Shown here: piece after piece, positions 1 through 37,923 of the stretch
How positions within the stretch are numbered: position 1 is the stretch's first letter
Layout of the letters: every line of letters starts with the position of its first letter
DNA from: Aequorivita antarctica
Lineage (GTDB): Bacteria > Bacteroidota > Bacteroidia > Flavobacteriales > Flavobacteriaceae
Assembly: GCF_007997155.1 (NCBI RefSeq)
Contig: NZ_VORT01000019.1
Location: 1 to 37,923, forward strand
Length of the DNA: 37,923 nt
Direction of reading: 5' to 3'
Position numbers and translations under genes: made by a program
Notes under the pieces: generated by a model
The model's database searches: none
Told to the model about the DNA's origin: nothing
Seen by the model: the letters and a program-made list of their open reading frames with translations, nothing else

Positions 1-4
1 CATA

Positions 5-19
5 TCCGCCTGAGGCGGA
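5..19. repeat. Short perfect palindrome
   Basis: TCCGCC-TGA-GGCGGA is a perfect 6-bp inverted repeat with a 3-nt loop. It is GC-rich against an AT-rich background and has no T-run. It resembles the small dispersed palindromes common in flavobacterial intergenic DNA; no function can be assigned. Confidence 0.5.
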
Positions 20-32
20 CGCGGGATCGTGC

Positions 33-46
33 CCCCCTCTCGCTAC
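33..46 (+). other. tRNA-3'-end-like 14-mer, possible attachment-site copy 1
   Basis: The sequence CCCCCTCTCGCTAC is repeated exactly at 5823-5836, and each copy is followed within a few bases by an intrinsic terminator. The arrangement looks like the 3' acceptor end of a tRNA gene followed by its terminator, but no T-arm or other tRNA body can be seen upstream, so it can only be a 3' fragment. Fragments of this kind are left when integrative elements insert at tRNA ends. That it is an att site is an inference from the duplicated copy and the integrase-like scrap downstream. Confidence 0.4.
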
Positions 47-48
47 TT

Positions 49-83
49 AAATCCCCAAGAATAAATTCTATGGGGATTTTTTT
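49..83 (+). terminator. Rho-independent terminator
   Basis: AAATCCCCA pairs with TGGGGATTT, the inner bases AGAAT/ATTCT extend the stem, and a run of seven Ts follows. It sits directly after the tRNA-3'-end-like 14-mer. Confidence 0.75.
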
Positions 84-134
84 ATGGAAGAATTCGTTAC
101 ATATATTCTTTATTCGAAAAAGTACCAGAAATAA
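84..134 (+). pseudogene. GIY-YIG endonuclease N-terminal fragment
   Basis: An ATG immediately after the terminator opens a 16-codon frame reading MEEFVTYILYSKKYQK and then stops. The segment VTYILYS followed by a lysine-rich stretch is how small flavobacterial GIY-YIG nucleases (UvrC/Slx1-type fold) begin; the second half of the GIY-YIG signature and the catalytic Arg and Glu are absent. A second terminator follows at once, so the rest of the gene is deleted. Such nuclease genes commonly sit directly downstream of tRNA genes in this family. The fragment is too short for certainty. Confidence 0.45.
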
Positions 135-164
135 ACGGCTAGGTTCACTCCTAACCGTTTTTTT
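134..164 (+). terminator. Rho-independent terminator
   Basis: AACGGCTAGG and CCTAACCGTT pair with one C-A mismatch around a 6-nt loop, followed by a T-run. It follows the GIY-YIG fragment. Confidence 0.7.
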
Positions 165-293
165 ATGGAATCTATTCTTGAATTTCTTACCTTAGAACAC
201 AGAATTGAACACGATTTGGAACACAAAAAGCTATTTTCTGCCCCAAAAATCTACAATGCCAACGGCGACAGTGCCGGGGATAATCTTACATAG
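165..293 (+). pseudogene. Possible tyrosine recombinase (integrase) N-terminal fragment
   Basis: A 42-codon frame starts at an ATG right after a terminator T-run and ends at TAG. Its middle, KKLFSAPKIYNANGD, resembles the opening of flavobacterial phage-type integrases, where a short SAPKIY/NANGD segment precedes the arm-binding domain. The core-binding and catalytic domains (Arg, His-x-x-Arg, Tyr) are missing, so it would be a scar, not an enzyme. The call rests on a short motif and on context beside a tRNA-end-like sequence. Positions 294-413 hold no recognisable feature. Confidence 0.35.
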
Positions 294-413
294 AATTTTC
301 TCTTGGAAAAAGTTTTCTCGATTCCGATAGATGAAATTCATAAGCAATGAACGATATACGGCTTAAGGGAAATTAGTTGTTTTTTACCTAAGTTCTTTGT
401 TGATAACAGCTAT

Positions 414-860
414 TTATAATTTAATTGTTTTAGTTATTCGAGTTGAATCTTTTGAAAGTTGAACAGAAATTCGGTTATTGATTGTCCATCTAGTTGTTAC
501 AGAATCTATAAGTAGTTCATAGTATTTTTCTTCATAAGCTCCTAGATATTCGCCTATTGATATGGTTAATATTGTATCATTAGAAATTTTGGACCTAATA
601 TTCAACGATCCGTCAGGATATTCATATTTGGCAGCAATAATAGCTAAATTTCGTTTTTCACACTTGTCTTTCAAGTAAATAATGGAATCTGTTAAATCAA
701 CTGTTACAATCTTTAATTCAGGTGTCAAGCAAGAGTCTTTAAAAGTCATTGAAGAAACACTATTAGAAACCGTTATCCATTCCAATGATTCAGTCCCCAT
801 TGGCTTTTGTTTATTGCAAGATATTAGTGAAATTATAATTATTAGAAATATTGGTCTCAT
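414..860 (-). CDS. Hypothetical lipoprotein
   Basis: The 148-residue product begins with a hydrophobic stretch ending in ISLISC, a good lipobox, so Cys15 should be lipidated and the protein anchored in a membrane. The mature part is rich in Ser, Thr, Ile and Asp with alternating hydrophobic residues, consistent with a small beta-rich fold. It contains Cys44 and Cys68 and no motif I recognise. It faces away from the protease-phosphatase-kinase set at 1285-5644 and is not part of that transcription unit. It lies between the two copies of the tRNA-end-like repeat and may be cargo of the same insertion. Function unknown. Confidence 0.7.
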   Translation of the reverse strand: MRPIFLIIIISLISCNKQKPMGTESLEWITVSNSVSSMTFKDSCLTPELKIVTVDLTDSIIYLKDKCEKRNLAIIAAKYEYPDGSLNIRSKISNDTILTISIGEYLGAYEEKYYELLIDSVTTRWTINNRISVQLSKDSTRITKTIKL

Positions 861-1284
861 TAGATGGTTTTAATTATGCACGACATGTGGATAAACACTA
901 TTATAGTTTTTATTCCCATTATATCTTCACAAATCTAAAGGGTTTTTAATTGAATTAAAATTAGTTGTAGAAACATGAATGTAAATTTCTGTGATTTTGT
1001 CGAGCTATGCCCCAACAGTAATTGAATATATCTTAAAGAGGTTCCAGCCCCCCCATTTTTATAAATGGTTTTCTCCCGAGGAAACCAAAAATTCCTTTTT
1101 AAAAAAAAATGTCTTGCATCAAACTACATCGCATGGCAACAGTCCAGTTCATATAATTTGAAAATAAATTCCATTTAAATGATGACATTTTTCCAATTTT
1201 CCGATATATGATTGTAAAGCGGGAACGATTACACATCTGCACCAACTTTTCAACAATTAATTCTAACCAATTAAATCTCACACC
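861..1284. other. Intergenic region without a recognisable gene
   Basis: This 424-base gap separates two divergent genes. I see no coding frame with a plausible protein. The only structure is a hairpin CCATTT-TTAT-AAATGG at 1053-1068 set inside a looser GGTTCC/GGAAACC pairing. Promoters for both flanking genes must lie here, but no good TAnnTTTG box stands out. Confidence 0.5.
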
Positions 1285-2955
1285 ATGAATGAGCAAAACA
1301 TTTCCCTATTAATTCGTCACATAGCAGGCTCCAAAAAAGGTCAAGTTGAAAAATTTTCAGTTGCAAGCACACCTGAAATTCGAATAGGCCGCGGATTGGA
1401 TAACGATGTAAGCTTCGACCCTGTTAAGGAAGATACCATCAGTCGCGACCATTGCCGTATTGTTCAGGATAGCATAAATCCGGAGCGGTTCTACATCACG
1501 GACAGCCAAAGCAAAAACGGAACTTTTGTAAATGATGTAAAAACTGCTGGTAAAACCGAGCTTTTTGCGGGTGACATCGTAAAGCTAGGGAAGGACGGCC
1601 CTTCCTTTGAATTTGATCTTGATCCGCGCCCACAGTCGCATATTAAAAAGACCCGTATCATAGATGCTGTTGCAGCAAAAGAAACAAAGATTCATACTGC
1701 TACTGATTTACCTAAGGCCACTTCAGAGAAAACCCCACCCGCAAAAGAAGGTATCGGCAAGAATACCATGCAGCACATGATTCGCGAGTCTGAAAAGAAA
1801 AGTAAAACCGGTCTAGTGATTACGATAATTGCTGTATTGCTTCTGGTTTCAACTGGCGGATATTTGTTGTTTAAAAATCAGAAGGTAAAGGAAATCGTTC
1901 ACGTGACCGACCCTAAAACTACCTTTACCCCAACCGAAATAGCGAAGGCTAGCCAAGACAAGGTGATTTATATAGAGATGGCCTGGAAACTTACAAGTAC
2001 GGCATCTAGCGAGGAAATGTATCATGTTTATTATCCTGTTGTGCAGGATAAAAAAATTGTTGGATACCAAGGTGGCTATACCCAAAATGACCAGGGAGCA
2101 ATCGTACCCATGCTGGTAACAAAGGGCGACTATCTTAAGTCATTCGGTAATTATGATGGTATAGAGCTTGACCTTATTGCGAGCGCCGGTAGTGGCAGCG
2201 GTTTCGTTGTGGATGATAGAGGTTTTATTGCAACCAATAGACATGTAGCTTCCAATTGGCTCACAAGCTTTCGCTTTCAAGACTATGCTTTTCCCGGGGT
2301 ACTTATAGAGCCTAATCAAAACGGACAATTGGCACCAGCTTGGGATAAACAAATTTCAAGGGAAATGGTAGGCGAATGGGTTCCTGGCAACGATAAAAGA
2401 TACACAGGTGTAAATACATATCTTGATGTAACCTTTGCCAATAACTCACAAAGAACGCCAGCGAAGATCGTGCGTATCTCTTCTACACATGATGTAGCGA
2501 TGATTAAAATTGATTTGCCAGAGGCTTTACCAAAGGTGGAACTTTATGACAGTTATGATGAAATTGCACCAGGAGATGCTACCATTGTTATGGGGTATCC
2601 AGGAATTGCACCGGCACAGCTTGTTCTTAAGCGTTCGCAGGATGTATTTAACACCAATGCAAATATTACCTCCGTTCCCGTTCCCACTATTAGCACAGGA
2701 AACGTTGGACGAATGGTGCGTGGTTCCGAAAAGAACAGCAAGATTGATGATTACAAATCTACCTTCGGGGACTATTATCAACTTACCATCAATTCTACAG
2801 GTGGTGGCAACAGCGGCGGACCTATGTTTGACGACAAGGGACGCGTAGTGGGTGTGTTCAGCGCTGGCAAATGGGAACCAGGCACCGCTATTAGTTTTGC
2901 CGTTCCCATCAAGTATGTAATGGAACTAATGGGCCGTCAGGAAGTAATTAAATAG
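1285..2955 (+). CDS. FHA domain - transmembrane - trypsin-like serine protease
   Basis: This 556-residue protein joins a cytoplasmic phosphothreonine-reader to an outward-facing protease. Residues 1-112 form an FHA domain with the usual landmarks: IGRG around Arg36, SRDH at 53-56 and NGTFVN at 78-83. A linker rich in Lys, Thr and Ala leads to one membrane helix at about 176-196. Residues 215-550 are an HtrA/trypsin-type domain: His320 in ATNRHVAS, Asp403 in THDVAMIKID and Ser510 in GGGNSGGPMF make a complete triad. There is no PDZ domain, unlike HtrA/DegP, and an unusual 100-residue insert separates helix and catalytic His. The FHA domain presumably binds targets phosphorylated by the kinase two genes downstream. 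Domain calls are secure; the pathway is inferred. Confidence 0.9.
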   Translation: MNEQNISLLIRHIAGSKKGQVEKFSVASTPEIRIGRGLDNDVSFDPVKEDTISRDHCRIVQDSINPERFYITDSQSKNGTFVNDVKTAGKTELFAGDIVKLGKDGPSFEFDLDPRPQSHIKKTRIIDAVAAKETKIHTATDLPKATSEKTPPAKEGIGKNTMQHMIRESEKKSKTGLVITIIAVLLLVSTGGYLLFKNQKVKEIVHVTDPKTTFTPTEIAKASQDKVIYIEMAWKLTSTASSEEMYHVYYPVVQDKKIVGYQGGYTQNDQGAIVPMLVTKGDYLKSFGNYDGIELDLIASAGSGSGFVVDDRGFIATNRHVASNWLTSFRFQDYAFPGVLIEPNQNGQLAPAWDKQISREMVGEWVPGNDKRYTGVNTYLDVTFANNSQRTPAKIVRISSTHDVAMIKIDLPEALPKVELYDSYDEIAPGDATIVMGYPGIAPAQLVLKRSQDVFNTNANITSVPVPTISTGNVGRMVRGSEKNSKIDDYKSTFGDYYQLTINSTGGGNSGGPMFDDKGRVVGVFSAGKWEPGTAISFAVPIKYVMELMGRQEVIK

Positions 2956-2989
2956 CAGTCTTTTTTCAATTAATAGATTTTTAAGATGA

Positions 2990-3042
2990 TTACTGTCGCT
3001 TTTTCCACCAGTTCCAATTACAGCGCTGTTGGAAGACAGTAA
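2990..3042 (+). promoter_or_regulatory. Nested inverted repeat in the gap before the phosphatase gene
   Basis: TTACTGTC at 2990-2997 pairs with GACAGTAA at 3035-3042, and inside it TTCCA (3003-3007) pairs with TGGAA (3030-3034). A GC-rich AGCGCT sits in the loop. No T-run follows, so it is not a simple terminator. It may be an RNA structure tuning expression of the phosphatase and kinase relative to the protease, or a protein-binding dyad. Confidence 0.35.
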
Positions 3043-3065
3043 CCTAGCATTTAACAATAACAACT

Positions 3066-3926
3066 ATGAAGTTTTTGTTTTCAAAAAATAATAATAAGCT
3101 CCCTGATTCAACTAAGAATAACCCTAGCAGTAAAGGGAAATTCTGTGCAGTCTATGCCATTTCAGAAACAGGCCCGGTACGCGATCACAATGAAGACTCC
3201 ATCGCTTTTTCCTTTCCGGAAAATAACAGACATAATCTTATTGCTGTGGTGGCAGATGGTATGGGAGGACACAATGCAGGTGAAGTAGCCAGTAAGATGG
3301 CTTGCGATCTGTTGCTTGACTACTGTTTGAAAAATTGGAAACAGCAGGCTCCAGATAAACTGCTTCATAAAGCATATTTGGAGGCGCACCAAACGATTGT
3401 TACAGCTGGTAATTCAAATTCCGAACAGAAGGGAATGGGTACCACGGCCACTTCGGTGATTATTCATAAAAATGCTTGTTATATAGGGCACATTGGTGAT
3501 AGTCGTGCTTACTTGTTACGGAATGACAGTTTAATGCAGCTAAGCAAAGACCACACCTTAGTCAATCAAATGTATGAAAATGGTGAGATTACAGAAAAGG
3601 AACGAGATCATCATCCAATGAAAAATGTGTTATTGCAAGCAATGGGCACCACCCCCACCATACAACCTCAGATTCTGGCTGATGGATGGTCAATAATGGA
3701 AGGCGATCGTTTGTTTCTATGCTCTGATGGGGTGTATGATGCACTGAGTGAGGAAGATATTGAAGACTTACTTTTAATAAAACGCCCTGAATTTGCACTG
3801 GAATGTCTCAGTGCAACGGCAACGGCTCGCAATGTCTCTGACAACTTCTCAGCTTTGCTGATAGATATTTCATCGGGCGTTCAATCGAATCCTTCAATGA
3901 CAAAAGAACAAAATATAGTACAATGA
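3066..3926 (+). CDS. PP2C-family serine/threonine protein phosphatase
   Basis: The 286-residue protein is a soluble metal-dependent (Mn/Mg) phosphatase of the PPM/PP2C (Stp/PrpC) type that removes phosphate from Ser and Thr. All core motifs are present: RDHNED at 39-44, VADGMGGHNAGEVAS at 62-76, GMGTTATSV at 123-131, GDSRAYLL at 144-151, a CSDGVYD segment near 219-225 and SDNFSALLIDI at 258-268, supplying the metal-binding aspartates. A short Lys/Asn/Ser-rich N-terminal tail precedes the domain. Its stop codon overlaps the kinase start by four bases (ATGA), so the two are translationally coupled, the standard kinase/phosphatase pairing. It presumably reverses phosphorylation by that kinase and of the FHA-protease ligand. 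Confidence 0.93.
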   Translation: MKFLFSKNNNKLPDSTKNNPSSKGKFCAVYAISETGPVRDHNEDSIAFSFPENNRHNLIAVVADGMGGHNAGEVASKMACDLLLDYCLKNWKQQAPDKLLHKAYLEAHQTIVTAGNSNSEQKGMGTTATSVIIHKNACYIGHIGDSRAYLLRNDSLMQLSKDHTLVNQMYENGEITEKERDHHPMKNVLLQAMGTTPTIQPQILADGWSIMEGDRLFLCSDGVYDALSEEDIEDLLLIKRPEFALECLSATATARNVSDNFSALLIDISSGVQSNPSMTKEQNIVQ

Positions 3927-5644
3927 GCGGACTAGGCAGTCAATACGAAATTATCCAAAAACTCGGCGAAGGCGGAATGGGAACGGTTTATCTCGCAAAA
4001 GATACCATGATTGACCGTTTGGTCGCCATAAAACAACTTCACCGGAATACAGGATCAGAAGAAGAGAGTCTTGGAGAACGTTTTCAAGCAGAAGCGCTAG
4101 CACTCGCCAAACTGAATAACCCCAACGTAACCCATCTCTATTCTTTCATTCCAAAGGAGGATACTTATTGGATGATCATGGAATACGTGGAAGGAAAGAC
4201 GCTCGAAGACTGGCTTTTTGTCCACAAAAAAATTACACATCAACTAGCTGCAAGCATTACCGTACAAATACTTGATGGTTTACATCATGCACATCGTAAG
4301 GGCATCATTCACCGCGATATAAAACCAGCCAATGTTATGATTAATGAAGATGGCGAGGTAAAGATCATGGACTTCGGTATTGCAAGAATGCGCAATGCAC
4401 AGCGTATTACCAGTCACGGTAAATCAGTGGGAACACTAGAATATATGGCGCCGGAACAAATCCAAGGCCATGAAGGTGATGAAAGAACAGACATCTATGC
4501 CGTGGGTAATATTCTGTACGAAATGCTTTGCGGAACTACTCCTTTCCAAAGTGATACCGATTATATCTTGATGAAGGACAAGTTGGAGAAACAACCGGAA
4601 TCTATCTTACGGGAAAATCCCACGGTTCCTGAATCTCTTGAGAAGATAATCTTTAAAGCCCTTCAGCGCAATCCCAATAAAAGATATCAAACCGCCCGCG
4701 AGCTGAAATCTGCCATTGAGAAATGTCTGGATGGAACGTTGCTGGATCAGTTCACACTCAGTAAAGTACTTAAAGCGTCACAGGTTTTCACAGCGCCAGA
4801 AAAAGGAAATGAAATTATCTCTGTCAGCAATATTTTGTCCCGCGCAAAATCAATCTCGGGAAGATTCAGAGTTCCCAGTGCGGGAAAGTTTAAAGTTCCA
4901 ACTGTTGGTAAAATTAATAGGTCTTATCTAATTCTTGGCGCTTCCGTACTGCTATGTCTCATTCTATTGATTTGGAGTGGAGGAACAGAAGTTAGCAAGA
5001 CCGACGAAATACCTGAAACCCCTGTTGTTACTTGGGAAGAACCCGCGGATGAGCCAGAACAGGATATGGCAGAGCAAAGTTCCGGTAATTTTGATGAGAC
5101 CCCAAGTGAAATGTACCGTCGTATTGCTAAGCCAACAGAAGTAAAAGCAAAACCCAAAGAAGAGAAAAACAACGTAAAAAAGAGTGTAAACAACACAACG
5201 GATAATAAGCCATCAAATACTCCACAACAGACTGAGCTTAGTGAAAATATAAATAAAGAGCGAACGGTTCCAAACACTCCTGCAGAGGTTCCTTCAGGAA
5301 AATCAATTCTTGTAACCTTACAGGAAGATTTAAGTTCTGAGGAAAAAGAACGTGACGGAAAGCTAATTCGGCTCACTTGTAATGAAGATGTGCTTGCAGA
5401 CAACAGGGTTATTATTCGTAAAGGTTCAACGGTTACGGGAAAGATTGTGGACTGCGTACCCTCAAATAGTAAAAAGAAAGCTTTAATTGGTTTTGTAATC
5501 ATTCGGGTGGAAGCAGTGGACGGCAGTACGGTCAAATTAAAGTCGAAACGCTTCCGTTTATTTGCTGATGTTCCGGGAAAAGCCATTAGCTATCGTTCCG
5601 GACAGACTTTTGAAGCAATACTGCAGCGAGGCATTGTGAAGTAG
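3923..5644 (+). CDS. Transmembrane serine/threonine protein kinase (PknB-like)
   Basis: The 573-residue protein has an N-terminal Hanks-type kinase domain (about 8-275): glycine loop GEGGMGTV at 15-22, catalytic Lys37 in VAIK, HRDIKPAN with Asp132, DFG at 150-152 and APE at 176-178, all intact. A linker with a basic stretch leads to one membrane helix at about 333-354. The outer part begins with a low-complexity Glu/Pro/Lys/Asn region and ends in a roughly 110-residue beta-rich domain (about 460-573) with the pattern IRKGSTVTGKIV, like the beta-barrel modules of envelope proteins. It has no PASTA repeats. The outer domain could sense the envelope. The gene overlaps the phosphatase by four bases and ends the three-gene unit. 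Confidence 0.93.
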   Translation: MSGLGSQYEIIQKLGEGGMGTVYLAKDTMIDRLVAIKQLHRNTGSEEESLGERFQAEALALAKLNNPNVTHLYSFIPKEDTYWMIMEYVEGKTLEDWLFVHKKITHQLAASITVQILDGLHHAHRKGIIHRDIKPANVMINEDGEVKIMDFGIARMRNAQRITSHGKSVGTLEYMAPEQIQGHEGDERTDIYAVGNILYEMLCGTTPFQSDTDYILMKDKLEKQPESILRENPTVPESLEKIIFKALQRNPNKRYQTARELKSAIEKCLDGTLLDQFTLSKVLKASQVFTAPEKGNEIISVSNILSRAKSISGRFRVPSAGKFKVPTVGKINRSYLILGASVLLCLILLIWSGGTEVSKTDEIPETPVVTWEEPADEPEQDMAEQSSGNFDETPSEMYRRIAKPTEVKAKPKEEKNNVKKSVNNTTDNKPSNTPQQTELSENINKERTVPNTPAEVPSGKSILVTLQEDLSSEEKERDGKLIRLTCNEDVLADNRVIIRKGSTVTGKIVDCVPSNSKKKALIGFVIIRVEAVDGSTVKLKSKRFRLFADVPGKAISYRSGQTFEAILQRGIVK

Positions 5645-5822
5645 ATGAATTGTTGCTTCAAACTTTATAGCATTTTTGTGTCCTGATCCCTGAAGGAAAT
5701 TACGAAAGCAGAAATTATTAGCCTTTGTCTTTTTGCTCAATTCCATAATATGCCTATCGCAGGCCCAGAACAATTTCGTAATAAACTTTATACTGTTTCT
5801 CCCTTAATTAACCTGCGCGCCA

Positions 5823-5836
5823 CCCCCTCTCGCTAC
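5823..5836 (+). other. tRNA-3'-end-like 14-mer, possible attachment-site copy 2
   Basis: Exact second copy of CCCCCTCTCGCTAC found at 33-46, again followed by a terminator. The two copies bracket the lipoprotein and the protease-phosphatase-kinase genes, about 5.8 kb apart. The bases upstream are not a tRNA. The rest of the 5645-6012 gap holds no gene I can recognise. Confidence 0.4.
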
Positions 5837-5868
5837 AAAAAACCCTTCAAGTATGAAGGTTTTTTTTA
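5837..5868 (+). terminator. Rho-independent terminator
   Basis: CCTTCA and TGAAGG pair around the loop AGTA, flanked by A-run and T-run (AACC/GGTT with one bulged C), followed by eight Ts. It is the first terminator after the kinase gene and could end that operon. Confidence 0.75.
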
Positions 5869-6012
5869 GTTTTCCCTTTAATCGAAAATTTCTTGCACAT
5901 ATCACTAATATTCTTAAATTTGTTGAAAATGAGTTAATAAAATATTGGAGCACAGCTTTGTATAGGTTATATAAAGGGTTATTTTTACCCTCGAACCCTT
6001 AAAACCTATATT

Positions 6013-6177
6013 ATGAAGAAGTATTTTTTTGCATTTTTAATGCTAGCCAGTATCGCTATTAGCTGTACCCCAGAAAACCAAATTAGTGATGAACAACAAA
6101 TCGACAAAGTCAAAGTCTGCCCCCCAAGCGACAGAAACTGTAATGGGATTCCAGATCACATGGAGCAAGGAGATTAA
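6013..6177 (+). CDS. Small lipoprotein (54 aa)
   Basis: ATG at 6013 opens a 54-codon frame. Residues 1-18 are a classic lipoprotein signal: two lysines, a hydrophobic core and SIAISC, so Cys18 would be lipidated. The mature peptide is only about 36 residues, acidic, and ends in DRNCNGIPDHMEQGD, which resembles a single thrombospondin-type-3/calcium-loop unit (DxNxNGxPD). Two more cysteines (36 and 43) frame that loop. The frame is followed by, and overlaps out of frame, the membrane-protein gene starting near 6089. Its length explains why it would escape standard gene calling. I do not know its function. Confidence 0.6.
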   Translation: MKKYFFAFLMLASIAISCTPENQISDEQQIDKVKVCPPSDRNCNGIPDHMEQGD

Positions 6178-6691
6178 TTTTTATTTGATTTTTTTATGTG
6201 CAGTGGCTATTTTATCTCCGTTTCTGCATATGTTATATCTTATTGAAGATAAAGAGGGCGTATTTGGTTTTGCATATATGTCCTCTTTTTTATTTTCTAT
6301 TAGCCTGCCATTAATGGCTATTAGTTCAGGTTTGATTTTAAAGTTTGCAAAGAGTATAATTATTGATGATTTCAAAAAAACCTTTGGATATATTTCGAAC
6401 AGTTTTTTATTAGTGGGATTTTTCTTTTTAATATACACTTTCGCTCCAATGTATGATCTTTCTATATATGCATACTACGCCGTTCTTTTGGCTCTTGCTT
6501 TGGCTTTAACCGCTATAGCAAATCATGTTCACAAAGCTGTTATTACAACCGAACAACGCCTTAAAACAATAATTTCAAAACTATTCGATTTTATCATTCT
6601 TGAAACTCCCCGCAAACACGTTTCAGAGGAAAAGCAGATTGATTATGTTATTTCCTATGAAAAGATTATCAACGAAATTGGGGACGAATGA
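6089..6691 (+). CDS. Hypothetical multi-pass membrane protein
   Basis: About 200 residues with hydrophobic segments near residues 31-52, 58-84, 105-122 and 126-145, suggesting four membrane helices, and a charged C-terminal tail of about 45 residues (KHVSEEKQIDYVISYEKIINEIGDE). No family is recognised. The start is uncertain: GTG 6086, ATG 6089 and ATG 6143 are all in frame, and all lie within the upstream lipoprotein gene in a different frame, an overlap of 35-92 bases. The stop overlaps the start of the next tiny gene by four bases. The three genes therefore look like one translationally coupled unit. Confidence 0.65.
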   Translation: MNNKSTKSKSAPQATETVMGFQITWSKEINFYLIFLCAVAILSPFLHMLYLIEDKEGVFGFAYMSSFLFSISLPLMAISSGLILKFAKSIIIDDFKKTFGYISNSFLLVGFFFLIYTFAPMYDLSIYAYYAVLLALALALTAIANHVHKAVITTEQRLKTIISKLFDFIILETPRKHVSEEKQIDYVISYEKIINEIGDE

Positions 6692-6831
6692 ATGAAACAC
6701 TGAAAATTTTAACGAAACTGCGCATTGCCGGAATGCTCTCTGAAGCAGCAAAGCTTGAAGCTGAAAAAAATATACAAGAAAAACCAAGACCAGAAGCTTC
6801 TGAGAATAATGCTAGTATTACTTTTGGTTAA
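6688..6831 (+). CDS. Small protein (47 aa), coupled to the membrane protein
   Basis: ATG at 6688 overlaps the stop of the preceding gene in an ATGA junction and opens a 47-codon frame. The product is MNETLKILTKLRIAGMLSEA at its start, then a charged helix and a proline-containing tail ending in ITFG. The N-terminal half is predicted by eye to be an amphipathic helix; there is no membrane segment. The four-base overlap argues that it is real and translated with its neighbour. No family recognised. It converges on hisS. Confidence 0.55.
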   Translation: MNETLKILTKLRIAGMLSEAAKLEAEKNIQEKPRPEASENNASITFG

Positions 6832-6855
6832 AAGCTTAAACCTTTTAGCTTTTAA
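6828..6855. terminator. Inverted repeat between convergent genes, weak terminator candidate
   Basis: TTAAAAGCT and AGCTTTTAA form a perfect 9-bp stem across the convergent ends of the 47-aa gene and hisS. It lacks a strong GC core and a long T-run, so termination here is only possible. Confidence 0.3.
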
Positions 6856-8218
6856 GAAATACTTCCAATTCTGAGAAATTCACTTGAGATTGTTCACCGC
6901 TTTTCATGTTTTTGAGGGTGAAAGACTGCGATTCCATTTCCTTTTCACCAGCCAGGACTGTGAAACTTATATTCCTTTTATCTGCATAACCCATTTGTTT
7001 GCCCATCTTTGTGGCATCAGGATATAATTCTGCTTTGATGCCAACATTGCGAAGTTTGGTTATCGCTTTCATAGCATACATAGCTTCCTTTTCTCCAAAA
7101 TTTATAAAAAGTGCTTTGCTATTTTCTGAAACAGTTTCGGGGAAAAGATTTAATTCTTCCAAAACCAGATAAATACGATCCAATCCAAAGGAGATACCTA
7201 CACCGCTCATATCTTTTAAACCAAAAATTCCCGTGAGGTCATCATACCTTCCGCCACCGCCAATGCTGCCCATATTTACTTCTGCAGGTGCTGAAACTTC
7301 AAATATGGCGCCAGTGTAATAATTTAGTCCACGCGCAAGTGTAACGTCAATTTCTAATGAAGCCGTCTGTAGGCCAAGTGTTTCAATATTTTTTGTGATA
7401 AACTTCAGTTCCTCCACGCCTTTTATTCCCAATTGCGATCCACCTAGTAAACCATTTAAAGAATTTAGCTTTTCATCATTACTTCCTTTGAAAGAAAACA
7501 ACGGCTGCAGTTTTTGTAGCGCATCTTCAGAAATACCTTTTTCGCGCATTTCTTTTTTTACGCCTTCCTCCCCTATTTTATCCAGCTTGTCCAGTGCCAC
7601 GGTAAAATCTATCAACTTGTCTTCCGCACCAATGGTTTCGGCAATGCCGCTCAATATTTTTCGGTTATTGATTTTTATGGTTACGCCTTTTAAACCGAGT
7701 TTACTGAAAACAGCATCATACAACTGCACAAATTCCACTTCCTGCCAAAGTGAGGTTGAACCCACAACATCGGCATCACACTGAAAAAATTCACGAAAAC
7801 GGCCTTTTTGTGGTGTATCTGCGCGCCAAACGGGCTGAATTTGATAGCGCTTAAAGGGAAAAGTAATCTCGTTTTGATGTTGAACAACATAACGTGCAAA
7901 AGGAACAGTGAGGTCGTAACGCAAAGCTTTTTCTGAAAGTGAACTTGAAAAACGAGCCAAATTACCTTTTTCCAGTGAGATCAAATCTGCTTTTTTTACT
8001 TTTTCACCACTGTTCAAAATCTTAAAAATCAACCGATCGCCCTCTTCCCCATATTTCCCCATCAAGGTTTCGCTATTTTCAAAAGAAGGCGTTTCAATTG
8101 GCTGAAAACCATATAGTGAAAAGGTTTCCTTTATTGCATTAAAAATATAGTTACGCCTAGAAACTTCTTCCGGATTGAAATCGCGAGTGCCTTTTGGGAT
8201 GGATGGTTTTTTGGACAA
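6845..8218 (-). CDS. hisS: Histidine--tRNA ligase (HisRS)
   Basis: Class II aminoacyl-tRNA synthetase that charges tRNA-His with histidine in the cytoplasm. The 457-residue product starts [18 protein letters not shown], the usual opening. Class II motif 2 is seen in [21 protein letters not shown], the HisA motif in [15 protein letters not shown] and motif 3 in GGGRYDDL and [10 protein letters not shown]. The C-terminal anticodon-binding domain follows ([11 protein letters not shown] onward). I chose the TTG at 8218 over an in-frame TTG at 8257: the upstream 13 residues are not family-like, and 8257 lies inside a -7-like element. The gene stands alone, divergent from the ABC permease and convergent with the small genes at 6013-6831. 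Confidence 0.95.
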
Positions 8219-8254
8219 GATTTTATGTTTTTGAAATTTGTATTTTCTACTTAG

Positions 8255-8288
8255 CAAATATCCTAAATAATAATGAAGTTTGCCACAA
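8255..8288 (-). promoter_or_regulatory. Candidate hisS promoter
   Basis: On the minus strand TTG (8288-8286) is separated by 23 bases from GATATTTG (8262-8255), one mismatch from the Bacteroidota -7 consensus TAnnTTTG. Transcription would begin shortly before the TTG start at 8218, which supports that shorter start. Confidence 0.4.
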
Positions 8289-8376
8289 TAAGATTGTAGG
8301 AATCATAATTAGCTTCACTGTAATTCTGTAACTTTATCGTGCATTTGCAGTCTAACGAGAAACACAAACTAAAAAT

Positions 8377-9618
8377 ATGTTTTCACTTTTTTGGGAAAAT
8401 GTCCGTATCGCACTGGATTCTATTAAAAGTCAGTTACTAAGGACTATTCTAACCATTGTAATTATTGGGATTGGCATTTGGGCGCTTGTGGGTATTTTGA
8501 GCGCCGTAAAAGCATTGGAAACTACCATTTCTGGGAATTTCGCGTCCATGGGCGCCAATACTTTTAATATTCAGCAATACGAGTTTACCGTCCAATCAAA
8601 TAGAAGCGGCGAAAGAGAGAAAATAAATCCTATCATTAGCTATAACAATGTCCGTGAATTTTTGGACAAATATGATTATCCCTTCACCAAAACTTCGCTA
8701 TCCTTTCAGGGAACCTCTGTTGCCGAAGTAAAATACGGTTCAGAAAAAACCGATCCCGAAGTACAGGTTTACGGTGTAAACGAAAACTATTTGGAAAACA
8801 CCGGAACCGAGATTGACCAAGGTAGAAATTTTACCATTTTCGATATTCAAAACAACAATAAGGTTTGTTTGATAGGTTCTGATTTTGAAAAAAATCTTTT
8901 TAAAAACGAAGACCCAATTAACAAAACAATCAGTATTCGCGGGGTAAAGTTTAAGATAATCGGTCTGCTGGAGTCCAAAGGATCCACTTTTGGGAACAAT
9001 CAAGATTTAAAGGTATTAATCCCTGTACAAGTTGCCCGCGGAATCTATACGCAGCCAAATATAAACTACAACATAAGTGTAAAGGTAGATGACAAACAGA
9101 TGATGGAGGCCGCGCAGGACGAAGCTATCATTACTTTTAGAAATATTCGTGGTCTGAATCCTGTTGAAGCTAATGACTTCGGAATTGAACGCAGCGAAGA
9201 CTTGATAAACCGGATTGCTTCCATTACGCAATATCTTGAAATTGCAGCTTGGATCATCAGCATCATAACCATTCTAGGATCTTCAATTGCCTTGATGAAC
9301 ATTATGTTGGTTTCTGTATCCGAACGTACCCGTGAAATTGGTGTTCGGAAGGCTATGGGGGCAAAACGCTCTACAATCTCAACCCAGTTTTTCATTGAAA
9401 CAATAGTTATTGGTCAATTCGGTAGTATTCTGGGAATTATTCTGGGAGTATTGACTGGATTCGCATTCGCTAAAATCTTCGAGTTTGATTTTACACTTCC
9501 TTGGACCGCTATGATTTGGGCGACAGTTATTACATTTATAGTTGCCGTGGTTGCAGGTTCTTATCCAGCTTCAAAAGCTGCTGGTTTGGATCCTATTGAA
9601 AGTTTGAGATACGAGTAG
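8377..9618 (+). CDS. ABC transporter permease (MacB/FtsX family)
   Basis: The 413-residue protein has the MacB layout: a membrane helix near 22-44, a large extracytoplasmic MacB-type periplasmic core domain (about 50-270), then three helices near 282-305, 335-360 and 373-393. The FtsX domain is marked by SVSERTREIGVRKAMGAKRS between helices 2 and 3 and by the C-terminal GSYPASKAAGLDPIESLRYE, both hallmark segments. Such permeases pair with a LolD/MacB-type ATPase in export of lipoproteins, peptides or drugs by a mechanotransmission mechanism. No ATPase gene is adjacent, so the partner is encoded elsewhere. Substrate cannot be inferred. Confidence 0.9.
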   Translation: MFSLFWENVRIALDSIKSQLLRTILTIVIIGIGIWALVGILSAVKALETTISGNFASMGANTFNIQQYEFTVQSNRSGEREKINPIISYNNVREFLDKYDYPFTKTSLSFQGTSVAEVKYGSEKTDPEVQVYGVNENYLENTGTEIDQGRNFTIFDIQNNNKVCLIGSDFEKNLFKNEDPINKTISIRGVKFKIIGLLESKGSTFGNNQDLKVLIPVQVARGIYTQPNINYNISVKVDDKQMMEAAQDEAIITFRNIRGLNPVEANDFGIERSEDLINRIASITQYLEIAAWIISIITILGSSIALMNIMLVSVSERTREIGVRKAMGAKRSTISTQFFIETIVIGQFGSILGIILGVLTGFAFAKIFEFDFTLPWTAMIWATVITFIVAVVAGSYPASKAAGLDPIESLRYE

Positions 9619-9710
9619 ACAAGGGAAATTACAAATCACAAGCTCCAAATTCCAACCAAGCCCCGAGATAAAACAGTTGGTTCTTTGTTTTAGTTTTTTG
9701 TATTTGGAAT

Positions 9711-10184
9711 TTATTCGCTTAACAATTCACTAAAATAATTATAAAGCGCTCCCTTTGTAATAACCGAACCTTGCTGTATCAACACAAAAAGATCCTTGTT
9801 TCGATCGTCTTTAATGGCTTTTGTTGAAGTATAAAGAGATACTTTATCATCGTGCAGGTTTTGCTGAAGCCATTTGTAGCCGTATTCATTTGTAATATCA
9901 ATATTATCATCTTCAACTTTTATGGCAATGAGCTCCATAAAAGCTTCGGATATGTGAAAAAGCATCAATTGTTTGGGTGAGATGTGTTCCAAATAGTTTA
10001 CTTTATTTAAAACTCCTTCCCAAATTAAATCACTGAAAATATCCAGTTCTTGTTCGGCCACTTCAGGTTTTTCTGCTTTTAGCTTCTTCCATTCATCGGC
10101 TGTTATGGATTGCGTGGCAAGAAAATTTATAAATTCTTGGTGCAGTTCCTCAAATTGCTCTTTTGTTAATCTGGCGTATTTCAT
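9711..10184 (-). CDS. DUF6495-like conserved hypothetical protein
   Basis: A soluble, mostly alpha-helical acidic protein of 157 residues without signal peptide or membrane segment. I recognise it as the conserved flavobacterial protein with the opening MKYARLTKEQFEELHQEFINFLATQSI, which I recall as DUF6495; no function is known. It follows the ribosomal operon rpsF-rpsR-rplI on the same strand, but a strong terminator at 10287-10315 separates them. It converges with the ABC permease. Confidence 0.7.
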   Translation of the reverse strand: MKYARLTKEQFEELHQEFINFLATQSITADEWKKLKAEKPEVAEQELDIFSDLIWEGVLNKVNYLEHISPKQLMLFHISEAFMELIAIKVEDDNIDITNEYGYKWLQQNLHDDKVSLYTSTKAIKDDRNKDLFVLIQQGSVITKGALYNYFSELLSE

Positions 10185-10286
10185 CTTTAAAAATATTTTG
10201 ATAAAGCGGAAGATGGAATGCCCAACACATATATTCCGTTTGTTTATGATTTTTCAATGGGCATTTCATAAGTATATAAAATAATA

Positions 10287-10316
10287 AAACCTTCCCCGAA
10301 ACGGGAAAGGTTTTTA
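10287..10316 (-). terminator. Rho-independent terminator of the ribosomal operon
   Basis: AAAACCTTCCCCG-AAA-CGGGAAAGGTTTTT forms a long stem with one mismatch, with T-runs on both strands. It ends the rpsF-rpsR-rplI transcript, whose last stop is at 10336. Confidence 0.85.
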
Positions 10317-10335
10317 TAACAATTAATCGTATTCT

Positions 10336-10893
10336 TTATTTAGAATTCAATAAATCTTCAGATTTATCTTCCGATACTTCTTCTGATTCTTTTACCTCTG
10401 GTTTAGCTTTTGCTTCTGGCTTAGCTTTAGATTTTACTTCTGGCTTAGCTTCAGCAACTACTTCAAAAGCGAAGTTGGCAACCACATCTCTGTGGAAACG
10501 GATGGTAGTATCATACTGACCAGTACGCTTAACAGCTCCACCGGCAACAGTAATGTATTTTTTCTCGATAGAAACACCTGCTTTTTCAAGGGCCTCAGCA
10601 AGATCTCCGTTAGTAACAGAACCGAACAATTTATCACCTTCGCCAGTTTTGGCAGTAATTTTAATTTCAAGTCCGTTTAGTTTCTCAGCCTGTGTTTTAG
10701 CTTCGTCAACAACTTTCTTTTCTTTAAAAGCGCGTTGCTTCAAAGTTTCAGCCAATACTTTTTTAGCCGAAGGGGTTGCAAGAACTGCGTGCCCTTGTGG
10801 AATCAAAAAGTTTCTTCCGAAACCGTTTTTCACGGTTACAAGATCATCTGCAAATCCCAGATTTTCTACGTCTTTCTTTAATATAAGTTCCAT
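10336..10893 (-). CDS. rplI: 50S ribosomal protein L9, with C-terminal extension
   Basis: L9 binds 23S rRNA at the base of the L1 stalk. The first ~150 residues are canonical: MELILKKDVENLGFADDLVTVKNGFGRNFLIPQG is the N-terminal RNA-binding domain, followed by the long connecting helix and the C-terminal domain ending around VANFAFEVVAEA. A further ~35 residues (150-185) of alternating Lys, Pro, Glu and Ala with KPE repeats and an acidic end (SEEVSEDKSEDLLNSK) extend it beyond the usual length of about 148. The tail is low complexity and probably disordered. The gene is third in the rpsF-rpsR-rplI operon. Confidence 0.97.
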   Translation of the reverse strand: MELILKKDVENLGFADDLVTVKNGFGRNFLIPQGHAVLATPSAKKVLAETLKQRAFKEKKVVDEAKTQAEKLNGLEIKITAKTGEGDKLFGSVTNGDLAEALEKAGVSIEKKYITVAGGAVKRTGQYDTTIRFHRDVVANFAFEVVAEAKPEVKSKAKPEAKAKPEVKESEEVSEDKSEDLLNSK

Positions 10894-10909
10894 AATACTT
10901 TCTGGTTTT

Positions 10910-11206
10910 TTATTTTAATAAATCGGCTACGTAAGGCATAAGTGCCAAATGGCGCGCTCTTTTAACGGCAACTGCCACTTTGCGCTGATACTTCAATGAA
11001 GTTCCAGTAAGTCTTCTTGGAAGGATTTTACCTTGCTCATTTACAAATTTCAATAAGAAATCTGCGTCTTTATAGTCAACATACTTAATACCGGATCTTT
11101 TGAAACGACAGTATTTTTTTGCTTTGTTGGTCTCTATGTTAAGCGGAGTAAGATATCTGATCTCTCCGTCTTTTTTTCCTTTTGCTTGTTGTTGTAGTGT
11201 GGCCAT
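10910..11206 (-). CDS. rpsR: 30S ribosomal protein S18
   Basis: The 98-residue protein carries the S18 core: [26 protein letters not shown] and the [29 protein letters not shown] signature near the C-terminus. S18 forms a heterodimer with S6 on the 30S platform. It starts three bases after the rpsF stop and precedes rplI by 16 bases. The N-terminal Gln/Lys tail is typical of the phylum. Confidence 0.97.
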
Positions 11207-11209
11207 AAT

Positions 11210-11548
11210 TTATGCTGATTTTTTATCGCGGTTTCTTCTTTTTTCTGCCCAAGCAATTGCATGCTTATCAAGACTTACTGAAAGGTAACGCATAAAACGT
11301 TCGTCCCTTTTAAATTCAGTTTCTAGTTCGTGTACTACTTCACCATCAACGGTGTACTCAAAAAGGTGATAAAAACCACTTTTTTTGTTCTGGATTGGGT
11401 AAGCAAGTTTTTTCAAGCCCCAATTTTCTTTGGATATCATCTTAGCACCTTTAGAAACAAGAAGATCTTCGTATTTCTTTACTGTTTCCTTTATCTGATC
11501 TTCAGATAAAACGGGATTTAAGATGAAAACAGTTTCGTAATGATTCAT
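11210..11548 (-). CDS. rpsF: 30S ribosomal protein S6
   Basis: The 112-residue protein opens MNHYETVFILNPVLSEDQIKE and contains NWGLKKLAYPIQNKKSGFYHLF, the S6 signature. It binds S18 and the central domain of 16S rRNA. First gene of the rpsF-rpsR-rplI operon; the single-strand-binding gene found between them in proteobacteria is absent here. A consensus promoter lies at 11602-11632 and a small leader hairpin at 11580-11594. Confidence 0.97.
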   Translation of the reverse strand: MNHYETVFILNPVLSEDQIKETVKKYEDLLVSKGAKMISKENWGLKKLAYPIQNKKSGFYHLFEYTVDGEVVHELETEFKRDERFMRYLSVSLDKHAIAWAEKRRNRDKKSA

Positions 11549-11579
11549 AAAAAATCTATTAAAATTAATGATTAAACTT

Positions 11580-11594
11580 TTGGCTTTCTGCCAA
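11580..11594 (-). promoter_or_regulatory. Leader hairpin of the rpsF mRNA
   Basis: TTGGC-AGAAA-GCCAA is a perfect 5-bp stem a few bases after the expected transcription start and about 30 bases before the rpsF ATG. In many bacteria S6:S18 binds an mRNA leader to repress this operon; whether this hairpin does so is not shown by the sequence. Confidence 0.4.
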
Positions 11595-11601
11595 GAGGGT
11601 G

Positions 11602-11632
11602 CAAAAATAATACTTTATTTGTTATTATCAAA
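11602..11632 (-). promoter_or_regulatory. rpsF operon promoter (Bacteroidota consensus)
   Basis: On the minus strand TTTG (11632-11629) is followed after exactly 19 bases by TATTTTTG (11609-11602). This matches TTTG-N19-TAnnTTTG, the housekeeping promoter form of the phylum, with no mismatch. Confidence 0.8.
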
Positions 11633-11707
11633 CCTAATCTTGAATAGACTTCAAAAATGTTGATTTTAGATAAAGTGTTTATTTTTTTCGATTAAAGTCA
11701 AAAAAAG

Positions 11708-11738
11708 TTGCATTTCATCGATTATATGCATATTATTG
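11708..11738 (+). promoter_or_regulatory. Candidate promoter of the LytTR regulator
   Basis: TTG (11708-11710), a 20-base spacer and TATTATTG (11731-11738), one mismatch from TAnnTTTG. The in-frame TTG at 11736 lies inside this element, so the GTG at 11760 is the more likely start codon of the gene. Confidence 0.5.
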
Positions 11739-11759
11739 CCTTACGCAAAACCTACTATT

Positions 11760-12473
11760 GTGGAAAAAACCATACTTAAATGTGCAATTGTAGATGATTC
11801 TACACTGCAACGGCTTTCAATAGTGAAGCTTATCCAAATGCACCCATCTCTTAAACTGGTTGGGGAGTATAAAAATGCTGTTGAAGCAAAAATGGGACTA
11901 GCATCTACTGAAATTGACCTTATATTTCTGGATATAGAAATGCCAATTCTGTCCGGATTTGATCTTTTGGACGATATTCAAAGGAAGCCTCAGGTAATTT
12001 TCGTTACCGGAAAAACCAAGTATGCTTTTAAAGCATTCGATTATGATGCCGTGGATTACCTTCGTAAACCCATCGCAAAAGATCGTTTCTTAAATGCTGT
12101 TCACAAAGCAATCAACAATTACAAGCTGAAAAATGAAGAAGGCTTTGATGATGAGGACTTTATCTTTGTGAAAAGCAACCTTAAGAAAAGAAAAGTTTTC
12201 TTAAACGAATTGCGCTACATTGAAGCTTTGGGCGATTACGTAAAATTGGTTACCGAGTTCGATTCACTTGTGGTTCTTTCAACGATGAAAGCATTTCAGT
12301 CACTATTGCCAAGCGATCGATTTTTACGAATCCACAAATCTTATATTGTGAATTTGGACAAAGTGCAGCGCTACAACAGTAAGACTATTGAATTGGACAA
12401 AGACAAACTACCTTTGAGCCGAAACAGAAAAGCCGATCTTGTTGAAGCATTGGCTGCTACTCAGAACGCCTAG
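11760..12473 (+). CDS. LytTR-family response regulator
   Basis: A 237-residue two-domain regulator. The receiver domain (about 5-120) has the acidic pair in AIVDDS, the phospho-acceptor Asp in IFLDIEMPILSGFDLL, a Thr in IFVTG and the conserved Lys in DYLRKPI. The C-terminal LytTR DNA-binding domain (about 140-230) shows FIFVKSN, EALGDYVKLVT, the STMKAF segment and FLRIHKSYIVNL. It would bind DNA repeats upstream of target genes on phosphorylation by a histidine kinase of the LytS/YehU type, which is not encoded next to it. I start it at GTG 11760. Its stop overlaps the convergent priA end by four bases. Confidence 0.92.
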   Translation: MEKTILKCAIVDDSTLQRLSIVKLIQMHPSLKLVGEYKNAVEAKMGLASTEIDLIFLDIEMPILSGFDLLDDIQRKPQVIFVTGKTKYAFKAFDYDAVDYLRKPIAKDRFLNAVHKAINNYKLKNEEGFDDEDFIFVKSNLKKRKVFLNELRYIEALGDYVKLVTEFDSLVVLSTMKAFQSLLPSDRFLRIHKSYIVNLDKVQRYNSKTIELDKDKLPLSRNRKADLVEALAATQNA

Positions 12474-14920
12474 TAATTATCTACATCAATATTGACGCGA
12501 ACGCTTGAAAATTCCTTTATGGAATTGAAACTGCGTTGCACATTCTCTATGTATTTCTTCGTTTTTTCCAAGGATTGTTTCTTAGGAATTTTGATAAGAA
12601 GATTTATAATGTATTTATTTTTTATTCTCCCAATTGGTGGTGGCTCCGGCCCTAAAATATTTTCCTTAAACTGTATTTCCAACGCTTGGCCAAACCACGT
12701 TGAGGCTTTTTGAACACGAATTAAATTTTTATCCTTAAAAACAATTTTTACAGTTCTGAAAAAAGGCGGGTATTTATAATTGTAGCGTTCTTCCAGCTGT
12801 TCTTTATACATGCCATCATAATCGTTCACGCTCACTTGCTTCAAAATTTGATGGTACGGATTGTAAGTCTGTATTAAAACTTTGCCACGTTTTTGGGTGC
12901 GCCCTGCCCTACCCGATACTTGTTGAAGCAACTGAAAACTGCGCTCATGCGCTCTAAAATCTGGGAAGTTCAAGAGGTTGTCTGCATTCATTACGCCCAC
13001 TAAACTTATGTTTCTAAAATCCAAGCCTTTGGCGAGCATTTGCGTTCCAACCAAAATATCGATTTCCTCGTTCTCCAACGCCTCAATTAATTTTGAATAG
13101 GAATGTTTTCCTTTTGTTGTATCCTGATCCATTCGTGCTACTTTGTGATCTGGAAACAGCGTTTTTAATTCGGTTTCAATCTGCTCCGTACCAAAACCTT
13201 TGGTGTCCAAGGTTTCGCTTCCACAGGCAATGCAGTTTAGCATCATAGCCATATGATAGCCGCAGTAATGACATCGCAACTGGTTTTTATGTTGATGGAA
13301 GGTCAAACTCACATCACAATTGGGACATTGCGGCGAAACTCCACAAGTAGTACATTCCACAACAGGTGAGAATCCCCTTCTATTTTGAAAAAGAATTATT
13401 TGTTCTCCATTCTTTAAAGCTTCACGCATTTCTTCCAGCAAAAGATCGCTGAAATGGCCAGTCATCTGTTTTTTCCGGTTCTTCTCTTTGATATCGACCA
13501 ATTCAATTTCGGGCATCAAGACGTTTCCAAAGCGTTTTTTCAAAGTAACTAACCCAAACTTTCCAGATTTTGCATTGTGGTAACTTTCCAGGGAAGGCGT
13601 GGCGGAGCCCATCAACAATTTCGCTTTGTGAAGGTTGGCCAAAACCACAGCACTGTCGCGGGCGTTATAACGTGGCGCGGGACTGTATTGCTTGAAAGAC
13701 GGTTCGTGTTCTTCATCAACGATGATAAACCCCAAATTCTTAAAGGGAAGGAATAACGAAGAACGCGCTCCAATAACCACTTGTGCTTTCGGCTTTTCGT
13801 TAAGTACGTTGTTCCAAACCTCAACCCGTTCATTTACAGAAAATTTGGAATGATAAACAGCTATTTTTCCGCCAAAATATTTTTGAAGACGGCTAATAAG
13901 TTGGGTGGTCAAGGCAATTTCAGGAAGCATATATAAAACCTGTTTCCCGGAAGCGATCATTTTTTCTATGAGGCGGACGTAGATTTCGGTTTTTCCGCTG
14001 GAAGTGACGCCGTGGAGCAAGACCACATCATTGTTTGTAAAAGAAGTTTTTATTTCTTCATAAGCTTTCTTTTGTGGTTCGTTCAATGTTTTTATTTCTT
14101 GGGAAGCTTCTCCAGAGAATTCCACCCTATCGTGCTGAATAAAATATTCTTCCAAAATGCCTTTATCGATGAGCGACTTTAAAGTCGCCGCAGAGGCTTC
14201 ACTTTTCTTTTGAAGCGCTGAAGAACCGATTGGCTTTTTGGTTTGGCTGTTCAGCATAAAAAGATTCATCAGCACTTCGCGTTGTTTTGGAGCTCTATTT
14301 AACGTATCCAAGAGTTCGCGAAGGTTTTCTTCGGAAGTATATTTCTGTGAAAGTTTTATGTAGCGTTTCAGTTTAGGGGTGTATTGTTCGTAAACCGTTT
14401 CTTCAACCTCAACGATTCCTTTTTCAAACAGTTTTTGAATTACTGAAACCACATTCTTTTTATCGAGAATGGAACGCACATCATTAATGTGAAGCGAGGA
14501 CTGGTGCTGCAATGCTTCAAAGACCAAAAATTCTTCGTCAGACAACGAATTCTCATCCCAATCCTTTTCCGAGGAAAGCTTTATTATCGTTTCGCTTTCC
14601 AGCAAAAATGCACTCGGCAAGGCTGCTTTTATTACTTCACCTAAAGAACACATATAATACTTGGCCAACCATTCCCAATGTTTTAATTGGACGCTTGTAA
14701 TGATAGGCTCTTCATCCAGAATATGGTCAATGGATTTTGTTTCGTAACCTACTGGGGGTTGATCGTGGACTTGATAGACAATGCCAGTATAAACCTTTGA
14801 CTTTCCGAAGGGAATCGCCACACGCATTCCTGGTTTCAAAAAGGCAGCTTCGTCCTTGTTCACGCTATAGGTGAAGGCTTGCTTTAAAGGAATAGGGAGA
14901 ATGACGTCTATGAAATACAA
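12470..14920 (-). CDS. priA: Primosomal protein N' (replication restart helicase PriA)
   Basis: An 816-residue SF2 3'-5' DNA helicase that reloads the replisome at stalled forks. An N-terminal DNA-binding domain opens YFIDVILPIPLKQAFTY; Walker A is GVTSSGKT at 304-311, Walker B DEEH at 402-405, and GSATPS at 438-443 is motif III. Two zinc sites are intact: Cys523, 526, 532, 535 and Cys550, 553, 563, 566. Helicase motifs V and VI appear in GTQMLAKGLDF and QVSGRAGR. It starts at a TTG whose product matches the family start. Length is normal for the phylum. It is transcribed alone and converges with the LytTR gene. Confidence 0.97.
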   Translation of the reverse strand: MYFIDVILPIPLKQAFTYSVNKDEAAFLKPGMRVAIPFGKSKVYTGIVYQVHDQPPVGYETKSIDHILDEEPIITSVQLKHWEWLAKYYMCSLGEVIKAALPSAFLLESETIIKLSSEKDWDENSLSDEEFLVFEALQHQSSLHINDVRSILDKKNVVSVIQKLFEKGIVEVEETVYEQYTPKLKRYIKLSQKYTSEENLRELLDTLNRAPKQREVLMNLFMLNSQTKKPIGSSALQKKSEASAATLKSLIDKGILEEYFIQHDRVEFSGEASQEIKTLNEPQKKAYEEIKTSFTNNDVVLLHGVTSSGKTEIYVRLIEKMIASGKQVLYMLPEIALTTQLISRLQKYFGGKIAVYHSKFSVNERVEVWNNVLNEKPKAQVVIGARSSLFLPFKNLGFIIVDEEHEPSFKQYSPAPRYNARDSAVVLANLHKAKLLMGSATPSLESYHNAKSGKFGLVTLKKRFGNVLMPEIELVDIKEKNRKKQMTGHFSDLLLEEMREALKNGEQIILFQNRRGFSPVVECTTCGVSPQCPNCDVSLTFHQHKNQLRCHYCGYHMAMMLNCIACGSETLDTKGFGTEQIETELKTLFPDHKVARMDQDTTKGKHSYSKLIEALENEEIDILVGTQMLAKGLDFRNISLVGVMNADNLLNFPDFRAHERSFQLLQQVSGRAGRTQKRGKVLIQTYNPYHQILKQVSVNDYDGMYKEQLEERYNYKYPPFFRTVKIVFKDKNLIRVQKASTWFGQALEIQFKENILGPEPPPIGRIKNKYIINLLIKIPKKQSLEKTKKYIENVQRSFNSIKEFSSVRVNIDVDNY

Positions 14921-14958
14921 ATGGTAAAGTTAATAGTTATAGGGTTGTTGAAATAATA

Positions 14959-14987
14959 TAAAAAAGGCCGCCAAAATTGGCAGCCTA
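14959..14987 (-). terminator. Rho-independent terminator after the DUF2147 gene
   Basis: On the minus strand AGGCTGCCAA-TT-TTGGCGGCCT is a stem with one mismatch, followed by TTTTTT. It separates the DUF2147 gene from priA. Confidence 0.85.
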
Positions 14988-15009
14988 AAGATACTATTTT
15001 TAATATTTT

Positions 15010-15438
15010 TTAATTGACGCGAGTCCAAGTTTGCGTTCTTCCCAAAAGTGAGAAACCGATATAACCGCGAACATCCAATTTATTGGCCCCGTCAAGTTCT
15101 ATATAACATTTATAGACTTTTCCGTTGTTTGGATCCATAATGGTACCGTCATTGTATTCATCGCCATCTTTTTCTAGACCTTTTATAATTACAATTCCTA
15201 AAATGGGTTTGCCTTTATCAGCGCCTGGACATTCATCGCAAGTGGCGTTCTTTTTAGCAGGATTTAAAATCTCTACTACTTTTCCGTAAATTTTTCCGTT
15301 TTCTTTATAGATTTCAACAATGGATTTTGCTTCGCCAGTTTCGTCGTCAACGGTTTTCCATTTTCCGGTTACGTCTTGGGCAACTGCCGTCATAACGGTA
15401 AGGGCAACAAGGGAGATAGTTAAAAGTACTTTTTTCAT
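15010..15438 (-). CDS. DUF2147 family secreted protein
   Basis: The 142-residue protein has a clear signal peptide (residues 1-20, ending VMTAVAQ) and a mature domain of about 120 residues with the DUF2147 pattern: GKWKTVDDETGEAKSIVEIY, GKIYGKVVEIL, CDECPGADKGKPILGIVII and GYIGFSLLGRTQTWTR. The paired cysteines in CDEC (about 71-74) are typical. The family is exported, adopts a lipocalin-like beta fold, and its biochemical role is unknown. A TATATTTG -7-like box lies at 15500-15507 on this strand, upstream of a short palindrome. Confidence 0.85.
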   Translation of the reverse strand: MKKVLLTISLVALTVMTAVAQDVTGKWKTVDDETGEAKSIVEIYKENGKIYGKVVEILNPAKKNATCDECPGADKGKPILGIVIIKGLEKDGDEYNDGTIMDPNNGKVYKCYIELDGANKLDVRGYIGFSLLGRTQTWTRVN

Positions 15439-15465
15439 CTGTTTAAAATATTTTGAGGATTAAGA

Positions 15466-15500
15466 ATGCTTCGGCTGCGCTCTGCACAGGTGATGTGCCC
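15466..15500. repeat. Dispersed GAGCG-CCGAAG palindrome family, copy 1
   Basis: GCTTCGGCTGCGCTCTGCAC belongs to the same family as the segments at 17387-17411 and 26301-26324, which share the core CTTCGGCTnCGCTC. It lies in the leader of the DUF2147 gene. The family resembles the short intergenic palindromes that are abundant in flavobacterial genomes. Confidence 0.5.
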
Positions 15501-15570
15501 AAATATACATCTTCCGTTGGTTTATTATTAGTTAGTGGGCATCTGATAGTTAAAAAAATTAGGTTTAAAG

Positions 15571-16485
15571 TTACATTTTTTCTTTTAGCCGCTTTATTGA
15601 AATGTTAAGTTCAAAACCCAGCAGCAGCAGGTTTGCGTTTATCCAAATATATAACATCAAAATTAAAAGTGCACCAATGGAGCCGTATAACTCGTTATAA
15701 TTTGAAAAGTTATTTATATAGACACCGAAAAAATATGTGGTAAGCAGAAATAACACCGTAGTGGTTACTGCCCCAATTGAAAAAAAGCTGGAAGACCTTC
15801 CTTCTTTGGTGCCGAAATAATAAAGTGTTGCTATCACAACATAGATCATTATTACAAAAACAAGAAATTGAAAGAACGAAATCCAGAAAAGATCGTTGTC
15901 TATATAAGCTCTGGACTGAAGGTCGTGAATAATATATTCTCCATAAAGAATGACCCCAACTGAAGTTAACAACAACAATGCCAAGAAAATGGAAACTACC
16001 AGCGCCACAAAATACTGTCTAAAGAAATTGCGGTTGATGTTTACGTGATACGAAAATTCAAACGCGCTGAAAATAGCGTTTACACCATTCGTCGATAGGA
16101 ATATAGAGAGGAAAAAAACAAAGGATATTAAACCCGCCCGAGGATTCACTGCAATATCCGCGATTATTGGATAAAAGAACTGTGTGGTCTGTGCGGGTAA
16201 TAAGGCTTCCATAAATATAAGAAAGCGAGTTTGAAAACCTTCTACCGGGATATAGGGAATAAGGTTTAGTAAAAGCAATAAAAAGGGAAATAGCGCCAGA
16301 AAAAAACTGTAAGCAATGGAACTTGCACGAGGCGAAAAAGAACCTTTCAATATTCCTGTTCCATAAATGTCCAACAAGTGATAAAGCGAAAACTCTCCCC
16401 CCATACCGGGAAGTTTTATTTTTTTACTGAATGCCACCAATTCCTTAATAACGGGAATGTTTATTTCCTTTTTGTCTTCGCTCAT
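15571..16485 (-). CDS. YihY/virulence factor BrkB family membrane protein
   Basis: A 304-residue inner-membrane protein of the YihY (formerly misnamed RNase BN) family. The family signature GSFSPRASSIAYSFFLALFPFLLLLLNL is at about 53-80, and the C-terminal half carries helices around YVVIATLYYFG, GAVTTTVLFLLTTYFFG and YGSIGALLILMLYIWINANLLLLGFELN. Six membrane helices are expected. The role is unknown; a transport function has been proposed for the family. Its start overlaps the nadC stop by four bases, so it is the second gene of a nadC-yihY unit. Confidence 0.9.
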   Translation of the reverse strand: MSEDKKEINIPVIKELVAFSKKIKLPGMGGEFSLYHLLDIYGTGILKGSFSPRASSIAYSFFLALFPFLLLLLNLIPYIPVEGFQTRFLIFMEALLPAQTTQFFYPIIADIAVNPRAGLISFVFFLSIFLSTNGVNAIFSAFEFSYHVNINRNFFRQYFVALVVSIFLALLLLTSVGVILYGEYIIHDLQSRAYIDNDLFWISFFQFLVFVIMIYVVIATLYYFGTKEGRSSSFFSIGAVTTTVLFLLTTYFFGVYINNFSNYNELYGSIGALLILMLYIWINANLLLLGFELNISIKRLKEKM

Positions 16486-17342
16486 TTAACGGCTTTTAAG
16501 CTCAAATCCATATTGTAAACAGAATGTGTTAACGCACCGCTGGAAATGTAATCTACGCCACACTCAGCATAGCGTCTGGCGGTTTCAAGCGTAATTCCAC
16601 CGCTGGATTCTGTCAGACATTTTCCGTTTATTAAATTTACTGCTTTACGGGTATCTTCGTAATTGAAATTGTCTATTAAAATTCGGTAAACGCCTTCTGT
16701 TTTTAGTATCTCTTCAATTTCATCAAGATTTCTTGCTTCAACAATTATTTTGAGACCGAGCTGATTTTCTTTTAAATATGTTTTTGTCTTTTCAATAGCC
16801 TTGGTTATTCCACCGCAGAAGTCTATGTGATTGTCTTTTAGCATCACCATATCGTACAATGCAAAACGGTGGTTCTCCCCGCCTCCGATTTTTACGGCCC
16901 ATTTTTCCAAAGCACGAATGCCTGGGGTGGTTTTGCGAGTATCCAGTATCTTTGTGTTAGTTCCTTCCAAAAGCTTTACGTATTCGCGGGTTTTGGTGGC
17001 AATGGCACTCATACGTTGCATTGCATTTAAAACTAATCGTTCTGACTTTAAAATGGATTGTGAAAGGCCGGAAACGTAAAAACATACGTCACCATACTTT
17101 ACGGGACTGCCATCTTTTATTTTAATATCGAGCTCTAGGCCTGGGTCTACATATTCAAAAACTTGGCGGGCGAATTCTATACCAGCTATTACACCTTCGT
17201 CTTTTACCAAGAGCTTCGCCGTGCCTCGTGCATCTTCAGAGATGCAGGCCAAGGAACTGTGGTCGCCGTCGCCTATGTCCTCACGGATGGCGTTGGCGAT
17301 AATGATGTCTATTTCTTTGTTGAATTGTTTATCTGAAATCAT
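16482..17342 (-). CDS. nadC: Nicotinate-nucleotide pyrophosphorylase (quinolinate phosphoribosyltransferase)
   Basis: This 286-residue cytoplasmic enzyme converts quinolinate and PRPP to nicotinate mononucleotide, CO2 and pyrophosphate in de novo NAD synthesis. The N-terminal domain shows DIGDGDHSS; the active-site barrel has LNAMQRMSAIAT, DTRKTTPGIRALEKWAV at 134-150, GGGENHRF at 153-160 and MLKDNHID at 167-174, with the expected Arg, His and Lys residues. SSGALTHS near the C-terminus is also conserved. The gene precedes yihY with a four-base overlap. Confidence 0.97.
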   Translation of the reverse strand: MISDKQFNKEIDIIIANAIREDIGDGDHSSLACISEDARGTAKLLVKDEGVIAGIEFARQVFEYVDPGLELDIKIKDGSPVKYGDVCFYVSGLSQSILKSERLVLNAMQRMSAIATKTREYVKLLEGTNTKILDTRKTTPGIRALEKWAVKIGGGENHRFALYDMVMLKDNHIDFCGGITKAIEKTKTYLKENQLGLKIIVEARNLDEIEEILKTEGVYRILIDNFNYEDTRKAVNLINGKCLTESSGGITLETARRYAECGVDYISSGALTHSVYNMDLSLKAVK

Positions 17343-17386
17343 AGCAAGGAAATTTCAGCTAAAATACTTTAAAAAGTTTGAAGGAC

Positions 17387-17411
17387 GATGCTTCGGCTTC
17401 GCTCAGCACCC
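17387..17411. repeat. Dispersed GAGCG-CCGAAG palindrome family, copy 2
   Basis: GATGCTTCGGCTTCGCTCAG lies in the divergent nadC-rlmH gap. It shares CTTCGGCTnCGCTCAG with the copy inside mcmA and most of it with the copy at 15466. Confidence 0.55.
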
Positions 17412-17436
17412 AAAAAAATTAGAACTGAAGCCATTT

Positions 17437-17452
17437 TATCTTTGTATTTTTG
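17437..17452 (+). promoter_or_regulatory. Two adjacent -7 boxes before rlmH
   Basis: TATCTTTG (17437-17444) and TATTTTTG (17445-17452) abut directly; both fit TAnnTTTG perfectly. No clear TTTG lies 19-20 bases upstream of either. The rlmH start is 20 bases downstream. Confidence 0.45.
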
Positions 17453-17471
17453 AATTTCGAAATAGACTTCA

Positions 17472-17945
17472 ATGAAAATCACACTACTCGCAATAGGCAA
17501 AACCGATAACAACCAACTGCAAACCTTGATGGATGAATATACCAAGCGGGTGGGGTTTTACATTTCGTATGAAATGGAAGTGATTCCGGATATAAAAAAT
17601 GCTAAAAATCTTTCTGAGGCACTTCAAAAGCAAGCTGAGGGCGATGAAATATTGAAGCGAACTTCTACCGCAGATGTTTTGATTCTGCTTGATGAAAAGG
17701 GGAAAACCTATACTTCGGAAGGGTTTGCGGAGTTTCTTCAGAAGAAAATGAATAGCGGACTGAAGAACCTCATCTTCGTTATTGGTGGCCCTTATGGCTT
17801 TAGTGATGCGGTTTATGGACGTGCCAACGGGAAGGTTTCACTTTCTTCAATGACTTTTTCGCACCAAATGGTTCGACTTTTCTTTATTGAACAACTTTAC
17901 AGGGGGTTTACTATTTTGAGGAATGAACCATATCATCATAAATAG
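17472..17945 (+). CDS. rlmH: 23S rRNA (pseudouridine(1915)-N3)-methyltransferase RlmH
   Basis: A 157-residue SPOUT methyltransferase that methylates N3 of pseudouridine 1915 in helix 69 of 23S rRNA using S-adenosylmethionine. The SAM-binding trefoil knot is visible in VLILLDEKGKTYTSEGFAEF, FVIGGPYGFSDAVYGRANGKVSLSSMTFSHQMVRLFFIEQLYRGFTI and the invariant C-terminus NEPYHHK. The length is standard. It is a single-gene unit, divergent from nadC. Confidence 0.97.
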   Translation: MKITLLAIGKTDNNQLQTLMDEYTKRVGFYISYEMEVIPDIKNAKNLSEALQKQAEGDEILKRTSTADVLILLDEKGKTYTSEGFAEFLQKKMNSGLKNLIFVIGGPYGFSDAVYGRANGKVSLSSMTFSHQMVRLFFIEQLYRGFTILRNEPYHHK

Positions 17946-17977
17946 GAATTAGCGAAAAGCGATTAGCGAAGAGGTTT

Positions 17978-18283
17978 TTACCATTGACAATCTATGAAAT
18001 CTGTTAGCATGTGAAATAATAATCCGACTGCTATGATTCTGGTTTTTTTGAAGAACAATAGTATTACGTAAACCGCCATTGCCCAATAGGTATGTAACGG
18101 GTGGAAATTGATGCTGCAACGGTTGGGATCAAAAAGCGGGGTGGCGAAGAGATGATCTACATCTACCAGCATTGTGGCGAGCATGATGAGCCAAGCTTTT
18201 TTCCATTCTTTTCTGAAAAAAATATAAGCGATGAGGCCGGGGGCCAAAAAGTGCAAACTATAATGTACTATTATTTGGAGCAT
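17978..18283 (-). CDS. DUF6122 family membrane protein
   Basis: The 101-residue protein has three or four hydrophobic segments and conserved polar residues placed as in membrane-bound metal-dependent hydrolases: His7 and His11, DVDH at 41-44, His61 and His64 and HMLTDFIDC near the end. I recognise it as the flavobacterial family DUF6122, of unknown function. It follows the DinB-like gene by eight bases on the same strand and is probably co-transcribed with it. Confidence 0.75.
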   Translation of the reverse strand: MLQIIVHYSLHFLAPGLIAYIFFRKEWKKAWLIMLATMLVDVDHLFATPLFDPNRCSINFHPLHTYWAMAVYVILLFFKKTRIIAVGLLFHMLTDFIDCQW

Positions 18284-18291
18284 GGATCGGT

Positions 18292-18756
18292 TTAGGGGGT
18301 AACCATTTTTGCCAAGAGCACTATTTGCCCCAAATGATAGGCATCGTGCTGGATGATGCCATGAATGTGCTGGTAGTAGGTAAGTTTGTTTACGGAGTAT
18401 TCATTGTTGAAGTCGGCTTCGTTGAAAGTGCTTAGGAAATAGAGCCATTCCTTTTGGGTGGTTTCCAAGGCGACTAAGGTTTGGCGCCACGCTTTGTCCG
18501 AAGTATTTTCTATCTTTTCTATGTAATTATTTGAGGGGGTTTGGAGGACTTCGCCCTGCACTCTTTTTAGGACGTTTTCGCGCCAAGAAATGATGTGGTT
18601 TACTATTTCCCAAATGGTGTTGCCGTCTTTTATGGGGCGTTGGGCGGCTTGCTCGGGGGTGATGCGCCCTAGTGTATCTTCAAGGGTTACATCCAGCCAA
18701 GGATGGCCGTGGTATAGATCTGTGAAAAGGCTTTGAATGCGTTGCGATTCATTCAT
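18292..18756 (-). CDS. DinB-like (DfsB) metal-dependent four-helix protein
   Basis: The 154-residue protein is a DinB/YfiT-type four-helix bundle with a His3 metal site: His54 in IVNHIISW, and His137 and His141 in IIQHDAYHLGQI. TPEQAAQRPIKDGNTIWEIVNHI is a typical family opening. Members include thiol (bacillithiol/mycothiol) S-transferases and damage-inducible proteins; the substrate here is unknown. It precedes the DUF6122 gene by eight bases. Confidence 0.85.
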   Translation of the reverse strand: MNESQRIQSLFTDLYHGHPWLDVTLEDTLGRITPEQAAQRPIKDGNTIWEIVNHIISWRENVLKRVQGEVLQTPSNNYIEKIENTSDKAWRQTLVALETTQKEWLYFLSTFNEADFNNEYSVNKLTYYQHIHGIIQHDAYHLGQIVLLAKMVTP

Positions 18757-18830
18757 TGGGTTGGTAATTTTTTATAAAGATACTTATTTCTACTAGGAAA
18801 AGACTAGCGTCATTTGTTCGCTATATAAAA

Positions 18831-18869
18831 ATTCAAGCATCCCTAAAAATGAATTAGGGATGCTTGAAT
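18831..18869 (-). terminator. Strong Rho-independent terminator
   Basis: ATTCAAGCATCCCTAA and TTAGGGATGCTTGAAT form a perfect 16-bp stem with a 7-nt loop, followed on the minus strand by TTTTTATA. It ends the lipoprotein gene at 18917-19468 and insulates the DinB-like gene. Confidence 0.85.
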
Positions 18870-18916
18870 AAATATAGAAATGGGTGAAATATATTCTTAA
18901 AACTAAAATAAGATTT

Positions 18917-19468
18917 TTACTGACTGCTAAATTTTCCTTCGGTTATCATTATTGTGTTGCCCGCATCATCCATTATTTTTCCTTCAAAGGTGCCGCGAAT
19001 GGCTTTTGCATCTGGGGTTGAAACGGCTGTAATATCTTCAACTGTGTCTATGGTAACAGTGAAGGGAGTTCCAGATTTTTTTACTTCATACATTTTGTCC
19101 GTCATCATTATTCCTCCTCCATTAGCTGAGGTTCCTTTAATGGTGTATGTTCCAGTGCCTTCTACATTGTCAATGGTTACTGCAAAAAGACCTTTGGGGG
19201 TATTGCCCCTGATATTAACTTCTTTTTTGGCGGGAACGTAGATAGCCATAACGCCGGGTACAGTGCCTTCTACTAAGGTACCGTCCATTTTGAAGGAGAG
19301 GGTTGCGAAGCCTGGTTTTGTTTCGGCAGGTGTTGGAGTTTCCGATAGCATTTGTGCGGTTGTGTCTGTGGCTGTTTCGGCATCTGCTTCGGTGGAAGTG
19401 TTGTTTTTGCAAGCAATGATAGCGGTAAACAGTAGTATTACCAAGACGAATTTAGAAAGGGTTTTCAT
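18917..19468 (-). CDS. Hypothetical lipoprotein (DUF6252-like)
   Basis: The 183-residue product has a lipoprotein signal ending TAIIACK, so Cys20 is the likely lipidation site. A Thr/Ala/Glu-rich tether (about 22-52) leads to a beta-rich domain of about 130 residues with FATLSFKMDGTLVEGTV, EVNIRGNTPKGLFAVTI and AIRGTFEGKIMDDAGNTIMITEGKF. The pattern of a small-molecule-free beta sandwich ending in TEGKF is like the Bacteroidota family DUF6252, which I name with limited confidence. It probably sits on the outer membrane. It is a single-gene unit. Confidence 0.7.
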   Translation of the reverse strand: MKTLSKFVLVILLFTAIIACKNNTSTEADAETATDTTAQMLSETPTPAETKPGFATLSFKMDGTLVEGTVPGVMAIYVPAKKEVNIRGNTPKGLFAVTIDNVEGTGTYTIKGTSANGGGIMMTDKMYEVKKSGTPFTVTIDTVEDITAVSTPDAKAIRGTFEGKIMDDAGNTIMITEGKFSSQ

Positions 19469-19666
19469 AAAAGTTATTGTTTTGATTGTTAGCTACATAC
19501 CAAGATAATTCATTTTTAGATTTGTTGGTTTAAAAGTGAAGGGTATTTTACATGGGAAGGGAAACAGGAATTGCAAAGGCTTTTAAATATAGGGATTTTT
19601 ATATTTTGGTAATATCTTTAAAAAGTTTAATTTTCAACTTTGCAAATACTATTTTAAAAAATACAT

Positions 19667-20761
19667 ATGAAAAAAATATACGCAGCAGCACTTTTCTTTT
19701 TAGCAACTTCATTTTCACCAAACACATTGTTCGCACAATGTGGAGATGTTACAATTGAGAGTTTAACAAACCCAGGTCCTTATGACGTTGCTACACTTAC
19801 CGAAGCGGATGGACTTAGAAATGGTCCAGATTATTTAGATGCTACCGTATATTATCCCACAAATGCCACACCTCCCTTTGCAAGTATTGCCATCGTTCCT
19901 GGATTTACAGCACTACCATCAAGTGTTGAAGAATGGGGGCCTTTTTATGCTTCACACGGAATAGTAACCATCATTATTGGAACCAACTCGCTTTTTGATT
20001 TTCCAGAAGAAAGGGCTGTGGCACTTATAGATGCTTTGGAAACTATGCGTCAGGAAAATACCCGAAGCTCATCTCCATTAGAAAACCAGCTTGATGTTGA
20101 CAAATTTGCAGTGAGCGGATGGTCTATGGGCGGCGGCGGCGCGCAGCGTGCAGCTGTATTGGACAATACCATAAAAGGTGTGGTTGCTTTGTGCCCTTGG
20201 TTGCCAAACCCTTCCTTAAACCACGACAGTCCTGTATTAATTTTTAGTGGTGAAAATGATCCTACCGCACCTCCCGCACAACACGCAGACCTGCATTATG
20301 CAGCTACTCCAGAAACAACCAACAAACTTCTTTTTGAAATTGAAAATGGAAATCATTCTGTGGCTAATACGCCTGATGGTGGTAATGGTGCTGTGGGTAA
20401 AATTGCGCTTTCTTGGCTTAAGCTATATGTAGATGAAAATGATTGTTATTGTCCGTTATTAACTGAGTCACTATTAGTAGATCCTCCAGCGGCTTCTAAA
20501 GTACTATCTAGTTTTGAATGTGAGTTGCTTAGTGTGCCTGATAATAGTTTTGCGATAAGCGTATATCCAAACCCCACAAAAGACTTTGTAAATATAAATA
20601 GTACCAATCCCGTACATTTTGAAGTGTATTCTGCGCTTGGGCAACGATTACTGTCTGGTGAACTTACCCAAAGTGAAAAGCAGATTGACTTTTCAAACTT
20701 TGCAAAGGGCCTTTATTATGTGCATTTAGGGAATGAAACTGTGAAGGTTATTAGAAACTAA
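19667..20761 (+). CDS. Secreted PETase/cutinase-type alpha/beta hydrolase with T9SS sorting domain
   Basis: The 364-residue protein has a signal peptide (1-24, ending LFAQ), a polyester-hydrolase domain (about 25-265) and a C-terminal type IX secretion tag (about 296-364: SVYPNPTKDFVNI ... ALGQRLLSGEL ... GLYYVHL ... VKVIRN). The nucleophile elbow is GWSMGGGG with Ser153, identical to that of IsPETase; Asp198 in GENDP and His230 in GNHSVAN complete the triad, and Phe80 in PGFTA with Met154 would form the oxyanion hole. Cys260/262/285 could make disulfides. This architecture matches the Bacteroidota esterases PET27 (Aequorivita) and PET30 (Kaistella). The natural substrate may be cutin-like or another ester. 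Single-gene unit. Confidence 0.92.
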   Translation: MKKIYAAALFFLATSFSPNTLFAQCGDVTIESLTNPGPYDVATLTEADGLRNGPDYLDATVYYPTNATPPFASIAIVPGFTALPSSVEEWGPFYASHGIVTIIIGTNSLFDFPEERAVALIDALETMRQENTRSSSPLENQLDVDKFAVSGWSMGGGGAQRAAVLDNTIKGVVALCPWLPNPSLNHDSPVLIFSGENDPTAPPAQHADLHYAATPETTNKLLFEIENGNHSVANTPDGGNGAVGKIALSWLKLYVDENDCYCPLLTESLLVDPPAASKVLSSFECELLSVPDNSFAISVYPNPTKDFVNINSTNPVHFEVYSALGQRLLSGELTQSEKQIDFSNFAKGLYYVHLGNETVKVIRN

Positions 20762-20808
20762 TGTGAATAAGTGAGTACGTGAGTTTTTGAATACGTGAGT
20801 TTGTATAG

Positions 20809-20833
20809 CCACGAGCTGGACACTCGCGTTACC
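20809..20833. repeat. REP-like element, copy 1
   Basis: CCACGAGCTGGACACTCGCG followed by TTACC. It is one of four related elements (also at 21408, 21772, 22090) with CGAGC and GCTCG arms around about five bases. This copy has a decayed right arm (CACTCG). It separates the secreted hydrolase from the toxin gene. Confidence 0.7.
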
Positions 20834-20856
20834 TTGGATTTTTAATTTATCAATAT

Positions 20857-21114
20857 TTAATAATGACCTCTTAGAGAATAGATTGTAATTGTATCTTCAT
20901 TCAGTTTATAAACCAATCGATGCTCTTTGTTTATTCGCCTAGACCAGAATCCCGTTAGTTCGTATTTTAGCAACTCGGGTTTCCCTATACCTTCAAAAGG
21001 AGTTTCTTCAATAGATTTTAAAAGTTTCGTTATTTTATTCTGAATGGTTTTGTCTCCGGATTTCTTCCAGTAAGAAATATCATTAATAGCGTTCTCTGTG
21101 TAGGTTATTTCCAC
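20857..21114 (-). CDS. YoeB-type toxin (Txe/YoeB family mRNA interferase)
   Basis: The 85-residue protein is a RelE-superfamily ribosome-dependent ribonuclease toxin. It matches YoeB along its whole length: TPFEGIGKPELLKYELTGFW, SRRINKEHRLVYKL and the C-terminal RGHY. The catalytic residues correspond to Glu47 (GKPE), Arg66 (EHRLVY), His84 and Tyr85, all present, so the toxin should be active. It is encoded after its antitoxin with a 10-base overlap. The partner is not the usual YefM but another small antitoxin. Confidence 0.93.
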   Translation of the reverse strand: MEITYTENAINDISYWKKSGDKTIQNKITKLLKSIEETPFEGIGKPELLKYELTGFWSRRINKEHRLVYKLNEDTITIYSLRGHY

Positions 21115-21305
21115 AAATCATCGGTTTTGATGGCTTTGGTCTTACCATAGTTTTCCTCTTCTTCGCTAGCTTTTATTTTTGCAACAAACTCGGGATTATA
21201 CGTACTTTCGCCTTTAGATTCAAAAGGAATTTCCATTGCCTTAAGCACTGCTTTTATAGCTTTGGTCTGTGCTTTGTTCTTAGTGTGGATTGTAAGAGTT
21301 TCCAT
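21105..21305 (-). CDS. Antitoxin of the YoeB-type module (DUF2683-like)
   Basis: The 66-residue protein precedes and overlaps the toxin gene, the usual order. It opens METLTIHTKNKAQTKAIKAVLKAMEIPFE, an N-terminal part shared with DUF2683-type antitoxins from Bacteroidota, then an acidic, probably flexible C-terminus (ASEEEENYGKTKAIKTDDLWK) of the kind that wraps the toxin. There is no obvious Phd/YefM DNA-binding fold, so how it represses its operon is unclear. Confidence 0.85.
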   Translation of the reverse strand: METLTIHTKNKAQTKAIKAVLKAMEIPFESKGESTYNPEFVAKIKASEEEENYGKTKAIKTDDLWK

Positions 21306-21407
21306 TTAAATATTCTTTATGGGGAATTATTTTCCTATTCAAAGATAACGAAATATTCTGTTGGTTTTTGAAACATGGATTTTGAGAAGTGAAACGAAAT
21401 TGTATGG

Positions 21408-21437
21408 GCACGAGCTGGACGCTCGCGTTAGCGGGGG
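21408..21437. repeat. REP-like element, copy 2
   Basis: GCACGAGCTGGACGCTCGCG then TTAGCGGGGG. CGAGC and GCTCG form the stem. It lies between the antitoxin and the acyl carrier protein gene. Confidence 0.75.
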
Positions 21438-21501
21438 AGAGATTAAGCATCAATTCTGAATTGTATATGTGGGCAAGAGCGAACCCTCTCGATTGCAAGA
21501 C

Positions 21502-21741
21502 TTATAATCTTGCGTATAGTATATCTACCAATTCCTCAATAGTACGCGTAGTTGTAACCTCCACCATAGGGATATTTAAAGAAAGACTCTCTAAAGTCAT
21601 CAACACAATTTCCGTACGGTCTATAGAGTTTGCACCCCAATCCTTTAATGAATCGGTTATAGGAATGTCCTTACCTTCTAATTCTGGTAATACCTCCGTT
21701 GAGATGCTCATAATAAGTTCAAATATTTCTTCTTTATCCAT
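21502..21741 (-). CDS. Stand-alone acyl carrier protein (AcpK-like)
   Basis: A 79-residue carrier protein with the phosphopantetheine attachment serine in DWGANSIDRTEIV (Ser39). The GANSIDR form, not the DSLD of fatty-acid AcpP, is characteristic of the discrete carrier proteins of polyketide beta-branching (HMG-CoA-synthase) cassettes such as AcpK. No ketosynthase, HMG-CoA synthase, enoyl-CoA hydratase or phosphopantetheinyl transferase gene is nearby, so it is orphan. REP-like copies flank it on both sides, as if it were a small cassette. The partner enzymes must be elsewhere, or it serves another acyl transfer. Confidence 0.85.
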   Translation of the reverse strand: MDKEEIFELIMSISTEVLPELEGKDIPITDSLKDWGANSIDRTEIVLMTLESLSLNIPMVEVTTTRTIEELVDILYARL

Positions 21742-21771
21742 GATATATTATGGTTTGCGGTTAATAATGGT

Positions 21772-21801
21772 GGCACGAGCAGAACGTTCGCGGTAGCGGG
21801 G
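21772..21801. repeat. REP-like element, copy 3
   Basis: GGCACGAGCAGAACGTTCGC then GGTAGCGGGG. CGAGC pairs with GTTCG (one G-U type change). It lies upstream of the acyl carrier protein gene. Confidence 0.7.
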
Positions 21802-21822
21802 TGCTTTTATAGCTCAAATGGC

Positions 21823-22027
21823 TACTATTATAAACAAAACCGATAGTTTTATAATCAAAATTGGTTAGTACCATAAACAAAAAAGATAGTTTTATAATCA
21901 AAATTGGTTAGTATCATAAACAAAAGGGATAGTTTTATAATCAAAATGAGGTACTATTATAAACAAAAATGATAATTTTATAATCAAAATGGGTTACTAT
22001 TATAAACAAAAATGATAGTTTTATAAG
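21823..22027. repeat. Array of five 43-bp direct repeats containing dyads
   Basis: TAAACAAAA starts at 21831, 21874, 21917, 21960 and 22003, an exact 43-bp spacing, and each is followed by GATAGTTTTATAATCAAAA or a close variant. Read on the minus strand each unit has GATTATAAAAC then GTTTATAATAG, an imperfect dyad. Substitutions are spread along the units, so there are no unique spacers. A spacing of 43 bp is about four helical turns, which would put the dyads on one DNA face, as in iteron or operator arrays. It is extremely AT-rich and has no coding potential. Confidence 0.85.
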
Positions 22028-22089
22028 CCAGATGGTGCTTTTTATATCCTATTTGGCTTACAAAAATCTTTATTAATTACAACATGGTG

Positions 22090-22119
22090 GCCACGAGCGG
22101 GACGCTCGCGCTAGCGGGG
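22090..22119. repeat. REP-like element, copy 4
   Basis: GCCACGAGCGGGACGCTCGC then GCTAGCGGGG. It has the best-preserved stem of the four and lies ten bases past the stop of the NACHT gene. Confidence 0.75.
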
Positions 22120-22128
22120 TTAGCTAGA

Positions 22129-24135
22129 CTAAAAAGATAGAAATTCTTTTTGATTACGAATTTTATCTTCATTATTAACTTCATTTAAAAATTTTACACA
22201 CTCTTGGTAGTCAAAAGTAGAATCCTTATGATAATAACCTTTTAATATGGTATTGACAGCTGTAAAATATTCTTTATTTTTATTTAAAACTGAATCTTTT
22301 TTATCATGAATTTTATGAATAATTTTATTTCTTATATTAAATTTTCTCAAATCTGGAATGGTTTTAATTTGAATAGGCTTAATTAAAGTATCTTCCCTTT
22401 TACTTAACAAATACATTATCCAATCAACTGTATAATCATCTTTATGCGAACTAAAAGCAAAAGTATAATTTCCTTTTTCTATATTATTTTTTATTAGATT
22501 GCCAAGTCTTATTCCATAACCCTTATCCTTCACTAGAATATCGCTATTGATAATTTTAAAACATTCAGTCATTCCATAATCAAAATCTTTATTTTTATCT
22601 TTGAAAGCAGCGAGTTGAATTAATATTTCATCTCTATCAAATGTTAACTCTTGCCTTTCAATAATATCTTTTTCATCTAAATTTATGTTCAAATTTTTGT
22701 ACGTAGTATTACAGAAGTTTATAAATTTTATTATTATCTCCTTAGCTATTATTTCACGAAATGTTTTGAAATCGACATTTGAGTATATATCTAAAATGTT
22801 ATTATAATTAGCATTTTGGTTTTTATTCACTAATCCCCTTAATATATTATTTCTTTTCTCTCCCGAATCTAAATATATAAATTGTGTCACAAAGTATTCA
22901 TATATGGATTTGTGAGTCCATTTATAATACATACCTTCCTGAACAAATAAAGGAACCGTAGTAATTAAATCTTTTAAAAAATTTGAATTCTCAAATTCAA
23001 TAATTTCGCAAAAAACTTTTGCATTATTAATTACGTCTAAAATTTCATCTTTTGTAAATTCAATTTTATCCAACTTAAGACAAAGAAAAGAGATATATCT
23101 AGTTATTGTATGAAAATCATCAATACCTAATTTACTAAATTTCTCTCTTTGATAATAATCACCTTTACTTAAATCATGAGCCTCAAATAAAGCATCATAA
23201 ACTTGTCTATAAAAAATATGCTTCTTTAAAGGTATCGTGTGTTTATATTCATAAGCAGTATACAAAAGGGAAACTAATAATGGATTTGTTAAGAATTCGT
23301 CTAAATCTCTATAATTTTCTCCCTTTATCTTTTCTATTAAAGATTTAGATAATGCGCTATTTCCATCATACTTTTTTAATAAAGCATATACTTCGCTTTT
23401 CTGTAATGGGTTAATGAAAAATGACTGAAATTGGCCGAAAGAAGCTAAAGCTCCATCAGGACGTGATGTAAGAAAAAAATTATTATTTGATGCATTGCTA
23501 ATGAATTTTTGTATGTCCTCAGTAACTTGCTTTTTTTCCGATGAAGCAATTTCGTCGTAGCCGTCCAGAAAAAAAACAAAATCACCACGTTTAATTAATT
23601 CTAATATAAATTCAGAATCCTGTTCACTTTCTAAGAGTTTCAATTCATCAAATATCTCATCAATAATCTTTCGAGAATTAGATAATCTTCTTAATTCAAT
23701 CAATATTGGAATTCCTTTATTTTGTTTAATTACAGATAAAAACAATTTTCTTGAGAGAGTTGATTTCCCCATTCCCGCAGTATCTGTAATTAAAACTTTT
23801 TTATATTTGGGAATAAAATCATCACTAAAATCTAAAATTTTATACTTTTTAGGTTTAGTAGACTTTGATTCAATTAAAGTTAATGGTAAATAAATGTCAT
23901 CTAATAATCGTTGTTGGTTTCTGAATGCGAGAATATTTAGTATTGAATATGTTTTATATTTCTCAATTAAGTAATCTTTAAATTTATTATCAAAATAATG
24001 ATCTTGAATTTTATGGGACTTTTCAGCTTTAGAAATTAAAAATTTTATTTTAGGGGATAACCAATGATCAACTAATGTTTTTGATAATGGGGCGGCTATT
24101 GAAGCGATATCCTTAAGTAATTCAATTTTTTCCAT
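22129..24135 (-). CDS. NACHT-domain NTPase (bacterial NLR-like, probable antiphage protein)
   Basis: The 668-residue protein is a STAND/NACHT NTPase. After an N-terminal helical region of about 110 residues that has no known effector, Walker A is DTAGMGKST at 118-126, Walker B FVFFLDGYDEIAS at 186-198 with the NACHT-typical GYDE, and the sensor-type FFLTSRPDG at 220-228. A winged-helix/helical part follows (INPLQKSEVYALLKKY, LLVSLLYTAYEY) and a C-terminal region of about 250 residues with no TPR, LRR or WD repeats. Bacterial NACHT proteins include many antiphage defences related to animal NLRs. The gene is much more AT-rich than its neighbours, sits 31 bases after mcmA on the same strand, and is followed by repeats: signs of recent acquisition. 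Confidence 0.88.
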   Translation of the reverse strand: MEKIELLKDIASIAAPLSKTLVDHWLSPKIKFLISKAEKSHKIQDHYFDNKFKDYLIEKYKTYSILNILAFRNQQRLLDDIYLPLTLIESKSTKPKKYKILDFSDDFIPKYKKVLITDTAGMGKSTLSRKLFLSVIKQNKGIPILIELRRLSNSRKIIDEIFDELKLLESEQDSEFILELIKRGDFVFFLDGYDEIASSEKKQVTEDIQKFISNASNNNFFLTSRPDGALASFGQFQSFFINPLQKSEVYALLKKYDGNSALSKSLIEKIKGENYRDLDEFLTNPLLVSLLYTAYEYKHTIPLKKHIFYRQVYDALFEAHDLSKGDYYQREKFSKLGIDDFHTITRYISFLCLKLDKIEFTKDEILDVINNAKVFCEIIEFENSNFLKDLITTVPLFVQEGMYYKWTHKSIYEYFVTQFIYLDSGEKRNNILRGLVNKNQNANYNNILDIYSNVDFKTFREIIAKEIIIKFINFCNTTYKNLNINLDEKDIIERQELTFDRDEILIQLAAFKDKNKDFDYGMTECFKIINSDILVKDKGYGIRLGNLIKNNIEKGNYTFAFSSHKDDYTVDWIMYLLSKREDTLIKPIQIKTIPDLRKFNIRNKIIHKIHDKKDSVLNKNKEYFTAVNTILKGYYHKDSTFDYQECVKFLNEVNNEDKIRNQKEFLSF

Positions 24136-24166
24136 AACTGTTTAAGTATTATGTGTTTTAATGACA

Positions 24167-26365
24167 TCACTCCACCCCCCCAATCAAAATCCCCAACATC
24201 TCAATAGCAGCATCACTAATACGAGTCCCGGGTCCATAAACCGCAACGGCACCAGCATCAAAAAGGTATTGATAATCTTGGTGTGGTATCACGCCGCCCA
24301 CGATGACCATAATATCTTCGCGGCCATACTTTTTTAGGGCTTCAATTACTTGTGGTACTAAGGTTTTGTGGCCTGCGGCAAGGGAGGAAACGCCGAGAAT
24401 GTGCACGTCGTTTTCCACAGCCTGTTTGGCGGCTTCGGCGGGGGTTTGGAAAAGGGGGCCAATGTCTACATCAAAACCTACATCTGCATAGCCGGTGGCT
24501 ACAACTTTGGCGCCGCGGTCGTGACCGTCTTGTCCCATTTTAGCAATCATAATACGTGGACGACGGCCTTCCAATTCTGCGAACTGATCTGCCATTTGTC
24601 TCGCTTTTTCAAAACTTTCGTCCTTTTTAATTTCTTTACTGTACACGCCGCTAAAAGATCTAATTTGTGCTTTATACCTACCGAATTCCTTTTCCATCGC
24701 GGTAGAGATTTCGCCAAGCGTTGCCCTGTGACGGGCAGCTTCTATGGCTAAAGCTAATAAATTTCCCTGACCTGTCTTTGCACATTGTGTAATATCTGCC
24801 AATGCTTTTTCTACTTTTTTGGTGTCACGCTCGGCTTTTATTCGGTTTAGTCTTTCAATCTGTGAAGTGCGTACTTTTTGATTGTCCACATCCAAAATTT
24901 GCAACGGGTCTTCTTTTGCGAGGCGGTATTTGTTTACGCCCACAATTATATCCTGTCCGCTATCAATACGCGCCTGCTTTCTTGCGGAAGCTTCTTCAAT
25001 GCGAAGTTTGGGAATTCCTGCCTCGATAGCTTTCGTCATTCCGCCGAGTTCTTCTACTTCTTCAATTAGCGCCCAAGCTTTGTTGGCAATTTCGTTGGTA
25101 AGGTTTTCCACATAATAACTTCCCGCCCAAGGATCTACCGTTTTGGTAATCTGGGTTTCGGCTTGAAGGAAAATCTGTGTGTTTCTTGCGATACGCGCAG
25201 AGAAATCCGTTGGTAGCGCGATGGCTTCATCCAAAGCGTTTGTGTGCAAGGATTGTGTGCCACCGAAAACTGCTGCGGTGGCTTCAATGGCAGTTCGTGC
25301 TACGTTGTTAAATGGGTCTTGTTCGGTAAGGCTCCAACCGCTGGTTTGGCAATGGGTTCTTAAGGCAAGGGATTTTTCGCTTTTGGGGTTGAACTGTTTT
25401 ACAATTTTTGCCCAAAGCATTCTTGCTGCACGCATTTTTGCAATTTCCATAAAATGATTCATCCCAATTCCCCAGAAAAAGGAAAGTCGGGGTGCAAAAT
25501 CGTCTATGTCCATGCCTGCTTTTATTCCGGTGCGGATGTATTCTAAACCATCTGCAAGGGTGTAAGCAAGTTCAATATCTGCCGTGGCTCCCGCTTCCTG
25601 CATATGGTAACCGGAGATAGAAATACTGTTGAACTTGGGCATATTCCTGGAAGCAAATTCAAAAATGTCGCTTATAATTTTCATGGATGGTGTGGGCGGA
25701 TAGATGTACGTATTCCGCACCATGAATTCCTTTAGAATATCGTTTTGAATGGTTCCTTCCAAGTCTTTTGGCAAAACGCCCTGTTCTTCAGCGGCAACTA
25801 TATAAAAAGCCATAATGGGAAGCACAGCGCCGTTCATGGTCATGGAAACGCTCATCTTGTCCAAAGGAATTTGGTCGAAAAGGATTTTCATATCCTCTAC
25901 ACTATCTATGGCTACGCCTGCTTTGCCAACGTCGCCCTCTACTCTTTCGTGGTCGCTGTCGTAACCGCGGTGTGTAGCAAGATCGAAGGCTACGGAAAGT
26001 CCTTTTTGACCTGCGGCTAGGTTTCGTCTATAAAAAGCGTTGCTATCTTCTGCCGTTGAAAAACCTGCGTATTGGCGGATGGTCCACGGACGGCGGACGT
26101 ACATTGTGGAGTAAGGACCGCGAAGGTATGGCGCTATTCCGGCTACAAAGTTGAGATGGTCTAGGTTTTTTATGTCTTCGGCCTTGTATTGTTTTTTGAG
26201 AGTTATTTCTTCAGCCGTCAATAAATTTTCTTCCTCTTTCGCTGAAAAAGCTTCCGAGGACGAGGGTTTCTGGTTTCTGGTTTCTGGTTGGGTATTAGTT
26301 GTCCCTTCGGCTCCGCTCAGGGACCGATTATTTATCGTTAAATGTTGTAAGTTCTTTCTATTCAT
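24167..26365 (-). CDS. mcmA: Methylmalonyl-CoA mutase large subunit
   Basis: A 732-residue adenosylcobalamin enzyme that interconverts methylmalonyl-CoA and succinyl-CoA in propionate metabolism. The substrate barrel carries [20 protein letters not shown] and [20 protein letters not shown]; the C-terminal B12 domain has DGHDRG with His615 as the cobalt ligand, plus GVSSLAAGH and [10 protein letters not shown] start it at the ATG at 26365, overlapping the upstream small gene by eight bases; a longer frame exists but would overlap that gene more. Residues 14-45 ([20 protein letters not shown] and on) are unlike family members and encode a genomic palindrome and a TTTCTGG repeat (see 26267-26324). 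Last gene of the udk-ftsB-mcmB-mcmA chain. Confidence 0.97.
26267..26287. repeat. Three tandem copies of TTTCTGG within mcmA
   Basis: Seven-base units inside the N-terminal linker of mcmA, read on the coding strand as CCAGAAA repeats encoding the PETRNQKP region. Three units equal 21 bases, so the reading frame is kept. Confidence 0.7.
26301..26324. repeat. Dispersed GAGCG-CCGAAG palindrome family, copy 3, inside mcmA
   Basis: GTCCCTTCGGCTCCGCTCAG then GGAC: GTCCCT and AGGGAC form a perfect 6-bp stem. The core is shared with 15466 and 17387. On the mcmA coding strand it is translated in frame as SLSGAEGT. Confidence 0.75.
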
Positions 26366-26543
26366 ACAATGTAATGCTGCTCCAACCCGTATAAATGCCA
26401 AAACCAATCAACATCAAGGCAATGACTACAAAAAGGATTTGGAAATATTTGTGCGAGGTCAGTTTTTTATAGCGGACCAGGATTGCTAAGCCGAGTACGA
26501 TAAAGATAATTCCTAAAACGGTTCCTAATACTTCGTTGTTCAT
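26358..26543 (-). CDS. Small two-helix membrane protein in the mcm operon
   Basis: A 61-residue protein with two hydrophobic segments, about 7-23 ([17 protein letters not shown]) and 33-52 ([20 protein letters not shown]), joined by a basic loop RYKKLTSHK. It overlaps mcmB by four bases and mcmA by eight, so it is translationally coupled to both subunits. No family recognised; I do not infer a role in the mutase beyond co-expression. Confidence 0.75.
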
Positions 26544-27928
26544 GATTCTTGTTTTAAGCGTTCTTGTTCAGTGAATTCTGCTAATCTTTTTTCAATAATT
26601 GGGGCGATGAGGGTTTTGACTGGATTGTGTTTTACGAAAGGGAAAAGCTCCAGATCGTCTTTCATTTTATCGTTTTTATTGGGGTGGTAATTAGTTCCCA
26701 ACAATTTAAGTTGGCCGCTATCGAAGAGCTGTTGCTCCTTTTCGGCGCTTTCCTTTATTTTCTTTTGGATGATTCCTTCTTTTAATTGCTGAAGAAAGCC
26801 ACCACCTTTTTCTATTTCCTTAAAGAGTTGAAGTGCTTTTTCGGCCAGCTCTTCTGTCAAGCTCTCAATGTAATAAGTGCCATCTGAGGGATTGCTTACG
26901 GCGTCAAAATAACTTTCGTGCTTTAAAATGAGTAACTGGTTACGGGAGATTCGTTCACCAAATTCATTGCTTTTATGATAAAGTTCGTCATAGGGCAAAT
27001 TGCAAACCGTATCTGCCCCACCTAAAACGGCACTCATACATTCAGTGGTGCTGCGGAGTAGGTTTACGTTGTAATCGTATAGCGTTTTGTTGCGCTTTGA
27101 AGGCGTTGCTATAATGTGGCAGGTTTCATTGACCCGGTATTCTTTTGCAAGTGTTGCGTATAATTTACGTAGGGCGCGGATTTTTGCTATTTCGAAGAAA
27201 TAATTAGAGCCTGTGGCGAGACTGAAGGTCATTGATAAACCTGACGAAGAGTTGTTGTCGGTTTCGCTCGAACTAATATGGTTTAAATACTCATTGGCGT
27301 GGGCTAAAGCGTAAGCTAGTTGCTGCACACTATTTGCGCCTGCGTTTTGGTATAAGGTTGTATCTACTGCAAGGATATTTTCTGAAGGATACTTTTGAAA
27401 AAGGTTATCCAACATTTCGTGGTCTTTTTTCAAATTGTGAAACCAGTTGCCCGTGCGGGCAAGGTTTCCTATTAAGTCTATGTTGTAGTAAACCGTTGCG
27501 TTTTTTTCTGAAAAGAATTTAATGAGTTTGTTGTAAAATGCTTCGGAAAGAAATGTTAGGTTAAAATAAATTGAAGCTGTTTCAAACGGAAAATCCTTAA
27601 ACACTGTTTTTGTGTCAAAATCTTCGGCCGCTGTAAAAATTATTGCCTCTGCACCTCTTTCCAAAGCATCCAGTGCAATATTGTTCGCTATCTTTTCATC
27701 ATCGATAAAGATTTTTTGAGCTATTTTCCAAGATTCTGGCTGACCAGGAATGGGTTGGAAATCTTCCTTAAAATCGTCCTGGTGATAAAAGGGTTTTACG
27801 TTTATTCCCTCAGAACTTTGCCACACTAATGTTTCATTATAGTCGGCACCTTTTAGGTCGAACTGTATTTTTTGTTTCCATTGTTTTGCAGAAACTTCAT
27901 CAAAATCCTCAAATAGAAATTTACTCAT
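26540..27928 (-). CDS. mcmB: Methylmalonyl-CoA mutase small (beta) subunit
   Basis: The 462-residue protein is the non-catalytic partner of McmA. It opens MSKFLFEDFDEVSAKQWKQKIQFDLKGADYNETLVWQSSEGI and retains the mutase barrel pattern (TTLYQNAGANSVQQLAYALAHANEYL, GSNYFFEIAKIRALRKLYA, TTECMSAVLGGADTVCNLPYD). It has no B12-binding domain and is shorter than the ~600-residue MutA of actinobacteria, which is usual in Bacteroidota. It overlaps the ftsB-like gene upstream and the 61-aa gene downstream by four bases each. Confidence 0.95.
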   Translation of the reverse strand: MSKFLFEDFDEVSAKQWKQKIQFDLKGADYNETLVWQSSEGINVKPFYHQDDFKEDFQPIPGQPESWKIAQKIFIDDEKIANNIALDALERGAEAIIFTAAEDFDTKTVFKDFPFETASIYFNLTFLSEAFYNKLIKFFSEKNATVYYNIDLIGNLARTGNWFHNLKKDHEMLDNLFQKYPSENILAVDTTLYQNAGANSVQQLAYALAHANEYLNHISSSETDNNSSSGLSMTFSLATGSNYFFEIAKIRALRKLYATLAKEYRVNETCHIIATPSKRNKTLYDYNVNLLRSTTECMSAVLGGADTVCNLPYDELYHKSNEFGERISRNQLLILKHESYFDAVSNPSDGTYYIESLTEELAEKALQLFKEIEKGGGFLQQLKEGIIQKKIKESAEKEQQLFDSGQLKLLGTNYHPNKNDKMKDDLELFPFVKHNPVKTLIAPIIEKRLAEFTEQERLKQES

Positions 27929-28257
27929 CGTTTTTCTTCTTTTTTGATGCTGTCTTCGTGTTCAATTATATAAATGTCTTCGTTTTCCTTTTTCAAGTAA
28001 TACTTTTCACGCGCAAATTTCTCCATTTCGTTGCTGTCCTCCATTTTCTTTATAAAGGTTTTGTCGTGGTCTATCTCCTTCTGGTAAAACTCTGCATTGT
28101 CCTCTAACCCATTGATATCATTGTCTAATTCGTGATGGATCAAATAGGAATTAGCATCAAAGAAAATCATCCAAACAATGAAAAGGATAAGAATAAGTAT
28201 GTATTTATTACTTATAAACCTAACCCATTTATTTTGTCTAAATTCTGAAAAACTCAT
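27925..28257 (-). CDS. FtsB/DivIC-like septum formation initiator
   Basis: A 110-residue bitopic protein: short basic N-terminus, one membrane helix (about 20-36, YILILILFIVWMIFFDA), then a coiled coil (LDNDINGLEDNAEFYQKEIDHDKTFIKKME) and the conserved segment FAREKYYLKKENEDIYII. That is the FtsB/DivIC plan; such proteins link FtsQ and FtsL in the divisome. It overlaps udk and mcmB by four bases at either end. Family assignment is firm, the exact partners inferred. Confidence 0.88.
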   Translation of the reverse strand: MSFSEFRQNKWVRFISNKYILILILFIVWMIFFDANSYLIHHELDNDINGLEDNAEFYQKEIDHDKTFIKKMEDSNEMEKFAREKYYLKKENEDIYIIEHEDSIKKEEKR

Positions 28258-28874
28258 GATTCAGTATAGCTTAGTTTTTGATGAATAATGCTGCGAATTA
28301 CGTCAACAGCCACGGTGTTGTATTTATTGGTGGGGATGATGATATCTGCAAATTCCTTAGTTGGTTCTATAAATTGTTGGTGCATAGGTTTCAGCGTGGT
28401 TTGGTAGCGGTTTAGAACTTCTTCCAAATCGCGACCCCGAGTGGCCATATCGCGCTTCAAACGGCGTATCAGGCGTTCGTCACTGTCTGCATGTACAAAG
28501 ATTTTAATATCGAACAGCTCGCGAATGTCTGGATGCGCTAAGATTAAAATTCCTTCAACAATAATAACCTTTTTTGGAAAGGTAGTAATTGTTTCGCCAG
28601 TACGGTTGTGTTCCACGAAGGAATAGACAGGTTGCTCAAAAGCATTTCCTTTTCGCAGTTCCTTTAAATGGCTTACCAACAAATCGAAATCGATTGCTTG
28701 GGGATGGTCAAAATTTATTTTTGTGCGTTCCTGAAAAGACAAATGACTGGTATCGTGATAATACGAATCTTGAGAGATAACGCAAACTTCGTCCACGGGA
28801 AGTTCTGCAACTATCTGGTCTACCACTGTTGTTTTTCCGCTCCCGGTGCCGCCAGCGATGCCAATTATTAGCAT
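28254..28874 (-). CDS. udk: Uridine kinase
   Basis: The 206-residue enzyme phosphorylates uridine and cytidine to UMP and CMP in pyrimidine salvage. The P-loop is GIAGGTGSGKTT at 5-16; SQDSYYHDTSHLSF, NFDHPQAIDFDLL, PVYSFVEHNR and KVIIVEGILIL are family motifs, and the lid contains RLIRRLKRDMATRGRD. First gene of a five-gene chain with overlapping stops and starts. A consensus -7 box is at 28891-28898. Confidence 0.96.
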   Translation of the reverse strand: MLIIGIAGGTGSGKTTVVDQIVAELPVDEVCVISQDSYYHDTSHLSFQERTKINFDHPQAIDFDLLVSHLKELRKGNAFEQPVYSFVEHNRTGETITTFPKKVIIVEGILILAHPDIRELFDIKIFVHADSDERLIRRLKRDMATRGRDLEEVLNRYQTTLKPMHQQFIEPTKEFADIIIPTNKYNTVAVDVIRSIIHQKLSYTES

Positions 28875-28890
28875 ATTTTAAAGGTTTTTA

Positions 28891-28898
28891 CAAATGTA
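28891..28898 (-). promoter_or_regulatory. -7 box upstream of udk
   Basis: TACATTTG on the minus strand fits TAnnTTTG perfectly, 16 bases before the udk ATG. No convincing TTTG is at the right distance, perhaps because the DNA upstream is simple repeat. Confidence 0.5.
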
Positions 28899-28908
28899 GG
28901 GAAAAGGA

Positions 28909-28978
28909 TTCAAGTTTCTTGTTTCAAGTTTCTTGTTTCAGGTTTCAGGTTACAGGTTTCAAGTTTCAGGTTGAAAGT
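28909..28978. repeat. Imperfect simple repeat (TTTCAAGTTTC/TTTCAGG type)
   Basis: About ten imperfect units of GTTTC-A-A/G-G follow one another, then at 29012-29048 a second simple pattern (ATTTCGTA, three units). Both are non-coding, lie in the udk-WbqC divergent gap and resemble the simple repeats frequent in flavobacterial spacers. Confidence 0.7.
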
Positions 28979-29060
28979 TTTGACTTTGAGTCGATGATTT
29001 TATTTTGTAATGCATATTTCGTACTTCATATTTCGTAACTCGTATTTCAAACTTCTTTGC

Positions 29061-29068
29061 TATTTTTG
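29061..29068 (+). promoter_or_regulatory. -7 box upstream of the WbqC-like gene
   Basis: TATTTTTG fits TAnnTTTG and lies 17 bases before the ATG. A matching upstream TTTG is not clear. Confidence 0.4.
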
Positions 29069-29085
29069 AATTCTTTAAATATTGA

Positions 29086-29703
29086 ATGAAAACAATTCTG
29101 CTACATCCCTCCTATTTTCCTTCCATTGAGCAAATGGTAGCAGTTGCGCAATCGGAAAAAGTGGTTTTTGAAGTTGCCGATAATTATCAAAAACAAACCT
29201 ACCGCAACCGTATGTTTATTGCGCACAGTAACGGTAAGTTACTTTTAAACATTCCTATAAAACACAATAAATTAGGGAAGCGTCAAAAAACAAAGGAAGT
29301 TATGGTTGAAAATGACTTTCCGTGGCAGGAGCAGCATTGGAAAAGCTTGCAGAGCGCTTATCGCACTTCGCCTTTTTTTGAATATTACGAAGATGATTTA
29401 AAACCTTTATTTACAGAGTCCGTTGGGAATTTAATGGAGCACAACCTCAAAATTTTTGATCTGTTATGTGAGCTAATTGGGATTGAAGTTGAAGTTTCAA
29501 AAACCACTTCTTTTGAAACAGCTCCCGAAATGATCGATCTTCGTATTTTAATTAATTCAAAAAGGAAGTCAGATTTTGAAGGGAAAGCATACACCCAAGT
29601 TCACGAAGCAAATCATCCCTTTTTACCGAATCTTTCAGTGTTGGATTTGCTTTTTAATGAAGGCCCTAATGCTTTGACCTATTTGGAAAGTCATTCTCTG
29701 TAA
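29086..29703 (+). CDS. WbqC family protein
   Basis: The 205-residue protein matches the WbqC-like family: LLHPSYFPSIEQMVAVAQSEKVVFE at the start, QKQTYRNRMFIAHSNGKLLLNIPI, and WQEQHWKSLQSAYRTSPFFEYYEDDL. Members occur in polysaccharide or glycolipid gene clusters and are thought to act in sugar or glycine-linked modification, but the reaction is not settled. No such cluster is nearby. It is a single-gene unit that converges with the EEP protein. Confidence 0.88.
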   Translation: MKTILLHPSYFPSIEQMVAVAQSEKVVFEVADNYQKQTYRNRMFIAHSNGKLLLNIPIKHNKLGKRQKTKEVMVENDFPWQEQHWKSLQSAYRTSPFFEYYEDDLKPLFTESVGNLMEHNLKIFDLLCELIGIEVEVSKTTSFETAPEMIDLRILINSKRKSDFEGKAYTQVHEANHPFLPNLSVLDLLFNEGPNALTYLESHSL

Positions 29704-29715
29704 TCCAGAATTAGA

Positions 29716-30732
29716 TTACCAGCCCACCGTTGCCCGTATGGCGTAATGGTCGGAAAAAGTTTTCTTCATCGTATCAAATGAAAGAATATCAAAGTCATTT
29801 GAAGCAAAAATATAATCTATTCTCATTGGGAATCTTTCAAACTCAAAGGTAGTCCCCAATCCGTTTCCGCGTTCGCGGAATGCGTCCAGCATGCCTTCTT
29901 TCAATTTTCTATAGCTGTATGAAAATGGCGTATTGTTAAAATCGCCACAGATAATTACAGGGTTTGAGGTTTTTTGTTTGTGATCCAAAATGGCTTCCAC
30001 TTGGCTTTGTTGTTTTTCAAAAGCGTTGGAAACACGTTTTCGAAGTTTTTCATTGTCGCTATCCTGTAAAAAACTTACCCGTGGAATGATGCCGAGCGAC
30101 TGCAAGTGTACGCTGTAAATGCGAATGGTATCCGTTCCTTTAACAATATCAGCGAAGATTGTATTGTTGTAGGTATCTTCAAAATCAAATGCTCCAGTAT
30201 TTATGAGCGGGTATTTTGAAAAAAAAGCGTGACCCAGTTTTGCCTTTTCAGATTTAAAGTGAATGTACTTATAAGGGTAAGCTGAAAAATCGATTTTGTT
30301 GGGTTTGTAATATTCCTGAACGAAAACCACATCAGGGTTTTCCTCGACAAGTATTTCTGAAATTATTTTTGAAGCATCCGTAACTGGATTTTTTTCATAA
30401 GCGTTGAAAAGTCGGACGTTGTACGATAATACATTCAATGTGTTTTTATACTGTGAAGCATCACCTTCTGAGGACACTTCATAAAAAACATTGAAATAAA
30501 AATAGGAAATTAAAAGAACGGTGAACGACAAGAAAAACCTTCGCCGAAGCTGAATAGCCCAATAAATGGCGAAAGCAATATTTACAATTATAAGTAATGA
30601 AACCACCAAGCTTAGCAACGAAAGTGTAGGAAAAGTTTTTGGCGGTAAATATGGCAGAACGAAGGAAATCAACAACAAAAATGCTGCAAGCAAATTGCCC
30701 CAGTAAATCAATTTGTTTATAGATTTCCGCAT
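29716..30732 (-). CDS. Membrane-anchored endonuclease/exonuclease/phosphatase family protein
   Basis: The 338-residue protein has three membrane helices in its first ~95 residues (LAAFLLLISFVLPYLP, LLSLVVSLLIIVNIAFAIYW, FFLSFTVLLISYFYFNVFY), then an EEP domain with the catalytic motifs ENPDVVFVQEY, YSVHLQS, ICGDFNNTPFS, MRIDYIFAS and SDHYAIRA. Substrate could be nucleic acid, phosphoinositide-like lipid or sphingomyelin-type lipid; the membrane anchor favours an extracytoplasmic lipid or DNA substrate. It follows two rhomboid genes with a four-base gap, in an arrangement I know to be common in flavobacteria. Confidence 0.9.
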   Translation of the reverse strand: MRKSINKLIYWGNLLAAFLLLISFVLPYLPPKTFPTLSLLSLVVSLLIIVNIAFAIYWAIQLRRRFFLSFTVLLISYFYFNVFYEVSSEGDASQYKNTLNVLSYNVRLFNAYEKNPVTDASKIISEILVEENPDVVFVQEYYKPNKIDFSAYPYKYIHFKSEKAKLGHAFFSKYPLINTGAFDFEDTYNNTIFADIVKGTDTIRIYSVHLQSLGIIPRVSFLQDSDNEKLRKRVSNAFEKQQSQVEAILDHKQKTSNPVIICGDFNNTPFSYSYRKLKEGMLDAFRERGNGLGTTFEFERFPMRIDYIFASNDFDILSFDTMKKTFSDHYAIRATVGW

Positions 30733-30736
30733 TGGT

Positions 30737-31612
30737 TTAGTCTTCTTTTCCAGCTTTAAACAAAAAGTCTTTTTCTTCTTTGGTAAGGCTTTCGTAACCG
30801 CTTTTGCCTATTTTGTCTAAAATACCGTCCACCTTTTTTTGATGATCGGATTTTGCTGCTTTGGATTTAGAACGCTGCGGGGAAGGTTGTGTTGTGCGAT
30901 GTACTTTCCTGAAAGGTTTTTTGGTGCGGGGTTTAAAAAAATCGGCAATCCAATCCATAAAATTTTCAAACCATTTCCCAATGTCGTTTCCTTTGGCAAG
31001 TTGCACGGCATAAATGTATCCGAACAACGCCCCACCAACATGTGCCATCAATCCGCCTGCATTTCCAGATGTTGGAATTCGCACCAAATCAAAGAGAAAC
31101 AGAAAAAGGGCAATGTGCCAAAGTTTTATGGTGAAAGTGAAAATGCGAACTTCAGTATTGGGGGTGTAGGTTGCTATAAATATCATGATAGCCGTTACAG
31201 CTCCCGAAGCACCGATTAAAAAGCCGCGATTTTCGGCAAAAACCGGGAACAGGTTGTAAGCCAAAACAAAAAGCAATCCTCCAAAGAGCGTACCTAGTAA
31301 ATACACTGTCAGCAATCGTTTTCCTGTGAAAAGGTTCAACACGAATTGCCCAAACCAATACAACCAAATCATATTAAACAGAATGTGGAAGAAGCCAAAA
31401 TGTAGAAAACCATATGTAATCAAAGTCCAAGGACGAAAAAGAAGGGTGTCAAAATCATCGCTCAAAACAAACCAACGAGCGAAGTGTTGCTGGCTTACAC
31501 TTAAAAAGAAAGCGCCCAACCGAACCACCAAAAATACCGCAGCATTGATAATAATGAGCTTGACCAAAACGCTGGCCATTTTATATTTATATGAAAGACT
31601 TGTGGCTGCCAT
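30737..31612 (-). CDS. Rhomboid intramembrane serine protease (C-terminal DUF6576-like tail)
   Basis: The 291-residue protein is a six-helix rhomboid: HFGFFHILFNMIWLYWFG at 71-88 (HN motif), the nucleophile Ser136 in IGASGAVT, and His191 in MAHVGGALFG, so the catalytic dyad is intact. After the membrane domain come a basic Lys/Arg/Ser linker and a small C-terminal segment (VDGILDKIGKSGYESLTKEEKDFL), known as a separate tail domain (DUF6576-like) in flavobacteria. Substrates are unknown. It lies two bases after a second rhomboid gene. Confidence 0.92.
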   Translation of the reverse strand: MAATSLSYKYKMASVLVKLIIINAAVFLVVRLGAFFLSVSQQHFARWFVLSDDFDTLLFRPWTLITYGFLHFGFFHILFNMIWLYWFGQFVLNLFTGKRLLTVYLLGTLFGGLLFVLAYNLFPVFAENRGFLIGASGAVTAIMIFIATYTPNTEVRIFTFTIKLWHIALFLFLFDLVRIPTSGNAGGLMAHVGGALFGYIYAVQLAKGNDIGKWFENFMDWIADFFKPRTKKPFRKVHRTTQPSPQRSKSKAAKSDHQKKVDGILDKIGKSGYESLTKEEKDFLFKAGKED

Positions 31613-31614
31613 AG

Positions 31615-32355
31615 TTAATTCCAGCGATGGTTATCAAAACTGTTTTTCTTCCAGTACCACGCCATAATAAAGCCGAAGAGGGCACCACCAATGTGTGCAA
31701 AGTGAGCAATGCCGGTTTGAGCTCCAGTAATTCCGAAAACCAAGTCGAGCACAATAATTCCAGGAATGAAGTACTTTGCTTTTATGGGAATTGGCAAAAA
31801 GATCAACATCAGTTCCACATTTGGGAACATCATTCCGAAAGCTACCAAAACCCCATATACGGCACCCGAAGCACCGAGCGCAACTCCGTTATAAGTATTA
31901 TACATACTTTGGATGGAGTCTTGTGAAACATAATCTAAAATTGAAGTATTATATTTTCCTGTGTTCAGGAAATCCATAATTTGCTCGTGGCTCATTCCCG
32001 CATTCGTCAAGGCATCCATTCCACTGTGCAATTGATAATAATTCACCAACGTATAAATCAAAGCCGAGCCAAGTCCCGCAGAAAAGTAGAAGAACAAAAA
32101 TTTCTTTTGTCCCCAACGTATTTCCAAAGGTGATCCGAAGGCCCACAAGGCATACATATTAAAAAGTATGTGAAAAAAATTGGCGTGCATAAACATAGAA
32201 GTCAATGGCTGCCAGTACTGAAAACCGGGATTTTCAAAATAATACAAAGCGAAAAGCCGCTCAGCTACCCCATTCATAAATTGTGACCCTATAAAGAAGA
32301 TCACATTCAATATTAATAGAAATTTTACGGTATCGGTTATTTTTCCCATATTCAT
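31615..32355 (-). CDS. Rhomboid intramembrane serine protease
   Basis: A 246-residue rhomboid with MHANFFHILFNMYALWAFG at 56-74, nucleophile Ser163 in LGASGAVYG and His221 in FAHIGGALFG. A 55-residue insert (about 106-160) between helices 3 and 4 distinguishes it from its neighbour. It is first of the rhomboid-rhomboid-EEP genes and follows mutL after 88 bases that include a short palindrome-like stretch (32358-32399). Confidence 0.93.
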   Translation of the reverse strand: MNMGKITDTVKFLLILNVIFFIGSQFMNGVAERLFALYYFENPGFQYWQPLTSMFMHANFFHILFNMYALWAFGSPLEIRWGQKKFLFFYFSAGLGSALIYTLVNYYQLHSGMDALTNAGMSHEQIMDFLNTGKYNTSILDYVSQDSIQSMYNTYNGVALGASGAVYGVLVAFGMMFPNVELMLIFLPIPIKAKYFIPGIIVLDLVFGITGAQTGIAHFAHIGGALFGFIMAWYWKKNSFDNHRWN

Positions 32356-32443
32356 TTCCCGCCCTTCGACTATCCTTCGGTTCCACTAAGGGAGCACCGT
32401 CTAGGATAAACATTAGCGAATTTTTTTACCCAAAAGGGTGGTT

Positions 32444-34288
32444 TTACATTAATTTTTTATCCAGGTCACTCACATCCATTGTAGTGAAAACTGGTTTGTT
32501 GGTCGGGCTTACTGTTGGTTCTTTGCAAGCAAAGAGTTGATTTATTAAATGTTCGCGTTCTTCTCTGTTCAACGAAACGCCCGTTTTTATTGCCATACTT
32601 GCCGCCATTGATTTTACCAGCATATCGTTTTGGCTGAAACCGTTATCGGGCACTTCTTCTTTAATGTCGTGCACCAATTGGTTGAGCAAATTTACAACAT
32701 GGCTTTCTAGTATCAGCACTGGAATACCGCTAATCTCAATAGTTTCGTCTTTCAATTCGGAAAAAATAAAGCCTGTGTGCTCCAATTGTTCCCTAATTTT
32801 TTCAATAATTTCCAAATCGGGTTTTGAAAAATGCAATTGCAACGGAAACAATAATTGTTGGCTAACAGCCTCTTTTACTGTAATATTCTTTAACAATTCT
32901 TCGTAAAGAATCCTTTGATGTGCCAAATTTTGATGAATGACCATCATCCCGTTTTTTAACGGACTTACAATGTATTTATTCTGAATCTGGAAAGTTATAT
33001 GACCCGTTTCAGCATCAGTATTTTCAAAAAGACTTCCGGTTACCTCTTCGCTTTCAAACTCAATGTCTCCCAAGTTGGAAACTGCTGTATTTTCATCTTT
33101 CAGTCCTACGTATAGCGATTCCCAGGAAGCTGTTTGCTCCCTTTTAAACGGAAAATTGATATTGCCTTGCTTTGCCCTTTCTTTAAACGGATTGAAATCT
33201 TTATCCACTTCTATCGAAGGGGCTGTGGGTTGTTTTTTGCTGTAATCATAAGGGGTGTCAAAACCCTTATCCCTTTCAAAGTCAAGTACAGGAGCTATAT
33301 TGAACTGCCCCAAACTGTGCTTAACCGTTGCGCGAAGCATTGCATAAATGGAATGTTCGTCGTCGAATTTTATTTCGGTTTTTGTGGGATGGATGTTGAT
33401 ATCGATGGAATGTGGATCTACTTCCAGAAAGAGAAAATACCCGGGATGCACATCATTTTTTATCAAGCCTTCAAAGGCAGAAGAAACGGCGTGATGCAAA
33501 TATGGACTTTTAATGAAGCGATCGTTCACAAAAAAGAACTGCTCTCCCCTGCTCTTTTTTCCATATTCAGGCTTTAAGACGAAACCTTCTATTTTTAAAA
33601 TCTCGGTTTCTTCACTTACCGGCACTAGTTTCTCATTGGTTTTACTTCCGAAGATATTTACAATTCGTTGGCGCGAATTTGAGGATGGAAGATTAAAAAC
33701 ATCACTTCCGTTGTGATGCATTTGAAAAGCCACACTTGGATGTGCCAAAGCCACTCGGTGGAATTCGTCAATAATATGGCGGGTTTCTACGGGATTGCTT
33801 TTTAAAAAGTTTCGCCGAGCTGGAATGTTATAAAAAAGATTTTTTACCGAAATGGTCGTCCCTTTTGGAACAACAGCTGGATCTTGAGAAATCACTTTGC
33901 TGCCTTCAATGGTTAAATGAGTTCCAATTTCAGAAGCTTCTGTTTTGGTTTTAAGCTCAACATGAGCAATTGCGGCAATGGAAGCCAAAGCCTCTCCACG
34001 AAATCCTTTGGTATGCAGATTAAAAAGATCTTCTGCAGATTTAATTTTTGAAGTGGCGTGGCGCTCAAAACTGAGTCGAGCATCGGTAATACTCATCCCT
34101 GATCCGTTGTCGGTAACTTTAACGAGGGTTTTTCCGGCGTCTTTTATAACGAGTGTAACGGATGTTGCTTTTGCATCAATAGCATTTTCCAACAATTCCT
34201 TTACTACCGAAGCGGGTCGTTGAACAACTTCGCCAGCTGCAATTTGGTTTGCAACGTGATCTGGTAATAACTGAATAATGTCTGCCAT
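32444..34288 (-). CDS. mutL: DNA mismatch repair protein MutL
   Basis: A 614-residue GHKL ATPase linking MutS recognition to downstream repair. N-terminal motifs are complete: IAAGEVVQRPASVVKELLENAIDA with catalytic Glu31, DNGSGM at 60-65, and TKGFRGEALASIAA at 93-106, with INIHPTK at 298-304. A linker (about 335-430) leads to the C-terminal dimerisation domain. In place of the endonuclease motif DQHAxxExxxxE this protein has HQNLAHQRILYE at 452-463, and the C-terminal CPHGRP-like motif reads SPTNKP, so metal-binding residues appear lost. It follows a 94-aa gene by six bases. Confidence 0.96.
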   Translation of the reverse strand: MADIIQLLPDHVANQIAAGEVVQRPASVVKELLENAIDAKATSVTLVIKDAGKTLVKVTDNGSGMSITDARLSFERHATSKIKSAEDLFNLHTKGFRGEALASIAAIAHVELKTKTEASEIGTHLTIEGSKVISQDPAVVPKGTTISVKNLFYNIPARRNFLKSNPVETRHIIDEFHRVALAHPSVAFQMHHNGSDVFNLPSSNSRQRIVNIFGSKTNEKLVPVSEETEILKIEGFVLKPEYGKKSRGEQFFFVNDRFIKSPYLHHAVSSAFEGLIKNDVHPGYFLFLEVDPHSIDINIHPTKTEIKFDDEHSIYAMLRATVKHSLGQFNIAPVLDFERDKGFDTPYDYSKKQPTAPSIEVDKDFNPFKERAKQGNINFPFKREQTASWESLYVGLKDENTAVSNLGDIEFESEEVTGSLFENTDAETGHITFQIQNKYIVSPLKNGMMVIHQNLAHQRILYEELLKNITVKEAVSQQLLFPLQLHFSKPDLEIIEKIREQLEHTGFIFSELKDETIEISGIPVLILESHVVNLLNQLVHDIKEEVPDNGFSQNDMLVKSMAASMAIKTGVSLNREEREHLINQLFACKEPTVSPTNKPVFTTMDVSDLDKKLM

Positions 34289-34294
34289 TAAAAT

Positions 34295-34579
34295 TTATGC
34301 GTAGAAAATAGATAAATCGAATTCAATAATTAAGAGGAAAATAAGCACGAGTATCGCAATAATTACAATCAGCCTTCGGTTTGCGGTTTTGTCAGAGGAT
34401 TGTCGCAAATCTGCCCAAGCGGTTTTAAATTTCCCCTTTAATCCTTGGTTGTCGCCAACGGTAGTCCTGAATTGGTCAAATTTATGTCCCATTGCAAATG
34501 GGCTGCTTTCACCATCAGATTCATAATGACGTGGCGTGTAGCCGTACTTTTTGTTTTTTCTTTTGCCTATTAGTCCCAT
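34295..34579 (-). CDS. Small C-terminally membrane-anchored protein (often mislabelled riboflavin synthase beta)
   Basis: The 94-residue protein has a polar, basic N-terminal region (MGLIGKRKNKKYGYTPRHYE, then GHKFDQFRTTVGDNQGLKGKFKTAWADLR) and a single hydrophobic segment at about 70-90 (LIVIIAILVLIFLLIIEFDLSIF), giving a tail-anchored topology. It is conserved in flavobacteria between ribH and mutL and is frequently annotated from position as a riboflavin synthase subunit; nothing in the sequence supports that activity. It leads the mutL gene by six bases and has a good promoter. Confidence 0.8.
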   Translation of the reverse strand: MGLIGKRKNKKYGYTPRHYESDGESSPFAMGHKFDQFRTTVGDNQGLKGKFKTAWADLRQSSDKTANRRLIVIIAILVLIFLLIIEFDLSIFYA

Positions 34580-34592
34580 AATTGTCGTGCCT

Positions 34593-34623
34593 CAAAGTTA
34601 CTGAAAATAGTATGTTTTCTAAA
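34593..34623 (-). promoter_or_regulatory. Promoter of the 94-aa gene and mutL
   Basis: On the minus strand TTTA (34623-34620), a 19-base spacer and a perfect TAACTTTG (34600-34593). The start codon is 14 bases downstream. Confidence 0.65.
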
Positions 34624-34670
34624 GTGTTTCTGAAGCTTGTTTTAAACAATTACCGTACCGTTGTTTAGTT

Positions 34671-34782
34671 GTGAGCCGTGAGTCGTGAGTCGTGAGTCGT
34701 GAGTCGTGAGTCGTGAGTCGTGAGTCGTGAGTCGTGAGTCGTGAGTCGTGAGTCGTGAGTCGTGAGTCGTGAGTCGTGAGTC
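34671..34782. repeat. Tandem repeat: sixteen copies of the heptamer GTGAGTC
   Basis: The 112 bases are exactly 16 x 7; the first unit is GTGAGCC, the other fifteen are identical. It lies between the ribH stop and the mutL-cluster promoter, with 47 bases to the -33 element. Such near-perfect arrays are prone to slippage. A related but decayed pattern (GTGAGTACGTGAG) occurs at 20771-20783. Confidence 0.95.
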
Positions 34783-34792
34783 GAAATTAAAA

Positions 34793-35290
34793 TTAAAATT
34801 TGGATTCTTTCCGAAGTTGCGACATTTTAATTGCCGCTATGGCGGCTTCCGTGCCTTTGTTGCCGTGTTTGCCACCGCTGCGGTCTATGGATTGTTGCAT
34901 GTTGTTATCTGTAAGCACACAGAAAATCACTGGAATATTCCCGTGAACATTTAAGTCCTTTATGCCTTGGGAAACGGCTTCACATACGTAATCAAAGTGT
35001 TTTGTTTCGCCTTGGATAACACTACCGATTGCTATTACGGCATCCAGCATATCATAGCTTTGCGTCATTTGCTTGCATCCAAAGATAAGTTCAAAACTGC
35101 CAGGAACGTTCCAACGAACAATGTTTTCACTGATGGCTCCACAATCTTTCAAAGCATCAAAAGCGCCTTGGAACATGCCTTCGGTTATATTGTGATTCCA
35201 TTCTGAAACAACAATCCCAAACCGAAAATTCTTCGCGTTTGGGATTGTTGTTTTATCGTAAGCCGATAAATTTGTATTTGCTGTAGCCAT
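34793..35290 (-). CDS. ribH: 6,7-dimethyl-8-ribityllumazine synthase
   Basis: The 165-residue enzyme condenses 5-amino-6-ribitylaminouracil with dihydroxybutanone phosphate to form lumazine, the penultimate step of riboflavin synthesis, in an icosahedral or pentameric assembly. Motifs: FGIVVSEWNHNITEGM, VPGSFELIFG, AIGSVIQGETKHFDYVCEAV with the catalytic His, and PVIFCVLTDNNMQQSIDRSGGKHGNKG. It starts immediately at the end of the TPR-protein gene and is likely co-transcribed with it. Confidence 0.97.
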   Translation of the reverse strand: MATANTNLSAYDKTTIPNAKNFRFGIVVSEWNHNITEGMFQGAFDALKDCGAISENIVRWNVPGSFELIFGCKQMTQSYDMLDAVIAIGSVIQGETKHFDYVCEAVSQGIKDLNVHGNIPVIFCVLTDNNMQQSIDRSGGKHGNKGTEAAIAAIKMSQLRKESKF

Positions 35291-36058
35291 TTATTTATTC
35301 ATTGCTTCCGCGCGGCCAGTATAGATTTCAGCTTTTGCAGCTTCAGTTGCTTTTGGATAATCGTCTGCTATTTTTTTGAAATGCGCCAACGCTTTATCGT
35401 TTTGGTTCAAAGTCATTGCAGCAATTCCAGCTTTCAAAAGAAAACGTGGCGTTGTGAAATCGTTAGTGCGCATAGTAGCAGCTTCTTCATAATATTTCAA
35501 AGCATCTTCGTTTTGTCCCAATTGTACGAAAGCATCGCCAATTGCTCCTTTTGCCAAAGGTGCCAACATATCATCATCACTGCTGAATTTATCTAATTGA
35601 GCAATAGCTTCCTGATACTTGTTAGTGTTCAAATAAGCCATTCCAGCATAGTAATGCGCAAGATTTGCAGCTTTTGTTCCACCGTAGTTTTCAATAATAT
35701 CAATGAAACCGTACTTTCCTTCACCACCTTGCAGCGAAAGATTGTATAGTGAATCTTTTGCTGGAGCGGTCAAAGCTTGTTCCCAATAGCTCTGTGCTTG
35801 GAACATTTCGTTCATAGCTTCAGTTTCTTTAGGACCTTTGATGTATCGATCGTATGCAAAGTATCCCAATACACAAACTGCGACAACTATAATAAAGCCT
35901 AAGATTGGCTTTTGGTTTTTTTCTACCCAAGCTTCAGTTTTTGATGCGCCTTCGTCAAGCGTATTAAATACTTCTGCAGTTGTGCTGTTTTCTTCAAGCT
36001 GGCTTTCTTTTTCAGCTTTGTTTTTTGGTTTGCCTCCGCGTTTGTTGTACGTTGCCAT
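35291..36058 (-). CDS. TPR-repeat membrane protein (YfgM/BamD-like architecture)
   Basis: A 255-residue protein with a Lys/Glu-rich cytoplasmic N-terminus, one membrane helix at about 51-68 (ILGFIIVVAVCVLGYFAY) and an outer domain of TPR-type helices from about 80 (HYYAGMAYLNTNKYQEAIAQL, AIGDAFVQLGQNEDALKYYEEA, LLKAGIAAMTLNQNDKALAHFKKIA). The plan resembles YfgM of E. coli, a periplasmic chaperone-associated factor. Its end abuts ribH without a gap. A promoter is at 36079-36108, and recF lies divergently. Confidence 0.88.
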   Translation of the reverse strand: MATYNKRGGKPKNKAEKESQLEENSTTAEVFNTLDEGASKTEAWVEKNQKPILGFIIVVAVCVLGYFAYDRYIKGPKETEAMNEMFQAQSYWEQALTAPAKDSLYNLSLQGGEGKYGFIDIIENYGGTKAANLAHYYAGMAYLNTNKYQEAIAQLDKFSSDDDMLAPLAKGAIGDAFVQLGQNEDALKYYEEAATMRTNDFTTPRFLLKAGIAAMTLNQNDKALAHFKKIADDYPKATEAAKAEIYTGRAEAMNK

Positions 36059-36078
36059 AGTTTTAGGTTATAGTGGCG

Positions 36079-36108
36079 CAAAAATAAAATTTTAAATGGA
36101 ATTTGAAA
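36079..36108 (-). promoter_or_regulatory. Promoter of the TPR protein-ribH unit
   Basis: TATTTTTG (36086-36079 on the minus strand) is a perfect -7 box; TTTC stands 18 bases upstream in place of TTTG. The start codon is about 20 bases downstream. Confidence 0.55.
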
Positions 36109-36196
36109 GGATAAATATTTCTTATTTTTTAATAATTTGCAAAGCGGTTATTCTTCCGTTGCAGAAAAGATTCTGAAGCACAAGCCATTCATTCTT

Positions 36197-37282
36197 ATGA
36201 TTTTACAAAAACTGTCTTTACTCAACTATAAAAACTTTGAAGCCGAAACCTTCGAATTCGACCCAAAAATAAATTGTTTTGTAGGAAATAACGGTGTTGG
36301 AAAGACCAATGTGCTCGATGCAATCTACCATCTTTCCTTTGGAAAAAGTTACTTTAATCCAATAACTACGCAAAATATTAGACACGGGGAAGAGTTTTTT
36401 GTGGTTGAAGGATTTTATGAGAAAAACGATTCTGCAGAAAAAATTGTGGTGAGTGCCAAAAGAGGGCAGAAAAAAATCATAAAACGAAACGGGAAAGGCT
36501 ACGACAAATTTAGTGAGCATATTGGGTTTTTGCCATTAGTAATTATTTCGCCAGCAGATAGAGATTTGATTATTGAAGGGAGTGAAACGCGAAGAAAATT
36601 TGTTGATGGCGTTATTTCGCAGCGGGATTCCGAATATCTGCAGACGCTCATCAAATACAATAAAGTTTTAGTACAGCGCAATTCATTGTTAAAATATTTT
36701 GCGGCAAACAATACCTTCAGTCAAGACACGATTGATATTTACAACGAGCAGCTGCATAATTTCGGCACTTCAATTTTTGGGAAACGGACTGCTTTTTTGG
36801 AAGAATTTCTCCCAATATTTTTAAATCGTTACAAATCCATCAGCAGCGGTGAAGAAACTATCAATTTGGTCTATGAAAGCCAATTACAGGAAAACGACCT
36901 GTTAACACTGCTTCAGAAGAATATTACAAAAGATAAAATCACGCAATACACCAATTTCGGAATACACAAAGATGATTTGGTTTTTGAAATTGACGGCCAT
37001 CCTATTAAGAAATTTGGCTCGCAGGGACAACAAAAATCGTACCTTATAGCTTTAAAATTAGCGCAATTCGATTTTATAAAAAACCATTCAAAAACGAACC
37101 CGATTTTGCTATTGGATGATATTTTTGATAAATTGGACGAAACGCGGGTGGAGCATTTAATTTCTTTGGTAGACAATGAAAATTTCGGCCAGCTTTTTAT
37201 TAGCGATACCCATGCAGAACGCACCGAAGAAGTGATTAGAAAAGTGCATCAGACTTATAAAATGTTTCCTTTGGCCCCCTAA
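36197..37282 (+). CDS. recF: DNA replication and repair protein RecF
   Basis: A 361-residue SMC-like ATPase that loads RecA at single-strand gaps together with RecO and RecR. It starts [21 protein letters not shown], the family opening, at ATG 36197; an upstream in-frame ATG at 36137 adds an atypical 20 residues. Walker A is GNNGVGKT at 30-37, the ABC signature is GSQGQQKS at 274-281, and Walker [13 protein letters not shown] begins at 303. All are intact. It is not next to dnaA or dnaN here. Divergent from the TPR gene. Confidence 0.96.
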
Positions 37283-37304
37283 CCCCCGAAGGGGGGATTT
37301 AAAA
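37280..37304 (+). terminator. Probable recF terminator
   Basis: CCCCC-GAA-GGGGG right after the recF stop, followed by ATTTAAAAAA. The stem is strong but the T-run is poor. The pattern CTAACCCCCGAAGGGGG is a recurrent flavobacterial intergenic hairpin. Confidence 0.5.
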
Positions 37305-37379
37305 AAGCTACGATTTAATGCTTCTTCGGCTTTGCGAGAAAAAATGGCATGCAAGGGCGCAAATAAAATTATTAAACAA

Positions 37380-37850
37380 ATGAACTATAAACTCACAATC
37401 TTAATAATTGCTTTATTTTTTGCTTCCTGCGAGAAACCCAATCCCGAGACGCAAAAACAAAACCTCAGCGGGTATTGGGAAATAAAAACCGTAAAAATGC
37501 CCGATGGCGAAAAGAAGGATTTCAACATCAATACTGTTGTAGATTACATTGAAATAAAAGGAGACAGCGGTACCCGCACAAAAGTTTCACCCAAATTTGA
37601 TGGCACTTATACCTCCAATGGTGTTTCGGAAAACTTCACTTTAAAAATTGAGGATGACAGCTTGCGGATGTATTACAAAACTCCTTTTGACGAATGGAAA
37701 GAAACGGTAATTAAGGCAAAGGACAGCTCGCTAACTGTTATTAATAGGGATAATAAGATTTACACCTATTCAAAATTCAAGAAGTTCGATTTAGGAAAAC
37801 TGATTAAGCCTAAAATAAGTTGCCTTTTTTCATCATTGAATTTAACATGA
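37380..37850 (+). CDS. Hypothetical lipoprotein, possibly truncated at its C-terminus
   Basis: I start it at ATG 37380, which gives a lipoprotein signal ending LFFASCEKP (Cys18) and 156 residues; an upstream ATG at 37332 would bury the signal. The mature part contains NLSGYWEIKTVKMPDGEKK and DGTYTSNGVSENFTLKIEDDSLRM, a lipocalin-like pattern typical of small flavobacterial lipoproteins. The last ~13 residues (PKISCLFSSLNLT) look unrelated to the preceding KFKKFDLGKLIK, and the stop overlaps the start of a probable transposase frame, so the natural end may have been replaced by an insertion. Function unknown. Confidence 0.7.
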   Translation: MNYKLTILIIALFFASCEKPNPETQKQNLSGYWEIKTVKMPDGEKKDFNINTVVDYIEIKGDSGTRTKVSPKFDGTYTSNGVSENFTLKIEDDSLRMYYKTPFDEWKETVIKAKDSSLTVINRDNKIYTYSKFKKFDLGKLIKPKISCLFSSLNLT

Positions 37851-37923
37851 AAAAAGAGAATTTAAAACGTACTTTCGATTTGTCCTTAAAGCTTGATCTG
37901 ATAAAGCAGATTGAACGCGGTGA
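37847..37923 (+). CDS. Start of a probable transposase or HTH protein (cut by window edge)
   Basis: ATG at 37847 overlaps the lipoprotein stop (ATGA) and opens a frame of 25 codons running off the window: MKKENLKRTFDLSLKLDLIK then QIERG. A basic opening followed by RTFDLSLKLDLIKQIERG resembles the first helix of IS3-family OrfA proteins (FSxEFKxxxVxxIExG), which precedes their HTH. The match is short; another HTH protein is possible. Confidence 0.45.
   Translation, partial: MKKENLKRTFDLSLKLDLIKQIERG

Follow-up and report, generated by a model that had tools for sequence, protein, structure and literature searches.

An earlier note on this DNA described the gene at positions 19667 to 20761 of the window, the whole stretch of 37,923 nucleotides from Aequorivita antarctica analyzed here, as encoding a secreted PETase-type hydrolase. 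We consider it very likely that the product is the ortholog of PET27 in another Aequorivita species and that it would act as a promiscuous, exported serine esterase. Its family, domain order, and orthology are read from the sequence itself, and its presumed export, activity, and substrates are carried over from PET27 and PET30.

Domain organization and export

The open reading frame at 19667..20761 on the forward strand starts with ATG and yields a 364-residue product with the following features.

19667..20761, forward strand: gene for a PET27-type secreted esterase, 364 amino acids (open reading frame, PF12740, PF18962, identity to PET27 and PET30)
19667..19735, forward strand: putative signal peptide, residues 1-23 (hydrophobic N-terminus; cleavage site 23/24 carried over from PET27)
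19751..20464, forward strand: alpha/beta-hydrolase (PETase-like) catalytic domain, residues 29-266 (PF12740)
20123..20125, forward strand: predicted catalytic Ser153 in GWSMGGGG (aligned with IsPETase Ser160; S in all of the best 120 homologs)
20258..20260, forward strand: predicted catalytic Asp198 (aligned with IsPETase Asp206; D in all of the best 120)
20354..20356, forward strand: predicted catalytic His230 (aligned with IsPETase His237; H in all of the best 120)
20561..20749, forward strand: type IX secretion C-terminal sorting domain, residues 299-361 (PF18962, TIGR04183)

The Pfam model PF12740 (PETase) matches residues 29-266 with an E value of 1e-54 and 186.2 bits against a cut-off of 28, and a whole-genome scan with this model returns the same stretch of the gene. 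At low scores PF12740 alone is unspecific, given that it matches 6 of 14 control genomes, 4 of these over the cut-off. PF18962 (Pfam) matches residues 299-361 with an E value of 1.6e-12, and TIGR04183 (NCBIfam), which represents the T9SS type A sorting domain, scores 41.9 bits against a cut-off of 23. These domain matches are far above chance level. With a signal-like N-terminus and all three models found, the earlier description of a secreted PETase-type hydrolase carrying a T9SS tag is supported. The NCBIfam equivalog for the BHET hydrolase BdeA (NF051441) reaches 138.9 bits, far under its curated cut-off of 520.

The cleavage site adopted above follows that of PET27, given as 23-24 (PMC8767016, Table 3). 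Export would take two steps, with the signal peptide guiding the protein through the inner membrane and the type IX sorting domain guiding it through the outer one. SprA, a component of the T9SS, is encoded in the same genome (2860 bits), so an export route is likely to be in place.

Orthology with PET27

A protein search returned 1284 proteins at E <= 0.001, and the nearest named homolog among the best 120 of these is a protein of Aequorivita sp. CIP111184 (96%). PET27 is described as WP_111881932, a 364-residue protein of that same strain (PMC8767016). We take the CIP111184 protein (locus L004) to be PET27 because the strain, the length, and the single PF12740 gene agree, the CIP111184 genome having one PF12740 match. 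In the window's genome a single match is strong, at 186.7 bits; two weak matches lie elsewhere, one of 19.5 bits and one of 23.5 bits that rises to 29.7 when in-frame neighbors are included. The L004 protein has a computed mass of 39.2 kDa at full length and 36.7 kDa for residues 24-364, neither of which equals the 37.8 kDa published for PET27 (PMC8767016). Our guess is that the published value refers to the mature form with a tag.

The window and CIP111184 proteins are identical at 350 of 364 positions (96.2%); the catalytic domain accounts for 232 of these (out of 238 residues) and the sorting domain for 62 (out of 66). Four of the 14 substitutions fall in residues 1-23, six in the catalytic domain (from window to PET27: D40E, L57Q, D58G, P182A, E216N, and D237N), and four in the sorting domain; none hits the catalytic triad, the Phe-Met-Trp residues of the cleft, or the cysteines. 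The two proteins are also alike in length, domain order, and gene neighborhood. For this one pair, NG86 estimates are dN 0.012 and dS 0.416 over residues 24-290, and dN 0.033 and dS 0.180 over residues 299-364. These values indicate that purifying selection acts on the pair, which fits a functional enzyme.

A tree of 34 rows built on the first 295 residues places the window protein, PET27, and PET29 within a six-row Aequorivita group with support of 95/96, a value that holds for the group and not for the branching inside it; the bootstrap had not settled. We also observed a 41%-identical relative (L031:6642-7496) on a contig labelled Candidatus Neomarinimicrobiota, outside Bacteroidota, which sits on a long branch of unsure placement.

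Several other relatives have been characterized. PET30 (PDB 7pzj) from Kaistella jeonii is the best solved-structure match (E value of 1.3e-154, residues 1-363), with 225 of 363 residues (62.0%) identical overall and 76.1% in the catalytic domain. It shares the triad, Phe80, Met154, Cys260/262/285, and the sorting domain, but has Tyr at residue 178, where the window protein has Trp. PET29 (A. vladivostokensis) and PET28 (A. viscosa), which we equated with loci L007 and L010 by species and by the single PF12740 gene per genome, are 87.4% and 73.4% identical, respectively. Both belong to the same family with the same triad and cleft residues, which in PET29 are the Phe-Met-Trp set. Additional PET-active secreted hydrolases of flavobacteria are PET93 and PET94 from Maribacter and Arenibacter; by their description these are dienelactone hydrolases without a PorC domain, unlike the window protein (PMC13188925). 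The likeness to PET27 and PET30 proposed in the earlier note is thus borne out, and the comparison supports sharpening that reading to orthology with PET27.

Catalytic residues, cleft, and cysteines

We aligned the window protein with PET27, PET28, PET29, PET30, IsPETase, and LCC. Ser153, Asp198, and His230 lie where the earlier note had placed them, with the serine in GWSMGGGG (a G-x-S-x-G motif), and they align with the triads of PET27, PET30, IsPETase, and LCC alike. The cleft would be formed by Phe80, Met154, and Trp178, the last two being equivalent to Met161 and Trp185 of IsPETase from Ideonella sakaiensis, which is identical at 89 of 233 catalytic-domain positions (38.2%). The window protein differs from IsPETase in having Phe80, Gly195, and Val232 in place of Tyr87, Cys203, and Cys239, and in its additional C-terminal sorting domain.

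Phe80, within PGFTA, and the cysteines at 260, 262, and 285 are present as previously noted, where they had been proposed to set the protein apart from IsPETase. Phe80 indeed replaces Tyr87 of that enzyme, but these residues are usual in the clade and shared with PET27 through PET30. Among the best 120 of 1284 matches, a set that includes the window protein and is silent on distant relatives, Phe80 occurs in 115 (Tyr in the remaining 5), and each of the three cysteines is kept in all 120. We therefore rejected Phe80 and the cysteines as novel features. Cys285 aligns with IsPETase Cys289. The disulfide partner of Cys289 in IsPETase, Cys273, corresponds to Thr266 here, at a distance of four residues from Cys262. 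Cys262 and Cys285 align with the positions of the one disulfide reported for the PET30 structure, Cys262-Cys285 (PMC8767016). What truly distinguishes the window protein from IsPETase is the absence of that enzyme's second cysteine pair, which PET27 and PET30 lack as well.

Predicted activity and native substrate

Outside the cell, Ser153, His230, and Asp198 would hydrolyze ester bonds through the usual acyl-enzyme mechanism. Phe80, Met154, and Trp178 would line the cleft, and the main-chain amides of Phe80 and Met154 would form the oxyanion hole, as in IsPETase. The enzyme is predicted to act on PCL, on BHET, and on esters with short to medium chains, and to attack amorphous PET slowly. PET27 and PET30 are both reported to hydrolyze PET foil, BHET, PCL, Impranil, and pNP esters; PET28 and PET29 shared this range apart from PET foil and particles, on which they were inactive (PMC8767016).

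By analogy with PET27, it is probable that the window protein would act on PET foil. An unlikely alternative is that it resembles PET29, a promiscuous esterase of the same genus that cleaves PCL and BHET but shows no measurable action on foil. This alternative contradicts only the PET-foil clause of the orthology reading, and thus our confidence in the two overlaps. PET29 has the same Phe-Met-Trp cleft, is identical to the window protein at 224 of 238 catalytic-domain positions, and is encoded at the same locus. Moreover, foil activity is not readable from sequence, because the foil-inactive PET29 is identical to PET27 at 229 of 238 positions of this domain. However, the window protein is nearer to PET27 (232 of 238), and at 12 of the 13 positions in residues 24-290 where PET27 and PET29 differ it has the PET27 residue, the exception being position 57. 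This pattern favors foil activity as far as residue identity can indicate it. The negative result for PET29 may also reflect enzyme quality, as suggested by the reported loss of most of the PET27, PET28, and PET29 protein to inclusion bodies (PMC8767016).

Even if foil is attacked, PET hydrolysis by the window protein is probably slow and incidental. Over 120 h at 30 C, PET27 freed 174.4 nmol TPA from PET foil, an amount 4.7-fold below that of IsPETase, and at 4 C no TPA was detectable after 30 days; the authors judge that PET is not the preferred substrate (PMC8767016). The same source calls PET27 and PET30 promiscuous esterases rather than PET esterases in the strict sense (PMC8767016). On the strength of that verdict, the label 'PETase' overstates the role of the window protein. 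A natural ester or polyester is the more likely native substrate. We can tentatively suggest that the true substrate is an unrecognised natural polyester found in cold seas, such as a storage polyester or one resembling cutin, and that PET activity is a by-product, although we regard this particular idea as doubtful.

Despite the export signals and membership in the PETase family, it seems to us highly improbable that the strain mineralizes plastic, as Ideonella does, and that the gene encodes an enzyme devoted to PET degradation. We take PF00848 to represent the terephthalate dioxygenase and PF07519 to represent MHETase. The Rieske dioxygenase family PF00848 has no match in the 99.94%-complete genome, and the same search matches 4 of 14 control genomes. 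The single PF07519 match stays below the cut-off (22 against 29.8 bits), and none of the 14 control genomes matches this family either, leaving this search with no positive control. With no PF00848 match and no PF07519 match over the cut-off, the PET-growth route known from Ideonella appears to be missing. These absences speak against PET as a growth substrate and not against a side activity. In addition, the genes around it are housekeeping genes, a toxin-antitoxin-like pair, and one for a NACHT protein, and the esterase family is spread over many marine flavobacteria. The published view that PET is not preferred by PET27 argues in the same direction.

Just as improbable in our estimation is that a dienelactone hydrolase or ordinary lipase has been misread as a PETase, which the earlier note had named as the finding that would overturn its reading. 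Some sources do label homologs 'lipase' or 'dienelactone hydrolase'. Yet the dienelactone hydrolase model PF01738 scores 20.6 bits, under its gathering cut-off of 21, against 186.2 for PF12740, and the nearest characterized proteins are PET27 and PET30 rather than a dienelactone hydrolase or lipase.

Gene neighborhood and distribution

We surveyed 30 homolog loci plus the window, scoring neighbors by tblastn at E <= 1e-8 over at least 40% of the query. In all five loci whose esterases are 86-96% identical (L004-L008), priA, DUF2147, brkB, nadC, and rlmH lie upstream; DinB does so in four of the five, including the PET27 locus, and methylmalonyl-CoA mutase lies downstream in all three loci that reach far enough (L004, L005, and L007). 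The PET29 gene thus occupies the same locus as the window gene, whereas the PET28 gene has none of the tested neighbors.

None of 22 window neighbors was found in the 25 more distant loci (L009-L033), some of which are short. In 15 of these 25, the esterase gene is near a gene putatively encoding DNA polymerase I, adjoining it in 13 and third upstream in 2. Downstream genes in a subset of loci presumably encode ribosomal proteins. Because the esterase gene lies beside rlmH/DinB in the PET27 group but by the putative DNA polymerase I gene in these 15 distant loci, it has probably moved within the family. Neither setting suggests a polyester pathway or a substrate. Likewise, Pfam scans of 30 proteins, two of them the small open reading frames of the toxin-antitoxin-like pair, indicated no polyester or terephthalate catabolic operon among the 28 other window genes.

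The esterase gene is patchy within the genus and the family. Across 28 genomes from the genus, 10, counting the one that holds the window, score over the PF12740 cut-off. Among the matches listed for 100 family genomes, a full-length match of at least 69% identity occurs in three (the window's own, G077, and G080), and in one further genome (G009) residues 51-361 are matched at 30%. All remaining family matches listed start at residue 217 or later and reflect mainly the shared sorting tail, and for this reason the tally of 75 of 100 family genomes does not count esterases.

Several other genes of the window deserve mention. Directly downstream of the esterase gene, 20857-21305 (reverse strand) encodes a YoeB-like toxin (PF06769) and a DUF2683 partner, likely a toxin-antitoxin pair; a YoeB homolog (78%) is also found near the PET27 gene in L004. 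At 22129-24135 (reverse strand) is a NACHT protein with a short NACHT-associated C-terminal domain, SNaCT5, possibly an anti-phage STAND protein, for which no PADLOC model matched at E <= 0.001. An FHA-trypsin protein, a PP2C phosphatase, and a Ser/Thr kinase are encoded in a row at 1285-5644 (forward strand). In PADLOC, the kinase resembles PD-T4-6 models (best E value of 2.4e-94) and the trypsin part RT-Protease_XI models, matches that may arise from general kinase and protease similarity. Finally, the SMC/AAA ATPase encoded at 36137-37282 (forward strand) finds its best match in PADLOC with mad3 of mads_3 (80.5 bits).

Implications

The window protein is new, but it is the ortholog of a characterized enzyme: real, correctly recognized, and ordinary. 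It leaves knowledge of the family unchanged. Its value is that of a natural variant that differs from PET27 by six substitutions in the catalytic domain. Because close relatives are reported to differ in their action on PET foil, this protein would be useful for finding the positions that enable foil hydrolysis.
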